The notes beneath the pieces were generated by a model. That model did not search any database. It was given only the letters and a program-made list of their open reading frames with translations, and was not told the DNA's origin. 64,000 nucleotides of DNA from Inmirania thermothiophila (GTDB lineage Bacteria > Pseudomonadota > Gammaproteobacteria > DSM-100275), in assembly GCF_003751635.1 (NCBI RefSeq), contig NZ_RJVI01000003.1, positions 62,001-126,000 of the forward strand. Direction: 5' to 3'. Shown here one piece after another: positions 1-64,000 of the stretch. Made by a program: the position numbers and the translations under genes. Position 1 is the stretch's first letter. The number at the start of each line of letters is the position of its first letter.

Positions 1-433
1 GGAGGTCTCCCGTGGCGGAGAGGGCCACCGCGAGCTCGTAGACCCGCTCGAGACGGCGGTTGCGCCGCGTCGCCGCCTCCGCCTGCGCCCGGGTGGTGCG
101 GGTCAGCTCCCACAGCAGCCGTGCGGCGGTGCCGTCGAGCACGTGGACCCTCGGCGGCAGCCGCGCCGCGAGGCGCCGGCCCACCTCGGGATCCCCGGTC
201 ACGTCCACCACGAGGTCGGCGTCGGCGCAGGGCGCGAGGAAGGCCTCGAGATCGTGGTGGACGGGGATGCCGCGGCGGTGTGCTGCGGCGATGCCGGGTG
301 CCGCGGGGTTGCGGTCGCAGACGGCGACGATCTCGGTCTCGGATTCCTCCAGCGCCTCGAGCAGGCTGCTGCCGCCCCGGCCTGCCCCCACGAGGGCCAG
401 GCGCAGCGGTCGCGGCGGGCTCTCCTTCGCCAT
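1..433 (-). CDS. Partial protein with N-terminal NAD(P)-binding Rossmann domain, function unknown
   Basis: Only the first 144 residues lie in the window; the gene runs off the left edge. The start is an ATG preceded by AAGGAGGGC at a good distance. Residues about 10-40 form a beta-strand followed by GAGRGGSSLLEAL, a Rossmann dinucleotide loop. The next 60 residues (AVCDRNP, DLVVDVTGDPEV) resemble the nucleotide-binding half of homoserine dehydrogenase or Gfo/Idh proteins. From about residue 105 an Arg/Glu-rich helix, probably a coiled coil, leads out of the window. Rossmann domains of this kind can precede signalling modules, but nothing here shows what follows, so no function is assigned. 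Confidence 0.6.
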   Translation of the reverse strand, partial: MAKESPPRPLRLALVGAGRGGSSLLEALEESETEIVAVCDRNPAAPGIAAAHRRGIPVHHDLEAFLAPCADADLVVDVTGDPEVGRRLAARLPPRVHVLDGTAARLLWELTRTTRAQAEAATRRNRRLERVYELAVALSATGDL

Positions 434-466
434 GGGCCGCCCTCCTTATCCATGTCAGATGAAGGG

Positions 467-1204
467 TTAACGCGCGATCTTAGCGCGCGCCGGCGCCGGA
501 ATCCACCCGCGCGCGGCGCGGCGCAGCCTCGCCGCGCTCCGCGGGCGGGCGAGCACGGCGAGGGCGAGGGCGGTGTAGCGGCGCGCCGCGGCGCGACCGC
601 GGCCCCGCCGCGCGAGGGCGGCGGCGCGGCGCCCGGCGGCGCGGTCGCAGCCCTCGAGCAGCGGCGCGACCGCCTCGTGGAGGGCGGCGAGCCGCCGCGG
701 CCGGCGTGCATGGTGGTGGACGAGCACGGCGAGGACGAAGGCGAGCCGCCGCCCCGGGTCGGCCAGACGCTCGGCCTCCGCCATGGGCAGCAGGGGCCGC
801 GCCCGGCGCAGGGCGCGGGCGAAGACGCCGGCGCCGAGGGCGTGCACGTTCCCGCGGGCGTCGTGGATCGGGGTGCTCGCGATCCCGCAGCTCGGCGAGC
901 GGGCCTTGAGGATCACCCCGTCGAGGGTGGTGAGGATCTCGGTCTCAGCCTGCGCCGCCAGGGCCGCGGTGACGTCGCGGGCGGGGTCGTCCACGCCCAC
1001 GGCACGCGGCGCGTGGGCGGCGCCCACGAGGTGGACGGGCGGGCGCGGCACGCCGAGCCCGGCGGCCACCTCGGGGCAGAGCGGCACCAGATCGAAGGTG
1101 CGGGCGAGGACCTCGGCCACCACCGGGTCGCGCCGGTGGCCGCCGTCGTAGCGCACCGTCTCGCCCAGCAGGCAGGCGCTGACACCGATGCGGGGGCGGG
1201 CCAT
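467..1204 (-). CDS. DUF523 protein with degenerate DUF1722-like tail (YbbK/YbgA family)
   Basis: The 245-residue protein begins with the DUF523 signature ACLLGETVRYDGGHRRD (about residues 9-26) and has PLCPEVAAGLGVPR and KARSPSCG further on, with conserved cysteines. Many relatives are about 320 residues long and carry a C-terminal DUF1722 domain. Here that region (about 160-245) is short, Arg/Ala-rich and hard to match, so the second domain looks eroded. The biochemical role of the family is not settled. It lies just upstream of, and on the same strand as, the partial Rossmann gene. Confidence 0.75.
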   Translation of the reverse strand: MARPRIGVSACLLGETVRYDGGHRRDPVVAEVLARTFDLVPLCPEVAAGLGVPRPPVHLVGAAHAPRAVGVDDPARDVTAALAAQAETEILTTLDGVILKARSPSCGIASTPIHDARGNVHALGAGVFARALRRARPLLPMAEAERLADPGRRLAFVLAVLVHHHARRPRRLAALHEAVAPLLEGCDRAAGRRAAALARRGRGRAAARRYTALALAVLARPRSAARLRRAARGWIPAPARAKIAR

Positions 1205-1272
1205 GGCGGCATTGTGGCACAGCGGCGCGACGCCGCTATGCTGGGGGCGGGCGCAGGCGGGGAGGGCCCGGG

Positions 1273-2028
1273 ATGACGGCGGAGGCGGTGGCGGTGGTCA
1301 CGGGCGGCGGCAGCGGCATCGGCCGCGCCCTGGTGCGGCGGCTCGCCGCGGCGGGCATCCCCGTCCTCGCCGTGGGGCGGCGGCAGGGGCCGCTGGAGGA
1401 GACGGCGGCGGCCGACCCGGGGCGGATCCGCCCCGTCGCCGCCGACGTGGGCACCCCGGAGGGGCGCGCGGCGGTGGCGGAGGCGGTGGGGGCATCGCCG
1501 GTGCGCTTCCTCGTGCACAACGCGGCCGTGCTCGAGCCGGTGGCGCCCCTTGCGCAGGTGGGGCTCGCCGCCTGGCGGGCGCACATGGCGGTGAACGTGG
1601 AAGGCCCCCTGTTCCTGACCCAGGCCCTGCTGGGGCGGCTCGGCGGCGGGCGGGTGCTGCACGTCTCCTCCGGCGCCGCCCATCGGCCGGTGCCGGGCTG
1701 GGGCGCCTACTGCACCGCCAAGGCCGCCCTGCACATGATCTGGCAGGTGCTGCGCGAGGAGCTGGCGGCGGCCGGGGTGGCGGTGGGGAGCGTCCGCCCG
1801 GGGGTGGTGGACACGCCCATGCAGGCGGAGATCCGGCGCCAGCCGCGGGCGCGCTTCCCGGTCGTGGACCATTTCGTGGCGCTGCACCGGCGCGGGGCCC
1901 TGCGCCCGCCGGAGGAGGCGGCGGAGCTCCTCTTCCGGCTCCTCGTCGAGGTGCCGCCGCAGGCCTTCTCCGCCGCGGAATGGGATCTCGACCGCGACGG
2001 GGCGCGGCTCCGGGGGGCGGGGCCTTGA
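1273..2028 (+). CDS. SDR-family NAD(P)-dependent oxidoreductase
   Basis: A 251-residue classical short-chain dehydrogenase. The cofactor loop TGGGSGIGRAL is at residues 10-20, the NAA motif (HNAAVLEP) near residue 80, and the catalytic Ser and YCTAK (Tyr about 146, Lys about 150) in VSSGAAHRPVPGWGAYCTAK. RPGVVDTPM follows, typical of the family. The length is normal. Substrate cannot be read from sequence; the layout resembles small sepiapterin- or benzil-reductase-like SDRs. The gene diverges from the DUF523 gene and is followed closely by a ThiS/MoaD-like gene on the same strand. Confidence 0.9.
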   Translation: MTAEAVAVVTGGGSGIGRALVRRLAAAGIPVLAVGRRQGPLEETAAADPGRIRPVAADVGTPEGRAAVAEAVGASPVRFLVHNAAVLEPVAPLAQVGLAAWRAHMAVNVEGPLFLTQALLGRLGGGRVLHVSSGAAHRPVPGWGAYCTAKAALHMIWQVLREELAAAGVAVGSVRPGVVDTPMQAEIRRQPRARFPVVDHFVALHRRGALRPPEEAAELLFRLLVEVPPQAFSAAEWDLDRDGARLRGAGP

Positions 2029-2072
2029 CCGGGGTCAAGGCGGCGCAGGACGGGCGCGGCGAGGATGGCGCC

Positions 2073-2357
2073 GTGGAGGTGGAGGTCCGCTACTACAACA
2101 GCATGCGCCGATACGCCGGCGGCGGCTGGCGGCGGCGCGTGCAGCTGCCCGCAGGGGCCACGCTGGGGGATCTCCTGGCGCGCCTTGCCTTGCCGCTGCA
2201 CGAGCTCTACGTCGTCTTCCACAACGGCGAGACCGCCATGGCCGATCCGGGCGCCGTCGACGCCATCGAGACCGGGCGCCCCCTCGCCGACGGGGATGTG
2301 GTCGCCCTCTCGGGGCCGGTGCCCTTCAGCCGCGGCTACGGCGTGCCCGTCTGCTGA
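2073..2357 (+). CDS. ThiS/MoaD-like ubiquitin-fold protein
   Basis: About 94 residues with a small beta-grasp pattern: VEVRYYNSMRRYAGG, then LPAGATLGDLLARLALP, then GRPLADGDVVALSGPV. This is the layout of sulfur-carrier proteins such as MoaD and ThiS. The expected C-terminal GG is absent; it ends GYGVPVC, so it may not act as an adenylated sulfur carrier, or may expose a C-terminal cysteine instead. The GTG at 2073 is chosen because the family fold begins there and GAGG lies 8-10 bases upstream; a TTG overlapping the SDR stop is an alternative. It sits 113 bp before the DsrE gene. Confidence 0.65.
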   Translation: MEVEVRYYNSMRRYAGGGWRRRVQLPAGATLGDLLARLALPLHELYVVFHNGETAMADPGAVDAIETGRPLADGDVVALSGPVPFSRGYGVPVC

Positions 2358-2470
2358 GCCGCCGCGGTCCATCCGGGATATTCCGGAAACCGAGCGAAAG
2401 CGTCTATTTTTGGAGGACGGCCCGCCGCGGCGGTGGGCCTGCCCGTGCCACGGGCAAGGAGGAGGTGGAG

Positions 2471-2947
2471 ATGAAGAGCGAGACGAGCATCGGTCGTCGG
2501 GCCTGGCTGATGGGCGCGGCCGCCCTCGCCCTGGCGGGCGTCGTCCCGGTCGCGGGGGCGGTCGAGGAGGGGGCGCGGGTGCACCGGCTGGTGATCCACG
2601 TCGACGAGAACGATCCGAAGCGCATGAACCTCGCCCTCAACAACGCCCGCAACATCATCGCCTACTACCAGGAGAAGGGCGAGGAGGTGCAGATCGAGAT
2701 CGTGGCCTACGGGCCCGGGCTGCACATGCTGCGCGCCGACACCTCGCCGGTGAAGGCGCGCATCCGCTCCTTCGCCCAGAACTTCGAGGGCATGGTGGCG
2801 TTCAAGGCGTGCGGCAACACCAAGCGCAACATGGAGCGCCAGGGGGGCAAGCCGGTGGAGCTGCTGCCGGAGGCCGAGGTGGTGCCGGCGGGTGTGGTCT
2901 GGCTGATGGAGCGGCAGGAGCAGGGATGGAGCTACGTGCGCCCCTGA
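2471..2947 (+). CDS. Exported DsrE-family protein with Tat-type signal
   Basis: The 158-residue protein starts with a twin-arginine-like leader (IGRRAWLMGAAALAL, residues 8-22), then an Ala-rich stretch ending near residue 31. The mature part fits the DsrE/DsrF/TusD fold: VIHVDENDPKRMNLALNNARN, then VQIEIVAYGPGLHML. One cysteine, Cys114 in FKACGNTKRNM, sits where some family members bear the sulfur-carrying residue. AAGGAGGAGG precedes the ATG at 2471; an upstream GTG at 2465 has poor spacing. The role is inferred as periplasmic sulfur handling or binding. It heads the MoxR/VWA cassette, 10 bp before the next gene. Confidence 0.8.
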   Translation: MKSETSIGRRAWLMGAAALALAGVVPVAGAVEEGARVHRLVIHVDENDPKRMNLALNNARNIIAYYQEKGEEVQIEIVAYGPGLHMLRADTSPVKARIRSFAQNFEGMVAFKACGNTKRNMERQGGKPVELLPEAEVVPAGVVWLMERQEQGWSYVRP

Positions 2948-2957
2948 GGGGGCGGCG

Positions 2958-4004
2958 GTGAGGCCCGCCCATCTCGCCCGCATCCTCGCCCGCGAGCTGG
3001 CGGCGGCGGCCGAGGGGACCCACACGCCGCTCATGATCTGGGGGCCGCCGGGGGTGGGTAAGTCGCAGCTCGTGGCCCAGGCCGCGGCGGCGCGGGGGCT
3101 GCCGCTCATCGACCTGCGGCTGTCGCAGCTCGAGCCCAGCGACCTGCGCGGGATCCCCTTCCGCAGCGGCGGGCGGGTCGAGTGGGCGGTGCCGGCCATG
3201 CTCCCCGACGCCGAGCGCCACGGCCCCGCAGGGGTGTTGTTCCTCGACGAGATCAACGCCGCCCCGCCGGTGGTGTCGGCCGCGGCCTACCAGCTCATCC
3301 TCGACCGCCGCCTCGGCGACTACCGCGTCCCCGAGGGCTGGGCGATCCTCGCCGCCGGCAACCGCGAGGGCGACCGCGGCGTCACCTTCGCCATGCCGGC
3401 ACCGCTCGCCAACCGCTTCGCCCACCTGGAGCTGGAGCCGCACCTGGACGACTGGGTGGCCTGGGCGGAGCAGGGCGGGATCGATCCGCGCATCATCGGT
3501 TTTCTGCGCTTCCGCCCCGACCTGCTCTTCGCCTTCGACCCCGAGCACAGCCTCACCGCCTTCCCGACCCCGCGCTCGTGGGCCTTCGCCAGCGCGGCGC
3601 TGGCGAAGTTCGGAGACGACGAGGCGCTGCTGGAGGCGGCGCTGGCGGGCTGCGTGGGGCAGGCGGCGGCGGCCGAGCTCATGGCCTTCCTGCGGCTGGC
3701 CGACGCCCTGCCCGACGTCGACGCCATCGTCCGCGGCGAGGAGGTGGCGGTGCCGGAGGGGCTCGAGCTGCAGTACGCCCTCACCGCCGCGCTGGCCCAG
3801 CGGGTGCGGGCCCGTCTCGGCGAGGGGGACGGCGAGGCGGCCATCGGCCACGCCCTGCGCTACGCCGCCCGCCTGCCGGAGCGCGAGCTCGCGGTGATGC
3901 TGGTGGCCGACCTGCAGCGCGCCGCCGGCGCGCGGCTCTTCGCCCATCCCGAGTTCGCCCCCTGGGCCGAGGCGGTGGCCGACGTCCTCCTCCCGGAGGG
4001 GTGA
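2958..4004 (+). CDS. MoxR-family AAA+ ATPase
   Basis: A 348-residue AAA+ protein. Walker A is GPPGVGKSQ (residues 29-37), Walker B LFLDEIN (95-101), and sensor/arginine-finger region AAGNREGDRGVTFAMPAPLANRF. MoxR ATPases act with VWA-domain partners, typically as remodelling factors that insert metals or assemble complexes (for example CbbQ-CbbO and NorQ-NorD). The start is GTG. The VWA partner follows immediately, overlapping or adjoining the stop. Substrate is unknown; context suggests the Tat-exported DsrE protein or the neighbouring membrane complex, but this is inference. Confidence 0.9.
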   Translation: MRPAHLARILARELAAAAEGTHTPLMIWGPPGVGKSQLVAQAAAARGLPLIDLRLSQLEPSDLRGIPFRSGGRVEWAVPAMLPDAERHGPAGVLFLDEINAAPPVVSAAAYQLILDRRLGDYRVPEGWAILAAGNREGDRGVTFAMPAPLANRFAHLELEPHLDDWVAWAEQGGIDPRIIGFLRFRPDLLFAFDPEHSLTAFPTPRSWAFASAALAKFGDDEALLEAALAGCVGQAAAAELMAFLRLADALPDVDAIVRGEEVAVPEGLELQYALTAALAQRVRARLGEGDGEAAIGHALRYAARLPERELAVMLVADLQRAAGARLFAHPEFAPWAEAVADVLLPEG

Positions 4005-4009
4005 GCGCG

Positions 4010-5155
4010 GTGGCGGGGGCCGAGTCCAGGCTGCGGGCGGCGCGCGCCCGCCTCCTCGTGGAGCGGCCCTTCCTCGGCGCCCTGGCGATGCGGCTGCCGC
4101 TGGTGGAGGCGCCCTGGTGCCGGAGCACCGGCACCGACGCCCGCCGCCTCTACTACAACCCGGACTACGTGGCGCGGCTCGGCCTCGGCCAGCTGGAGTT
4201 CGTGCTCGCCCACGAGGCCCTGCACTGCGCCCTGCAGCACTTCGCGCGCCGCGGCGCGCGCCGGCGGCGGCGGTGGGACCTCGCCTGCGACTTCGCGGTC
4301 AACGGCCTGCTCCTGGAGGAAGGGCTGGAGCCGCCGCCGGGGGTGGTGGCGCTGGAGGCCTTCCGCGGCCTCGCCGCGGAGGAGATCTACCCCTGTCTCG
4401 AGGACGAGGAGGGCGAGCTCCTCGACGAGCACCTCTACGAGCCCGGCGAGCCGCGGGCCGCCGGCGGCCGCCACGCCGGGGGCGAGGGAGCGGGCGGACC
4501 GCCGCGCGCGCCGCAGGGGCAGGCGCGCGAGGCGCTCGCCGCCGAATGGCGCCGCCATGCCGCCGCGGCCCTCGAGCAGGCGCGGGCGGCGGGGCGCACC
4601 GGGGGGGCGGCCCTGCGCGCCCTGGCCTCGAACCTGGCGCCGCGGCTGCCCTGGCGGACGCTGCTGGCGCGCCACATGGGGGCGCTGGCGCGCCACGACT
4701 ACGGCTACGAGCGGCCCTCGCGGCGGGAGGGCGAGTTCGCGCTGCCGACGCTGGGGGCGCGTACGGTGGATCTGGTGGTGGCCCTCGACACCAGCGCCTC
4801 CATCGCCGCGGAGACCCTCGCCGCCTTCGTCGCCGAGCTGGACGCCATCAAGGGGCCGCTGCGCGCCCGCGTGACCCTGCTCGCCTGCGACGCCGCCCTC
4901 GCCCCCGGCGGGCCGTGGGTGTTCGAGCCGTGGGAGGCGCTGCGCCTGCCCCGCGGCGTGCGCGGCGGCGGCGGCACCGACTTCCGCCCCGTCTTCGCAT
5001 GGGTGGCGGCGCGCGCCCAGCGGCCGGACGCCCTGGTCTACCTCACCGACGCCCGCGGCCGCTTCCCCGCGCGCCCGCCCGCCTACCCCGTGATCTGGGT
5101 GGTGCAGGGCCCCGCCGGGGTGCCCTGGGGCGAACGTATCCAGCTCCACGCATGA
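4010..5155 (+). CDS. Metallopeptidase-like plus VWA-like domain protein (DUF2201 type)
   Basis: About 381 residues. The N-terminal half has an HExxH zinc motif, HEALH at residues 68-72 within FVLAHEALHCALQHF, as in the putative metallopeptidase domain that accompanies VWA in this family. The C-terminal third begins VDLVVALDTSASI (about residue 260), a MIDAS-type DxSxS, followed by VTLLACDAAL and GGGGTDFRPVF. It is the expected partner of the MoxR ATPase. GTG 4010 is preferred because GGAGG (3995-3999) is 10 bases upstream. GTG 4001, which overlaps the moxR stop as GTGA, is the alternative and adds three residues. Confidence 0.85.
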   Translation: MAGAESRLRAARARLLVERPFLGALAMRLPLVEAPWCRSTGTDARRLYYNPDYVARLGLGQLEFVLAHEALHCALQHFARRGARRRRRWDLACDFAVNGLLLEEGLEPPPGVVALEAFRGLAAEEIYPCLEDEEGELLDEHLYEPGEPRAAGGRHAGGEGAGGPPRAPQGQAREALAAEWRRHAAAALEQARAAGRTGGAALRALASNLAPRLPWRTLLARHMGALARHDYGYERPSRREGEFALPTLGARTVDLVVALDTSASIAAETLAAFVAELDAIKGPLRARVTLLACDAALAPGGPWVFEPWEALRLPRGVRGGGGTDFRPVFAWVAARAQRPDALVYLTDARGRFPARPPAYPVIWVVQGPAGVPWGERIQLHA

Positions 5156-6096
5156 GGGCGGGCGGCCGCACCCGGCGGGAGCTGCGCCCGGAGGACGCGC
5201 TGCGCCTCGAGGCCCTCGCGCGGCTGGCGCGCGCGGTGCGCATCGACGAGGCCCGCGGCGAGGTGCGCGGCCTCGTGGGCCGGAGCGAGCGCGGGCTGCG
5301 GCTTGTCGGCGGCACCGGCTACTTCTACCTGGAGGCGGTGCGCGATCTGCTGGCGCGGGTGGCGGTGGGGGAGGCGGCCCTCCGGCGCGGCCCCCTGCGC
5401 CGCCCCGAGGTGGTCGCGGGCCTCGGGCGCGAGCGCCTGGCGGCGCTGCCGCGGCTGGGCGACCCGGAGCTGGTGGCGATGATGCCGCTGAACCCCGCCC
5501 TCGACGAGGGTACGGCCGAGGCCGCGTGGTGGGCGGCGCCCTCGCCGGAGCTCGGCGCGCTGCTGCTCGGGCACCCGGCGGTGGCGGGCTCGGCGCTGGC
5601 TGCGGCCGTCGCCGCCGCGGTCCTGGAGCATCTGCCCTTCACCCCGGAGGCGGAGGCGCGCCTGCGGATGGCGCGGGGGCTGCTCGCGGGCGGGGTTCCC
5701 GCCGAGGCGATCCGCTCCGCCCTCGCGCGCCGGGCGCCGCGGGATCCGGCCCTGGCGGCGGCGCTGCTGGAGCGGGAGGCGGCGGAGGGCGGGCCGGTGG
5801 GGCCGCCCTTCCTCCGGCGCTGCGACGAGCTGCTCGCAGCGCCGCGGGACCGGGCGGTGGTCGAGGCGGTGCTGGCGCTGCTGGCGCAGCGGCTGCCCGC
5901 CGGGGCGCGGGCGTCGGCCGCGCACGCCCGCGCCCGGCTCGCCGATGCGGGCGCCGACGGCACGCTCCTCGAGCGCCGCATGGGACCGGTGCTCGCGCCC
6001 CTGCGCCGGGCCCTGGCGGAGCTCGGCGGCTGGCCCGCGCCGGCGGCGCGCGAGGCCGCCGCGCACCGGCGCGGGGGGCGAGGGAGGGTGCCGTGA
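5152..6096 (+). CDS. Uncharacterised helical protein of the DsrE/MoxR/VWA cassette
   Basis: I do not recognise this 314-residue protein. It overlaps the VWA gene by four bases (ATGA), so it is almost certainly co-translated with it. It is Ala/Leu/Arg-rich and reads as mostly alpha-helix, with repeated units such as LGDPELVAMMPLNPAL, HPAVAGSALAAAVAAAVLEHLPF and RDPALAAALLEREAAEG that suggest HEAT-like helical pairs. It has no signal peptide, no clear membrane segment and only a single cysteine (RRCDELLAA). It may be an adaptor or substrate-recognition subunit for the ATPase pair; that is inference from position only. Confidence 0.6.
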   Translation: MRAGGRTRRELRPEDALRLEALARLARAVRIDEARGEVRGLVGRSERGLRLVGGTGYFYLEAVRDLLARVAVGEAALRRGPLRRPEVVAGLGRERLAALPRLGDPELVAMMPLNPALDEGTAEAAWWAAPSPELGALLLGHPAVAGSALAAAVAAAVLEHLPFTPEAEARLRMARGLLAGGVPAEAIRSALARRAPRDPALAAALLEREAAEGGPVGPPFLRRCDELLAAPRDRAVVEAVLALLAQRLPAGARASAAHARARLADAGADGTLLERRMGPVLAPLRRALAELGGWPAPAAREAAAHRRGGRGRVP

Positions 6097-6138
6097 GCGC
6101 CCGTGCGCGGGCGGCACCCGCGATCCCGGCCGCCGGGC

Positions 6139-6648
6139 TCAGGCGGCGCGGCGCATCAGGGCGAGGATGCCGGCGAGCAGGTCGCGCGGCGTGGGCGGGC
6201 AGCCGGGGATCCGCACATCCACGGGGATCACGTTCTCCACCGCCCCGCAGGAGGCGTAGCTGACGCCGAACTCGCCGCCGTCGCAGGCGCATTGCCCTGC
6301 GGCGATGACCCACTTGGGCGCCGGCACCGCCTCCCAGGTGCGCCTCAGCGCCGCCTCCATGTGGCGCGACACGGGCCCGGTGACCAGCAGCACGTCGGCA
6401 TGGCGCGGCGAGGCGACGAAGTGCACGCCGTAGCGCTCGAGGTCGTAATACGGGTTGTTGAGGGCGTGGATCTCGAGCTCGCAGCCGTTGCAGGAGCCGG
6501 CGTCCACCTCGCGTATGGCGAGACTGCCACCGAAGTGGCGCTGCACCAGCCCCTTCACCTCGGCGCCGAGGGCGGCGATCTCGTCGTCGCGCGGGGGCGC
6601 CTCGGTGACGATGCCGGTGCGCAGGATCTTGCCGAACAGACGCAGCAT
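6139..6648 (-). CDS. Ehr/complex I-like small subunit (NuoB/HyfI family)
   Basis: A 169-residue iron-sulfur subunit with the four-cysteine ligand pattern for one [4Fe-4S] cluster: CNGC at 53-56, then GQCACDGG (Cys120), SCG (Cys134) and GCPP (Cys150). The CNGC spacing is the hydrogenase small-subunit form rather than the tandem CC of NuoB. The protein is shorter than HyfI (about 250) and ends just after the cluster domain. It is the last gene of the membrane-complex operon, three bases after the large subunit, and presumably carries electrons between that subunit and an unknown partner. Confidence 0.85.
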   Translation of the reverse strand: MLRLFGKILRTGIVTEAPPRDDEIAALGAEVKGLVQRHFGGSLAIREVDAGSCNGCELEIHALNNPYYDLERYGVHFVASPRHADVLLVTGPVSRHMEAALRRTWEAVPAPKWVIAAGQCACDGGEFGVSYASCGAVENVIPVDVRIPGCPPTPRDLLAGILALMRRAA

Positions 6649-6649
6649 G

Positions 6650-8221
6650 TCAGAGGTCCTGTCCCGAGTACGAGCCGTTGACGGACTTGTTGCAGACCGG
6701 GAAGTCGGGGACGATGTTGCCCTGGAGGAGAAGCTCGAGGGCGGGCCAGGTGAGCCAGCTGGGATCGCGCGGGAAGAAGCGGGCGACCCGCCCCTCGCGA
6801 TCCAGGCGCACGTAGGTGATGATCTCCCCGCGCCAGCCCTCGATGATGCCGAGCCCCTCGGCCGGCGCCGGCGGCGACCGCCAGGGAGCGCGGACCGGTC
6901 CGTCGGGCAGTGTCTCCAGCAGCGCCGCGATGAGCCGGGCCGAGATGCCGATCTCGTCGGCGCGGATCTTGGCGCGGGCGGCGACGTCCCCGGCCCGGTA
7001 GCACGGCACCTCGACCGGGAGCCGGTCGTAGGGGGCGTAGGGGGCGTCGCGGCGGACGTCGAAGGCCTGGCCCGAGGCCTTGCCCACGTAGCCCACCGCC
7101 CCCAGCAGGCGGGCCTGCTCGGGGGCGAGGCGGCCGGTGGTCATGAGGCGGTCCTCGAGCGACTCCGAGTCCTCCAGGATGGCGACGATCGCAGCGACCT
7201 CCTCCGCGAGGGCGCGGGCCTGCGCGGCCATCACGGCGCCGGCCTCGGCGGCGAGGTCCACCGCGACCCCGCCGGGAACGACGCGGTCCATCATGAGGCG
7301 GTGGCCGAAGGCCGCGGCGCTGGCCCGCACCCATGCCTCCTTGAGGCGCGTCAGCTGGTACTGCGCGAAGGCGAAACCGACGTCGTTGCAGATGGCGCCG
7401 ATGTCGCCGAGATGGTTCGCGATGCGCTCGCGCTCGGCCATCAGCGCCCGCAGCCAGATCGCGCGCGGCGGCGGCTCGATGCCGGCGGCGCGCTCGAGGG
7501 CCTGGCAGGCGGCCCAGGCGTGGGCCACCGTGCTGTCGCCGCTGACGCGGCCGGCGAGGCGCGCAAGCCCCTCGGCGTCGCGTCCGACGGCGAGCTTCTC
7601 GATCCCCTTGTGGACATATCCGAGCCGTTCCTCCAGGTTGAGCACGATCTCGCCCACCGCCTGGAAGCGGAAATGGCCGGGCTCGATGATGCCGGCGTGC
7701 ACGGGACCCACCGGGATCTCGACGATGCCGCGGCCCTCGGCCTGCACGAACGGATAGTGGTGGTCGGTCGGGGTGGGCCCCAGCCCCTCGGGGCGCAGGG
7801 GGCGGTCGCCGCGCAGGGGATGGACCTCCGCGGGCCACGCGGCGTGGCGGGTCCAGCGCCGCGGGTCGGGGTGGTCGGCGAGCTGCAGGCCGAGCAGATC
7901 GCGGGCATGGCGTTCGGGCCGGTCGGCCGCCGGATAAATCGGGGTGTGGGAAGGCAGGGCCTCGCCCTCGGCCACGTGTGTGCGCAGCACGAGGTAGCGG
8001 CCCCCGCCCTCGAGGCAGCAATGCACGCGCAGCCCGTCAGCGACCTCGTCGGCCCAGAGCGCGGCCCAGCGCAGGTCGAGCGCGCGCGCGACGCGGGCGG
8101 CCGCGGCCCAATCGGGGGCTGCCACGTCGACGGTGGTCGCCGGCCGGAGGGCATCGGAATCGGTGCCGAGCAGACCGAGGCCGGCCGCCCGGCAGGCCTC
8201 GATGAAGGCGGCGACGCTCAC
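6650..8221 (-). CDS. Ehr/HyfG-like large subunit lacking NiFe-binding cysteines
   Basis: At 523 residues this is a NuoC-NuoD-type fusion as in HycE/HyfG: a 30-kDa-like N-terminal domain (about 1-150) followed by a 49-kDa-like domain starting EIPVGPVHAGIIEPGHF. In hydrogenases the first NiFe ligand pair is RVCGIC; here it is RVSGDS, with Ser227 and Ser230 replacing both cysteines. The second pair, DPCxxC, is replaced by DPSWLTWP. It therefore cannot bind a normal NiFe centre and fits the Ehr (energy-converting-hydrogenase-related) class. GTG start overlaps the upstream stop by four bases. Confidence 0.9.
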   Translation of the reverse strand: MSVAAFIEACRAAGLGLLGTDSDALRPATTVDVAAPDWAAAARVARALDLRWAALWADEVADGLRVHCCLEGGGRYLVLRTHVAEGEALPSHTPIYPAADRPERHARDLLGLQLADHPDPRRWTRHAAWPAEVHPLRGDRPLRPEGLGPTPTDHHYPFVQAEGRGIVEIPVGPVHAGIIEPGHFRFQAVGEIVLNLEERLGYVHKGIEKLAVGRDAEGLARLAGRVSGDSTVAHAWAACQALERAAGIEPPPRAIWLRALMAERERIANHLGDIGAICNDVGFAFAQYQLTRLKEAWVRASAAAFGHRLMMDRVVPGGVAVDLAAEAGAVMAAQARALAEEVAAIVAILEDSESLEDRLMTTGRLAPEQARLLGAVGYVGKASGQAFDVRRDAPYAPYDRLPVEVPCYRAGDVAARAKIRADEIGISARLIAALLETLPDGPVRAPWRSPPAPAEGLGIIEGWRGEIITYVRLDREGRVARFFPRDPSWLTWPALELLLQGNIVPDFPVCNKSVNGSYSGQDL

Positions 8222-9699
8222 AGCAGGCCACTCCCGGCGATGAGGCGGGTGGCCTCGTCGAACCACCGGGCGAGAAAGCCGGGCATGGCCAGCCCGAGCC
8301 AGAGCACGATGGCGAGGTGCACGGCCACCGGCACCATGTTGGCGGGGATCGGCGACTGATCCTGCGGCCTGGGGCCGAAGACCACCGGGTGCATGTGGCG
8401 GAAGAGGCCGGCGAAGGCGACGACGATGCCGGAGAGCAGGGCCACGGTCAGCCACGGCCAGCTCTGCATGGTCGCGGTCAGGAGCAGGAACTCGCTGGCG
8501 AAGATCCCGAAGGGCGGGAAGCCGGCGATGGCGACGGCGCCGATCAGCAGGCCCCAGCCCACCGCGGGCTGGGTGCTGATGAGACCGCGGATGCGCTCCA
8601 GGGACTGGGTGCCGGCGATCTGGCTGGCATGCCCCACGGTGACGAAGATGGCCGACTTGGTCAGGGAGTGCACGGTCATGTGGAGGAGCGCGCCGAAGGT
8701 GGCGAGGGGGCTGCCGAGGCCGAAGGCGAAGGTCATCAGGCCCATGTGCTCGATGGACGAGTAGCTGAAGAGCCGCTTGATGTCGCGCTGGCGGTGCAGG
8801 AACAGGCCGGCGACGAGGAAGGACAGCAGGCCGAAGGCCATCATGAGCCGGCCCGCCAGCGCCGGGTCGTGCACGCTGCCGGCGGCGAGGGCGCCGTCGG
8901 CGAGCATCTTGATCCGCACCACGGCGTACAGGGCGACGTTGAGGAGCAGCCCCGAGAGGATCGCCGAGATCGGGGTCGGGCCCTCGGAGTGGGCGTCGGG
9001 CAGCCAGTTGTGCAGGGGCACCAGGCCCACCTTGGTGCCGTAGCCCACGAGCACGAAGACGAAGGCGAAGCCCATGACCACGGGCTCGAGCTCGGTGGCA
9101 CGGGCGTGCAGCTCGGTCCACAGCAGGGCGCGCTCGGGGTCCGGGACGACGCGCGCGGCGGCGAAGTAGAGCAGCACCGTGCCGAAGAGCGCCTGCGCGA
9201 TGCCGACGCCGCAGAGGATGAAATACTTCCAGGCGGCCTCCACCGACTCCGGCGTGCGGTAGAGGCTCACCAGCAGCACCGTGGCCAGCGTCGCCCCCTC
9301 CAGGGCCACCCAGAGCACGCCCAGATTGTTGGTGGCGAGCGCGAGCAGCATGGTGAAGAGGAAGCCCTGGAAGCTTGCGTGGTAGAGGCGCATGCGCGCC
9401 GGGCCCACCCGCCCGCGGGCGGCCTCATGGGCCATGTAGGGGCCGGAGAACACCGCCGTGGTCAGGCCCACGAAGGCGGTCAGCAGGATGAGGTAGACGT
9501 TGAAGGCGTCCACGTAGAGCTCGCCGCCGCCCACCGGTCCGCGGGCGAACACCTCGCGGGCGAGCCACGCCGCCGCAGCGAAGCCGAGACCCGAGGCCGC
9601 GGCGTTGATGTGGGCCGCGCGCGCGCCGGCCCCTGCGAGGGCGAGCAGCGGCGCCGCTGCGGCGGGCACGCCGAGGGTGGCCAGGAGCGCGGTGTTCAT
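8218..9699 (-). CDS. Antiporter-like membrane subunit (HyfF/NuoN type)
   Basis: A 493-residue polytopic membrane protein of the NuoL/M/N-Mrp antiporter family. It contains the channel motifs GYGTKVGLVPLHNWLPDAHSEGPTPISAILSGLLLNVALY (about residues 230-270), with the conserved Lys and His, and a second lysine segment HRQRDIKRLFSYSSIEHMGL. A third, HSLTKSAIFVTVGH, lies in the C-terminal half. It should form a proton- or ion-conducting module of the complex. It overlaps both neighbours by four bases, indicating tight translational coupling. HyfF of E. coli is slightly longer (526). Confidence 0.9.
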   Translation of the reverse strand: MNTALLATLGVPAAAAPLLALAGAGARAAHINAAASGLGFAAAAWLAREVFARGPVGGGELYVDAFNVYLILLTAFVGLTTAVFSGPYMAHEAARGRVGPARMRLYHASFQGFLFTMLLALATNNLGVLWVALEGATLATVLLVSLYRTPESVEAAWKYFILCGVGIAQALFGTVLLYFAAARVVPDPERALLWTELHARATELEPVVMGFAFVFVLVGYGTKVGLVPLHNWLPDAHSEGPTPISAILSGLLLNVALYAVVRIKMLADGALAAGSVHDPALAGRLMMAFGLLSFLVAGLFLHRQRDIKRLFSYSSIEHMGLMTFAFGLGSPLATFGALLHMTVHSLTKSAIFVTVGHASQIAGTQSLERIRGLISTQPAVGWGLLIGAVAIAGFPPFGIFASEFLLLTATMQSWPWLTVALLSGIVVAFAGLFRHMHPVVFGPRPQDQSPIPANMVPVAVHLAIVLWLGLAMPGFLARWFDEATRLIAGSGLL

Positions 9700-10376
9700 T
9701 CGGTGGCCTCCGTCAGGCGGCTGAGCTGGTCGACGTCCAGGGAGTCGATGCTGTCGCGGATGTGCAGGAAGATCACGCCGAAGAGCACCGCGGCCACGAG
9801 GACGTCGAAGGCGATGCCGAGTTCCACGACCATGGGCATGCCCTGGGTGGCGCTGACGGCGGCAAAGAAGAGCCCGTTCTCCACCGCCATGAAGCCCACC
9901 ACCTGGGTGACGGCCTTGCGCCGCGTCACCAGCATCAGCATCCCGAGCAGGACGATGGCGAGGCTCAGCCCGATGGTGTCGCGGGTGACGCTGTCGCTGA
10001 AGCGCTCGATGGGCAGGGCGGCGTTGTAGCAGAAGACCACGAGGGCGCCGGCGGCGAGCAGAATCAGGCCTGGCCGCACGACGATGTCGAAGTCGCGCAG
10101 GATGCCGAGGGCGCGGGCCTGGCGCACCAGCAGCCACGGGATCAGCAGCCCCTTGAGGGCGAGGGTCAGGGCGGCCGAGAGGTAGAGGTGGCTGCGCCCG
10201 GAGTCCCATGCCACCAGCGCCGTGGTCGCCGCCAGCAGCACGCCCTGCCACGCGAAGACGCGGATGGTGGCGACCACGCGCGGCTGCGCCAGGAGGGCGA
10301 AGGCGCTCACCAGCACCATGGCCGCGAGGGTGAGGATGGCCTGCTCGGTCAGGGGCAGGTCCAGGTAGGCGCGCAT
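9696..10376 (-). CDS. Small membrane subunit (HyfE type)
   Basis: The 226-residue protein has about six to seven hydrophobic segments, for example AILTLAAMVLVSAFALLA, LYLSAALTLALKGLLIPWLLV and GLSLAIVLLGMLMLV. Its N-terminal half resembles the NuoK-like portion of HyfE. MPMVVELGIAFDVLVAAVLFGVI near the C-terminus carries a conserved acidic helix. Length matches HyfE (216). It lies between the HyfF-like and HyfC-like genes, in the same order as in hyf operons, and shares one base with the upstream stop codon. Confidence 0.85.
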   Translation of the reverse strand: MRAYLDLPLTEQAILTLAAMVLVSAFALLAQPRVVATIRVFAWQGVLLAATTALVAWDSGRSHLYLSAALTLALKGLLIPWLLVRQARALGILRDFDIVVRPGLILLAAGALVVFCYNAALPIERFSDSVTRDTIGLSLAIVLLGMLMLVTRRKAVTQVVGFMAVENGLFFAAVSATQGMPMVVELGIAFDVLVAAVLFGVIFLHIRDSIDSLDVDQLSRLTEATE

Positions 10377-11320
10377 CAGCGGGTCTCCAGGATGACGTGG
10401 CTCAGCATGCCGACGAGGGCGAGGCTGTAGGCCACCGCGAGGTAGGTGGGGACGCGGAACAGCCGCATCTTGGCCACCGCGGTCTCCGCCGCCGCGAGCA
10501 GGGCGCCGAGGAGGGCGAGCTTGGCCACGACGGCGGCGAGGGCCGCCGCGAGCGCCGCCGGCGCCGCCGTGGCGGCGATCCCCCAGGGGAAGAACAGGTT
10601 GACCACCAGCACGGCGTAGATCATCAGCTTGACCTGGGCGGCGAGCTCCATCAGCGCCAGGTGGCGGCCGCTGTATTCGAGGATCATGGCCTCGTGGATC
10701 ATGGTGAGCTCCAGGTGGGTGGCCGGGTTGTCCACCGGGATGCGTCCGGTCTCGGCGATCCCCACCAGGACCAGGGCCAGCAGCGCGAACAGCAGCGACG
10801 GGCGCAGCACCGGGGGCTCGGCCAGGGTGTGCGCCACCACGGTGGCGAGGTTGGTGCTGGAGGCGACCATGGCGAGGGTGAAGATCACCATCAGCATCGC
10901 CGGCTCGGCCAGCGCCGCCACCGTCATCTCCCGGGACGACCCCATGCCGCCGAAGGCGGTGCCCACATCGAGGCCGGCGAGCGCCAGGAAGAAGCGCCCC
11001 AAGGCGAACAGGCCCACCAGCACGATGGCGTCGGCCATCGCCGCCATGGGCACGTGCACGAAGACGAAGGGCACCACCGAGGCGGCCAGGATCGCGGTGC
11101 CGCAGACCACGTAGGGGGCGAGCCGGAAGACGGGGCTCGCGGTGCGCGCGAGCACGATCTCCTTGGCCAGCAGCCGGCGCAGGTCGCGATAGGGCTGGAA
11201 CCAGGCCGGCGGACACCGGTTCTGGAGCCGGCACTTGACGCGCTTGATCCAGCCTGCGAACAGGGGCGCCGCGGCGACGAAGAGCGCAGTCTGGAGCAGG
11301 GCGAGGATCCACTCGCTCAT
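10376..11320 (-). CDS. NuoH/HyfC-type membrane subunit
   Basis: A 314-residue membrane protein of the complex I subunit 1 family. Recognisable stretches are AGWIKRVKCRLQNRCPPAWFQPYRDLRRLLAK near the N-terminus, the AFGGMGSSREM segment, and the signature AETGRIPVDNPATHLELTMIHEAM (about residues 190-215) with its conserved Glu and Asp residues. This subunit links the peripheral iron-sulfur arm to the ion-pumping modules and lines the quinone-like cavity in complex I. It overlaps the HyfB-like reading frame by four bases. Confidence 0.9.
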   Translation of the reverse strand: MSEWILALLQTALFVAAAPLFAGWIKRVKCRLQNRCPPAWFQPYRDLRRLLAKEIVLARTASPVFRLAPYVVCGTAILAASVVPFVFVHVPMAAMADAIVLVGLFALGRFFLALAGLDVGTAFGGMGSSREMTVAALAEPAMLMVIFTLAMVASSTNLATVVAHTLAEPPVLRPSLLFALLALVLVGIAETGRIPVDNPATHLELTMIHEAMILEYSGRHLALMELAAQVKLMIYAVLVVNLFFPWGIAATAAPAALAAALAAVVAKLALLGALLAAAETAVAKMRLFRVPTYLAVAYSLALVGMLSHVILETR

Positions 11321-13359
11321 GTGATCACCCACAGCAGCAGCACGATGGTGAGCAACGAGTAGGCCAGGTAGTGGCGCAGCCGCCCGGTCTGGATGCGGGT
11401 GACGCGCCGCGCCGCCCCATGGACCACGCGCACCACCGGCTGGTACAGCCAGCCCCATGCGAGGTCCTCGGCATGGACCTCGTAGCGAAGCCGCGCCGGC
11501 CGGGTCGCGAGCGCCGGCTCCATCTCCCGCACCTGCTCCTCGTGGAGCCGGAACAGGGGCCGGAAGATCTCGCGGATCGGCATGGAGAAGGCGGTGGCGC
11601 TGTATTGCATGCGCGCCGTCGGCGTCCCGAAGCCGCACTCCCACGGCTCTCGCCGGGGGATGGGCAGGTCGCAGCGGCGCCGCCGCGTGTACCAGCGCAC
11701 CAGGGCCCAAGCCGCCACCGCCAGCGCGACGCCGACGAGCACCAGGGGCGCGCTGTAGCTCGCCACCTCGGGCGAGACCGGCGTCAGCCACATCCAGCCC
11801 TGGCTGGCGGCTGCCGCCGGGGCCTGACCCACGAGGCTCTCGGTGACCGGGGCGAGGGCGATGACGGTGAAGGTGGGGAAGACGCCGAACAGCAGGCAGA
11901 GGCCCGCCAGCAGCCCCTGGGCCGCGACCATGCCGACGCCGGCCTCACGCGCCCGCGCGGCCCGCCTCGTGCGCGCCTGGCCGAGGAAGGCGATGCCGTA
12001 GACCTTGACGAAGCACGCCGCCGCCAGGGCCCCGGTCAGGGCCAGCATGGCGGCGGAGACCGGGATGACCACCCGCAGCACACCGCCCTCGAGCCTTCCC
12101 GCCTGCAGCGCGGTCTGGAAGGTGAGCCACTTGGAGACGAAGCCGTTGAAGGGCGGCAGCGCCGCGATGCTGATGCAGCCGACGAGGAAGAAGGCGCCGG
12201 TTCAGGGCATGCGGCGCAGCAGCCCGCCCATGCGCTCGAGATCGCGCTCGTGGCTGCGGTGGTGGATGGCGCCGGCGCCGAGGAAGAGCAGGCTCTTGAA
12301 GAGGGCGTGGTTGAGGCTGTGGTAGAGCGCGGCCACGATGCCGAGCACGCCGAGACCGGGCAGCCCGCTGCCTTGAAAGATCGCGGCCAGGCCGAGGCCG
12401 ATGACGATGATGCCCACGTTCTCCACCGAGCAGTAGGCGAGCAGCCGCTTGAGGTCGTGCTGCATGAGGGCGTAGAGGACGCCGTAGAGGGCGGTGACGC
12501 CGCCCGTCACGAGCAGCACCACCCCCCAGCCCCAGTCCGGCGCGCCGAGCAGGTCGAAGACCAGGCGCACGAGCCCGTAGAGGGCGACCTTCAGCATCAC
12601 CCCCGACATCAGGGCGGAGACGTGGGAGGGGGCGACGGGATGGGCCTCCGGCAGCCACACGTGGAGGGGCACCACACCCGCCTTCATGCCGAAGCCGGCC
12701 AGTCCCAGGAGGAAGGCGATCCAGGCCCAGGCCGGCGGCAGGTTGGCCGTGCGCATGGCGTCGAAGGCGAAGCCGCCGCCGAAGGCGACGAGGATGCCGA
12801 AGGCGAGCAGGATGAGGACGCCGCCGAGCTGGGCCATCAGCAGGTAGATGAAGGCGGCGCGGCGGTTGGCGGGCTCGTGGTGCTCGAAGGCGACGAGGAA
12901 GTAGCTCGCCACCGACATCAGCTCCCACGCGATCATGAAGGCGAAGGCGTCGTCGGCCAGCACCACCAGCGCCATGGCGGCGACGAAGACACCGGTGGCC
13001 ACGCCCAGCACCGCCGGCGAGGAGGGGCCGTGGCGGTAGGCACGCACGTAGCCGGGGCCGAACAGGGCCACGGCCGCGGTCACCAGCCCGATCACCCCCA
13101 GGAAGAAGCCGGCCAGCGGGTCGAGGCGCAGGTGCCAGTGCAGCCAGGGCAGACCGAGACCGAGGACGGCCCGTGCCGGTTCCGGCGCCGTCAAGGCCCA
13201 GGCCGCGGCGCCGAGGTCCGCGAGCGCGGCCGCGCCCAGGAGGGCGAAGCTCGCTGCGAGCAGGCGGGGGCTGCGGGCGGCCGCCGCACCGACCACGGAC
13301 GACGCCAGTGCAGCGCCGACGGCGGTGGCCAGCAGCCACAGCGGGAGGACAGGCGCCAC
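11317..13359 (-). pseudogene. HyfB/NuoL-like subunit interrupted by an in-frame TGA
   Basis: One reading frame of 681 codons starts at GTG 13359, but codon 386 is TGA (12204-12202). It falls in LRRMP-stop-TGAFFLVGCISIAALPP, where relatives read MPWTG, so a TGG tryptophan codon has changed by one base. Both sides are intact: residues 1-385 carry the N-terminal helices and GMKAGVVPLHVWLPEAHPVAPSHV. The rest carries LPPFNGFVSKWLTFQTAL and the C-terminal membrane arm. Total length matches HyfB (672). The second half has no convincing start of its own: the first GTG (12081) would lose a conserved helix. It may be a real nonsense mutation, a sequencing error or a readthrough site. Confidence 0.85.
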
Positions 13360-13363
13360 GGCC

Positions 13364-13606
13364 TCAGCCCTTGAGGCGCACGCCGCGGCCGCCGCCGGGG
13401 CTCGCCTCGCCCTCCCCGATGAGGACGACGCCGGCGCGGTCCAGGGCCTCGATCACGCGCACCAGGGAGTCCACATTGCCGCGCACCACACCCTCGCTGG
13501 CCTCCATCCGCTGGATCGTGCTCAGCGACACCCCGCTGGCCTCGGCGAGCTGGCGCTGGTCGAGGCCGGCGAGGGCGCGCGCGGCGCGGAGCTGGGCGGC
13601 GGTCAT
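13364..13606 (-). CDS. Small XRE-family transcriptional regulator
   Basis: An 80-residue protein that is little more than one helix-turn-helix: LRAARALAGLDQRQLAEASG followed by VSLSTIQRMEASEG (residues 6-39). A C-terminal segment RVIEALDRAGVVLIGEGE resembles the short strand seen in this group of mini-repressors. The start is ATG 13606; longer upstream extensions lack sense. It is the first gene of the Ehr-like operon, four bases ahead of the HyfB-like gene, so it probably regulates that operon and itself. An inverted repeat over its probable -10 element supports autoregulation. Confidence 0.85.
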   Translation of the reverse strand: MTAAQLRAARALAGLDQRQLAEASGVSLSTIQRMEASEGVVRGNVDSLVRVIEALDRAGVVLIGEGEASPGGGRGVRLKG

Positions 13607-13645
13607 CACGGGCGGATCGCTCCCCGTCTGGCGGTTCGGGCGCGT

Positions 13646-13669
13646 CTTATACCGGGAAACCGGGGTAAG
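13646..13669 (-). promoter_or_regulatory. Candidate operator overlapping -10 of the XRE/Ehr operon
   Basis: CTTATACCGG-GAAA-CCGGGGTAAG is an imperfect inverted repeat matching at 8 of 10 positions per arm. Read on the minus strand, its downstream arm contains TATAAG, a plausible -10 hexamer 40 bases before the XRE start codon. A repressor bound here would block polymerase. No good -35 is visible 16-18 bases upstream. The rest of the 208-bp gap up to the cysQ end shows no further gene. Confidence 0.45.
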
Positions 13670-13774
13670 AGGAAACAGCACTCTGTCCTGAGCACCCTGT
13701 TTCGGACGCTGGTGCGGTATTAATGAAGTGTGAGACTTCTCATGGGCGATATGAAGTTGCAAAAGAGCGGCAAA

Positions 13775-13792
13775 GGCCCGCATGAGCGGGCC
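13775..13792 (-). terminator. Rho-independent terminator after cysQ
   Basis: A perfect 7-bp stem, GGCCCGC and GCGGGCC, encloses a four-base loop, and on the minus strand it is followed by TTTGCCGCTCTTTTGC. It lies 22 bases beyond the cysQ stop, where the nudE-cysQ transcript should end. The T-tract is interrupted, so termination may be incomplete. Confidence 0.7.
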
Positions 13793-13814
13793 TCCGCCGG
13801 GGGGGTGCCGCGGG

Positions 13815-14627
13815 TCAGTCCCCGCGCAGCGGCGCCAGCCAGTCCCGCGCGGGGTCGCCGTAGACCAGGAAGTGGGGGTTGAGGAGGCTGTCGCCGGTGT
13901 TGTAGCGCAGGGGCCGGCCGCCGGTGTCCACGACGTGGCCGCCGGCGGCCTCCACCACCGCCTGGGCGGCGGCGGTGTCCCACTCGGAGGTGGGGCCGAG
14001 GCGGGGATAGAGATCGGCGCTGCCCTCGGCGACGAGGCAGAACTTGAGGGAGCTGCCGATGGAGCGCAGCTCGTGCGGGCCGAGCCGCTCGAGGTAGGCG
14101 GCCAGCTCCGGGGTGGCGTGGGAGCGGCTGCCGGCCACCGCCGGCGGCTCGGCGGCGGGGCAGCGGACGCGGATCGGGCGCCGTCCTCGCCCGCCCTCGA
14201 GGCGGAAGGCCCCGAGGCCGCGGGCGCCGAGGTAGGTGCGGTCGAGGACCGGGGCGTGGACGACGCCGAGCACCGGCGCGTGCCCCTCCACGAGGGCGAC
14301 GTTGACGGTGAACTCGCCGTTGCGCTTGACGAATTCCTTGGTCCCGTCCAGGGGGTCGACGAGCCAGAAGCGCGTCCAGCGCGCGCGCTCGTGGAAGGGC
14401 ACGGAGGCCGACTCCTCCGACAGCACCGGGATCTCGGGGGTCAGCCGCCGCAGGCCCTCGACGAGGGTGCGGTGCGAGGCCATGTCCGCCTCGGTCAGGG
14501 GCGAGCGGTCGTCCTTGTGCGCCACCGCGAAGTCGGTGGCGTAGACCTCGAGGATGCGGCGGCCGGCCTCGCGCGCGAGCGCGGCCACCGCCTCCAGGAG
14601 CCGCTCGGTGTCGTCGCCTTGCGTCAT
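13815..14627 (-). CDS. cysQ: 3'(2'),5'-bisphosphate nucleotidase CysQ
   Basis: The 270-residue enzyme dephosphorylates 3'-phosphoadenosine 5'-phosphate, recycling the by-product of sulfate activation. The metal-binding motifs of the inositol monophosphatase superfamily are clear: LSEESAS, then FWLVDPLDGTKEFVKRNGEFTVNVAL (about residues 83-110), and the C-terminal SEWDTAAAQAVVEAAGG. Length equals other CysQ proteins. ATG 14627 is chosen because GGAGGAAGG lies directly upstream and it overlaps the nudE stop by four bases. The nudE-cysQ pairing is typical of gammaproteobacteria. Confidence 0.95.
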   Translation of the reverse strand: MTQGDDTERLLEAVAALAREAGRRILEVYATDFAVAHKDDRSPLTEADMASHRTLVEGLRRLTPEIPVLSEESASVPFHERARWTRFWLVDPLDGTKEFVKRNGEFTVNVALVEGHAPVLGVVHAPVLDRTYLGARGLGAFRLEGGRGRRPIRVRCPAAEPPAVAGSRSHATPELAAYLERLGPHELRSIGSSLKFCLVAEGSADLYPRLGPTSEWDTAAAQAVVEAAGGHVVDTGGRPLRYNTGDSLLNPHFLVYGDPARDWLAPLRGD

Positions 14628-15172
14628 CCTTCCTCCCGCAGCAGGTCGCGGACCAGGTAGAGGGCGGCGATGGAGCGGGCCTCGGTGAAGTCGTCGCGGG
14701 CCACCAGCTCGCCCAGCCGCGCAAGCGGCCATGCTACCACCTCGATCTCCTCGGGCTCGTCGCCGGGCAGGCGCCGCGGGTAGAGGTCGCGCGCGAGGAC
14801 GATGCGGGTGCGGTGGTCGAGATAGCCCGGGGCGATGGAGAAGGTGGCGATCTCGCGCAGCTCCCGGGCGGCGTAGCCCACCTCCTCCATGAGCTCGCGG
14901 TTGGCCGCCGCGAGGGCGTCTTCGCCGGCGTCGATCCGCCCCTTGGGTAGGGCGAGCTCGTAGTCGTCGACGCCCCCCGCGTACTCGCGCACCAGCAGCA
15001 CGGTGCCGTCGTCGAGCAGCGGCACCACCAGCACCGCGCCGTGGCCGCGGGCGCGCAGCCGCTCGTAGTCCACCACGGTGCCGTTGGCGAAGCGCAGCCG
15101 CCGCGCCTCGATGCGGAAGATGCGCGTCTCGGCGACGATCTCGGCGCGGAGGAGCTCGGGCCGGCGCCGCAT
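14624..15172 (-). CDS. nudE: ADP compounds hydrolase NudE (Nudix)
   Basis: A 182-residue Nudix hydrolase. The Nudix box is complete in GRIDAGEDALAAANRELMEEVGY (about residues 77-99), preceded by the family-typical ELALPK. NudE cleaves ADP-ribose, Ap3A and NADH-type compounds into nucleotide monophosphates. The downstream cysQ also handles adenine nucleotides and overlaps this gene by four bases. Size matches E. coli NudE (186). The upstream secreted-protein gene is on the same strand, four bases away, so it may be the first gene of this transcript. Confidence 0.9.
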   Translation of the reverse strand: MRRRPELLRAEIVAETRIFRIEARRLRFANGTVVDYERLRARGHGAVLVVPLLDDGTVLLVREYAGGVDDYELALPKGRIDAGEDALAAANRELMEEVGYAARELREIATFSIAPGYLDHRTRIVLARDLYPRRLPGDEPEEIEVVAWPLARLGELVARDDFTEARSIAALYLVRDLLREEG

Positions 15173-15176
15173 CGGC

Positions 15177-15827
15177 TCAGCCCCCGGGCGCGAAGCGCAG
15201 GCGCGTGACCAGCCGCCCCTCGAACCAGGCCTCGAGCCGCACGCCCCGCGCCCCGCGGGTCAGCGTCAGGCCGGGCTGCGGCGCGGGCTCGGCGGCGAGC
15301 AGGGTCAGGCCGGAGTCGCCGGGGTCCACCTCGAGGACGAGGTGCAGCGGATAGTAGCCGTCGAGGAAGCGGCGCATGAAGGGGCCGTTGCGCAGGGTGT
15401 ACGTGCCGTCGGGGTTGCGGTGGAGGGTGCGGGTGGCGGCCTCGATGCAGAGCTCGGCCCCCGCGCGCACGTCCTCGAGCTGCACCGTGGCCCCCTCGAC
15501 GCGGGCGCGGCCGACGCCCTCGGCGCGCAGGATGCGCAGGCCCCGCGTGTGGGCGGGGTGGAAGACCACCTGGAGGGCGGGGACGGGGTCGAGCCCGCGG
15601 TGGCACTGGGCGTGGCGGGTCCAGCCGTCGGCGAGGCTCGTCCGCGACAGGGTGATGCGGCTGGTCTGGTGGTGCAGCCGCGGCGGCGGTGCGGGCAGGA
15701 AGCGGAGCGTGCCCTCGTTGACCGCCGCGGTCTCGCCGGGGAAGGGCTCGTCGAGCCCGTGCCGGGCGGCCGAGGCCGTGGCGGCGAGGCCGGCGAGGAG
15801 CACGAGCATGGGGCGCAGGCTGGCCAT
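15177..15827 (-). CDS. Secreted protein of unknown function
   Basis: I do not recognise this 216-residue protein. Residues 1-20 (MASLRPMLVLLAGLAATASA) read as a Sec signal peptide. The mature part is beta-rich, with two widely spaced cysteines (AQCHRG and AELCIEA) that could form a disulfide in the periplasm. GPFMRRFLDGYYPLHLVLEVDP is its most distinctive stretch. No lipobox is present at the cleavage site. It begins a short minus-strand run with nudE and cysQ and diverges from the yrfG-type gene across a 67-bp gap. Confidence 0.7.
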   Translation of the reverse strand: MASLRPMLVLLAGLAATASAARHGLDEPFPGETAAVNEGTLRFLPAPPPRLHHQTSRITLSRTSLADGWTRHAQCHRGLDPVPALQVVFHPAHTRGLRILRAEGVGRARVEGATVQLEDVRAGAELCIEAATRTLHRNPDGTYTLRNGPFMRRFLDGYYPLHLVLEVDPGDSGLTLLAAEPAPQPGLTLTRGARGVRLEAWFEGRLVTRLRFAPGG

Positions 15828-15894
15828 GGGTTGGCAGTATAGCCGCGGCCGTCCTGCTATATTCCGCCCCACCACGGCGGGGGGCGGAACCGGC
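15828..15894. promoter_or_regulatory. Divergent promoter region, weak elements
   Basis: The gap holds two A/T-rich hexamers in otherwise G/C-rich DNA. TATATT at 15858-15863 suits the plus-strand nucleotidase gene, and TATACT (minus strand, 15842-15837) suits the secreted-protein gene. Neither has a good -35 at 16-18 bases, so only the -10 elements are proposed. Confidence 0.35.
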
Positions 15895-16590
15895 ATGCAG
15901 CGCGCGGCGGACGGCACGGGGCGGCCCGTGGACTGGGGGCGGGTGGAGACCGTCCTCCTGGACATGGACGGCACCCTCCTCGACCTCCATTTCGACAACC
16001 ACTTCTGGCTCGAGCACGTGCCGCGCCGCTACGCCGAGGCCCGCGGCCTCCCGCTGGAGCAGGCGCGCGAGGTGCTCATGGCGCGCTACCGCGCGGTGGA
16101 GGGGACGATGCAGTGGTACTGCATCGACTACTGGAGCCGCGAGCTCGGCCTCGATATTGCGCGCCTCAAGGAGGAGGTGGCGCACCTCATCGCCGTCCAC
16201 CCCGGCGTCGTGCCCTTCCTGCGCGCGCTGCGCGCCTCCGGGCGCCGTGCGGTGCTGGTGACCAACGCCCACGGACGCAGCCTCGAGCTCAAGCTGCGCC
16301 GCACCCGCCTCGGGCGCCATCTCGACGCCGTGGTCTGCGCCCACGACCTCGGCGAGCCCAAGGAATCGGCGGGCTTCTGGCCGCGGCTGAGGCGGCGCGA
16401 GCCCTTCGATCCCGAGGCGACGCTGCTCATCGACGACAACCCCGCGGTGCTGGCCGCGGCGCACCGCTACGGCATCGGCCAGCTCCTCGCCGTGCGCCGG
16501 CCCGATTCGCGCCGCCCGCCCCGGTGCGTGGCGGGTTACGCTGCGGTGGACGGCTTCGCGGCGCTGCTGCCGGTGCCGCCGCGGGGCTGA
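15895..16590 (+). CDS. yrfG: HAD-family GMP/IMP nucleotidase (YrfG type)
   Basis: A 231-residue haloacid dehalogenase phosphatase. Motif I is LLDMDGTLLDL (about residues 21-31), motif II VLVTNAH, motif III lysine in EPKES, and motif IV LLIDDNPAVL. The segments HFDNHFWLEHVPRRYAE and GTMQWYCIDYW are characteristic of YrfG/YjjG-like purine nucleotidases. It should hydrolyse GMP or IMP in the cytoplasm. It is a single plus-strand gene converging on the 523-residue PilZ-like gene, with three bases between stops. Confidence 0.88.
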   Translation: MQRAADGTGRPVDWGRVETVLLDMDGTLLDLHFDNHFWLEHVPRRYAEARGLPLEQAREVLMARYRAVEGTMQWYCIDYWSRELGLDIARLKEEVAHLIAVHPGVVPFLRALRASGRRAVLVTNAHGRSLELKLRRTRLGRHLDAVVCAHDLGEPKESAGFWPRLRRREPFDPEATLLIDDNPAVLAAAHRYGIGQLLAVRRPDSRRPPRCVAGYAAVDGFAALLPVPPRG

Positions 16591-16593
16591 GCC

Positions 16594-18165
16594 TCAGGGG
16601 GCGTCCCCGGGCCGGGGCCGGCGCAGGGTGAAGCGGGCGATGCGGCCGCTGTCGAGGATGAGGCTTCCGGCGCGCACCGCGGCGGTGCGCCCCATGCCTT
16701 CCACCACCAGGGGCAGGTCCGGCTCGTAGAGGATGCGCCGCGTGATCAGGCTTGCGGGGACGCGCCGCGCGGGATCGGCGGCGCAGTAGAGGGCGGGCTG
16801 GTCCGGGAAGCGTCCGGCCTCCCCGCGCACGGGGCGGATGCGCACCGGGAGCAGGCGGCAGCGCAGGCGCGCGATCCCCGCGGCGAGGCCGCCGTCGGCC
16901 TCGCGCCGCACCCAGCGCACCACCCCCGCCGCCATCAGCCGTTCGCCCCGGAAGACCGCGGCGAGCTCCCCCACCGCCAGCCCCGGCGGGGGCGTGCCCT
17001 CGCTCTCGAGGCCCACCCCGCCCTCGCTCTCGTCGCCGAGAACGAACTCGTGCAGGGAGTGGGCCGGGGCCTCGGGGGCCTCCTCCCCGCCCTCGTAGAC
17101 CTCGATCCCGTAGGCGCTCTCGGCCCGGCGCGGACGCAGCGCCGCCCGTCCCTCCTCGCCCAGGTACCAGTGCACCGCGGCGAGCCCCAGGGCCACCCCC
17201 ACCCGCCCCTCGCCGAGGCGGCGGGCGAGCCGGCGCAGGGCCGGACTCTCCAGCTGCGGCACGATGCGCCGAAGGAGCGCGAGCTGCAGCGGCGTCACCG
17301 TCCCCGCCCGCGGGCCGGCGGCCATCCCCTCGAGGGCGGCGCGCAGCGGCCCGGCGTCGAGGATGCGGGCGGGGCGGCGGGCGCGCTCCGGCGGCAGGCG
17401 CAGGCAGGGCTCGGGCGGGCGGTCGGCTGCCGGGTCGATGACGAAGCGGCCGTGGCCGCCGCCGCAGCCGCCCACGAACAGACGCGCCGCGGGGGCGAGC
17501 CCCTCGAGGGCGTCGTCTAGGAGCTCCGCCTCGCCCGGCTGCAGCCGGAACGGGTCGGCCGCGGCCACCAGGAGGATGCGCTTGTAGCGGTCCTCGGGCG
17601 CGACGCCCTCGGCGTCGGCGCGCTGGGCGACGCCGCCCTGCTCGGCGTAGAGGAAGAGCTGGTGCAGCTCGCGGTAGGCATGGGGCGGCGGTGCGGCGTA
17701 GGTGCGGAAGGCGTGCAGCAGGACCTGCGCCTGGAGGTCGAGGGCGCGCTGCAGGGCCTCCAGGACGAGACGGTCGCGGCGCGGGTCGCGGCGCTGGCCG
17801 CGCCCCTCGCGCACGACGAGCTTGTAGCCTGCGGCGAGGGCGAGGAGGATGCGCCCGAGCCGGTCGGAGAGCGCCAGACGCTGCGCCGTGGACAGGCTCG
17901 CGGGCCCCCCCGCGGGGCCGCTGAAGCTCGCGTAGAGCGCGCGCACGGGTTCGGCGTAGATGCGCAGCAGCCGCAGCCGCTCCCGCGCCGGCACCGGCTC
18001 GCGGGCGAGGGCGGCGAGGGCCTCCTCCAGCATGGCGGCGACGCGCGGCAGGTCCATCAGCGGCAGGCTGTCGACCCACGCCTGGACCCGCGCCGGCCGC
18101 CGCTCCACCAGCGGATTGGCGTAGGCCCGCGGTTCGGGCACCGTGGGGAGGAAGGGCGCGCTCAC
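16594..18165 (-). CDS. Uncharacterised protein with PilZ-like C-terminus, coupled to gspN
   Basis: The 523-residue protein is not firmly recognised. Residues 1-160 are helical (VERRPARVQAWVDSLPLMDLP, then IYAEPVRALYASF). Residues 378-383 read DESEGG, which fits the PilZ motif (D/N)xSxxG. The strands GELAAVFRG and AGVVRWVRRE that follow also suit a PilZ barrel, and an RxxxR (RAALR) lies about 40 residues before. This suggests, without proving, a cyclic-di-GMP receptor. Its GTG start overlaps the gspN stop by four bases, so it belongs to the secretion operon and might regulate secretion. Confidence 0.6.
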   Translation of the reverse strand: MSAPFLPTVPEPRAYANPLVERRPARVQAWVDSLPLMDLPRVAAMLEEALAALAREPVPARERLRLLRIYAEPVRALYASFSGPAGGPASLSTAQRLALSDRLGRILLALAAGYKLVVREGRGQRRDPRRDRLVLEALQRALDLQAQVLLHAFRTYAAPPPHAYRELHQLFLYAEQGGVAQRADAEGVAPEDRYKRILLVAAADPFRLQPGEAELLDDALEGLAPAARLFVGGCGGGHGRFVIDPAADRPPEPCLRLPPERARRPARILDAGPLRAALEGMAAGPRAGTVTPLQLALLRRIVPQLESPALRRLARRLGEGRVGVALGLAAVHWYLGEEGRAALRPRRAESAYGIEVYEGGEEAPEAPAHSLHEFVLGDESEGGVGLESEGTPPPGLAVGELAAVFRGERLMAAGVVRWVRREADGGLAAGIARLRCRLLPVRIRPVRGEAGRFPDQPALYCAADPARRVPASLITRRILYEPDLPLVVEGMGRTAAVRAGSLILDSGRIARFTLRRPRPGDAP

Positions 18166-18941
18166 GATCCCGTGCGGGCCGCGGCGGGCCCGTCCAGGCG
18201 GCCGCGCAGGTCCACCGCCACGGCGCCGTCGGGGCCGGGGCGGCCGAGGCCGGCGAGGAGGCGATGCAGGCGGGGCGATGCGCCGGCGCGCGGTGCGATG
18301 CGCCCGCGCAGGGTCCAGCCGCCGTCCGCCCTGAGGCGGGCCGCGAGGGCCACCTGGAGCGGCCCGCCGCGGTCGGCGACCAGCGCCTCGAGCCCGTCCG
18401 CGGTGGGGCGCAGGTCGGCCGCGAGCTCGCCGAGGGGCTCGCCGGCGAGGCGCGCCCGCCGCCACAGGACCCGGCCGCGCGCAGCGCGCGGCCGCAAGGG
18501 TCTGAGCGAGGCGAGCTCGAGGGCCTCGATGTCGGCCTCGATACGGCCCTGCGGACGCAGCGCCGCAAGCCCGAGCGGTCCGGCCAGCGCGGCGGCCTCG
18601 GCGCCCAGCTGCACCGGCCCGGCGCGCAGTCGGCCTGCGGCGGTGACGCCGAGACGCCCGTCGAGGACCGCGCCCTCGAGCTCGGCGGCAAGCTGCAGGG
18701 CGGCCTCGCCCCGCGCGAGGGCGGCCGGCGCCGGCGCCCAGCGCAGCCGCGCGAGGCGGATCCCGCCCACCTCCAGTCCGGTGGCCTCGCCGCGCCAGAC
18801 GGTGCCGCGGGCGGCCTCGGCCGCCACCGGCCAGCGCGCCGCGGCCCGCTCCAGCGCCACCTGCGCCGGCAGGGTGGCGGCGAGGGCGACGGCGTAGAGG
18901 GCCGCCAGGGGCAGCAGATACCGGAGCAGCAGCCGCCTCAT
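18162..18941 (-). CDS. gspN: Type II secretion protein GspN
   Basis: A 259-residue inner-membrane protein with one N-terminal helix (LLLRYLLPLAALYAVALAATL) and a periplasmic beta-rich domain. The segments ARWPVAAEAARGTVWRGEATGLEVGGIRLARLRW and AELEGAVLDGRLGVTAAGRL match the repeating pattern of GspN. GspN is an accessory component, absent from many type II systems. It follows gspM with a four-base overlap, as expected for gspN at the end of a gsp operon. Confidence 0.88.
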   Translation of the reverse strand: MRRLLLRYLLPLAALYAVALAATLPAQVALERAAARWPVAAEAARGTVWRGEATGLEVGGIRLARLRWAPAPAALARGEAALQLAAELEGAVLDGRLGVTAAGRLRAGPVQLGAEAAALAGPLGLAALRPQGRIEADIEALELASLRPLRPRAARGRVLWRRARLAGEPLGELAADLRPTADGLEALVADRGGPLQVALAARLRADGGWTLRGRIAPRAGASPRLHRLLAGLGRPGPDGAVAVDLRGRLDGPAAARTGS

Positions 18942-19414
18942 GCCGGACGCTCCAGGCGCAGGCGCGCCGAGACCCGCCCCGGGGCCTCGCCGCGGCCGAC
19001 CCCGAGGCGGGCCGCCACGAGGCCGTGGCGGGCCTCGAGGGTCGCCAGCCACGACACGAGGGCGTCGAAGGGGGCGTCGGCGAGCTCCACCTCCACCGCG
19101 GTCTCGCCCTCTGGGCGCAGGCGCGTCACGTGGGCACCGAGCCCGGCCTCGCGCGCGCTGCGCTCCACCGCCGGCAGCAGGGCCTCGCCGTCGTGCGCCG
19201 GCGTGCGTGCGCGCAGGGCGCGGATCTCGGCCGCCATCGCCTCCATGCGCGCCAGGGTCTGCGCCCGCAGCGCGAGGCGGTGCGCGGCGGCGGCGCGGGC
19301 CTTCCCGAGGGGCGCCCACACCGCGAGGTGGAAGACGAGGGCGGCCGCCGCGGCGGCGCCGAGGGCGAGGAAGGCGCGCTCGCGCGGGGTGCGCTCCGCG
19401 AGCCAGGACCTCAT
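18938..19414 (-). CDS. gspM: Type II secretion protein GspM
   Basis: The 158-residue protein starts LAERTPRERAFLALGAAAAAALVFHLAVW, the short cytoplasmic tail plus single membrane helix of GspM. A coiled-coil (about 40-75) and a C-terminal ferredoxin-like domain follow. GspM pairs with GspL in the inner-membrane platform. It overlaps gspL and gspN by four bases each. Confidence 0.9.
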   Translation of the reverse strand: MRSWLAERTPRERAFLALGAAAAAALVFHLAVWAPLGKARAAAAHRLALRAQTLARMEAMAAEIRALRARTPAHDGEALLPAVERSAREAGLGAHVTRLRPEGETAVEVELADAPFDALVSWLATLEARHGLVAARLGVGRGEAPGRVSARLRLERPA

Positions 19415-20559
19415 GCCGTCCCCCGCAGGCGCAGCCGGCCCTGCACGCGGTCCTCGCGGCGCGAGGCCGAGACCACCTCCGCGGCGAGCCCATCGAGGGC
19501 GGCGAGGCGGCGGCGCAGGGCCTCCACCGCCTCCAGCGAGGGCGCCGCGAGGTCGAGCTCCAGGACGCCGTCGCGGTAGCGCAGGCCTTCCACGGTGACG
19601 CCGTCGCGCGCGAGCACCGGGGCGGCGGCGGCGAGCAGCGGCAGCAGCCCGCCGCCGCGCCCGGCGGCCCGCCGCAGGGCCTCGAGCTGCTGGCGCATCT
19701 GCGCCTCCGGATCGACCATGCGCCGCACCTCGGGTAGGGCCTCGCGAAAGACGGTCTCGATGCGGGCGGCGAGGGCGCGCTCGGCGGCCTCGAGACGGGC
19801 GAGCTCGACCGCGCGCAGTGCCGTGGCCGCGGCCAGGGCGACGAGGAGCAGCGCCGCCGCCGCCCGCCACGGCCGCAGCACCTGCGCAAGGTGGGCCTCG
19901 GCGCCGAAGCGCCCCTGGAGGAGGTCCGGGGCGGTGCCCGCGCGGGGCGCCATCCACGCCAGCGGGGGCCCCGCCAGGGGCTCGGCCTGCGCCGCCGGGT
20001 CGGGCGGCGGCGCCCCGGGGGCGAGATGCAGGCGCAGCCGCCGCCCCTCGGCCGCCAGACGCGCGAGGAGGGCGGCGGCCGCCTCCCGCTCGAGGGCGAA
20101 GCCCCCCTCCGGGGTCCGCACCACCGCGCGCGCGGGCTCCAGCAGGGCCGTCACCGTGCCGGCCTCGGCGGGCAGCAGCGCCGGCTCCGGCACCGCCCGC
20201 ACCGGGCGCAGCCCCTGTCCCTGCAGGGCCTCGAGGAGGGCGGCGAGATCGCGCTGCGCCACCACCGCGGCGAGCACCTCCCCGCCGCGGCGCACGGCGG
20301 CGAAATGCAGCCGTTCGACGTCGTCCGCGAGCCGCTCCTCGAGGGCGTAGGGCAGGGCGGCGCGCAGCTGGGCCGCGCGCCGCGCCGGCAGCGCCACGCG
20401 GTGGACCTGCGCCGTCTCTCCGGGCACCACCAGCACCGGACGCGTGCCGCGGGCCGCCGCCGCCGCCTCGGCGGGTGTGCCCTCGCCGGCGGCGCCATCA
20501 TCGCGCCACCAGTCCCAGCGGCCGTCCGCCCGGGGGCGCAGCAGCGTCAGCCGGGCCAC
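19411..20559 (-). CDS. gspL: Type II secretion protein GspL
   Basis: A 382-residue protein with the cytoplasmic actin-like domain of GspL. ALPARRAAQLRAALPYALEERLADDVERLHFA (about residues 55-87) is highly characteristic of GspL/EpsL. A membrane helix lies near residues 233-250 (RAAAALLLVALAAATAL), followed by a periplasmic coiled coil and ferredoxin-like domain. GspL recruits the GspE ATPase to the membrane. GTG start; it overlaps gspK by 13 bases. Confidence 0.93.
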   Translation of the reverse strand: MARLTLLRPRADGRWDWWRDDGAAGEGTPAEAAAAARGTRPVLVVPGETAQVHRVALPARRAAQLRAALPYALEERLADDVERLHFAAVRRGGEVLAAVVAQRDLAALLEALQGQGLRPVRAVPEPALLPAEAGTVTALLEPARAVVRTPEGGFALEREAAAALLARLAAEGRRLRLHLAPGAPPPDPAAQAEPLAGPPLAWMAPRAGTAPDLLQGRFGAEAHLAQVLRPWRAAAALLLVALAAATALRAVELARLEAAERALAARIETVFREALPEVRRMVDPEAQMRQQLEALRRAAGRGGGLLPLLAAAAPVLARDGVTVEGLRYRDGVLELDLAAPSLEAVEALRRRLAALDGLAAEVVSASRREDRVQGRLRLRGTA

Positions 20560-21482
20560 GGCAGACCTCCCCGGCCCGCGGCCACGACCCGCACGCGGCC
20601 GTCGTCGCCGCGGTGCAGGAGGGTGCGCTGCCGTACCGCCGTCCGCCCGACGCGGGCCTCGGCGTGGACGAGGAAGTAGGCGCTGCCCACGGCGAGGCCG
20701 TCGGCACGGAGGCCCAGCCCCGCCAGCGGCGGCGCGCGCAGGAAAGTCTCGACGCGGTCCCAGCCCTCGGCGCCGCGGGCCTCGACGAGGGCGCGCGCGG
20801 TGTCGGCGTCGATGCCGTCGGCGAGGGACCGCAGCACCTCCGGGGTCGCGGTGTTGACGTTGACGGGCGTCGGCTCCGGCAGCGCGGTGACGTGGGGGGC
20901 GAGGCGGCGGCGGGTCTCGGCGTCGAAGCCGGCCACCAGGGCCAGCTCGGCGATGCCCTGCATGGGGCCGTTGGCGGCATGATAGGGCGGGTCCATGGCG
21001 CCGTAGGTCTCGTCCTCGGCGCCGCCGGTGCCGTGGGGCTCGGTGTCGGGGTCGATCCAGTCGACGACGGCGTCGGCGAGGGCCGGGTCGAGCTCGAGGA
21101 CGCGCAGTAGCCTGCGCAGGCGCTCCACCTCCGCCTCGCGGGGGCGCCCCTCCTCGTCCACGAGATTGTTGAGGTTGAGCCGCCCCTGCATGTCCTCAAT
21201 GTATCCGGACACCGCGCCGCCTTCCACCGCGAGCGGCGGCAGCCGCCGCGCCCAGTCCTCGCCCGGATGGTCCACCGGCCCCTCGTCGCGGTCGCGCGCG
21301 AGGATGCGCCCGGCCCAGGCGACGGCGGCGCGGGCGTACTCGGCGGCCTGCAGCCGCTGCACCACGAGCTCGGTGCGGCGCACCGCCACCTGCCCGCGCC
21401 AGGCCGCCGCGGCCGCCGCCGTCGCCGCGAGCGCCACCACCAGCATCGCCAGCACCAGGGCCATGCCCCGCTCGCGTCCCAT
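20547..21482 (-). CDS. gspK: Type II secretion minor pseudopilin GspK
   Basis: The 311-residue pseudopilin has the N-terminal RERGMALVLAMLVVALAATAAAAA, cleavable after Gly by prepilin peptidase. It lacks Glu at +5, which is normal for GspK and not for the other pseudopilins. GYIEDMQGRLNLNNLVD and the SAM-like helical domain (LPEPTPVNVNTATPEVLRSL) are diagnostic. GspK caps the pseudopilus tip with GspI and GspJ. It is three bases after gspJ. Confidence 0.95.
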   Translation of the reverse strand: MGRERGMALVLAMLVVALAATAAAAAAWRGQVAVRRTELVVQRLQAAEYARAAVAWAGRILARDRDEGPVDHPGEDWARRLPPLAVEGGAVSGYIEDMQGRLNLNNLVDEEGRPREAEVERLRRLLRVLELDPALADAVVDWIDPDTEPHGTGGAEDETYGAMDPPYHAANGPMQGIAELALVAGFDAETRRRLAPHVTALPEPTPVNVNTATPEVLRSLADGIDADTARALVEARGAEGWDRVETFLRAPPLAGLGLRADGLAVGSAYFLVHAEARVGRTAVRQRTLLHRGDDGRVRVVAAGRGGLPWPG

Positions 21483-21484
21483 GC

Positions 21485-22057
21485 CTATCCCCCCGCCAGG
21501 GCCACGAGACGGCGGATGCGGCCGTGGCGGGCGTGCTCCAGGACGAGCTCCACCGCCCGCGGCAGCCTCCCCGCCGCATCCTCCGGCGGCCAGGCCTCGC
21601 GCCAGGCGCCGGCGTCGTCGAGGTAGCGCCAGCGCAGGGCGGTAACGCCGTCGAGGAGCGGGCGTGCGGCGGGCCGGGCGGACGTATCCGGCAGCGGCCG
21701 GTGCTGGCGCACGAGCCGTTCGCCCTCCAGCCGCCAGGTCACCCGCGCGAGGGGGCGCGGGTCCCCGCCCGGAGGCGTCAGCCCGCGGACCCGGGTCAGC
21801 GCCAGCCGCGCCCCGTCGCCGGCGAGGGCCGGCAGCTCCAGGCCGAAGGCGTCGCGACGGACCCCCGGCGCGGCCTGGGCGAGGTCGTCCTCGAGGAGGG
21901 TGAGGGTGCGCTGCAGCGCGGCCAGCGCCTCGGCCGCCTCCGCGGTGCCGGCGCGCGTCGTCGTCACCGCGTCCAGCCCGCCCCAGGCCATGGCCGCCAT
22001 GAGGGCGAGCAGGGCCAGGGCCACCAGGAGCTCGAGGAGGGTGAAGCCGCGGCTCAT
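21485..22057 (-). CDS. gspJ: Type II secretion minor pseudopilin GspJ
   Basis: A 190-residue pseudopilin beginning MSRGFTLLELLVALALLALM, with the Gly-Phe cleavage site and Glu+5. The C-terminal domain contains RVTWRLEGERLVRQHRPLPD and LRWRYLDDAGAWREAWPP, typical of GspJ. It assembles in the pseudopilus tip complex. Start and stop overlap gspI by four bases. Confidence 0.95.
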   Translation of the reverse strand: MSRGFTLLELLVALALLALMAAMAWGGLDAVTTTRAGTAEAAEALAALQRTLTLLEDDLAQAAPGVRRDAFGLELPALAGDGARLALTRVRGLTPPGGDPRPLARVTWRLEGERLVRQHRPLPDTSARPAARPLLDGVTALRWRYLDDAGAWREAWPPEDAAGRLPRAVELVLEHARHGRIRRLVALAGG

Positions 22058-22416
22058 GGGCGGGCGAGGAAGGCGACGAGGCGGGTCGCGGTCTGCGCCG
22101 GCGCCTCCTCCGGCGCCACCGCCACCTCGAGCCGGCGCAGATCCGGGTCCGGGGTGCGGCTGACGGTGAGCACCCAGCGCCAGGCCCGCCGCCCCATGAC
22201 GGCGGTGCCGTCGCTGCGCCCGGGGTCGGGCCAGGCGCCGAGGGCGCGCTGCTCGGCGACGAGGTTGGCGGCCACCCACTGGGCGAGGGTGCGGGTCTCG
22301 AGCCGGGCCTGCGCCGCCGCGGCGGCGGAGACCGCGCGCACGGCGGCGCCCAGCGCGATGGCGAGCACCGCCAGCGCCACCAGCACCTCGACGAGGGTGA
22401 AGCCGCGCCCGCGCAT
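22054..22416 (-). CDS. gspI: Type II secretion minor pseudopilin GspI
   Basis: A 120-residue pseudopilin. RGRGFTLVEVLVALAVLAIAL has the prepilin peptidase site and Glu+5. The following AAAQARLETRTLAQWVAANLVAEQRA is the conserved GspI helix. The gene is one base into the gspH stop region and overlaps gspJ by four bases. Confidence 0.95.
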   Translation of the reverse strand: MRGRGFTLVEVLVALAVLAIALGAAVRAVSAAAAAQARLETRTLAQWVAANLVAEQRALGAWPDPGRSDGTAVMGRRAWRWVLTVSRTPDPDLRRLEVAVAPEEAPAQTATRLVAFLARP

Positions 22417-22868
22417 CAGGAGCCCGCATCGAGGCGCAGGCGCCCCTCCTCGTCGAGGCCGACCGAGGCCTCCAGGGCGCCCGCGCGGAGCACGGCGCGG
22501 AAAGGGGGCAGGTCGCCCGTGGTGTCGAGCACCACCGGCAGCCCCTCCCCGTCCTCGGGGGCCGCCTTCACCGGCCGCGGCAGCCGCCGCGGGCGCAGGG
22601 GTCCGGTCGCGATCGGCGTCCAGGCGGCGCCGTCCCAGGCGAGGAAGCGGTAGCCTGTGGGGCCGAGCTCCAGGGCCAGGGGGGTGCCGCGCAGGACCGC
22701 CTCGTCGCGGGCGAGGGCGACGAGGGCGGCGAGCCGGCGCGCCTCCTCGGCGAGCCGCGCCCGCGCCGGGTCGTGGCGGACCCAGGCCGCTGCCGAGACG
22801 GCGACGCCCACGATCACCAGCACCACCAGCAGCTCCAGGAGGGTGAAGCCGCGCCCGCGGCCGCTCAT
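22416..22868 (-). CDS. gspH: Type II secretion minor pseudopilin GspH
   Basis: A 150-residue pseudopilin starting MSGRGRGFTLLELLVVLVIVGVAVS. It has Glu+5 and a variable beta-rich C-terminal domain (GYRFLAWDGAAWTPIA) typical of GspH. It follows gspG with a four-base overlap and is itself followed by gspI. Confidence 0.92.
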   Translation of the reverse strand: MSGRGRGFTLLELLVVLVIVGVAVSAAAWVRHDPARARLAEEARRLAALVALARDEAVLRGTPLALELGPTGYRFLAWDGAAWTPIATGPLRPRRLPRPVKAAPEDGEGLPVVLDTTGDLPPFRAVLRAGALEASVGLDEEGRLRLDAGS

Positions 22869-23281
22869 CCCGGCAGGTTCCAGTTGCCGATGTCGTCGTC
22901 GCTGGGGGCGCCGTCGGGGCCGAGGGAGTAGACGTCGATCTCGCCGCGGGTCCCCGGCGAGAGGTACTGGTAGGGCCGGCCCCAGGGGTCGACGGGGATG
23001 CGCTCGAGATAGCCGCCCTCCTTCCAGTTGGGGGGCTCCGGCGGCGTCGTGGGACGGCGGACCAGGGCCTCGAGGCCCTGCTCGGTGGTGGGGTAGGCGT
23101 AGTTGTCGAGACGGTAGAGGCGCAGCGCGCTCTCGATGGCGCGGATGTCGGCCTGGGCCTTGGTGACCCGCGCCCGCTCGGGCTGGTCCATGATCCGCGG
23201 CACCACCAGGGCGGCGAGGATGCCGAGGATGATCACCACCACCATCACCTCGATGAGGGTGAAGCCTTGCGCTCGTCGCAT
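22865..23281 (-). CDS. gspG: Type II secretion major pseudopilin GspG
   Basis: The 138-residue protein reads MRRAQGFTLIEVMVVVIILG, with cleavage expected after Gly6, then the major pseudopilin domain. YAYPTTEQGLEALV, WKEGGYLERIPVDPWGRPY and DVYSLGPDGAPSDDDIGNW (calcium-binding aspartates) are diagnostic. It forms the pseudopilus shaft. ATG 23281 is chosen because it places the cleavage site six residues in. A longer in-frame start at 23323 would give an unusual leader. It leads the gspGHIJKLMN block, 38 bp after glcF. Confidence 0.97.
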   Translation of the reverse strand: MRRAQGFTLIEVMVVVIILGILAALVVPRIMDQPERARVTKAQADIRAIESALRLYRLDNYAYPTTEQGLEALVRRPTTPPEPPNWKEGGYLERIPVDPWGRPYQYLSPGTRGEIDVYSLGPDGAPSDDDIGNWNLPG

Positions 23282-23319
23282 GGTCGCGCCTCGCTCCCTG
23301 CTGCGTCGTGGGTCCCTGA

Positions 23320-24585
23320 TCATAAACCGCCCTCGGCGGTGCGCGCAGGCGGGGCGAGGGCGCGGGCGAGGATCTCCACCGGATGGAGGACGGGAACGGC
23401 GAGACCGCGCGCGGCGAGGCCGGCGGCGAGGTGGAGGCGGCAGCCGATGTTGGTGGTGGCCACCGCGTCCGGGGCCGCCGCCGCCAGGGCTTCGATTTTG
23501 GGCGCGCGCAGGGCCTCCGCCCAGTCCGCGTGGGTGAGTACATACTCGCCTGCCGCGCCGCAGCAGAACGCGTTGTCGGCGAGCGGCACCACCTCGAGCC
23601 CGGGGATGCGGGCGAGCAGGCGCCGCCCCGCCTCGGGGTCGCGCAGCACGCGCCGGTGGGTGCAGGGGGTGTGGAGGGCGATGCGCGCCTCGTGCCGGGC
23701 GGCAGGCTGCGGCCACGCGGCCTCGGCGAGGAAGGCGCAGAGCTCGCGGGCGCGCCGGGCCAGCGTCTCGCCCTCGGGGTGCCAGCGTCCGTACTCCACG
23801 AGCTGGGCGCCGCAGCCGCTGTCGAGGAACAGCACCGGGTCGTCGCCGGCGAAGGCGCGCAGGTTGGCGGCGGCGAGGGCCGCCGCGCCGGCGGGGTCGC
23901 CGCCGTGGGCATGGAGCGCGCCGCAGCAGCGCTGCGCCGCCGGAACGTGGACCTCGTAGCCGAGGCGGCGCAGCACCGCCACCGCCGCATGCAGGGCGGG
24001 CGCCTGGGCGTGGCGCGCGATGCAGCCCGTAAAGAGCTGCACGCGGCCCCTTGCGGTGCCGTGGGGCGGGTGGCGCCCCGGCCGCGGGGGCCGGCCCGGG
24101 CGCGGGGCCTGGCGGCTGAGGCGCGCGAGCCCGGGAAGCGGGCCCTCGAGGGCGGCGGCGAGGCGCAGCAGGCCGGCGGTGCGGGCGGCGGCGAGGAGCG
24201 CCGCGGCGGCGGCGGCGAGCCGCGGCGAGGCCGCCACCCGGCGCAGGGCGCGCACCGCCGCGCCGGGTGGGCGGCGCGGCGCGAGCAGCGCCCGGGTCTG
24301 GTCGAGGAGCGCCCCGTAGGGGACCTCCGAGGGGCAGACCGCCTCGCAGGCGCGGCACCCGAGGCAGCGGTCGATGTGGCCGGCGAGGCGCGGCTCCGGG
24401 GCGAGCCGCCCCTCGGCGAGGGCGCGGGCGAGGGCGATGCGCCCCCGGGGCGACTCGGCCTCGTCGCGGGCGAGGCGGTAGGTGGGGCAGTGGGGCAGGC
24501 AGGCGCCGCACTGCACGCAGAGGTCCGCCGCGGCGGCGATGCGGGCGGCGAGGGCGTCTCGGGCTGTGGGGGCTTGTCTGTCCAA
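23320..24585 (-). CDS. glcF: Glycolate oxidase iron-sulfur subunit-like protein (GlcF family)
   Basis: A 421-residue two-cluster ferredoxin/CCG protein. N-terminal CVQCGACLPHCPT and CLGCRACEAVCPS bind two [4Fe-4S] clusters. The C-terminal half has two cysteine-rich CCG domains (RCCGALHAHGG and FCCGAAGEY), as in GlcF, LutA and HdrD. GlcF passes electrons from glycolate or lactate oxidation, but no FAD subunit (GlcD/GlcE) is nearby. The likely start is TTG 24585; no ATG or GTG precedes the first cluster, and a TATAAT ends only nine bases before the TTG. That would make the mRNA nearly leaderless. Confidence 0.8.
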   Translation of the reverse strand: MDRQAPTARDALAARIAAAADLCVQCGACLPHCPTYRLARDEAESPRGRIALARALAEGRLAPEPRLAGHIDRCLGCRACEAVCPSEVPYGALLDQTRALLAPRRPPGAAVRALRRVAASPRLAAAAAALLAAARTAGLLRLAAALEGPLPGLARLSRQAPRPGRPPRPGRHPPHGTARGRVQLFTGCIARHAQAPALHAAVAVLRRLGYEVHVPAAQRCCGALHAHGGDPAGAAALAAANLRAFAGDDPVLFLDSGCGAQLVEYGRWHPEGETLARRARELCAFLAEAAWPQPAARHEARIALHTPCTHRRVLRDPEAGRRLLARIPGLEVVPLADNAFCCGAAGEYVLTHADWAEALRAPKIEALAAAAPDAVATTNIGCRLHLAAGLAARGLAVPVLHPVEILARALAPPARTAEGGL

Positions 24586-24593
24586 GACCGCGC

Positions 24594-24599
24594 ATTATA
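24594..24599 (-). promoter_or_regulatory. -10 element for glcF (and possibly gspG-N)
   Basis: Minus-strand TATAAT followed by the G/C-rich discriminator GCGCGG. Transcription would begin about seven bases downstream, within a few bases of the TTG start of glcF. No clear -35 is visible in the G/C-rich upstream DNA. Confidence 0.5.
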
Positions 24600-24613
24600 G
24601 GCAGGCCCGCCCC

Positions 24614-24619
24614 TATAAT
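24614..24619 (+). promoter_or_regulatory. -10 element for the thioredoxin-like ferredoxin gene
   Basis: Plus-strand TATAAT lies 33 bases before the ferredoxin ATG and 15 bases from the opposing minus-strand TATAAT. The two hexamers define a compact divergent promoter. A GGGAGGGG ribosome-binding site follows. No -35 match is clear. Confidence 0.5.
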
Positions 24620-24651
24620 GGCGCTCCGGTCAGCGACAGGGAGGGGCGGCG

Positions 24652-24981
24652 ATGCCCTATTACCGCCGGCATCTCTTCTTCTGCGAGAACCAGCGCGAGG
24701 AGGGCGAGCCCTGCTGCGCCCGGTTCGGGGCCTCGGAGCTGCGCCAGTACGCCATGGAGCGCTGCAAGGCCCTCGGCATCTTCGGGCCCGGCGGGGTGCG
24801 GGTGCAGCGCGCGGGCTGCCTCGGCCGCTGCGACGAGGCGCCGGTGGCGGTGGTCTACCCCGACGGCGTCTGGTACACCTACGTCGACCGCAGCGACATC
24901 GACGAGATCGTCGAGCGCCATCTCGTGGGGGGCGAGGTGGTGGAGCGGCTGCGGCTGCCGGACGAGCCCCCGGCGCGCTAG
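24652..24981 (+). CDS. Thioredoxin-like [2Fe-2S] ferredoxin
   Basis: A 109-residue protein of the thioredoxin-like (2Fe-2S) ferredoxin family. The first two ligands lie in FFCENQREEGEPCCARFG (residues 10-25) and the second pair in RAGCLGRCDEAP. The short (about 100-residue) form occurs in many proteobacteria near unrelated genes. It could pass electrons to or from the divergently transcribed GlcF-like protein, but that is inference from position. It converges on crp, 15 bp away. Confidence 0.88.
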   Translation: MPYYRRHLFFCENQREEGEPCCARFGASELRQYAMERCKALGIFGPGGVRVQRAGCLGRCDEAPVAVVYPDGVWYTYVDRSDIDEIVERHLVGGEVVERLRLPDEPPAR

Positions 24982-24996
24982 GGGCGGGCCCGCCGG

Positions 24997-25626
24997 TCAG
25001 CGCGCGCCGAAGACCACGATGGTCTTGCCGCTGACCGAGATCAGGCCCTGCTCCTCCAGGTGCTTGAGGACGCGCCCGGCCATCTCCCGGGAGCAGCCCA
25101 CGATGCGCCCGAGCTCCTGGCGGGTGACGCGGATCTGCATCCCGTCCGGGTGGGTCATGGCGTCGGGCTCCTTGCACAGGTCGAGCAGGGCGCGGGCGAT
25201 GCGGCCGGTGACGTCGAGGAAGGCCAGGTGCCCCACCTTCTCGCTGGTGCGGCGCAGGCGCCGGGCCATCTGCGCCGCCAGCTCGAACAGGATCTCCGGG
25301 TCCTCGGCCGCGAGCTGGCGGAAGCGGGCGTAGCCGATCTCGGCGAGCTCGCAGGCGGTGCGCGTGCGCACCCACGCGCTGCGGCCCTGGCCCTCGTCGT
25401 CGAACAGGCCCATCTCGCCGAAGAAGTCGCCGGGGTTGAGGTAGGCGAGGACGAGCTCGCGGCCCTCCTCGTCCTCGCGCAGCACCGTCACCGAGCCCTC
25501 GAGGACGTAGTAGAGGACGTCGGGGCGGTCCCCTTCGTAGATGATCACCGCCTTGGCCGGGTAGCGGCGGCGGTGGCAGTGCCGCAGCAGGCGCTGGATG
25601 ACGGGGCGCTCGTGGGGCTTGGGCAT
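24997..25626 (-). CDS. crp: cAMP-activated transcriptional regulator Crp
   Basis: A 209-residue protein, the same length as E. coli CRP and closely similar. The cAMP pocket is intact: FFGEMGLF, then RSAWVR, then [20 protein letters not shown] with the Thr-Ser pair. The DNA-reading helix is [24 protein letters not shown]. It controls carbon source use and other regulons. ATG 25626 matches the E. coli start; a longer form from 25665 is unlikely. As in E. coli, a YhfA-type OsmC gene is divergent to it. Confidence 0.95.
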
Positions 25627-25733
25627 GGTCCTGGCGTCGCGTCGCGAGGGTGGGTACGCTCCCATAATGGACCGGGCCGCGGCCGCGGTCCAGGTCGGGA
25701 CAAGGGGCCGGCGACGGCGAGGGAGGATCGGTG

Positions 25734-26174
25734 ATGCGCGTGCGCGCCAAGTGGGTCGAGGGGGTGGCCTTCGTCGGCGAGTCCGGCAGCGGCCACGCGG
25801 TGGTGATGGACGGCGCCCCGGAGGCGGGCGGGCGCAATCTCGGGCCGCGGCCCATGGAGATGGTGCTGCTGGGGCTTGCGGGCTGCACCGGCTTCGACGT
25901 GGTCACCATCCTGCGCAAGGCCCGGCAGGCGGTCACGGACTGCGTGGTGGAGGTGGAGGCGGAGCGGGCCGAGACCGTGCCCAGGGTCTTCACCCGCATC
26001 CACGTCCACTACCGCGTGCGCGGGCGCGGGCTCGATGCCCGCGCGGTGGCCCGCGCGGTGCAGCTCTCGGCGGAAAAGTACTGCTCGGTGTCGAGGATGC
26101 TGGCGGCGAGCGTCGAGATCCGCCACGACCACCGGGTGGAGGAGGAGGCCGGGGACGGGGCTGGCGGCCCGTGA
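25734..26174 (+). CDS. OsmC-family protein, YhfA type
   Basis: The 146-residue protein has the OsmC fold: the [33 protein letters not shown] segment with its cysteine (about residue 53), then [10 protein letters not shown] and the second cysteine in [12 protein letters not shown]. OsmC proteins reduce organic hydroperoxides through this cysteine pair; the YhfA subgroup has no proven substrate. GGGAGGA precedes the ATG. CATAAT at 25663-25668 may be its -10. It is divergent to crp and shares four bases with the downstream DUF885 gene. Confidence 0.88.
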
Positions 26175-27838
26175 GCGACCCCGCCCGCTTCGACGCCCTC
26201 TGTGAGCGCTACCACCGGGCCTGGTTCCGCTTCCATCCCGAGGAGGCGGTGGCGGTGGGCGAGACCGCCCACGCCGGGCGCCTCGCCCCCTTCGGCGACG
26301 ACGACATCGGGGCGCTGATCGCCCTCGACGAGAAGCTCCTCGACGCCCTCGACGAGATCGATCCCACGGGGCTCGACCCGGACCGCGCCCTGGATCACGC
26401 GCTCCTGCGGGGCGCCGCGGAGCTGGAGCTGCACGAGCTGCTGGAGCGGGACTGGCGCCGGCGCGACCCCGTGCGCTACCTCCCGGTGGAGGCGATCCAC
26501 CAGATCGCGGTGCGTCCGCTGCCGGACCCGGCGGCGGCGCTCGCGGGCCGGCTCGGGGCGGTGCCGGGGCATCTGCGCGCGGCGCGGGCGCACCTTGCCG
26601 CCGAGCCCGAGGCGGTGGTGCCGGCGTGGGCGGAGCTGGCGGTGGAGGAGGCCCGCGCCGGCGCCGCCTTCGTGCGGGGGCTCGCCGCGGATGCGCGGCT
26701 CGGCCCCGTGGTCGCCGCCGCGCCGGGCCTCGCCGGCCTTGCCGGCGAGGCGGCGGCGGCGCTGGAGGCCTTCGCCGCCTTCCTCGAGGGGGAGGTGCTG
26801 CCGCGGGCGGCGGGGACGCTGGCCTGCGGACGGCTCCACTTCGAGCGCCTCCTCAGGCTGCGCCACGGCCTCGAACTGGATGCCGAGGGGCTGCGCCGCT
26901 TCGGCGAGGCGCTGGTGGGGCGGGTGGAGCGCTCGCTCGCCGAGGCCTGCGCGGCGGTGGCGCCGCGCGCGTCCCCGCAGGAGGTCCTGGCGCGGCTGCG
27001 CGGGGATCGGCCGGAGGCCGAGGCGCTGCTTGCACGCTACCGCGAGGCGATGGCGGCGGCGCGCGCCTTCGTCCTCGCGCGGGGGCTCGTGACGGCGCCG
27101 CCGCGCGAGCGGCTGGAGGTGGTGGCGACCCCGCCCTTCCTGCGCCCGCGCATCCCCTTCGCGGCCTATCTCGAGCCCGCGCCCCACGATCCCGAGCAGG
27201 CGGGGACCTACTACGTCACCGTGCCCGAGGACGAGGCGGGCCTTGCCGCCCACCACGAGGCGGCGATCCGCCTGACCTCGGTGCACGAGGCCTGGCCGGG
27301 GCACCACCTGCAGTTCGTCACCGCCCACCTGCGCCCGGCTTCGCGCACCTGGACGCGGCTGCTCAACCCCTCCGCCACCCTCTACGAGGGCTGGGCCCTC
27401 TACTGCGAGCAGCTCATGCTGGAGCAGGGCTTCCTCGACCGCCCCGAGGAGCGGGTGCTGGTGCTGCACGACCGGCTGTGGCGGGCGCTGCGGGTGCTCG
27501 TGGACGTGGGCCTGCAGGTGGACGGGGTCGGCCCCGGGGTGGCGCGGCGGCTCCTCGTGGACCGGCTCGGCTTCGCCGAGGCGCAGGCCGCGGGCGAGGT
27601 GGCCTGGTACGGCCGCGCCCCCACGGTGCCCATGGGCTACGCCCTGGGCTGGGCGCTGATCGACGCCCTGCGCGGGGTGCTGGGGGTGGATCCGGGCGAT
27701 GCGGCGGCCCTTCGCCGCTTCCACGACCGCCTCCTCTCGGCCGGCTCCGTGGCGCTGCCCCGGGTGGTGCGGCGGGTCTTCGGCGAGGCGGCCTGGGTGC
27801 GCGCGGCGGCTGTCGCCTTCGGGACGCATGGGGCATAA
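26171..27838 (+). CDS. DUF885-family putative metallopeptidase
   Basis: A 555-residue protein with the DUF885 signature HEAWPGHHLQF (about residues 376-386), an HExxxGHH variant of a zinc-protease motif. LNPSATLYEGWALYCEQLMLE follows, supplying the probable third ligand Glu. No signal peptide is present, so it is probably cytoplasmic. Natural substrates are unknown for most of the family. The GTG start overlaps the osmC stop (GTGA), so it is co-translated. Its TAA stop lies inside a CATAAT that may serve speD. Confidence 0.85.
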   Translation: MSDPARFDALCERYHRAWFRFHPEEAVAVGETAHAGRLAPFGDDDIGALIALDEKLLDALDEIDPTGLDPDRALDHALLRGAAELELHELLERDWRRRDPVRYLPVEAIHQIAVRPLPDPAAALAGRLGAVPGHLRAARAHLAAEPEAVVPAWAELAVEEARAGAAFVRGLAADARLGPVVAAAPGLAGLAGEAAAALEAFAAFLEGEVLPRAAGTLACGRLHFERLLRLRHGLELDAEGLRRFGEALVGRVERSLAEACAAVAPRASPQEVLARLRGDRPEAEALLARYREAMAAARAFVLARGLVTAPPRERLEVVATPPFLRPRIPFAAYLEPAPHDPEQAGTYYVTVPEDEAGLAAHHEAAIRLTSVHEAWPGHHLQFVTAHLRPASRTWTRLLNPSATLYEGWALYCEQLMLEQGFLDRPEERVLVLHDRLWRALRVLVDVGLQVDGVGPGVARRLLVDRLGFAEAQAAGEVAWYGRAPTVPMGYALGWALIDALRGVLGVDPGDAAALRRFHDRLLSAGSVALPRVVRRVFGEAAWVRAAAVAFGTHGA

Positions 27839-27901
27839 TACGCGGTCTTTTCGTGCCCCGCGGGCTCGCGGGTGGTCTCAGCAGGGGAGGGCCGTGCGGT
27901 G

Positions 27902-28708
27902 ATGGGGCACAGCCGCAAGCTCAAGCTCCACGGCTTCAACAACCTCACCAAGAGCCTGAGCTTCAACATCTTCGACATCTGCTACGCGCGCACGCCGGCG
28001 CAGCGCCGCGAGTACATCGAGTACATCGACGACGTCTACAACGCCGAGCGCCTCACGGAGATCCTCACCCACGTCGCCGAGATCATCGGCGCCAACATCC
28101 TCAACATCGCGCGCCAGGACTACGACCCCCACGGCGCCAGCGTCACCATGCTCATCTCCGAGGAGCCGGTGGTGGACGCCGAGCGGGTCTCCAACCGCGA
28201 GGCCCCGGGGCCGCTGCCCGACGCCATCGTCGCCCACCTGGACAAGAGCCACCTCACCGTCCACACCTACCCCGAGAGCCATCCGGACAACGGCATCAGC
28301 ACCTTCCGCGTCGACATCGACGTCTCCACCTGCGGGCGCATCTCGCCCCTGAAGGCGCTCAACTACCTCATCCACAGCTTCGACTCCGACATCGTCATCC
28401 TCGACTACCGGGTGCGCGGGTTCACCCGCGACGTGCGCGGGCGCAAGCACTTCATCGACCACAAGATCAACTCGATCCAGAACTACCTCTCGCGCGACAC
28501 CCGCGAGCGCTACCAGATGATCGACGTCAACGTCTACCAGGAGAACATCTTCCACACCAAGATGCTCCTGAAGGAGTTCGACCTCGACAACTACCTCTTC
28601 GGGGTCGACAGCGCCGCCCTGCCGGCCAAGGAGCAGCGGCGCATCCGCGAGGCCCTGCGCCGCGAGATGCTGGAGATCTTCTACGGGCGCAACATGCGCC
28701 GGGTCTGA
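27902..28708 (+). CDS. speD: S-adenosylmethionine decarboxylase proenzyme SpeD
   Basis: A 268-residue protein of the E. coli-type (class 1A) AdoMet decarboxylase. The autocleavage serine, which becomes the pyruvoyl group, is in [11 protein letters not shown] (about residues 114-124). [15 protein letters not shown] and [19 protein letters not shown] carry the catalytic Cys and neighbouring active-site residues. The product, decarboxylated AdoMet, feeds spermidine synthesis; speE is not in the window. GGGGAGGG precedes ATG 27902. CATAAT (27834-27839) with ACGCGG downstream is a plausible -10. Confidence 0.96.
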
Positions 28709-28716
28709 GGGCGGCG

Positions 28717-29925
28717 CTAGGGCCCAACGAGCTGGTTGAGCTCGAACAGCGGCAGCAGCACCGCCACCACCACGAACAGCACCAGCCCGCCCATGAGCAG
28801 GATCAGGGCGGGCTCGAGCAGCCCGAGGGCGAGGCCGATCTGGGTCTCGGTCTCGCGCTCGAGGGCGGCGGCGGCGCGCTCGAGCATGCGTTCGAGCTCG
28901 CCGCTGCCCTCGCCGCTCGCCACCAGGTGCACCAGCAGGGGCGGGAAGAGGCCGCTGCGGGCGAGGGCCTCGTGGATGGGGCTGCCCTCGCGCACGCGGG
29001 CCGCGGCCGTCTCCACCGCCTCGCGCATGGGCCGGTTGCCGAGGACCTGGGCGGCAAGGCCCATGGCCTCCAGGGCGGGGACGCCGCTCGCGGCGAGGAT
29101 GCTGAAGGTGCGCGCGAAGCGCGCCGCCTGCACCCCGCGCAGCACCCGCCCGAGCAGGGGCAGGCGCAGGAGCAGGGCGTCGAAGGCACGCCGCGGCGCC
29201 GGGCGGCGCAGTGCCGCCGCCGCCGCGGCCAGGGCCGCCGCGGTCGCCAGGGCGGCCGCGGGGCCGCGGTCGCGGGCGGCGTCGCTGATCGCGATGAGCA
29301 GCCGCGTCGCCCACGGCAGCGCCTGTCCCATGTCCACGAAGACCTGCACCACCTGCGGCACCACGTAGGTGACCAGCAGCGCCGTCACCAGGAAGGCGAC
29401 GGTGACCAGCAGCGAGGGGTAGAGCAGCGCGAGGGCCAGGCGCTGGCGGACCTGGCGGCGGTGCTCCAGGTAGTCGGCGAGCCGCTCCAGGACCTCGGCC
29501 AGGCGCCCCGTGCGCTCGCCGGCGGCGACGGTGGCCTGGACGATGCGCGGAAAGGCCCGCGGGTAGGCGGCGAGCGCCGCGGCCAGGGACTGGCCCTCGC
29601 GGATGCGCGCGCGCACCCCGAGGAGCACGGCGCGGGCGCGGCGCCCCTCGCTCTGGGCGGCGGCGATGGCCAGCGCCTCGCCGACGGGGACGGCGGCGCG
29701 GGCCAGCGTCGCGAGCTGGCGCATGGCGAGGACCAGATCCGCCCCGCCGAGGGCGTCGCGGCGGGTGCCGCCGCCGGGCGTCGGGGCCGCCTCCGCCTCC
29801 ACCGCCAGCGGCACCAGGCCCTGCTCGCGCAGCCGCTGGCGGGCCTGGCGCGGCCCGTCGGCCTCGATCAGCCCCCGCCGCGTGCGGCCGCGCGCATCCA
29901 GGGCCTGGTAGCGGAAGGCGCCCAC
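28717..29925 (-). CDS. gspF: Type II secretion inner-membrane protein GspF
   Basis: The 402-residue protein begins VGAFRYQALDARGRTRRGLIEADGPRQARQRLREQGLVP, the GspF N-terminal signature. Two GspF/PilC repeats follow, with three membrane segments (LLYPSLLVTVAFLVTALLVTYVVPQ near the middle, GGLVLFVVVAVLLPLF at the end). GspF anchors the platform and couples to the GspE ATPase. GTG 29925 is chosen because the family begins there. It ends the gspCDEF block and converges on speD. Confidence 0.95.
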   Translation of the reverse strand: MGAFRYQALDARGRTRRGLIEADGPRQARQRLREQGLVPLAVEAEAAPTPGGGTRRDALGGADLVLAMRQLATLARAAVPVGEALAIAAAQSEGRRARAVLLGVRARIREGQSLAAALAAYPRAFPRIVQATVAAGERTGRLAEVLERLADYLEHRRQVRQRLALALLYPSLLVTVAFLVTALLVTYVVPQVVQVFVDMGQALPWATRLLIAISDAARDRGPAAALATAAALAAAAAALRRPAPRRAFDALLLRLPLLGRVLRGVQAARFARTFSILAASGVPALEAMGLAAQVLGNRPMREAVETAAARVREGSPIHEALARSGLFPPLLVHLVASGEGSGELERMLERAAAALERETETQIGLALGLLEPALILLMGGLVLFVVVAVLLPLFELNQLVGP

Positions 29926-29929
29926 GGGT

Positions 29930-31432
29930 TCAGTCCTCGGCGGTGACCCGCAGCACCTCCTCGAGCGAGGTCTCGCCGGCGAGGACGCGGCGGCGCCCGT
30001 CCTCGCGGATGCCGGGGGTGAGGCTGCGGGCATGGGCCTCGAGGGCCTGTTCGGCGGCGCCGTCGTGGATCAGGCTGCGCATGCGCTCGTCCACGGGGAC
30101 CAGCTCGTAGATCCCGCTGCGGCCGCGGTACCCGGTGCCGCCGCAGGCGGGGCAGCCGCCCGGATGGTGGAGCACCGCCGCCTCGTCGGCGCCGACGCCG
30201 AGGGCGGCGCGCTCGGCGGCGGTGGCCGGCGCCGGGCGGCGGCAGCGGGGGCAGAGCAGGCGCACGAGGCGCTGGGCGATGACGCCGATGAGGCTCGCCG
30301 AGAGCAGATAGGGCTCGATCCCCATGTCGCGCAGGCGCGTCACCGCACCCACGGCGCTGCGCGTGTGCAGCGTGGACAGCACCAGGTGGCCGGTGAGGCT
30401 CGCCTGGACGGCGATTTCGGCGGTCTCGAGGTCGCGGATCTCCCCCACCATCACCACGTCCGGGTCCTGGCGCAGGATCGCGCGCAGGCCCCGGGCGAAG
30501 GACAGGCCGATGCGGGGGTTGACCTGGGTCTGGCCGATCCCGGGGATGTCGTACTCCACGGGGTCCTCGACGGTGACGATGTTGCGCCCGGGTTCGTTGA
30601 GCCGCTGCAGGATGGCGTAGAGGGTGGTGGTCTTGCCGGAGCCCGTGGGCCCGGTGACGAGGAGGATGCCGCTCGGGCGGCGGATGAGGCGCTCGACCCC
30701 GGCGAGCGTCGCCGGCGCCATGCCCAGCTGGCCGAGGTCCAGGCGCCCGGCCTGCTTGTCCAGGATGCGCAGCACCACGCGCTCGCCCGCGCCGGTGGGC
30801 AGGGTCGAGACGCGCACGTCCACGGCGTGGCCGCCCACCCGCAGGGAGATGCGCCCGTCCTGGGGGAGGCGCTTCTCGGCGATGTCGAGGCGGGCCATGA
30901 CCTTGATCCGCGACACCAGCAGGGGGGCGAGCTCCGGGCGCGGCGAAAGGACCTCGCGCAGGACGCCGTCGACGCGCATGCGCACCACCAGGCGCTCGCC
31001 GTAGGGCTCGATGTGGATGTCGGAGGCCTGCTCGCGGATGGCCTCCGCCAGCAGCGCGTTGATGAGGCGGATGATGGGGGCGTCGTCCTCGGCCTCCAGC
31101 AGGTCCTCCGGCTCGGCCAGCTCCCCCGCCACCCGCACCAGGTCCATGGCCTCGCCCAGGTCCTCGATCGCCTGCATGGCGCTGCCGCGGCCGTCGCGGA
31201 AGCGCGCGGCGAGGAGCTGCTCGAAGCGCGCCTCCTCCACCGCCTCCAGCACCAGCGGGCGGCCGAGGTGGCGGCGCAGCTCGGCGAGGATCAGCGGGTC
31301 GGCGTCGGGGCGGTGGACGATGCGGGCGCGCTCGGGCGCAAGCTCCGCGACCAGGACCCCGTGGCGGCGGCAGAAGGCGTAGCCCGGCTCGGCCGCGGGG
31401 CGGCCCGGGGCGGCGGCCTCAACGGCGTCCAT
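29930..31432 (-). CDS. gspE: Type II secretion ATPase GspE
   Basis: A 500-residue ATPase. Walker A is GPTGSGKTTT, the Asp box TVEDPVEYD, Walker B DPDVVMVGEIRD, and the His box TGHLVLSTLHT. The zinc-binding tetracysteine motif, CPRC followed by CPACGGTGYRGR, is intact. It powers pseudopilus assembly from the cytoplasmic face. ATG 31432 gives a normal-length N-terminus and overlaps gspD by 14 bases. The N1E domain is short. Confidence 0.97.
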   Translation of the reverse strand: MDAVEAAAPGRPAAEPGYAFCRRHGVLVAELAPERARIVHRPDADPLILAELRRHLGRPLVLEAVEEARFEQLLAARFRDGRGSAMQAIEDLGEAMDLVRVAGELAEPEDLLEAEDDAPIIRLINALLAEAIREQASDIHIEPYGERLVVRMRVDGVLREVLSPRPELAPLLVSRIKVMARLDIAEKRLPQDGRISLRVGGHAVDVRVSTLPTGAGERVVLRILDKQAGRLDLGQLGMAPATLAGVERLIRRPSGILLVTGPTGSGKTTTLYAILQRLNEPGRNIVTVEDPVEYDIPGIGQTQVNPRIGLSFARGLRAILRQDPDVVMVGEIRDLETAEIAVQASLTGHLVLSTLHTRSAVGAVTRLRDMGIEPYLLSASLIGVIAQRLVRLLCPRCRRPAPATAAERAALGVGADEAAVLHHPGGCPACGGTGYRGRSGIYELVPVDERMRSLIHDGAAEQALEAHARSLTPGIREDGRRRVLAGETSLEEVLRVTAED

Positions 31433-33350
31433 CGGCGCCCGGCTCCGCGGGCGGCGGCGGGGCCGCCTCCTCGAAGGGCGGCGGCAGCCGCAGCAGCTCC
31501 TCCATGGGCGGCAGCACCGCCGGCTCGGCCCCCGGCAGGCGCGCCGCGGCGCCCTCCGCGAAGCGCTGCTGCACCCGCCGCAGGGCACGGTACTTGCCGC
31601 CCGTGACCCGCCGCGCCATGTCGGCGTCGCGCAGGATCGTCGGATGCAGGAAGACCATCAGGTTGCGCTTGACCTTGCTCACCTTGCGGTAGCGGAACAG
31701 CCATCCGAGCCCCGGGATGTCGCCGAGCCCCGGCACCCGCTGCTCGCTCTCCTGCAGGGTGTCGTCCAGGAGCCCGCCGAGGACCAGGACCTCGCCGTCG
31801 TCCACCATCACGCTGGTCTTGATGGCGCGCCGGTTGGTGACGAGGTCCACCGCGCCCTGGCTGCTGGGCGAGACGCTGGAGACCTCCTGCTCGATCTCGA
31901 GGCGGATCGCGGTGCCCTCGTTGATCTGCGGGGTCACGCGCAGGATCAGGCCGACGTCGCGGCGCTGGATGGTCTGGAAGGGGTTCTGCGGGGTGCTGTT
32001 GCTGGTGGTGGAGACGAACTGGCCGGTGACGAAGGGCACGTTCTGGGCCACCACGATCTCGGCCTGCTGGTTGTCCATGGTCACCAGCGTCGGGGTGGAG
32101 AGGACGTTGGTGGCGGCGTCGGCGGCCAGGGCGCGCAGCAGGAGGGCGAAGCGGTCGCCGCCGGGGCTGAGGTCGCCGAGGCCGAGGCTGAGGCCCTCGC
32201 CGATGCGCGGCGGCTGCTCCAGCAGCCCGGTGATGGCCGAGCCCGCGATGTTGAAGTTGACGAGGCCGACCCCGCCGCGCTGGTTGGGGCTGCCGTCGGC
32301 GAGCCACTGCACCCCCAGCTCGCGGGCGCGGTCGGCCGCGACCTCCGCCACCGCCGCCTCCACCAGGACCTGGGCGCGGCGGATGTCGAGGCGGCGGACC
32401 ACCTGCTCGATCTCGCGCAGCACCGCGGGGGGGGCGCTCACCACGAGGGCGTTGGTGGCCTCGTGGGCCTGGATCCGCACCGCACCCCCCTGGGCCTCGC
32501 CCTTGCCGGCGGCGGCCGGGGCGGCCGCGAGCCCCGTGAGCACCGGCACGAGGTCGGCGGCCTTGGCGTAGCGCAGGTAGATCACCTGCGTCGTGCCGCC
32601 CTCCTCGGGGGGCGTGTCCAGGTGGGCGACGAGGGCGCGCAGGCGCAGCCGCTCGCCCTGCGGGCCCGACAGCAGGAGGCTGTTGGTGCGTTCGTCGGCC
32701 ACCACCTGCACCGGGGCCGCCTCCTTGCCCTGGGAGCGGACGAGGGCGGCGAGGACGCGGGCAAGCTCCGGGGCGTCGGCGTGGGCGAGGCGCACCACCT
32801 CCACGGTCTGCTCGCTGGGCACGTCCACCCGCTCGATGATGGCCTCGAGGCGGGCGATGTTGGCCGCGCGGTCGGTGACGATGAGGACGTTGGCCGGGGG
32901 GTAGGCGGCGAGGTGGCTCTGCCGTCCCACCAGCGGGCGCAGCACCGGCACGAGCTGGGTCGCCGGCACGTGGCGCAGGGCGATGACGCGGGTGACGAGG
33001 CGGTCGCCGCCGCCGCCGTCGCCGTCCACCGGCAGGGGTTCGGCGCGGGCGTCGGCGTCGGGGACGATCTTCACCACCTCGCCCTGCTCCACGGCGGCGA
33101 AGCCGTGCACGGCGAGGATGGAGAGGAACACCCGGTAGAGGTCCTCGCCCTCCATGGGGCGGGCCGAGATCACCGTCACCTTGCCCTTGACGCGGGGATC
33201 GACGATGAAGTTGCGCCCGGTGGCCTCGGCCACGGTGCGGACGAGGGCGCCGATGTCGGCGTCCTGCAGGTTGAGGGTCACCGGTGCGGCCGACACCGTC
33301 CCTGCGAGCAGGGCGACGAGCCCCGCCAGCGCCATCCGCATCCCGCGCAC
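31419..33350 (-). CDS. gspD: Type II secretion outer-membrane secretin GspD
   Basis: The 643-residue protein has a signal peptide (about residues 1-21), then N0-N3 domains beginning LNLQDADIGALVRTVAEATGRNFIVDPRVKGKVTVIS. The secretin domain has VPFVTGQ and the C-terminal GLLDDTLQESEQRVPGLGDIPGLGWLFR. A Pro-rich tail (about 600-643) closes it; no obvious S-domain for a pilotin is evident. GTG 33350 is used, with GGAGGGGGGAG upstream; ATG 33341 is possible. It follows gspC by 30 bases. Confidence 0.96.
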   Translation of the reverse strand: MRGMRMALAGLVALLAGTVSAAPVTLNLQDADIGALVRTVAEATGRNFIVDPRVKGKVTVISARPMEGEDLYRVFLSILAVHGFAAVEQGEVVKIVPDADARAEPLPVDGDGGGGDRLVTRVIALRHVPATQLVPVLRPLVGRQSHLAAYPPANVLIVTDRAANIARLEAIIERVDVPSEQTVEVVRLAHADAPELARVLAALVRSQGKEAAPVQVVADERTNSLLLSGPQGERLRLRALVAHLDTPPEEGGTTQVIYLRYAKAADLVPVLTGLAAAPAAAGKGEAQGGAVRIQAHEATNALVVSAPPAVLREIEQVVRRLDIRRAQVLVEAAVAEVAADRARELGVQWLADGSPNQRGGVGLVNFNIAGSAITGLLEQPPRIGEGLSLGLGDLSPGGDRFALLLRALAADAATNVLSTPTLVTMDNQQAEIVVAQNVPFVTGQFVSTTSNSTPQNPFQTIQRRDVGLILRVTPQINEGTAIRLEIEQEVSSVSPSSQGAVDLVTNRRAIKTSVMVDDGEVLVLGGLLDDTLQESEQRVPGLGDIPGLGWLFRYRKVSKVKRNLMVFLHPTILRDADMARRVTGGKYRALRRVQQRFAEGAAARLPGAEPAVLPPMEELLRLPPPFEEAAPPPPAEPGADGRR

Positions 33351-33380
33351 CCGCTCCCCCCTCCGGTTGCCGGTGGTGTC

Positions 33381-34241
33381 CTATTCGGCGTCCAGCCGCA
33401 CGGTCAGCCGCTCCGGCCGGCCGCGCCGCAGCACCGTCACCTCGACGGTGTCCGTGCCCTCGAGGGTGCCCAGCACCTCCAGCGCCCGCACCGGGCTGTC
33501 GAGGCGCACGCCGTTGACCTCGGTGATGATATCACTGGAGCGCAGCCCCAGCCGGGCGAGCAGCGTGCGGTCGCGCCCGGGGCGCAGGCGGAAGCCGAGG
33601 AACGCCCCGTCGCGGCTGACGGGCTCGACCCGCACCGCGTCCGCCACCGACTGCGGGTCGGTGAGCAGCGCGTCGCGATACTCGCGCAGGCTGCGCCGGC
33701 CCGCCGGCGCGGCCGCCGCTGCCGCCGGCGGCGGGGCGGCGTCGGCGGCGCCGGCCTCGGGCTCGGCGAGGACCAGCCGCTCGAGGCGGCCGCCGCGCCG
33801 CAGCAGGACGTGGTCGGGGCCGACGGCCTCGAGGACCGCGTCCCCGGGCAGCCGCGCGCCCGGCGCGTAGGGGGCCTCCTCGCCCGAGGCGTCGGCGATG
33901 ATGGCGCGGGCGGCGGCGGGGTCGCCGCTGGCGAGGACCCCGCGCAGGGTCAGGCGCAGCGCGGTGGCGGGCGGCGGCGCCTGCGCCGGCCCGGCGGGGG
34001 CCGCCGCGGGCGGGGCCTCGCCCATGAGGTGGGCGGCGGCGATGCGGCGGGCGAGGGCGAGGGGGTCGCCGCTGCGCGCCGTCGTCGGAGCGGCATCCGC
34101 CGCCGCCACCGGAGGCGGCGCCGGCGGCAGGACGAGGAGCCAGGTCAGGCGCGCGAGCAGCCAGGCGGTGACCGCGAGGAGGACGAGCTCGGCGGTGCGG
34201 GCGAGGGTCCGGGACAGCCGCGCCGGGACCGGCCCCGTCAC
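33381..34241 (-). CDS. gspC: Type II secretion protein GspC
   Basis: A 286-residue inner-membrane protein. The membrane helix is at about 17-38 (ELVLLAVTAWLLARLTWLLVLP), then an Ala/Pro-rich linker, then the homology region (LRLTLRGVLASGDPAAARAIIAD) that binds the secretin N0 domain. The C-terminus is PDZ-like (FLGFRLRPGRDRTLLARLGLRSSDIITEVNGVRL). It links the inner platform to GspD. GTG start, 13 bases after rhlB, so it may be transcribed from the rhlB promoter. Confidence 0.93.
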   Translation of the reverse strand: MTGPVPARLSRTLARTAELVLLAVTAWLLARLTWLLVLPPAPPPVAAADAAPTTARSGDPLALARRIAAAHLMGEAPPAAAPAGPAQAPPPATALRLTLRGVLASGDPAAARAIIADASGEEAPYAPGARLPGDAVLEAVGPDHVLLRRGGRLERLVLAEPEAGAADAAPPPAAAAAAPAGRRSLREYRDALLTDPQSVADAVRVEPVSRDGAFLGFRLRPGRDRTLLARLGLRSSDIITEVNGVRLDSPVRALEVLGTLEGTDTVEVTVLRRGRPERLTVRLDAE

Positions 34242-34254
34242 CGCCGCCGCCCCC

Positions 34255-35529
34255 TCAGTCCCGCCGCCCCCGCCGCGGCGCGCGCTCGCCGCGGCGGCGC
34301 CCGCCGTGGCCGCGCGGGGGGCGCCGGCGCGGGCGCCGCTCCGGGGTGCGCACCTCGGCGAGGAGCGCCTTGTCCACCGCCGCCACCGGGATGCGGTGGC
34401 CGATGTAGGCCTCGATCTCGGGCAGGGAGAAGGCGTAGGTCTCGCAGGCGAAGCTCACCGCATCCCCCACCGCACCCATGCGCGCGGTGCGCCCGATGCG
34501 GTGGACGTAGTCCTCGGGGTCCTGGGGCAGGTCGTAGTTGAAGACGTGGGTCACGTCCGGGATGTGCAGGCCGCGGGCGGCGACGTCGGTGGCCACCAGC
34601 ACCGGCAGCTCCCCGCGCTGGAAGCGCAGCAGCAGCTCCTGGCGGCGGCGCTGCGGCACGTCGCCGGAGAGGACGCCGGCGTGGAAGTCGTTGGCGCGGA
34701 GGAAGTCGCGGACGCGGTCGGCCTCCCGCTTGGTGTTGACGAAGACCAGCGCGCGCTGCGGCGCCATGCAGCGCATGAGCCCGATGAGCAGCGGCATCTT
34801 CTCCTCGTTGGAGGGGAAGTAGACCACCTGGCGGACCTTGTCGGCGGTGACCTTGTCCGGCTCGATGCGGATCCAGCGCGGGTTGTTCATGTGCTCGTAG
34901 GCGAGCTCGGTCACGCGCAGCGACAGGGTGGCGGAGAAGAGCAGGCCGAGGCGGCGCTCGGGCGGCGGCATGCGCCGCAGCAGGTAGCGGATGTCGCGGA
35001 TGAAGCCGAGGTCGAACATGCGGTCGGCCTCGTCGAGGACCATGACCTGCACCGCCTTGAGCCCGAAGATGCGCTGCTTGAAGTAGTCGATGACGCGCCC
35101 CGGGGTTCCGATGAGGACGTCGACGCCCTCGGCCAGGGCCTGGCGCTGGGACTCGTAGCCGGTGCCGCCGTAGACGAGGACGTGGCGCAGGCCCGTGTGG
35201 CGGCCGAGGACCTCGGCGTCGCGATGGATCTGGATGGCGAGCTCGCGCGTCGGGGCGAGGATCACCGCCCGCGGGTCGTTGCGGCGCCGCCCCGGCGGCG
35301 GGTCGTGGCGCAGCAGATGGGCGAAGGTGGCGATGAGGAAGGCCGCGGTCTTGCCGGTGCCGGTCTGGGCCTGGCCCGCCACGTCCTGGCCGGCGAGGGC
35401 CACGGGCAGGGTCTCGGCCTGGATCGGGGTGCAGCGCTCGAAGCCCGCCTCCCGGATGCCGGCCAGCACCGGATCGGGGATGTCCAGCTCCGAGAAGGTC
35501 TTGTCGGTGAGTACGGTCTGCTCGGTCAT
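34255..35529 (-). CDS. rhlB: ATP-dependent RNA helicase RhlB
   Basis: The 424-residue DEAD-box helicase has a Q motif ([13 protein letters not shown]), Walker [22 protein letters not shown] ([12 protein letters not shown]), SAT, and [10 protein letters not shown]. The N-terminal [19 protein letters not shown] and [15 protein letters not shown] are RhlB-like. A basic Arg-rich tail (about 390-424) probably binds RNA. RhlB unwinds mRNA for the degradosome. As in E. coli, it is divergent from trxA-rho. Confidence 0.93.
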
Positions 35530-35575
35530 GGCGGCACAGCATACCCGAAAAGACGCGGGGCCGTTGCGGGCGGCC

Positions 35576-35604
35576 TTGAAATCGCCGCCGGCTCGGGGTC
35601 AAAT
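35576..35604 (+). promoter_or_regulatory. Promoter for trxA
   Basis: TTGAAA (35576-35581) and TCAAAT (35599-35604) are separated by 17 bases. They match 5/6 and 4/6 of the sigma-70 hexamers. The predicted start is about 47 bases before the trxA GTG. They lie in the rhlB-trxA divergent gap; no equally good element is visible for rhlB. Confidence 0.55.
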
Positions 35605-35657
35605 GGCGCTTTCGCGGGGCAGCGCGTACCGCCCCGTCCGCTGGGAGGCAGAGCAAC

Positions 35658-35984
35658 GTGAGTGACGACATCCTTCAGGTCACCGACGCCACCTTCGAGA
35701 CCGAGGTGCTCGGCAGCGAGCTGCCGGTCCTCGTGGACTTCTGGGCCGAGTGGTGCGGCCCGTGCAAGATGATCGCGCCGATCCTCGAGGAGGTGGCGCG
35801 GGAGTATGCGGGCCGGCTCAAGGTGGCCAAGCTCAACATCGACGACAATCCGGCCACGCCGCCGCGCTACGGCATCCGGGGCATCCCGACGCTGATGCTG
35901 TTCAAGAACGGCAACGTCGAGGCCACCAAGGTGGGGGCGCTGTCGAAGTCGCAGCTCACCGCCTTCATCGACAGCAATCTCTGA
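35658..35984 (+). CDS. trxA: Thioredoxin 1
   Basis: A 108-residue thioredoxin with the redox motif WCGPC (Cys33, Cys36), preceding FWAE, and the cis-proline loop [11 protein letters not shown]. Length and sequence match E. coli TrxA closely. It reduces ribonucleotide reductase, PAPS reductase and other cytoplasmic enzymes. The GTG start is preceded by CTGGGAGGC at a suitable distance. Position upstream of rho is the usual gammaproteobacterial order. Confidence 0.97.
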
Positions 35985-36177
35985 GGGGGCGCGGCGTCCG
36001 CCCGGGGGTGGACGCCGGCGCCGCGCGATGATAGCGTAAGGGCCGGTACAGCGGCCGACCCCTGTATCCGAACACCCCGATCCCCTGTCCTCGAGGCTGG
36101 AGCGCGGTCGCAGGCCCCCGTCCGGGGCCGACGTCCCTGTGCCATGTCCATCCGAGCAGTGCCCCAGGGCAGCCGCA
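35985..36177 (+). promoter_or_regulatory. Structured trxA-rho intergenic leader
   Basis: The 193-bp gap holds no ORF of interest but two G/C hairpins. GGCGTCC/GGACGCC (35993-35999 with 36010-36016) has a perfect 7-bp stem and 10-base loop. GGCCCC/GGGGCC (36113-36118 with 36124-36129) has a 5-base loop. Neither is followed by a T-tract, so they are not intrinsic terminators. A C-rich segment between them resembles a Rho-loading (rut) site. The rho leader of E. coli is autoregulated by Rho-dependent attenuation, so the same is plausible here. Confidence 0.4.
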
Positions 36178-37437
<1,260 letters not shown>

Positions 37438-37457
37438 GGCGGCGGGAGGTGCCGGCC

Positions 37458-37760
37458 ATGACCGAGCCGACCCGGGAAGCCGGCGGCGGCATCCACCTCA
37501 CGCGGGATCCGTCCGCCCGGACCCTCGCCGAGCTGGGGGTGGAGACCTGGCCGGTGTGGACCTGCGGTGTCTCCACCTTCCCTTGGACCTACGACGCCAC
37601 CGAGACCTGCTACCTGCTGGAGGGCGAGGTGGTGGTCACCCCCGATGGCGGCGCGCCGGTGAGGATCCGCGCCGGCGACCTCGTCACCTTCCCGGCCGGG
37701 CTGTCCTGCACCTGGGAGGTGCGGCGCCCGGTGCGCAAGCACTACCGCTTCGAGGACTGA
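37458..37760 (+). CDS. Small cupin-domain protein
   Basis: A 100-residue single cupin barrel of the EutQ/cupin_3 type, about residues 25-100. WTCGVSTFPWTYDATETCYLLEGEVVVTPDGG contains one incomplete metal motif, with Glu and Thr/Cys in place of the usual His pair. GDLVTFPAGLSCTWEVRRPVRKHYRF closes the barrel. Similar proteins are often annotated as cupins of unknown function. It follows rho by 20 bases, so it may be co-transcribed. No specific function is assigned. Confidence 0.8.
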   Translation: MTEPTREAGGGIHLTRDPSARTLAELGVETWPVWTCGVSTFPWTYDATETCYLLEGEVVVTPDGGAPVRIRAGDLVTFPAGLSCTWEVRRPVRKHYRFED

Positions 37761-37777
37761 GGGGGCGGGCGGCGCCG

Positions 37778-40285
37778 CTAGCGCGGCAGGCGCGGCGGTG
37801 GGGACGTGCGTGGCCGCGGCCTGCGGCGCGGCGTCACCGGCTCCACCCCCCAGATCCGCGCGGCGTAGTCGCGCACCGTGCGGTCGATGGAGAAGCGCCC
37901 CATGGCGGCGGTGTTGCGCACCGCCATCGCCCACCACCGCGCGGGGTCGCGATAGGCCGCCTCCACCGCCTCCTGCGCCGCGGCATAGGCGGTGAAGTCG
38001 GCGAGGACGAGGAAGCGGTCCTCGCCGAGCAGCGCATCCACCAGGGGGCGGTAGCGGCCGCGGTCGTCGGGGGAGAAGAACCCGGAGGCGAGCTGGTCGA
38101 TGACGCGCGCAAGGCGCGCATCCGCCTCGAGCCAGGTCCGCGGGTCGGGCCGGGCCCGGCGCAGCCGCGCCGCCTCCTCGGCGTCGAGGCCGAAGGCGAA
38201 GAAGGCGTCCCCGCCCACCGCCTCGCGGATCTCGATGTTGGCCCCGTCCAGGGTGCCGAGGGTGACGGCGCCGTTGAGCGCGAGCTTCATGTTGCCGGTG
38301 CCGGAGGCCTCGGTGCCGGCGGTGGAGATCTGCTGCGAGAGCTCGGCCGCGGGGATGATGTCGGCGGCGGTGGAGACGTCGTAGTTGGGGATGAAGACGA
38401 GGCTCAGCCGCCCCGCCGTCTCCGGGTCGTGGTGGATAACCTCGGCGATGTCGTGGGCGAGCTTGATGATGAGCTTGGCCATGCGGTAGCCGGGGGCGGC
38501 CTTGCCGGCGAGGATCACAGTGCGCGGCAGCCGCTCGATGCCGGCGCGCAGGTCGTTGTAGAGGGCGGCGACGTGGAGGAGGTTGAGGAGCTGGCGCTTG
38601 TATTCGTGGATGCGCTTGACCTGGACGTCGAAGAGGGTGTCGGGCCGCACGTCGAGGCCGAGGTGGTGGTGGATGCGCTCGGCGAGGTCCTGCTTGTTGG
38701 CCTGCTTGATGCGGCGGAAGGCGTCGCGGAAGGCGGCGTCCTCGGCGAGGGGGGCGAGCTCGGCGAGGCGGTCGAGGTCGGTGACCCAGCCCTCGCCGAG
38801 GCGCTCGGTGATGAGGGCGGCCAGGCGCGGGTTGGCCTGCAGCAGCCAGCGCCGCGGCGTGATGCCGTTGGTGCAGTTGACGATGCGCCCGGGCCAGAGC
38901 GCCTCGAAGTCGGCGAGGGCCTCGCGCCGCAGCAGCCCGGTGTGCAGCGCCGAGACCCCGTTGACCCGGTGCGAGCCCACCACGGCGAGGTGGGCCATGC
39001 GGAAGCGCCGCGGCGGGGTCTCCTCCACCAGCGACAGCCGCTGCAGGCGCGCCTCGTCGCCGGGGAAGCGGGCCCGCACCTCCTCGAGGAAGCGGCGGTT
39101 GATCTCGTAGAGGATCTGGAGGTGGCGCGGCAGCAGGCGCGCCACCAGCTCCACCGGCCAGGTCTCCAGCGCCTCGGGCAGCAGCGTGTGGTTGGTGTAG
39201 GCGAAGGTGGCGCGGGTGATCTCCCAGGCCGGCTCCCAGGCCATGGCGTGCTCGTCGAGGAGGATGCGCATCAGCTCCGGGATCGCGAGCGCCGGGTGGG
39301 TGTCGTTGAGCTGGATCGCGACCTTCTCCGGCAGCAGCTCGAGATCCCCGTGGGTCTTGCGGAAGCGGTAGAGGATGTCCTGCAACGTGGCGCTGACGAA
39401 GAAGTACTCCTGGCGCAGGCGCAGCTCGCGCCCCATCTCGGTGGTGTCGCTGGGATAGAGGACGCGGGAGAGGTTCTCGGAGCGGTTCTTCTCCGCCACC
39501 GCCTCGATGTAGTCGCCCTCGTTGAAGTAGCGCAGGTCGAAGTCGCGCGAGGCCTTGGCCGACCACAGCCGCAGGTTGTTGACGGTGCGCCCGCCGTAGC
39601 CCGGCACCGGGGTGTCGTAGGCCATGGCCATGACCTCCTCGGTGTCCACCCAGCGGTGGCAGAGCCGGCCCGCGGCGTCGGTGAACTGGAGCACGCGCCC
39701 GCCGAAGCGCACCGGGTAGAGGACCTCCGGGCGCGGGAACTCCCAGGGGTTGCCGTAGCGCAGCCAGTTCTCGGGGTGCTCCACCTGCCAGCCGTTCTCG
39801 ATGCGCTGGTAGAACATCCCGTACTCGTAGCGGATCCCGTAGCCGTAGCCGGGCAGCCCCAGGGTGGCCATGCCGTCGAGGAGGCAGGCGGCGAGCCGCC
39901 CGAGGCCGCCGTTGCCGAGGGCGGCGTCGGGCTCGAGGTCGCGGATGCGCTCGAGCTCGATGCCGAGCCGCCGCAGGGCGGCGCGCGCCTCGTCGAGGAT
40001 GCCGAGGTTGATCAGCCCCGAGACCAGCAGCCGCCCGAGCAGGAACTCCATGGACAGGTAGTAGACGCGCTTGACGTCGCGCCGGTAGTAGCTGCGCTGG
40101 GTCTCCATCCAGCGCTCCACCAGGCGGTCGCGCACGGCGTAGGCGGCGGCGTGGAGCCAGTCGCGGTCGGTGGCGGTGACGGTGTCCTTGCCGACGGTGA
40201 AGAAGAGCCGCTCGAGGATCGCCTGCGCGAGCGCGGCGGGATCCGACGGCTGGCTCGGCAGCGGCGGCAGGGCTTCGCTGGCCAC
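37778..40285 (-). CDS. glgP: Glycogen phosphorylase
   Basis: The 835-residue enzyme releases glucose-1-phosphate from glycogen. EASGTGNMKLALNGAVTLGTLDGANIEI carries the PLP lysine, with NGGLGRLAACLLDGMATLGLPGYGYGIRY and WEFPRPEVLYPV elsewhere. The length fits (E. coli 815). The GTG at 40285 is chosen over the ATG at 40318 because GAGGAGGGGAGGGG lies immediately before it. No other glg gene is in the window. It converges on the cupin gene with 17 bases between. Confidence 0.95.
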   Translation of the reverse strand: MASEALPPLPSQPSDPAALAQAILERLFFTVGKDTVTATDRDWLHAAAYAVRDRLVERWMETQRSYYRRDVKRVYYLSMEFLLGRLLVSGLINLGILDEARAALRRLGIELERIRDLEPDAALGNGGLGRLAACLLDGMATLGLPGYGYGIRYEYGMFYQRIENGWQVEHPENWLRYGNPWEFPRPEVLYPVRFGGRVLQFTDAAGRLCHRWVDTEEVMAMAYDTPVPGYGGRTVNNLRLWSAKASRDFDLRYFNEGDYIEAVAEKNRSENLSRVLYPSDTTEMGRELRLRQEYFFVSATLQDILYRFRKTHGDLELLPEKVAIQLNDTHPALAIPELMRILLDEHAMAWEPAWEITRATFAYTNHTLLPEALETWPVELVARLLPRHLQILYEINRRFLEEVRARFPGDEARLQRLSLVEETPPRRFRMAHLAVVGSHRVNGVSALHTGLLRREALADFEALWPGRIVNCTNGITPRRWLLQANPRLAALITERLGEGWVTDLDRLAELAPLAEDAAFRDAFRRIKQANKQDLAERIHHHLGLDVRPDTLFDVQVKRIHEYKRQLLNLLHVAALYNDLRAGIERLPRTVILAGKAAPGYRMAKLIIKLAHDIAEVIHHDPETAGRLSLVFIPNYDVSTAADIIPAAELSQQISTAGTEASGTGNMKLALNGAVTLGTLDGANIEIREAVGGDAFFAFGLDAEEAARLRRARPDPRTWLEADARLARVIDQLASGFFSPDDRGRYRPLVDALLGEDRFLVLADFTAYAAAQEAVEAAYRDPARWWAMAVRNTAAMGRFSIDRTVRDYAARIWGVEPVTPRRRPRPRTSPPPRLPR

Positions 40286-40384
40286 TCCCCTCCCCTCCTC
40301 ATGGCGTGCAGCCGCCATGGTAGCCCCGGACGGGGCCCATGGGCGATGATCGCTGTGGTATCGTAGCCGCCCGGCGAGGCGGAG

Positions 40385-40903
40385 GTGAGGCAGTTGGGCA
40401 CGACGGCGAGACTACCGAGGCTGCTGGCCTGGCCCCTGGGGCTGGTCCCCGGGGTGGTGCACTCGGCGGCGCTGGCGGTGGCGGTGAACCGGGCCCTGGC
40501 GCCGGCCCTGGCGCGGGGGGAGTTCGCCTTCCTGGAGGGGCGCACGGTGGCGCTGCGCATCCGCGACGCCGCGGTGACGTACCGGCTGCGGCTCGAGGGC
40601 GGCCGCTTCGTCGCCGCCGCGCGGCCGGCGGCGCCGGACGTGACGATCTCGGGCGACCTCCACGACTTCCTGCTGCTCGCGACCCGGCGCGAGGATCACG
40701 ACAGCCTTTTCTTCCAGCGCCGCCTGCGCATGGAGGGCGACACCGCCCTCGGGCTCGAGCTGAAGAATCTCCTGGACAGCATGGAGTCGGTCCTGCCCGC
40801 GCTCCCGCGGCCCCTGGAGGCGGCGCTGCAGCGCGCGGTGGACGTCTACGAGCGGCTCTTCGCCGGGGGCGGCGCGGTGGCCCTCGACGACGGCCGGCGC
40901 TGA
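40385..40903 (+). CDS. ubiT: Anaerobic ubiquinone biosynthesis accessory factor UbiT (SCP2 domain)
   Basis: A 172-residue SCP2-fold protein, the same size as E. coli UbiT (174). GEFAFLEGRTVALRIRDAAVTYRLRLEGGRF and ISGDLHDFLLLATRREDHDSLFFQRRLRMEGDTALGLELKNLLDSME are the conserved core. UbiT binds the hydrophobic ubiquinone precursors. It works with UbiU and UbiV in O2-independent ubiquinone synthesis, and those genes face it 9 bases away. GTG 40385 is the first plausible start. Confidence 0.9.
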   Translation: MRQLGTTARLPRLLAWPLGLVPGVVHSAALAVAVNRALAPALARGEFAFLEGRTVALRIRDAAVTYRLRLEGGRFVAAARPAAPDVTISGDLHDFLLLATRREDHDSLFFQRRLRMEGDTALGLELKNLLDSMESVLPALPRPLEAALQRAVDVYERLFAGGGAVALDDGRR

Positions 40904-40912
40904 GGCGGCGCC

Positions 40913-41818
40913 TCAGACCGCCTGCCGCCAGGTCATGCCGGGGGCGCCGCGCCAGTAGCCGTCGCAGGGCCCGACCGGGGCGAGGGCGGCGACGCGCTCG
41001 GCCTCGGCGCGCCCGTCGGCGGCGCCGTCCAGGACCCGGCGGAAGGCCGCGACCACCTCGCCGGTGCCCTCCGACTGGGGGCTGATGCGCACCAGATCGA
41101 CGCCGAGCGCGGCCATGTCGTCCACCTCGCCGAGGAGGTTGCAGGTCAGCGCCGACTGGGTCTGGATGCCGTTGAGGGCGAGGAAGGGGGTGTCCTCGCC
41201 GGTGCGCACGGTGCGCCCGTCCGGGTCGCCGATGCAGCACTCGCCGCAGTCGTCCTTCTGGCGGTTCTCGGCGCGTGCGGTGAAGCAGCGCGCCGAGTGG
41301 GCGAGCGGGATGCGCCCCCAGGCCAGGACCTCGGTCTCGACCCCCTCCGGCCGCTCGGCCTGGATCGCCGCCAGGGTCTGGCGCGAGAGCTCCGGCGGCA
41401 GCACCCAGCGGCGCAGCCCGAGGCGGGCGAGGAAGGCCAGGGTGCGCTGGTTGTAGACGTTGACCGTGGGCCCGGTGGCGAACGGCAGGCCGCGCTCGGC
41501 GAGCAGCCGCACCGCGCTCATGTCGTTGGCCTCCACCAGGAAGCGGCCGTTGTCGCAGATGCGGCGCAGGGTCTTGAGCTCGCTCTCGGCCTCGATCAGG
41601 GCGAGGGTGGAGAGCACCACCTCCTTGCCCGCCTGCGCCAGCCGCTCGGCGAGCTCGAACCACTCCCGGGTGCGCAGGGCGCGGCGCTTGGAGCAGACGG
41701 TCTCGCCCAGGTAGACGGTGTCCACCGGCCAGCGGCAGACCTCGTCGTAGAAGGCGAGCAGCCGCTCGCGCGGCCAGTAGTAGAGGACGGGACCGAGGCT
41801 GAGACGGGGTCGGGTCAC
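40913..41818 (-). CDS. ubiV: O2-independent ubiquinone hydroxylation protein UbiV (U32 family)
   Basis: The 301-residue protein is a U32-type Fe-S protein. Cysteines at 42, 178, 191 and 195 (TVCSKR, then ARCFTARAENRQKDDCGECC) match the [4Fe-4S] ligands of UbiV. FATGPTVNVYNQRTLAFLA is also typical. UbiV forms a complex with UbiU and hydroxylates the ubiquinone ring without oxygen, using prephenate as hydroxyl donor. It follows ubiU with a 10-base gap. Confidence 0.93.
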   Translation of the reverse strand: MTRPRLSLGPVLYYWPRERLLAFYDEVCRWPVDTVYLGETVCSKRRALRTREWFELAERLAQAGKEVVLSTLALIEAESELKTLRRICDNGRFLVEANDMSAVRLLAERGLPFATGPTVNVYNQRTLAFLARLGLRRWVLPPELSRQTLAAIQAERPEGVETEVLAWGRIPLAHSARCFTARAENRQKDDCGECCIGDPDGRTVRTGEDTPFLALNGIQTQSALTCNLLGEVDDMAALGVDLVRISPQSEGTGEVVAAFRRVLDGAADGRAEAERVAALAPVGPCDGYWRGAPGMTWRQAV

Positions 41819-41828
41819 GGTCGGATCC

Positions 41829-42824
41829 TCACTGCCAGGGCCGGTGATAGGCGCCGAGGGTGGTCTGGTTGCCCTCGGAGACCTTGGCCAGCGCCGCCTG
41901 CCAGTCGGCGCGCGGACGGAAGCGTTCCCCCTCGCGCCGGACGGCGTCGATGGCCTCGCGCCAGACCCGGGTGACCTGAGCCACGTAGGCCGGGCTGCGC
42001 TGGCGGCCCTCGATCTTGATCGCCGCCACCCCGGCGCGGGCGAGCTCGGGCAGCAGCTCCAGGGTGTTGAGGCTGGTGGGCTCCTCGATGGCGTAGTAGA
42101 GGTCGTCGCCGACCCGGTAGCGGCCCTTGCACACCGTGGGGTAGCCCGCGCGCTCGCCCTCGCCGAAGCGGTCGATGAGCAGTCCCCCGAGGCGGGTCTC
42201 CAGCCCCTGCGGCGTCTCCTCCCAGCGCACGGCGTGGGCCGGCGAGCAGACCCCGCAGGCGTTGGGCGAGGCGCCGGTGACGTAGGAGGAGAGGGTGCAG
42301 CGGCCCTCCACCATGACGCACAGGCCGCCGAAGCCGAAGACCTCCAGCTCCACCGGGGCGTTACGGATGAGGTGCTCCACCTGGGGCAGCGACAGCACCC
42401 GCGGCAGCACGGCGCGGCGCACGCCGAAGTGCTCGTGGTAGAGGCGCAGCGCCTCGTAGGTGGTGGCCGAGCCCTGTACCGACAGGTGCAGGGCGAGCTC
42501 CGGGTGGCGGCGCGCCGCGTACTCGAGCACCGCGATGTCGGCGAGGATGAGGGCGTCGACGCCGAGGTCGGCGGCGTGGTCCACCGCGCGCTGCCAGCGC
42601 GGCCAGTTGTGCGGCTGCGGATAGGTGTTGATGGCGACGAAGACGCGCCGGCCGCGCTCCTTCGCGTAGCGGATGCCCTCCGCGGCGCTGCCCTCGGTGA
42701 AGTTCAGCCCCGGGAAGTGGCGCGCGTTGGTGTCGTCGCGAAAGCCCATGTAGACGGCGTCGGCGCCGTGGTCCACCGCGGCCTTGAGCGACGGCAGGTT
42801 GCCGGCGGGACAGACGAGCTCCAT
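41829..42824 (-). CDS. ubiU: O2-independent ubiquinone hydroxylation protein UbiU (U32 family)
   Basis: The 331-residue protein has exactly the length of E. coli UbiU. The Fe-S ligands are at identical positions: Cys169, Cys176, Cys193 and Cys232 (GGLCVMVEGRCTLSSY, NACGVC, YPTVCKGR). MELVCPAGNLPSLKAAVDHGADAVYMGF is the standard U32 beginning. It partners with UbiV. It is the sixth gene of an apparent seven-gene minus-strand run from dusB. Confidence 0.95.
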   Translation of the reverse strand: MELVCPAGNLPSLKAAVDHGADAVYMGFRDDTNARHFPGLNFTEGSAAEGIRYAKERGRRVFVAINTYPQPHNWPRWQRAVDHAADLGVDALILADIAVLEYAARRHPELALHLSVQGSATTYEALRLYHEHFGVRRAVLPRVLSLPQVEHLIRNAPVELEVFGFGGLCVMVEGRCTLSSYVTGASPNACGVCSPAHAVRWEETPQGLETRLGGLLIDRFGEGERAGYPTVCKGRYRVGDDLYYAIEEPTSLNTLELLPELARAGVAAIKIEGRQRSPAYVAQVTRVWREAIDAVRREGERFRPRADWQAALAKVSEGNQTTLGAYHRPWQ

Positions 42825-42851
42825 GGTCGGTTACCCCCCTGGCGGATCCCT

Positions 42852-43478
42852 TCACCCCACGACGTCGAGCACCCGGCGGCGGAAGCGCACGCCCACGGCG
42901 CGCGCGAGCCGCTCGCAGGCGGCGACGTCGACCCCTTCGAGGCCGTCGATGGCGGTGGCGGTCACCTCGCCGATGTGGCGCGGCGCCCGCTCCAGGAACT
43001 CGAGCATGGCGAACCAGCTCCCGGCGAGCGCAGGCCGGCAGTGGTGCGCGTAGACGGCGGGGTTCTGGGCGTTCATGGACACCGAGACGGCGTCGACGCA
43101 GGCCCCGAGCTCGGGCAGCACGTCGCGCTTGTGGACGAGGCAGGCGAGCCCGTCGGTGTTGACGCGCACGCGGGCGGCGCCGCGGGCCTTGAGCGCGTGC
43201 GCCACCTCCAGCAGGGTGCCGAGCCGCAGCGTCGGCTCGCCGTAGCCGCAGAAGACGATCTCCCGCCACGGCCGCGGATCGCCCACGGCGGCGAGGATCT
43301 CGTCGGTGTCCGGGCGGTGGTCGAGGCTGAGGTCGTGGCCGCGCACCGCGCGCGAGCCGCGGTGCTTGGGGCAGAAGGCGCAGCGCAGGGTGCAGCGGTC
43401 CGTGATGTTGAGGTAGAGGCGGTCCTCGATGGCGTAAGCCACCGTCTGCGCCGGTGCCTTCGGCGCCGTCGCACTCAC
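42852..43478 (-). CDS. Radical SAM protein, TatD-associated-like family
   Basis: A 208-residue short radical SAM enzyme. The SAM cluster motif is CTLRCAFC (about residues 29-36), in ITDRCTLRCAFCPKHRGS. GYGEPTLR and VNTDG follow at the usual spacing. It resembles the small TatD-family-associated radical SAM proteins of unknown substrate. The barrel is compact with no auxiliary cluster visible. It overlaps purD by four bases (GTGA) and is 27 bases before ubiU. It may act in tRNA, purine or quinone chemistry; position alone cannot decide. Confidence 0.8.
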   Translation of the reverse strand: MSATAPKAPAQTVAYAIEDRLYLNITDRCTLRCAFCPKHRGSRAVRGHDLSLDHRPDTDEILAAVGDPRPWREIVFCGYGEPTLRLGTLLEVAHALKARGAARVRVNTDGLACLVHKRDVLPELGACVDAVSVSMNAQNPAVYAHHCRPALAGSWFAMLEFLERAPRHIGEVTATAIDGLEGVDVAACERLARAVGVRFRRRVLDVVG

Positions 43479-44773
43479 GCCGCACCCTCCCGGGCCAGCG
43501 CCCGGAAGCCGATGTCGCGCCGGTAGTGGCAGCCGGGCCAGCGGATGCGCTCCACCCACTGGTAGGCCCGCGCCTGCGCCGCGGCCACGGTCTCGCCGAG
43601 CGCGGTCACGCACAGCACCCGCCCGCCGCTGGTGACCACGCGCCCGCCACGCTCGGCGGTGCCGGCGTGGAAGACCTTGACGTCCTCGGGCTCCGTCTCG
43701 GGCAGCCCCTCGATGGGGTCGCCCTTGCGGTAGGGCCCGGGGTAGCCGCCGGCGGCCATGACCACCCCCAGGGCGGCGCGCGGGTCCCACTCGGCCTCGA
43801 TCCTGCCGAGCCTGCCCGCCAGCGCGGCCTCGCACAGGGCCACGAGATCGCTGCGCAGGCGCATGAGGATCGGCTGCGTCTCCGGGTCGCCGAAGCGCAC
43901 GTTGTACTCCAGCACCTTGGGGGTGCCGTCGGGGGCGATCATGAGGCCGGCGTAGAGGAAGCCGGTGTAGGGCTCGCCCTCGGCGGCCATGCCCCGCACC
44001 GTGGGCTCGATGACCTCGCGCAGGATGCGCGCGTGCACCGCCTCGGTCACCACCGGGGCCGGCGAGTAGGCGCCCATGCCGCCGGTGTTGGGGCCGGTGT
44101 CGCCGTCGCCCACCGGCTTGTGGTCCTGGGAGCTCGCCAGGGGCAGCACGTGGCTGCCGTCGACGAGGCAGATGAAGCTCGCCTCCTCGCCCTCGAGGCA
44201 CTCCTCGATGACGACGCGCCGGCCGGCGGCGCCGTAGGCGCCCTCGAAGCAGGCCCGCACCGCGGCCTCGGCCTCCTCCAGGGTGCGGGCGACGGTCACC
44301 CCCTTGCCGGCGGCGAGGCCGTCGGCCTTGACCACGATGGGGGCGCCGCGCGCGCGCAGGTGCGCGAGCGCCGGCTCGAGGGCCTCGAAGACGGCGTAGT
44401 CGGCGGTGGGGATGCCGTGGCGGGTGAGGAAGTCCTTGGTGAAGGCCTTGGAGCCCTCGAGGCGGGCGGCGGCCTGGGTGGGGCCGAAGATGGAGAGGCC
44501 GGCCTGGCGGAAGCGGTCCACGATGCCGGCCACCAGCGGTGCCTCCGGTCCCACCAGGGTGAGGTCGATGCCCGCCTCGGTGGCGAAGTGGAGCAGCCCG
44601 TGGAGGTCCTCGGCGCCGATGGGCACGTTTTCCACCTTGGGCTCGCGCGCGGTGCCGGCGTTGCCGGGGGCGACGTAGACCCGCGCCACCTCCGGCGACT
44701 GCGCCGCCTTCCAGGCGAGGGCGTGCTCGCGCCCGCCGCCGCCCACCACCAGGATCCGCCTGCCCTCTGCCAT
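43475..44773 (-). CDS. purD: Phosphoribosylamine-glycine ligase PurD
   Basis: The 432-residue ATP-grasp enzyme makes glycinamide ribonucleotide, the second step of purine synthesis. [19 protein letters not shown] begins it. The ATP-grasp core has [15 protein letters not shown] and [24 protein letters not shown], then [12 protein letters not shown]. It is 12 bases after purH, the usual purHD order. Confidence 0.97.
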
Positions 44774-44785
44774 CGTCCTGCCTCC

Positions 44786-46345
44786 TCAGTGGCGGAAGTG
44801 GCGCATGCCGGTGAAGACCATGGCCAGGCCGTGCTCGTCGGCGGCGGCGACGACCTCCTCGTCGCGCACCGAGCCGCCCGGCTGGATGACGGCGCGGATG
44901 CCGGCCGCGGCGGCGGCGTCGATGCCGTCGCGGAAGGGGAAGAAGGCGTCCGAGGCCATCACCGCGCCAGCCACCTCGAGCCCCGCCTGCTCGGCCTTGA
45001 TGGCGGCGATGCGGGCGGAGTTGACGCGGCTCATCTGCCCCGCGCCCACACCCACGGTGGCCCCGTCGCGGGCGTAGACGATGGCGTTGGACTTGACGAA
45101 CTTGACCACCCGCCAGGCGAAGAGCAGGTCGCGCATCTCCGCCTCCGTGGGCCGGCGGCGGGTCACCACCCGCAGCTCGCCGTGCAGGGCGAGGTCGGCA
45201 TCCTGCACCAGCAGGCCCCCGGCCACGCTGCGCAGGTCGAGCCGGGGCGGGGGCTCGGCGGGCCAGGCGCCGCAGGCGAGCAGGCGCACGTTGGGCTTGG
45301 CGGCGAAGACCTCGGCCGCGGCCGGCGCCACCTCGGGGGCGAGGACCACCTCCACGAACTGCCGCTCCAGGATCGCCCGCGCCGTGGCCTCGTCCAGCGG
45401 CCGGTTGAAGGCGATGATGCCGCCGAAGGCCGATTCGGGGTCGGTCCGGTAGGCGCGCTCGTAGGCGGTGCGCAGATCCCCCGCCACCGCCACCCCGCAG
45501 GGGTTGGCGTGCTTGACGATGACGCAGGCGGGCGCCTCGCCGAACTGCTTGACGCACTCCAGCGCCGCGTCGGCATCGGCGATGTTGTTGAACGAGAGGG
45601 CCTTGCCCTGGAGCTGGCGCGCCGCGGCCACGGTCCCGGCGGGCGGGTCCTGCGCCACGTAGAAGGCCGCGCCCTGGTGCGGGTTCTCGCCGTAGCGCAT
45701 CACCTGGCGGCGCCGGAACTGCAGCGTGAGCGTCCCCGGGAAGGGCTCGCGGCCGCCGTCCTCGGCGAGCGCGCTCAGATAGCCGGCGATGGCGCCGTCG
45801 TAGCGGGCCGTGTGGGCGAAGGCCTTGGCCGCGAGGCGCGCCCGGGTCGCCGCGCTCAGCGCCCCGTCGCGGGCGTCGAGCTCCTCGATCACCGCCGCGT
45901 AGTCGGCGGGGTCCACCACCACCGCGACGTGGGCGTGGTTCTTGGCCGCGGCGCGGATCATGGCCGGGCCGCCGACGTCGATCTGCTCGACGGCCTCGGC
46001 GAGGGTGCAGCCGGCGCGGCCGACGGTGGCCTCGAAGGGATAGAGGTTCACCACCACGAGGTCGATGGGCTCGATGCCGTGCGCGGCCATGACCGCGTCG
46101 TCGACGCCGCGGCGGCCGAGGATGCCGCCGTGGATGCGCGGGTGCAGGGTCTTGACCCGCCCGTCCATGATCTCGGGAAAGCCGGTGTGCTCCGAGACCT
46201 CCCTCACCGCGAGGCCGGCCTCGCGCAGCAGCCGCGCGGTGCCGCCGGTGGAGAGGACCTCGATCCCGTGGCGGGCGAGGGCCGCCGCGAGCTCGGTCAG
46301 GCCCGTCTTGTCGGAGACGCTCACCAACGCCCTGCGGATCCTCAT
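44786..46345 (-). CDS. purH: Bifunctional AICAR transformylase/IMP cyclohydrolase PurH
   Basis: A 519-residue bifunctional enzyme for the last two steps of IMP synthesis. The N-terminal IMP cyclohydrolase has [15 protein letters not shown] and [24 protein letters not shown]. The transformylase has [13 protein letters not shown], the catalytic Lys-His in [10 protein letters not shown], and [14 protein letters not shown]. The C-terminus ends ..MRHFRH, as is standard. It overlaps the fis stop by four bases. Confidence 0.97.
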
Positions 46346-46647
46346 CCGGCCTCCTCCCCGTCGCCGCCCGCGGCGAGGCCGTGGCGGCGCAGCTTCTTGC
46401 GCAGGGTGCTGCGGCTCATGCCCAGCACCGCCGCGGCGCGGGTCTGGTTGTGGCCGTAGCGGGCCATCACCACCTCCAGCAGCGGCGCCTCCACCTCGCC
46501 GATGACCAGGTCGTAGAGGTCGGCGGGGTCGGTGTCGCCGAGCCGCTCGAAATAGCGCTGCAGGGCGAGGGCCACGCAGCGGCGCAGGACGTGCTCCTCC
46601 TCCTCGCCGCTGGGGTAGGCCGCCGGCTCCGCGCCCCCCGCGTTCAT
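46342..46647 (-). CDS. fis: DNA-binding nucleoid protein Fis
   Basis: The 101-residue protein (E. coli 98) has the Fis helix-turn-helix [28 protein letters not shown] at its C-terminus. The dimerisation region is [21 protein letters not shown]. Fis bends DNA and controls rRNA operons and many other genes. As in enterobacteria it lies directly after dusB, overlapping by four bases. Here purH also follows within the same run, which is seen in several gammaproteobacteria. Confidence 0.94.
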
Positions 46648-47630
46648 GCCGCCTTCTCCATCTTCGCCAGCGCCTCCTCCAGGAAGGCCGCCGTCATCGC
46701 CCGCTGGCGGGCGGGGTCGGCCTCGCGGTTGACCCGCTGCCGGAAGGCGGCCCCTCCCGGCAGCCCCTTGGTGTACCAGCAGATGTGCTTGCGCGCGACG
46801 CGCACGCCGGTGTCCGGTCCGTAGAAGGCGTGCATGGCGTCGAGGTGCTCGAGCACCACCGCGCGCACCTCGTCCGGGGTCGGCGGCGGCACCCGCTCGC
46901 CCCGCGTCAGGCAGGCCGCCACCTCGCGGAAGATCCACGGCCTCCCCTGGGCGGCGCGGCCGATCATGACCGCATCGGCCCCGGTCTGCGCCAGCACCGC
47001 GCGCGCCTTCTCCGGGTCCGTGATGTCGCCGTTGGCGATCACGGGGATGGACACCGCCGCCTTGACCTCGGCGATGGTCTCGTACTCGGCCTCGCCCCGG
47101 TAGCCGTCGGCGCGGGTGCGCCCGTGCACGGTGACGGCGGCGATGCCGCAGTCCTCGGCGATGCGGGCGATGCGCACCGCGTTGCGGTGGGCGCGGTCCC
47201 AGCCGGTGCGGATCTTGACCGTCACCGGCACCGCCACCGCCGCCACCACCGCGGCGAGGATGCGGGCCACCAGGGGCTCGTCGCGCAGCAGGGCCGAGCC
47301 CGCCTCGGCGTTGCAGATCCGCTTCGCCGGGCAGCCCATGTTGATGTCGATGATCTGGGCCCCGCGGGCGACGTTGAGGCGGGCCGCCTCGGCCATGAGC
47401 GCCGGGTCGGCGCCCACGATCTGGACCGCGTGCGGCTCCGGCTCGCCGGCGTGGTCGGTGCGGCGCAGGGTCTTGAGGCTGCCCCAGAGGAGGGAGTTGG
47501 AGGAGACCATCTCCGAGACCGCCAGCGCCGCGCCGTAGCGGCGGCAGAGGATGCGGAACGGCCGGTCCGTGATCCCCGCCATGGGGGCGAGCACCACCGG
47601 GGCGGCGAGCCTGTAGGGACCGATCTGCAT
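46644..47630 (-). CDS. dusB: tRNA-dihydrouridine synthase DusB
   Basis: A 328-residue FMN enzyme. [20 protein letters not shown] (about residues 15-34), the catalytic Cys in [19 protein letters not shown], and VKIRTGWD and [16 protein letters not shown] are diagnostic. It reduces uridine in the D-loop of tRNA. ATG 47630 fits the conserved N-terminus [17 protein letters not shown]. It is the first gene of the dusB-fis-purHD run. Confidence 0.96.
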
Positions 47631-47664
47631 CCTGGGCGGCACCGGCGCAAGGGGAAGGCGGCAG

Positions 47665-47693
47665 AGTTTACCCGCTCGCGCCGTCCGGGCCAA
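47665..47693 (-). promoter_or_regulatory. Promoter for dusB-fis operon
   Basis: Minus-strand TTGGCC (47693-47688) and TAAACT (47670-47665) are 17 bases apart, each matching 4 of 6 consensus positions. They lie between the end of the DUF3426 gene and dusB. The sequence following is rich in G/C, as in growth-rate-controlled promoters. Confidence 0.45.
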
Positions 47694-47706
47694 AGCCGCC
47701 GGCGGC

Positions 47707-48363
47707 TCAGCGCGGGGTGAAGGCGTAGCCGGCGGCGGCGGGGCCCGGGTCCATGAGGTCGAGCTCGGCGCGCAGGGTCGCGCCCGCGGCGAAGGGCTCG
47801 GTGGGGCTGCGCGGCGGCGGCAGGTACTCCTCGGGGCGGAAGCGGCGCGCCGCCACCACGCGCCCGCCGGTGTCGGTGAAGACGAGCTCCAGCAGCGGCC
47901 AGGGCTGCGGGTGGGGGGCGCGGTTCTCCAGCACCACCTGGGCCCGCAGGGCCCGGGGGTCGTCCGGGTGGCGGCGCACGTCGTGGGCGAGCACGGCGAT
48001 CCGCCCCGGCGCGCGCACGGGGCGGAGGGCGCAGCCGAGACGCGGGCAGAGCCGCTCGGCGAGGGGGCGAAGGGGCGCAAGCCGCACCGGGTGGCGCGCC
48101 GCCGCCCAGGCGGCCTGCAGGATCAGGGCGGCGGCGAGGGCGAGGGCGAGCAGCGCCCACGGCCAGCGCCGCGGCGCCGCCTCGGCGGCGAGGAGCGCCG
48201 GCGCGAGGTCCTCGGCCGCAGGCTGCGGGAAGAGCTCCTGCTGCACCGGCCCGGCCGCGAAGACGGCGCCGCAGCGGCCGCAGCGCACCCGCCCGCCGGC
48301 GCGGGCGAGCTGCGCCTCGGTCGCCTCGTGCTGCGCCCCGCACTGCGGACAGCGTGTGCGCAC
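47707..48363 (-). CDS. Zinc-ribbon DUF3426 membrane protein
   Basis: The 218-residue protein begins with a zinc ribbon, RCPQC and RCGRC in MRTRCPQCGAQHEATEAQLARAGGRVRCGRCGAVF (MJ0042 type). A membrane helix (about 68-90, WPWALLALALAAALILQAAW) follows, then the DUF3426 domain with LEDRAPHPQPWPLLELVFTD-like segment. Proteins of this kind occur beside prmA in many gammaproteobacteria; the role is unknown. The GTG at 48363 is the family start. It lies 73 bases after prmA. Confidence 0.85.
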   Translation of the reverse strand: MRTRCPQCGAQHEATEAQLARAGGRVRCGRCGAVFAAGPVQQELFPQPAAEDLAPALLAAEAAPRRWPWALLALALAAALILQAAWAAARHPVRLAPLRPLAERLCPRLGCALRPVRAPGRIAVLAHDVRRHPDDPRALRAQVVLENRAPHPQPWPLLELVFTDTGGRVVAARRFRPEEYLPPPRSPTEPFAAGATLRAELDLMDPGPAAAGYAFTPR

Positions 48364-48436
48364 GGCCCTCCTCCGCGCCCCCGCGCCATCATGCGGGCGC
48401 CGCCGCCCCGCCGGCAAGGGCGCCGCCGCGGCGGGC

Positions 48437-49309
48437 TCAGCGCATCCCGTCGAGCCGCGCCCACCCCTCGCGCACCGCCCGCCGGAACCGCAGCGCCGGG
48501 TAGGCGGCGGCCACCTCGCCGGCCTGGCCCTCGAGGACGCCGGCGAGGACGAGGACGCCGTCGGGGGCGAGCAGGGCGGTAAGCCGCGGCGCCAGGGCGA
48601 CGAGGGTGTTGGCGAGGATGTTGGCGAGGACCACGTCGGCCGCGCCCGCCGGCAGGGGGGCGTCGGCGGGCAGGGTGCGGATGCGCCCGGCGACCCCGTT
48701 GCGCTCGGCGTTGGCACGGGTGGCGGCGAGGGCCTGGGGGTCGATGTCCACGGCGAGGACCTCGGCCGCGCCCAGCCGCGCCGCCGCCACCGCGAGGATC
48801 CCCGAGCCGCAGCCGTAGTCCACGACGCGGCGCCCGGCGAGCTCGGCGGCATCGAGCCACTCCAGGCACAGGGCGGTGCTGGGATGGGTGCCGGTGCCGA
48901 AGGCGAGCCCGGGGTCGAGCACCACGGCCACCGCCGGCGGCGGGGGCGGGGGCTCGGTGCTGGGGCAGACCCAGAGGCGGCGGCCGAAGCGCATGGGACG
49001 GAAGTCCTCCATCCAGGCGCGGACCCAGTCGCGCTCGGGCAGGGCCTCGATGCGCAGGCCCGCCGCCTCCTCCGCGGTGAGCTCCGGGGCGAGGGCGTCG
49101 GCGAGCCGCACCGCCTCCTCGCGGCTCGCGGCGAGGGCGTGCACGGCGGTGGCGCGCCACAGCGGCGCCGCCCCCGGCGGCGGCTCGTAGACCGGGTCGT
49201 CGGCGGCGTCGGCGAGGCTCACCGCGGCGGCGCCGAGGGCCTCGAGGCGCGCGGCGAGGGCGCCGGCACGCCCGGCCGGCGCCGTCACCACGAGGTCCCA
49301 CCACCCCAT
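48437..49309 (-). CDS. prmA: Ribosomal protein L11 methyltransferase PrmA
   Basis: A 290-residue SAM methyltransferase. GLAFGTGTHPSTALCLEWLD and VVDYGCGSGILAVAAARLGA (SAM motif I) are diagnostic, then AVDIDPQALAAT and ANILANTLVAL (NPPY-like). The N-terminal substrate-binding domain is present. It trimethylates ribosomal protein L11. It follows accC with 3 bases between, a common arrangement. Confidence 0.95.
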   Translation of the reverse strand: MGWWDLVVTAPAGRAGALAARLEALGAAAVSLADAADDPVYEPPPGAAPLWRATAVHALAASREEAVRLADALAPELTAEEAAGLRIEALPERDWVRAWMEDFRPMRFGRRLWVCPSTEPPPPPPAVAVVLDPGLAFGTGTHPSTALCLEWLDAAELAGRRVVDYGCGSGILAVAAARLGAAEVLAVDIDPQALAATRANAERNGVAGRIRTLPADAPLPAGAADVVLANILANTLVALAPRLTALLAPDGVLVLAGVLEGQAGEVAAAYPALRFRRAVREGWARLDGMR

Positions 49310-49312
49310 GGC

Positions 49313-50659
49313 TCAGCCCCGCTCGGCGAGCCGCTGCTCCAGGTAGTGGATGTCGGTGCCGCCGGCCTGCACCGCGGCGTCGCGCAGCAGCTCGCGGTGC
49401 AGCTCGACGTTGGTGCGGATCCCGCCCACCACCAGCTCCTCCAGCGCCGTGCGCATGCGCGCGAGCGCCGAGGCGCGGTCCTCGCCGTGGGCGATGATCT
49501 TGGCGACCAGGGAGTCGTAGTGGGGCGGCACGGTGTAGCCGGAGTAGAGGTGGGAGTCGACCCGGATGCCGGGCCCGCCCGGGGGATGGTAGAGCTCGAC
49601 GCGACCGGGGCTGGGGAGGAAGGTCTGCGGGTCCTCGGCGTTGATGCGGCACTCGACGGCGTGGCCGCGCACGAGCACGTCCTCCTGGCGGATCCGCAGC
49701 GGCTCGCCGGCGGCGATGCGGATCTGCTCCTTGACGATGTCGATGCCGGTGACCATCTCGGTGACCGGGTGCTCCACCTGGATGCGGGTGTTCATCTCGA
49801 TGAAGTAGAACTCCCCGTCCTGGTAGAGGAACTCGAAGGTGCCGGCGCCGCGGTAGCCGATCTCGAGGCAGGCGGCGACGCAGCGCTCGCCGATCATGCG
49901 CCGCTGCGCCTCGTCGAGCCCGGGCGCCGGGGCCTCCTCGAGGACCTTCTGGTGGCGGCGCTGCAGCGAGCAGTCGCGCTCGCCCAGGTGGACCGCCCGG
50001 CCCCGGCCGTCGGCGAGCACCTGGACCTCGATGTGGCGCGGCCGCTCCAGGTACTTCTCCATATAGAGGACGGGGTTGCCGAAGGCGGCCTGGGCCTCGG
50101 CGCGGGTGAGGGCGATGGCGTGGTGGAGGTTGGCCTCGGTGTGCACCACCCGCATGCCGCGCCCGCCGCCCCCGCCGGCGGCCTTGATGATCACGGGATA
50201 GCCGATGTCGCGGGCGATGCGGGCGGCCTCCGCCGGGTCCTCGGGCAGCGGGCCGTCCGAGCCCGGCACGCAGGGGACGCCGGCGCGGCGCATGGTCTCG
50301 ATGGCGGCGATCTTGTCGCCCATGAGGCGGATGGTCTCGGGGCGCGGGCCGATGAAGACGAAGCCGGAGCGCTCGACGCGCTCGGCGAAGTCGGCGTTCT
50401 CCGACAGAAAGCCGTAGCCCGGGTGGATGGCCACCGCGTCGGTGACCTCGGCCGCGCTGATGATGGCGGGGATGTTGAGATAGCTCTCCGCCGCCGCCGG
50501 CGGGCCGATGCAGACCGACTCGTCGGCCAGGCGCACGTGCATGAGGTCGCGGTCGGCGGTGGAGTGGACGGCCACCGTGCGGATGCCGAGCTCGCGGCAG
50601 GCCCGCAGCACGCGCAGGGCGATCTCCCCGCGATTGGCGATGACCACCTTGTCCAGCAT
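49313..50659 (-). CDS. accC: Acetyl-CoA carboxylase, biotin carboxylase subunit
   Basis: The 448-residue ATP-grasp enzyme carboxylates biotin on Acc[24 protein letters not shown] begins it, with [15 protein letters not shown], the Gly-rich loop [14 protein letters not shown] and the catalytic [14 protein letters not shown]. Length equals E. coli AccC. ATG 50659 fits the conserved start, 10 bases after accB. Fatty acid synthesis. Confidence 0.98.
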
Positions 50660-50669
50660 GGCGTGCGGC

Positions 50670-51134
50670 TCAGGCAAGGATGAACAGCGGCTGCCCGTAT
50701 TCGACGGGCTGGCCGTTCTCCACCAGGATGCGCTTGACCACGCCGGCGCGGTCGGCCTCGATCTGGTTGAGCATCTTCATCGCCTCGATGATGCAGAGGG
50801 TGTCGCCCTCCTTGACCTGCTGCCCCACCTCCACGAAGGGCGGGGCGCCCGGCGAGGGGGCGCGGTAGAAGGTGCCCACCATGGGTGCGGTGATGACGTG
50901 CCCCTCCTCGGCGGGCTCGGCGGCACCCTCCGCCTCCGCGGCGGCCGCGGCGGGGGCGGCCGCCGCCGCGGGTGCCGCCGCGGGCACCGGATACCAGGCC
51001 GGAGGCGGGGCGGCCGTGCTCGGCTGCGGGTGGCGGCTGATGCGCACCGACTCCTCGCCCTCGCGGATCTCGATCTCCGCGACCCCGGACTGCTCCACCA
51101 GCTCGATCAGCTTCTTGATCTTGCGGATGTCCAT
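50670..51134 (-). CDS. accB: Acetyl-CoA carboxylase biotin carboxyl carrier protein
   Basis: A 154-residue protein. [32 protein letters not shown] is the N-terminal domain, then an Ala/Pro-rich linker (about 50-80), then the biotinyl domain with EAMKML carrying the biotinylated lysine. It shuttles carboxybiotin between AccC and the transferase. It lies seven bases after aroQ. Confidence 0.97.
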
Positions 51135-51141
51135 CTCGACC

Positions 51142-51603
51142 TCACTGTTGGGCGTGCACGGTGCCGGCGGCGAGGCGGCGGATCAGCGCCTCCAGGGCCA
51201 GCTCGTAGCCGTCCGCCCCGAGGCCGGCGATCACCCCGAGGGCGATGTCGGCGAGGTAGGAGCGGTGGCGGAACGGCTCGCGCGCGTGCGGATTGGAAAG
51301 GTGGACCTCGATGAAGGGCAGGCCCGTGCCCAGGAAGGCGTCGCGCAGGGCGATGCTGGTGTGGGTGTAGGCGCCGGGGTTGATGATGGCGCAGGCGGTG
51401 CCGCGCTCGGCGGCGCGGTGGACGTGCTCGACGAGGGCGTGCTCGGCGTTCTCCTGGTGGAAGGCCAGGGTGTGGCCGGCCGCCGCGGCGCGGGCGGCGA
51501 GCCGCGCACGGATCTCGTCGAGGGTCACCGTGCCGTAGATCTGCGGCTCGCGTCGGCCCAGCAGGTTCAGGTTGGGGCCGTTGAGGACGAGGATCTCGGC
51601 CAC
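51142..51603 (-). CDS. aroQ: Type II 3-dehydroquinate dehydratase AroQ
   Basis: The 153-residue class II enzyme of the shikimate pathway has [18 protein letters not shown] with the catalytic Tyr and Arg, then [16 protein letters not shown] with the catalytic His and [17 protein letters not shown]. Its GTG start places the family N-terminus correctly. It heads the aroQ-accB-accC-prmA operon. Confidence 0.96.
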
Positions 51604-51633
51604 GCCGTGCTCCCCCGGTGACGTGGAGCGCGC

Positions 51634-51662
51634 ATTGTGCCGCAGGGCCGCGCGGCTGTCCA
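51634..51662 (-). promoter_or_regulatory. Promoter for aroQ-accBC-prmA
   Basis: Minus-strand TGGACA (51662-51657) and CACAAT (51639-51634) are separated by 17 bases, matching 5/6 and 4/6 of the consensus. GCGCGC follows the -10. The predicted start is about 25 bases before the aroQ GTG. The rest of the 127-bp gap has several copies of CGCCGCA but no gene. Confidence 0.55.
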
Positions 51663-51730
51663 TGCTCTGCGGCCGGTTCGCCGCAGCTCGCCGCAAGTTT
51701 CGCCGACTTTGCCGCAGGATCGGCGCCGCT

Positions 51731-52189
51731 TCACGGCGCGGGCAGGATCACGGGGACGGTCCTCGCGAGGGGCGGGTAGCAGAGCCCGGCCTCGGCGCAG
51801 CCCTGGTAGCGCACCTCCAGGGTCAGCATCCGGCGCGGCTTTCCCTGCCATCGCACCGGCACCTCCACCGCGACGCGCCGGTGGTAGACCTCCTGGCGGC
51901 CGAGGAACGCATCCTCCGTGGCCCGGCCCGGCGGCAGCCGGGGCGGGCCGAGGACGGCGTCGGGCTCGGCCGCCGCGAAGGCCAGCCGGCTGCGGTAGAG
52001 GTAGTAGCCCTCGGCGATCTCCCACCGCACCACGAGGCGGTCCGGGGCCGGGGCGTCGACGCTGAGGACGAAGGCCTCGTCGGCGGGGAGGAAGGGCTGC
52101 GGCGCCTCGTCGCCGCCGATGCCGAAAAGCGGGGCCGCGGCCGCGGCGGCGGCCCACGCCGTCGCCGCCAGCGCGGTCAGCCCGCGCAC
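51731..52189 (-). CDS. Standalone DsbD N-terminal (alpha) domain protein
   Basis: The 152-residue protein matches only the periplasmic N-terminal domain of the thiol:disulfide interchange protein DsbD. A signal peptide (about 1-19) precedes the immunoglobulin-like fold: [12 protein letters not shown], then [13 protein letters not shown], and the redox pair Cys131 and Cys137 in [13 protein letters not shown]. The eight-helix membrane domain and the C-terminal thioredoxin domain are absent. A stop follows at once and aroQ starts 127 bp later. The cutA-dsbD-aroQ order seen elsewhere suggests this is a shrunken dsbD rather than a new arrival. Confidence 0.85.
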
Positions 52190-52527
52190 GAGGCCCGCAC
52201 CCAGGCGGCGTAGGCCGCCGCGGCCTCGACCACCGGCAGGGCGAGGATCTCGGGCACCTCGTAGGGGTGGAGCTCGGCCAGGCGTTGTGCCAGCGCGTCG
52301 TGGCGCCGCGCCGTGGTCTTGATCAGGAGCAGCACCTCGCCGGTGGATTCCACCCGGCCCTCCCAGCGGTAGATGGAGCCCACCCCGGGGACGAGGTTGA
52401 CGCAGGCGGCGAGCCGCTCCTCCACGAGACGCTGGGCGATCTCGCGCGCCTGCGCCTCCTCCGGGCAGGTGCAGAGCAGCACCAGGATCGCGTCCTCGCG
52501 GTTGTCGGTGGGCGGACGATCTGCCAT
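52177..52527 (-). CDS. cutA: Divalent-cation tolerance protein CutA
   Basis: A 116-residue CutA1 protein. LVLLCTCPEEAQAREIAQRLVEERLAACVNLVPGVGSIYRWEGRVE and LHPYEVPEILALPV are the family's conserved segments. CutA trimers bind copper; the physiological role is unclear. ATG 52527 fits the family start. It overlaps the DsbD-domain gene by 13 bases, so the two are co-transcribed. Confidence 0.95.
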   Translation of the reverse strand: MADRPPTDNREDAILVLLCTCPEEAQAREIAQRLVEERLAACVNLVPGVGSIYRWEGRVESTGEVLLLIKTTARRHDALAQRLAELHPYEVPEILALPVVEAAAAYAAWVRASCAG

Positions 52528-52618
52528 GATCCGGCTCCTTGGCTGGAAAGGCCCCTGGGATTCCGGCAGGATTATAGCCTGCGCGGATCCGGCGGGGCCG
52601 TGCCCGCGGAGCGACCGG

Positions 52619-53044
52619 ATGTCTCCCGCCTTCGCCCTGTTCCTCCTCTTCACGCTGCTGCCGCTCGCCGAGATCTACGTCCTGATCCGAGTCGGGGGGT
52701 GGATCGGCGCCGGCTGGACCGTGCTCGGTGTGGTCGGCACCGCGGTGCTCGGGGTCGCCCTGCTGCGGGCCCAGGGGCTCGCCACCCTCGCCCGCGCCCA
52801 CCGGGCGCTGGAGCGCGGCGAGCTGCCGGCGCTGGAGCTCCTGGAGGGGGCGGTGCTGGTGGTGGCGGGGGCGCTGCTGCTGACCCCGGGCTTCATCACC
52901 GACACCCTGGGCTTCCTGTGCCTGGTGCCGCCGCTGCGGCGGGAGCTGCTGCGCCGCTTCCTCGCCTCGCGCACGCTCCCGCCGCAGGGGCCGGTGGTCA
53001 TCGAGGGCGAGTTCCGCCGCGAGGACGACCCGGACGGCTCTTGA
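52619..53044 (+). CDS. fxsA: FxsA-family membrane protein
   Basis: The 141-residue protein has four hydrophobic stretches: SPAFALFLLFTLLPLAEIYVLIRV, WTVLGVVGTAVLGVALL, EGAVLVVAGALLLTPGFITD and LGFLCLVPPL. The PGFITD loop is the FxsA signature. FxsA overproduction suppresses F-exclusion of phage T7 in E. coli; its normal role is unknown. As often seen, it lies upstream of groES-groEL. Its TGA stop is inside the groE -35. Confidence 0.92.
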   Translation: MSPAFALFLLFTLLPLAEIYVLIRVGGWIGAGWTVLGVVGTAVLGVALLRAQGLATLARAHRALERGELPALELLEGAVLVVAGALLLTPGFITDTLGFLCLVPPLRRELLRRFLASRTLPPQGPVVIEGEFRREDDPDGS

Positions 53045-53068
53045 CTGGGGCGGCGGCGCCGCTATCAT
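53041..53068 (+). promoter_or_regulatory. Promoter for groES-groEL
   Basis: TTGACT (53041-53046) and TATCAT (53063-53068) are 16 bases apart, each matching 5 of 6 consensus bases. The -35 includes the fxsA stop codon. The CIRCE operator begins at the last base of the -10, so HrcA binding would block transcription. Confidence 0.75.
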
Positions 53069-53094
53069 TAGCACTCACCTGGGGCGAGTGCTAA
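53068..53094 (+). promoter_or_regulatory. CIRCE operator (HrcA binding site)
   Basis: A perfect CIRCE element, TTAGCACTC-N9-GAGTGCTAA, lies directly downstream of the -10. This implies HrcA-mediated heat-shock repression of groESL. No hrcA gene is in the window. Confidence 0.97.
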
Positions 53095-53187
53095 CAACTC
53101 GTCCCCCCATGCTGCACGGCAAGGGTTCCGCCGCCTGCGGGCGGCGGGTTGGGAAGTCGTCATGGACAACCAACGTGGAGGACACCG

Positions 53188-55135
<1,948 letters not shown>

Positions 55136-55160
55136 TCCGGCCGGGCGCGCACCGGCGCAG

Positions 55161-55191
55161 GGGCCCCGCCTCCGGGCGGGGCCCTTTTTTT
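55161..55191 (+). terminator. Strong Rho-independent terminator after groEL
   Basis: GGGCCCCGCC and GGCGGGGCCC form a perfect 10-bp stem with a four-base loop, followed directly by seven T residues. This ends the groESL transcript 25 bases after the groEL stop. Confidence 0.97.
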
Positions 55192-55263
55192 GGGCGCGCC
55201 TCGGGCGCGGCCCTTGTGGCATCCTCTGCCTCCGGGGATCGGCTGCGGAGGAGGGCGCGGACG

Positions 55264-58149
55264 ATGGAAGGGGTGCCGGCCGGGCTGCCTGCGGCGCTGG
55301 CGCAGAGGGTCGAGGAGCGGGTCGGGGCCCTCGCCACGGCGGTGCCCGCCCTCGCCGGGCGCGAGGCGCAGGCGGCGCAGGTGCTCGCCGCGAGCGACTT
55401 CGTCGCCGAGAGCCTCGCGCGCGAGCCGGCGATGCTCCAGGCGCTCCTTGCGAGCGGCGACCTCGACCGTCCCGCCGATGCCGCGGAGATGCGGCGGCGG
55501 GTGGCGGCGGCGCTCGCCGATGCGGCCGACGAGGCGGCGCTGATGGCGGCCCTGCGGCGGGTGCGCCGGCGCGAGATGGTGCGCATCGCCTGGCGCGACA
55601 TCCTCGGTCTCGCCGCCATCGAGTCCGTCCTCGAGGAGACGAGCTGGCTCGCCGAGGCCTGCATCGACGAGGCCCTGGCGCGGCTCGAGGCCTGGTCCGA
55701 GGAGACCTGGGGCAGGCCCGCGGCGGCCGAGGACGGACAGGCGCGGCTCGTGGTGCTGGGCCTCGGCAAGCTCGGGGCCTGGGAACTCAACTTTTCGTCC
55801 GACGTCGATCTCGTCTTCGCCTACCCGGCGCGGGGCACCACCAGCCGCGGCCTCGACCACGAGGAGTACTTCACGCGCCTCGCCCGGCGGCTGATCCGCG
55901 TCCTCGACGAGCGCACCGCCGACGGCTTCGTCTTCCGCGTCGACACCCGCCTGCGGCCCTACGGCAAGAGCGGCCCCCTGGTGATGAGCTTCGCCCAGAT
56001 GGAGGCCTACTATCAGATCCACGGCCGCGAGTGGGAGCGCTACGCCCTCATCAAGGCGCGGCCGGTGGCGGGGGCGCGCGCCGCCGGCGAGACCCTGCTC
56101 GAGAGCCTCCGTCCCTTCGTCTACCGCCGCTACCTCGACTACGGGGCCTTCGAGGCGCTGCGCGAGATGAAGGCCATGATCGTGCGCGAGGTGCGCCGGC
56201 GGGGCATGGAGGACGACATCAAGCTCGGCCCCGGCGGGATCCGCGAGATCGAGTTCATCGGCCAGGCCTTCCAGCTCGTGCGCGGCGGGCGCATGCCGGC
56301 CCTGCGCGAGCGGCGGCTGCTGCGCGTGCTGGAGGTCCTGGGGCGCGAGGGGCTCCTGCCCGAGGCAGCGGCGACGGAGCTCGCCGCCGCCTACCGCTTC
56401 CTGCGCCGGGTCGAGAACCGCCTGCAGCAGCTCGCCGACGCCCAGACCCACCGCCTGCCGGGCGACGAGACCGCGCGCGCGCGCATCGGTTGCGCCCTCG
56501 GCTTCGACGGTTGGGAGGCCTTTTCGGCGGCGCTCGCCGCCCACCGCCGCCGGGTCGAGACCCACTTCGAGGGCGTGGTGACCGCGCCCCAGGCCGAGGC
56601 GGGCGGCGCCGACGAGGCCTGCGCCGCGGTGTGGGGGGGCGCGCTGGGGGCGGCCGAGGCCGAGGCGGTGCTCGCCCGCCTCGGCTACGGCGATGCCGCG
56701 GCGGCGCTTCGGCGCCTTGCCGCCCTGCGCGACGGGCGCCTGGTGGCGACGCTGTCGGAGACGGCGCGGCGCCGCCTCGACCGGCTCATGCCCCTGCTCC
56801 TCGCCGCCGTGGGCCGTGCCGAGGGTCCGGACCGCACCCTGCCGCGGGTCCTCGACGTGGTGGAGGCCATCGCCCGCCGCAGCGCCTACGTGGCGCTGCT
56901 GCTGGAGTCGCCGCTGGCGCTGTCGCAGCTCGTGCGCCTGTGCGCGGCGAGCCCCTGGATCGCGCGGCTGCTGGCGCGTCACCCGGTGCTGCTCGACGAG
57001 CTCATGGATCCGAGGACGCTCTATGCGCCGCCGCGGCGCGAGGCCCTCGCGCGCGAGCTCGACGCCCTCCTCGAGGGGGCGGCGGCGGACGATCTCGAGG
57101 AGCAGATGGAGCGGCTGCGGCAGTTCCGCCAGGTGAACGTGCTGCGCGTGGCGGCGGCGGACGTCTCGGGGGCGCTGCCCCTGATGGTGGTCAGCGACCA
57201 CCTCACCGAGATCGCCGAGGTGGTGCTGCAGCGGGTGCTCGCCCTCGCCCGGGCCCAGCTCGTCGCCCGCCACGGCGAGCCTTGGTGCGAGGACGCGGCG
57301 GGGCGGCGGCGGGCGGGCTTCGCCGTCGTCGCCTACGGCAAGCTCGGCGGCATCGAGCTCGGCTACGGCTCCGACCTCGACCTGGTCTTCCTCCACGACA
57401 GCACCGGCGCCGCCCAGCAGACCGACGGCCCGCGCCCCCTGGACAACGCCACCTTCTTCGCGCGGCTCGCCCAGCGCATCATCCACATCCTCACCACGCC
57501 CACCGCCGGCGGCGTCCTCTACGAGGTGGACACCCGCCTGCGCCCGAGCGGCAAGGCGGGGCTGCTGGTCTCCTCCCTCGACGCCTTCGCCCGCTACCAG
57601 CGGGAGGAGGCCTGGACCTGGGAGCACCAGGCCCTGGTGCGGGCCCGGGTGGTGGCGGGCGATGCCGGGCTCGCGCAGCGCTTCGCCGAGGTGCGGGCCG
57701 AGGTCCTCGGGCGGCCCCGCGACCCGGAGGCGCTGCGGCGCGAGGTGCGCGAGATGCGGGCGCGGCAGCGGCGCGAGCTGGACCGCAGCGACACCGCGTG
57801 GTTCGACCTCAAGCACGGCGCCGGCGGCATCGGCGACATCGAGTTCCTGGTCCAGTACCTGGTGCTGCGCTGGGGCGGCGAGGACCCCGAGGTCCTGCGC
57901 TGGACCGACAACATCCGCCAGCTGGAGGCCCTCGCCGCGGGCGGGCACCTGGCCGCGGCGGATGCCGAGGCGCTGGCCGAGGCCTACCGCCGCCTGCGCG
58001 GGGCGGTGCATCGGGCGGCCCTGCAGGAGCAGCCGGCGCGGGCGCCCCGGGACGCCTTCGTCGAGGAACGCGCCTGCGTCCGCGCGCTCTGGCAGCGGAT
58101 CATGGAGGACGGCGGGGGGGAAATTGGCAAGCGCGCGGACCTTCCCTAG
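55264..58149 (+). CDS. glnE: Glutamine synthetase adenylyltransferase/adenylyl-removing enzyme GlnE
   Basis: A 961-residue bifunctional enzyme that switches glutamine synthetase off and on with nitrogen supply. The first nucleotidyltransferase domain has VLGLGKLGAWELNFSSDVDLVFAYP; the second has VVAYGKLGGIELGYGSDLDLVFLHDS. Both Asp pairs are intact. Typical length is 945-960. ATG 55264 follows the groEL terminator. The TAG stop forms half of the -10 of the ilvE promoter. Confidence 0.96.
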   Translation: MEGVPAGLPAALAQRVEERVGALATAVPALAGREAQAAQVLAASDFVAESLAREPAMLQALLASGDLDRPADAAEMRRRVAAALADAADEAALMAALRRVRRREMVRIAWRDILGLAAIESVLEETSWLAEACIDEALARLEAWSEETWGRPAAAEDGQARLVVLGLGKLGAWELNFSSDVDLVFAYPARGTTSRGLDHEEYFTRLARRLIRVLDERTADGFVFRVDTRLRPYGKSGPLVMSFAQMEAYYQIHGREWERYALIKARPVAGARAAGETLLESLRPFVYRRYLDYGAFEALREMKAMIVREVRRRGMEDDIKLGPGGIREIEFIGQAFQLVRGGRMPALRERRLLRVLEVLGREGLLPEAAATELAAAYRFLRRVENRLQQLADAQTHRLPGDETARARIGCALGFDGWEAFSAALAAHRRRVETHFEGVVTAPQAEAGGADEACAAVWGGALGAAEAEAVLARLGYGDAAAALRRLAALRDGRLVATLSETARRRLDRLMPLLLAAVGRAEGPDRTLPRVLDVVEAIARRSAYVALLLESPLALSQLVRLCAASPWIARLLARHPVLLDELMDPRTLYAPPRREALARELDALLEGAAADDLEEQMERLRQFRQVNVLRVAAADVSGALPLMVVSDHLTEIAEVVLQRVLALARAQLVARHGEPWCEDAAGRRRAGFAVVAYGKLGGIELGYGSDLDLVFLHDSTGAAQQTDGPRPLDNATFFARLAQRIIHILTTPTAGGVLYEVDTRLRPSGKAGLLVSSLDAFARYQREEAWTWEHQALVRARVVAGDAGLAQRFAEVRAEVLGRPRDPEALRREVREMRARQRRELDRSDTAWFDLKHGAGGIGDIEFLVQYLVLRWGGEDPEVLRWTDNIRQLEALAAGGHLAAADAEALAEAYRRLRGAVHRAALQEQPARAPRDAFVEERACVRALWQRIMEDGGGEIGKRADLP

Positions 58150-58152
58150 AAT
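58124..58152 (+). promoter_or_regulatory. Promoter for ilvE, overlapping the glnE stop
   Basis: TTGGCA (58124-58129) and TAGAAT (58147-58152) are exactly 17 bases apart, each matching 5 of 6 consensus bases. The first three bases of the -10 are the glnE stop codon. Transcription would begin about 30 bases before the ilvE ATG. Confidence 0.75.
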
Positions 58153-58188
58153 GCGGTCCTTCCAGCTTTCCCCGTGGAGGAGCGGCGG

Positions 58189-59112
58189 ATGTCCCTGGCC
58201 GAGCGAGACGGCGTGATCTGGTTCGACGGCGAGATGGTCCCGTGGCGCGAGGCCCGGGTGCACGTGCTCACCCACACGCTGCACTACGGCCTGGGGGTCT
58301 TCGAGGGCATCCGTGTCTATGCCACGGACCGCGGCCCCGCCATCTTCCGCCTGCGCGAGCACACCGAGCGCCTCTTCAACTCGGCCCACATCCTGGGCAT
58401 GCCCATGCCCTACGACCGCGACACCATCAACGCGGCGACCATCGAGTGCGTGCGCGCCAACGGGCTCGAGAGCGGCTACATCCGCCCCATCTGCTTCTAC
58501 GGCGCCGAGGGGCTCGGCCTGCGCGCCGACAACCTGCGCGTGCACGTGGCCATCGCCGCCTGGTCCTGGGGCGCCTATCTCGGCGACGAGGCCATCCGGC
58601 ACGGCATCCGGGTCAAGACCGCCTCCTTCACGCGCCACCACGTCAACATCGCCATGTGCCGCACCAAGGCCGTGGGCAACTACATCAACTCCATGCTCGC
58701 CCTGCAGGAGGCGATCGCCTGCGGCTACGACGAGGCGCTGCTGCTGGACGTGGACGGCTTCGTCGCCGAGGGCAGCGGCGAGAACGTCTTCCTCGTCCAC
58801 GGCGGGCGGATCTACACCCCGGAGCTGACCTCGGCCCTCAACGGCATCACCCGCCAGACCGTGATCACGCTGGCGCGCGAGGCCGGCTACGAGGTGATCG
58901 AGAAGCGCATCACCCGCGACGAGGTCTACATCGCCGACGAGGCCTTCTTCACCGGCACCGCCGCGGAGGTGACGCCGATCCGCGAGCTCGATGGCCGCAC
59001 CATCGGCGAGGGCCGCCCCGGGCCGGTGACGCGGCAGCTTCAATCCATCTACTTCGACCAGGTCCACGGGCGTCGCAACACCCATCCGGAGTGGCTGACC
59101 CATGTCCGCTGA
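58189..59112 (+). CDS. ilvE: Branched-chain amino acid aminotransferase IlvE
   Basis: The 307-residue PLP enzyme is close to E. coli IlvE (309). HTLHYGLGVFEGIRVY, the PLP lysine in MCRTKAVGNYINSMLA and GSGENVFLVHGGRIYTP are diagnostic. It transaminates Leu, Ile and Val. GGAGGAG precedes ATG 58189; GTG 58174 is too close to the promoter. It overlaps the zf-CHCC gene by 11 bases. Confidence 0.96.
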   Translation: MSLAERDGVIWFDGEMVPWREARVHVLTHTLHYGLGVFEGIRVYATDRGPAIFRLREHTERLFNSAHILGMPMPYDRDTINAATIECVRANGLESGYIRPICFYGAEGLGLRADNLRVHVAIAAWSWGAYLGDEAIRHGIRVKTASFTRHHVNIAMCRTKAVGNYINSMLALQEAIACGYDEALLLDVDGFVAEGSGENVFLVHGGRIYTPELTSALNGITRQTVITLAREAGYEVIEKRITRDEVYIADEAFFTGTAAEVTPIRELDGRTIGEGRPGPVTRQLQSIYFDQVHGRRNTHPEWLTHVR

Positions 59113-59332
59113 GCCCGCACAGACCGGCGCCGCCACCGGCGGGCGCATCCCCAACGACCGGCGCCGCTACGAGGTGACCCGGGCCGATCTCCCGCTCTCC
59201 TGCCCGATGCCGGGGATGAGCGTGTGGAACTCGCACCCGCGGGTCTATCTGCCCATCGCCGAGGCGCCGGACGGCCGGGTGCGCTGCCCCTACTGCGGCG
59301 CCGAGTACGTCCTCGTCGACGGCGACGGCTGA
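59102..59332 (+). CDS. zf-CHCC zinc-finger protein
   Basis: A 76-residue protein with a single CHCC zinc site: SCPMPGMSVWNSHPRVYLPI, then RVRCPYCGAEYVL. This matches the zinc-finger family related to the NDUFS6 accessory subunit of complex I. In many proteobacteria it lies after ilvE. Its biochemical role in bacteria is not clear. It overlaps ilvE and is followed by waaF after 4 bases. Confidence 0.9.
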   Translation: MSAEPAQTGAATGGRIPNDRRRYEVTRADLPLSCPMPGMSVWNSHPRVYLPIAEAPDGRVRCPYCGAEYVLVDGDG

Positions 59333-59336
59333 GGCC

Positions 59337-60365
59337 GTGGCTGCGGGCGGTGCGGCGCCGGCGGGCGGCGCGGTGCTCGTGGTGGGTCCGGCCTGGGTCG
59401 GCGACATGGTCATGGCCCAGGCGGTGCTGCGGCTGCTTGCGGCGCGCCGGCCCGGGGTGGCCATCGACGTCATCGCCCCGCCCTGGTCGCTGCCGCTGGT
59501 GCGGCGGATGCCGGAGGTGCGGGAGGCGATCGCGCTCGAGGTGGGGCACGGCGAGTTCGGGCTCGGCGCGCGGTGGCGCCTGGCGCGCCGGCTGCGGCGG
59601 CGCGGCTACGGCCAGGCCCTCCTCCTGCCGCGCTCGTTCAAGGCCGCGCTGGTGCCGTGGCTCGCCGGCATCCCGCGGCGCACCGGGCATCTCGGCGAGG
59701 CCCGCCGGGGGCTCGTCAACGACGTCCGCCCGGATCCGGGCCGCCGCCGCGCGCCGTGGGTGCGGCGCATGGCGGTGCTGGCGCTGGAGCCGGGCGAGGC
59801 GGTGCCGGAGGTCCTGCCGCAGCCGCGCCTCGCCGTCGACGAGGCCAACCGCGCGCGGCTCATGACGGCGCTCGGCCTCGCCGGCGAGGGGCCGGTGCTC
59901 GGGCTGTGTCCCGGGGCCGAGTATGGGCCGAGCAAGCGCTGGCCTGCGCGCCGCTACGGCGCGCTCGCGGCCCGCATGGCGGCGCGCGGCTGGCGGGTGT
60001 GGGTCTTCGGGTCGGCGCGCGAGCGCCCCCTCGGCGAGGAGGTGGTCGCCGCCTCGGGCGGCGCCGCCCGCAACCTGTGCGGCCGCACGCGGCTGGAGGA
60101 CGTGGTGGACCTGATGTCGGCCTGCGAGCGCGTGGTCACCAACGACTCCGGCCTCATGCACGTGGCGGCGGCGACGGGAACGGCGCTGACCGTGATCTAC
60201 GGCGCCTCGAGCCCGGACTACACGCCGCCGCTGACGCCGCGGGCGCGGATCGTGCGCCGGGCCCTTGCGTGCGCGCCGTGCTTCCGGCGCGTGTGCCCGC
60301 TCGGGCACACGGCCTGCCTGGAGGGGATCGAGGTGGAGGAGGTGGAGCGCACGTGCACGCCGTAG
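59337..60365 (+). CDS. waaF: LPS heptosyltransferase II (GT9 family)
   Basis: A 342-residue GT9 protein. VLVVGPAWVGDMVMAQAVLRLLAARRPGVAIDVIAPPW is the N-terminal Rossmann half. GLCPGAEYGPSKRWP and VTNDSGLMHVAAATGTALTVIYG in the C-terminal half are typical of WaaF, which adds the second L-glycero-D-manno-heptose to the inner core. GTG start. It overlaps the next gene by 13 bases. Confidence 0.9.
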   Translation: MAAGGAAPAGGAVLVVGPAWVGDMVMAQAVLRLLAARRPGVAIDVIAPPWSLPLVRRMPEVREAIALEVGHGEFGLGARWRLARRLRRRGYGQALLLPRSFKAALVPWLAGIPRRTGHLGEARRGLVNDVRPDPGRRRAPWVRRMAVLALEPGEAVPEVLPQPRLAVDEANRARLMTALGLAGEGPVLGLCPGAEYGPSKRWPARRYGALAARMAARGWRVWVFGSARERPLGEEVVAASGGAARNLCGRTRLEDVVDLMSACERVVTNDSGLMHVAAATGTALTVIYGASSPDYTPPLTPRARIVRRALACAPCFRRVCPLGHTACLEGIEVEEVERTCTP

Positions 60366-61621
60366 CCGGGCCGCCGCTTGCGCCCTGGCGGGCGTGGCTC
60401 GCGCCGTGGGTGCTGTTCCTGTTGCCGGTGGGGACGATGACCGTGCCGGAGTGGAACAGCGCCCTCTACGTGGTCCTCGCCCTCGTCCTCGCCCTGCCGC
60501 CGCAGCCCGGTTGGCGGGAGCTGAGCCGGTGGGAGCGCGGGGTCCTGCTCGCGGCCGCGGCCTACTTCGCGGTGACCTTCCTCTCCTGGGCGGCCAACGG
60601 GACCGATCCGCGCCTCTTCTTCAAGCGCCTCGAGGTGGACCTGCGCTATCTCCTGACGATCCCCGTCTACCTGCTGGTGCGGCGGGTGCCGGACGCCGAG
60701 CGCTGGCTGCTTCGCGGGTGCGCGCTCGCGGGGCTCGGCTTGGTGGCGGAGGGCCTCTACCAGGTGGAGGTACTGGGCTACGGGCAGGCCAAGGGCGTCT
60801 ACCACCACATCCCCTTCGGCACGTTCTCGGCCCTGGTGGCGGCGCTGCTTCTGGATGCGGCGGTGACGAGGCGCGGGGAGGGCGTCTGGCGCCTGCTCTA
60901 TGCCCTGGGGTGCGCGGGCGCGGCGGCGGCGGTGCTGCTCGCCGGCTCGCGCGCAGGCTATCTCAATCTGCTCGCGCTGCCTGCGCTGTGGGTGGTTCTG
61001 CGGCTTCCGCGGCGGGCGAAGCTCGCCGCGCCGCTCGTCGCCGCGGCGCTTGCGGCCGGCGTCTGGAGCGGCAGCGACATGGCGCGACGGAAGGTGGCCG
61101 CAGGGGTGGCCGACATCCAGCGCTACCTTGCGCGGGAGGAGGTTAGGGACGCCCGTGCGCTGGGGAGCCTGGAGACACGCCTCGAGCTGTGGCGTGCCGC
61201 GCTCGCGCTCTGGCGGGAGCATCCGCTGCTCGGCGTGGGTCCTGCGCGGTGGAAGCCGCAGGTGCAGGGGCTCATCGCCCGGCGCCGGGCCCCGCCCGCC
61301 ATCGGGCACTACAACCAGGCCCACAACAACTACCTCCACGTGCTCGCGACCCGCGGCCTGCTGGGGCTTGCGGCGCTGCTGGCGATGCTCGGGATCCCCG
61401 CCGCGGCGTTCCTGCGGGCGCACGCGGCGGGCGCCGCGGCGGCGGTGCCGGGGTTGCTGGTGGTGGCGGCCTTCGCGCTGCACGGCCTCAGCGAGACCCC
61501 GCTCAAGACCGGCAAGGAGGCGACGGTGTTCCTGGTCTTCACGGCAGTCTTCCTCGCGGCGGCGTCGCGAGCGGGGGCGGGCGGCGCCGGTGCGGCCGCG
61601 CCGGCGCCGGCGACGCCCTGA
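60353..61621 (+). CDS. O-antigen ligase/polymerase-like membrane protein
   Basis: A 422-residue polytopic protein with about ten hydrophobic segments. The Wzy_C/WaaL domain contains SRAGYLNLLALPALWVVL and, in the large periplasmic loop, LETRLELWRAALALWREHPLLGVG with HNNYLHVLATRGLLGL. These are the hallmarks of O-antigen ligases. It may attach O-antigen or a core extension to lipid A-core. The GTG at 60353 has GTGGAG upstream. Confidence 0.85.
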   Translation: MHAVAGPPLAPWRAWLAPWVLFLLPVGTMTVPEWNSALYVVLALVLALPPQPGWRELSRWERGVLLAAAAYFAVTFLSWAANGTDPRLFFKRLEVDLRYLLTIPVYLLVRRVPDAERWLLRGCALAGLGLVAEGLYQVEVLGYGQAKGVYHHIPFGTFSALVAALLLDAAVTRRGEGVWRLLYALGCAGAAAAVLLAGSRAGYLNLLALPALWVVLRLPRRAKLAAPLVAAALAAGVWSGSDMARRKVAAGVADIQRYLAREEVRDARALGSLETRLELWRAALALWREHPLLGVGPARWKPQVQGLIARRRAPPAIGHYNQAHNNYLHVLATRGLLGLAALLAMLGIPAAAFLRAHAAGAAAAVPGLLVVAAFALHGLSETPLKTGKEATVFLVFTAVFLAAASRAGAGGAGAAAPAPATP

Positions 61622-61648
61622 GACGGGCCTGGGGGAGGGTTCGGCAAG

Positions 61649-62410
61649 GTGCGCCCGATCACCGCGACCATCATCACCCTGAACGAGGAGGAGCATCTTC
61701 CGGCGTGCATCGAGTCGGTGCGGCCGGTCTGCGACGAGGTGATCGTCGTCGATTCGGGCAGCACCGACCGCACCGTCGAGGTCGCCCGCGCGCTGGGGGC
61801 GCGGGTGCTCGAGCAGCCCTATCTCGGCGACGGGCCGCAGAAGGCCTTCGCCGTGCCCCAGGCACGCAACGACTGGATCCTCAGCATCGACGCCGACGAG
61901 CGGCTCGAGGAGGACGCGGTCGCCGCCATCGGCGGGCTCGACCTGGATCGCGACGACGTGGACGCCTACGCACTGCGGCGGCGCAGCTTCGTGGGCAACC
62001 ACTGGATCCGCGCCGCCGGCTTCTACCCGGACTACGTGGTGCGGCTCTACCACCGCGGCCGCGCCGGCTATCTTCCCCGCAAGGCCCACTCCCGCGTGGA
62101 GGCCCGGCGCGTCGTGCGCCTGCAGGCGCATCTGCGCCACCTCACCTACCGCGACGTCGCCCACTGGGTCGAGCGCATCAACGCCCTGACCAGCTACGAC
62201 GCCTGGGCCGCCTACGAGCGCGGGCGCAGGGCGAGGCCCTGGACGCCGGCGCTGCATGCGGCGGCGGCGCTGGTGCGCAAGCTCATCCTGAAGGGTGGCA
62301 TCCTCCAGGGCATGGACGGCTGGAACGTGGCGGTCACCACGGCCTTCCACGCCTATGTCAAGTACTGGAAGCTGCTGGAGCGGCAGCGGCGGGAGGACGG
62401 TCCCCGGTGA
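61649..62410 (+). CDS. Glycosyltransferase family 2, WaaE/KdtX-like
   Basis: The 253-residue GT2 enzyme has TATIITLNEEEHLPACIESVRPVCDEVIVVDSGSTDRT and DWILSIDADERL with the DxD motif. LYHRGRAGYLPRKAHSRVEA and the C-terminal WNVAVTTAFHAYVKYWKLLE resemble the WaaE/KdtX group of core glucosyltransferases. GTG start. It lies 27 bases after the ligase gene and overlaps the next by four. Confidence 0.85.
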   Translation: MRPITATIITLNEEEHLPACIESVRPVCDEVIVVDSGSTDRTVEVARALGARVLEQPYLGDGPQKAFAVPQARNDWILSIDADERLEEDAVAAIGGLDLDRDDVDAYALRRRSFVGNHWIRAAGFYPDYVVRLYHRGRAGYLPRKAHSRVEARRVVRLQAHLRHLTYRDVAHWVERINALTSYDAWAAYERGRRARPWTPALHAAAALVRKLILKGGILQGMDGWNVAVTTAFHAYVKYWKLLERQRREDGPR

Positions 62411-63525
62411 GGGTGCTGGAGCTGTGCCTCTCGCCCGATCTCGGCGGTCTCGAGCTCTATGCGCTGCGCGCCGCCGAGGCGCTGGGCGCCTCCGGCCCCA
62501 CGGTCATGGCGGTCGCGCCGGACGGGCTGCTGCGCCCGCGGGCCGAGGGGCTGGGTCTCGCCGCGCGTCTGGTGGCGCGGCCGCGGATCCCCCTTGCGCC
62601 CGGGGCGGTGCGTGCGCTCGCCGGGCTCCTGGACGAGGTGCGGCCCGAGATCGTGCACGTGCACTGGGCGCGGGACCTGCCGCTGGCGGTGGCGGCGCGG
62701 GGTCTCAGCCGGTCGCGGCCGCGCATCGTGCACACGCGCCAGATGGCCATCACCCGGCCCAAGCGCGACCCCTATCACGCCGCCGTCTACCGGCGGCTCG
62801 ACCTGATCCTGGCCATCACCCGGCGGCTTGCGGCGGATCTGCGCCGTTTCCTGCCGCCGGAGTGCGCCGGACGGATCCGCACCCTCTACTACGGGGTGCC
62901 GGCGCCGCAGGGCCTGAACAGGGCATCGGTGCGCCGCGCGGTGCGGGCGCGGCTCGGCGTCCCCGCCGAGGCCTTCCTCGTGGGCCTCTTCGGCCGCATC
63001 GAGGCCTTCAAGGGGCAGCACCTGCTGGTGGAGGCGGTGGAGAGCCTGCGGGCGCAGGGGCGGGCGGTGCACGGGCTGATCGTGGGGCGGGCGATGGAGC
63101 CCGGCTACCTCGAGGACCTGCGGCGGCGGGTGGCGGCGGCGGGGCTCGACGTGCATTTCCTCGACTTCGTCGAGGATCCGCAGCGCTACATGGCGGCCTG
63201 CGACTGCGTGGCGCTCACCACCGTCGAGGAGACCTTCGGGCTGGTGCTGCCCGAGGCCATGCGGGTGGGCGTGGCGGTGGTGGGCAGCGACCGCGGCGGC
63301 GTGCCGGAGATCATCGACGACGGCGAGACGGGGCTTCTGTTCCGCTCGGGCGATGCCGCATCGCTCGCCGCGGCGATCGCGCGACTCCACGACGATCCCG
63401 GCCTGCGGAGCCGGCTCGCCGCCGCGGGCAAGGCCAAGGCGGACCGGATGTTCGACGAGGCCGCGCATTTCCGCGCCCTGCGCGGGATCCTCGCGGGGCT
63501 CGTCAGCGCAGGAAGTGCGCGCTGA
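62407..63525 (+). CDS. Glycosyltransferase family 4 (GT1/GT4 type)
   Basis: A 372-residue GT-B fold glycosyltransferase. N-terminal LSPDLGGLELYALRAAEAL matches the acceptor-binding start. The donor domain has LFGRIEAFKGQHLLVEAVESL and the signature EETFGLVLPEAMRVGVAVVGSDRGGVPEIIDDGETGLLF (E-x7-E). Donor and acceptor are unknown; context says LPS core. GTG overlaps the upstream stop by four bases. Its end overlaps the opposing gene by 23 bases. Confidence 0.88.
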   Translation: MRVLELCLSPDLGGLELYALRAAEALGASGPTVMAVAPDGLLRPRAEGLGLAARLVARPRIPLAPGAVRALAGLLDEVRPEIVHVHWARDLPLAVAARGLSRSRPRIVHTRQMAITRPKRDPYHAAVYRRLDLILAITRRLAADLRRFLPPECAGRIRTLYYGVPAPQGLNRASVRRAVRARLGVPAEAFLVGLFGRIEAFKGQHLLVEAVESLRAQGRAVHGLIVGRAMEPGYLEDLRRRVAAAGLDVHFLDFVEDPQRYMAACDCVALTTVEETFGLVLPEAMRVGVAVVGSDRGGVPEIIDDGETGLLFRSGDAASLAAAIARLHDDPGLRSRLAAAGKAKADRMFDEAAHFRALRGILAGLVSAGSAR

Positions 63526-64000
63526 TCGCGCGCGCGGCCGCGGCGAGGTCGATGCGCCCCATGTCCTCCTCGGGGGCCCCGTGCGGGGGCGTGAAGGCCA
63601 GGCGCCGCCCGGGGGAGTTCAGCGTCTGCCAGCGCAGGGGCGTGGCCGAGCGGCGCCGCGGGTAGAAGGCCGCGGTGGGCACGTCGAGGGCGCCGGCGAT
63701 GTGCAGCGGCCCGGTGGAGCCGCCGATGAAGAGGGCGGCGAGGGCGAGGTGGCGGGCGAAGTCGACGAGGCCCGCCCGCGGCGGCAGGGCGCTCGCGGCG
63801 AGCCCGTCGCCGCGCAGGCGGCGGGCGAGGGCCTCGGCGCCGGCCTCCTCGCCGGGGCCCGCGGTGACCAGGAAGTGGACCGGGAAGGCCGGTTGCAGCC
63901 GCCGGGCCAGCTCCGCATACTGCGCCGGCGCGAGGTTCGCCGCCGAGCCGCCGCTGCCGGGGTGGAGGACGACGATGCGCGCTTCGGGGGCGATGCCGTG
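63503..64000 (-). CDS. Partial heptosyltransferase-like protein (GT9), C-terminal part
   Basis: Only the last 165 residues are in the window; the start lies to the right. VVLHPGSGGSAANLAPAQYAELARRL and LFIGGSTGPLHIAGALDVPTAAFYP are the GT9 C-terminal motifs, as in WaaC and WaaF. It ends ...AISAHFLR. It converges on the GT4 gene with a 23-base overlap of stops. A role in LPS core synthesis is probable. Confidence 0.88.
   Translation of the reverse strand, partial: HGIAPEARIVVLHPGSGGSAANLAPAQYAELARRLQPAFPVHFLVTAGPGEEAGAEALARRLRGDGLAASALPPRAGLVDFARHLALAALFIGGSTGPLHIAGALDVPTAAFYPRRRSATPLRWQTLNSPGRRLAFTPPHGAPEEDMGRIDLAAAARAISAHFLR

Follow-up and report, generated by a model that had tools for sequence, protein, structure and literature searches.

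The window in this work is the whole stretch of DNA that was analysed (64,000 nucleotides, 75% G+C). The genome is 2.6 Mb in 5 contigs and has gammaproteobacterial relatives. An operon of hyf-like genes is located on the minus strand of the window, and its hyfB-like gene contains one internal stop. The features are listed below in the direction of transcription.

12205..13359, minus strand: N-terminal part of the hyfB-like gene, 385 residues, GTG start; matches NF005086 profile positions 6-382 of 669 and Proton_antipo_M positions 1-243 of 294
12202..12204, minus strand: internal TGA, codon 386 of the hyfB-like gene; TGG in all 14 nearest relatives
11317..12201, minus strand: C-terminal part of the hyfB-like gene, 294 residues, frame unchanged, terminal TGA overlapping the hyfC start; matches NF005086 profile positions 384-667
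12079..12081, minus strand: first in-frame start (GTG) after the stop, with GAGG upstream at a spacing of 5 nt; possible reinitiation, which would give a 254-residue fragment
10376..11320, minus strand: hyfC-like membrane subunit, 314 residues, ATGA overlap with hyfB; intact, 77 relatives
9696..10376, minus strand: hyfE-like membrane subunit, 226 residues
8218..9699, minus strand: hyfF-like antiporter subunit, 493 residues, intact
6650..8221, minus strand: hyfG-like fused 30/49 kDa large subunit, 523 residues, without both Ni-Fe CxxC motifs
6139..6648, minus strand: hyfI/NuoB-like small subunit, 169 residues

A small Xre-type helix-turn-helix gene (window 13364-13783, minus strand) lies immediately ahead of the operon in the same orientation and is a candidate regulator.

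The hyfB-like gene (window 11317-13359, minus strand) consists of 681 codons with one internal stop, and the whole frame corresponds to a HyfB-like subunit of 680 residues. The context of codon 386 is CGC ATG CCC TGA ACC GGC. The reading frame is open and coding on either side of this codon, and both flanks match the hydrogenase 4 subunit B profile (NF005086) in register. Only a single hyfB-like copy was found in the genome, and a plasmid search using this gene gave no match. Three further antiporter-family genes are located on contig C2 and fit NuoL, NuoM, and NuoN.

Apart from hyfB, all subunits (hyfC, E, F, G, and I) are intact. Gene overlaps are present between hyfB and hyfC (ATGA), hyfC and hyfE, hyfE and hyfF, and hyfF and hyfG, which suggests translational coupling, and hyfI begins just past the end of hyfG. 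Positions with a conservation of 95% or more in the relatives were taken as conserved, and the changes at them were counted for each subunit. HyfB has changed at 2 of 114 conserved positions before the stop and at 2 of 60 after it, where the medians of the relatives are 1 and 1. The changes in the other subunits are 0 of 98 (hyfC), 2 of 53 (hyfE), 1 of 224 (hyfF), 1 of 160 (hyfG), and 0 of 60 (hyfI). Judged by these counts, the operon of the window keeps its conserved positions about as well as a typical relative. The C-terminal part of hyfB is undecayed as in a recent pseudogene, thus the stop is either recent or not real. An earlier note on this DNA had described the hyfB-like frame as intact around the TGA at codon 386 (12204-12202) and the operon as otherwise without decay. 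The translation and the in-register family matches confirm the former, and the intact, mostly overlapping genes and their conserved columns bear out the latter.

The HyfB, C, E, F, G, and I-like genes are present in one operon, and the large subunit has neither the N-terminal nor the C-terminal Ni-Fe CxxC motif. Both characteristics are those of energy-converting hydrogenase-related (Ehr) complexes, which have been described and whose function is not settled (PMC6349859, PMC10284858). In place of the CxxC pairs of hydrogenases, the hyfG-like large subunit exhibits RVSGDST and DFPVCNKS, and it does not have the four cysteine Ni-Fe ligands of group 4 [NiFe] hydrogenases (Hyf/Hyc). The motifs are likewise missing in nearly all of the 64 relatives compared. 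The relatives without these motifs include methanotrophs and sulfur-oxidising gammaproteobacteria. The complex is Ehr-like and not a hydrogenase, since its large subunit is without the Ni-Fe cysteine motifs.

The residues at the site of codon 386 were compared among 86 relatives. The site is occupied by W (26 relatives), K (17), Q (14), V (9), H (6), and Y (4), and also by A, R, I, E, and F. It is a variable position that accepts at least 11 different residues. Neither Cys nor a stop was found at the site among the 86 relatives, and no stop was found anywhere in hyfB among the 83 full-length relatives. The maximum-likelihood tree was constructed from 84 proteins. HyfB of the window is sister to L044 with a support value of 99, and its nearest relative is 69% identical to it; the window genome is the single member of its order in the comparison set. 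HyfB of the window belongs to a clade of 15 where the other 14 members all have W (TGG) at the site. Because it nests among these 14 relatives, one TGG to TGA transition accounts for codon 386 and is the simplest history from these sequences. The tree therefore supports the single transition that the earlier note had proposed. The tryptophan that the same note had ascribed to the relatives holds for the near relatives (14 of 14 in the clade) and not as a universal residue (26 of 86). A natural gene boundary, which had also been brought up there, is not found at codon 386 in any relative.

The last result also bears on a functional split of HyfB, where the two parts would be made separately and then assemble. 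We consider this split very improbable, as no relative is split at codon 386. The break does lie in a variable spot just ahead of a hydrophobic segment, and a GAGG stands 5 nt ahead of the GTG at 12081, which would suit a second start. However, this first start is 40 codons on from the stop, and its product would omit the conserved FFLVGC...FVSKW segment.

The genome was also searched for machinery that could decode the UGA. No SelB was found over the cut-off in the genome; the best matches are partial and cover the GTPase part alone, which is what EF-Tu and related translational GTPases would give. No tRNA-Sec was found, and the sole RF01852 match over the cut-off is tRNA-Ser(tga). The tRNA genes that were located include none with a UCA anticodon, so no UGA-reading tRNA was found among them. 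The anticodon of the single tRNA-Trp is CCA, its anticodon stem has five pairs (GCGGU/ACCGC), and its position 24 is G (read by eye); A24 is the classical suppressor change in tRNA-Trp. A tRNA-Trp with a 4-bp anticodon stem has been shown to read UGA (PMC13092985), and the tRNA-Trp of the window genome is without this stem. RF2 is encoded in the genome. No fold 3' of the stop clearly beats shuffled sequences (z of 0.13 and -0.77), and the Rfam search gave no match of note.

Selenocysteine was rejected on the lack of SelB and tRNA-Sec in the genome, of Cys at the site among the 86 relatives, and of a hairpin; a selenoprotein is expected to have the first two in its genome and Cys at the site in its homologues. 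An altered code or a suppressor tRNA was rejected on the presence of RF2, the lack of a UCA anticodon, and the ordinary tRNA-Trp. A recoded UGA, read as selenocysteine here or as tryptophan genome-wide, would fit a TGA that stands in place of an ancestral Trp codon. Against it, neither SelB, tRNA-Sec, nor tRNA-Trp(UCA) was found, RF2 is present, the relatives have no Cys, and no other in-frame TGA was found in the 384 kb that were scanned (see below), which makes recoding the most remote of the explanations weighed here.

Leaky readthrough of the UGA would give a reduced amount of full-length HyfB, which is either tolerated or serves as down-regulation. At a site that accepts at least 11 residues, any amino acid put in may work, and in-frame stops with dN/dS below 1 have been reported to be widespread in bacteria (PMC7918605). 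Further weak points in favour of readthrough are the proline that precedes the stop, since proline there can slow release (PMC7246954), and the A that follows the stop, since a U in this place reduces readthrough (PMC5289835). However, the stop is not shared by any orthologue among the relatives as in conserved programmed readthrough, no unusual downstream hairpin was found, the tRNA-Trp (CCA anticodon, five-pair stem, G24) has neither the 4-bp stem nor the A24 change, and no UGA-reading tRNA was found among the tRNA genes located. Readthrough is thus doubtful. A more specific form of it is more doubtful still, where the UGA would be a tolerated, leaky switch with a low level of near-cognate insertion at a permissive loop position, and the little full-length HyfB made would throttle the translationally coupled operon. 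No special decoding mechanism is indicated for the hyfB stop, which is most likely an ordinary feature.

A scan for other interruptions, by codon usage and coding potential, covered 384 kb, made up of the window and sixteen further 20-kb pieces of its genome. The hyfB stop is the sole in-frame interruption inside a continuous coding frame to hold up in the 384 kb. The other stop candidates that lack a nearby start were inspected and are ordinary gene ends, beyond which lies antisense sequence or the next gene. The frame-switch scan of the same 384 kb gave no confirmed frameshift, and the candidates inspected are gene ends or antisense artefacts. Since the hyfB stop is isolated, an altered code is disfavoured, and a real lone mutation fits better than an error-rich assembly. 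The latter was rejected, as all other candidates that were inspected from both scans proved to be ordinary gene ends or antisense artefacts.

A single-base sequencing or consensus error, with hyfB intact in the organism, is a narrower explanation that we regard as unlikely, though less so than readthrough. The stop is a lone substitution within an otherwise intact operon, and a miscalled base would look the same as a real mutation. The assembly looks clean in the 384 kb, which speaks against an error. The inferred ancestral plus strand at window 12202-12206 is CCAGG, a Dcm-type motif that would favour an error, but the changed base is its outer C, and the outer C of this motif is not the base that Dcm methylates. 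Nanopore consensus errors have been described in Dcm-type motifs (PMC6591954).

The hyfB stop probably arose by a recent nonsense mutation, in which codon 386 changed from TGG to TGA while the Ehr-type operon stayed otherwise intact. The conserved positions of HyfB are kept as in the relatives on both sides of the stop, which indicates that the stop is recent. The ribosome would make a HyfB product of 385 residues that ends just ahead of the helices with the rest of the second antiporter half and its FVSKW lysine, and this truncated subunit would be unable to pump. The stop is 0.9 kb ahead of the hyfC start and may lower the expression of the downstream operon through polarity. Since this 0.9 kb would be untranslated and the hyfB-hyfC coupling would be lost, hyfC and the later genes are probably uncoupled and the downstream subunits would be expressed less. 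The sequenced strain would then have no such complex, or one that does not pump. The separate complex I-like antiporter subunit set that is kept in the genome makes this loss plausibly tolerated.

Of the three options that the earlier note had named, recent loss is the most likely, base error the second, and readthrough, for which neither decoding machinery nor a signal was found, the least likely. The Ehr-like nature of the complex, the ATGA junction of hyfB and hyfC with its possible polarity, and the range of residues accepted at the site go beyond what that note had described. Caution is needed: annotation of the genome will show a truncated or split HyfB, and an Ehr-type complex should not be predicted to operate in this organism before the base is confirmed by reads. 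A real stop would make the strain a natural knock-out of the antiporter subunit of an Ehr complex.

According to Belinky et al. 2021 (PMC7918605), bacteria commonly have in-frame stops, most of which are short-lived and many of which are under some purifying selection. The hyfB-like gene is similar to those nonsense-interrupted genes in its single in-frame stop, its otherwise conserved sequence, and its likely state as a short-lived polymorphism, whereas the window case is known from one genome only.

The best solved homologue of both HyfB parts is HycC of the E. coli formate hydrogenlyase (7z0s chain C). Both parts align colinearly to HycC, where the first part ends at residue 366 and the second part resumes at residue 372. 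The equivalent of the break in NuoL is about residue 373. By comparison with complex I, the break precedes the helix that bears the conserved second half-channel lysine. HycC and NuoL are uninterrupted, unlike HyfB of the window, and the large subunit of the window is without the Ni-Fe site motifs. The complex is similar to the Ehr complexes (PMC6349859, PMC10284858) in its Hyf-like subunit set and in its large subunit without Ni-Fe cysteine motifs, and it differs from them in the premature stop of its HyfB-like antiporter subunit.
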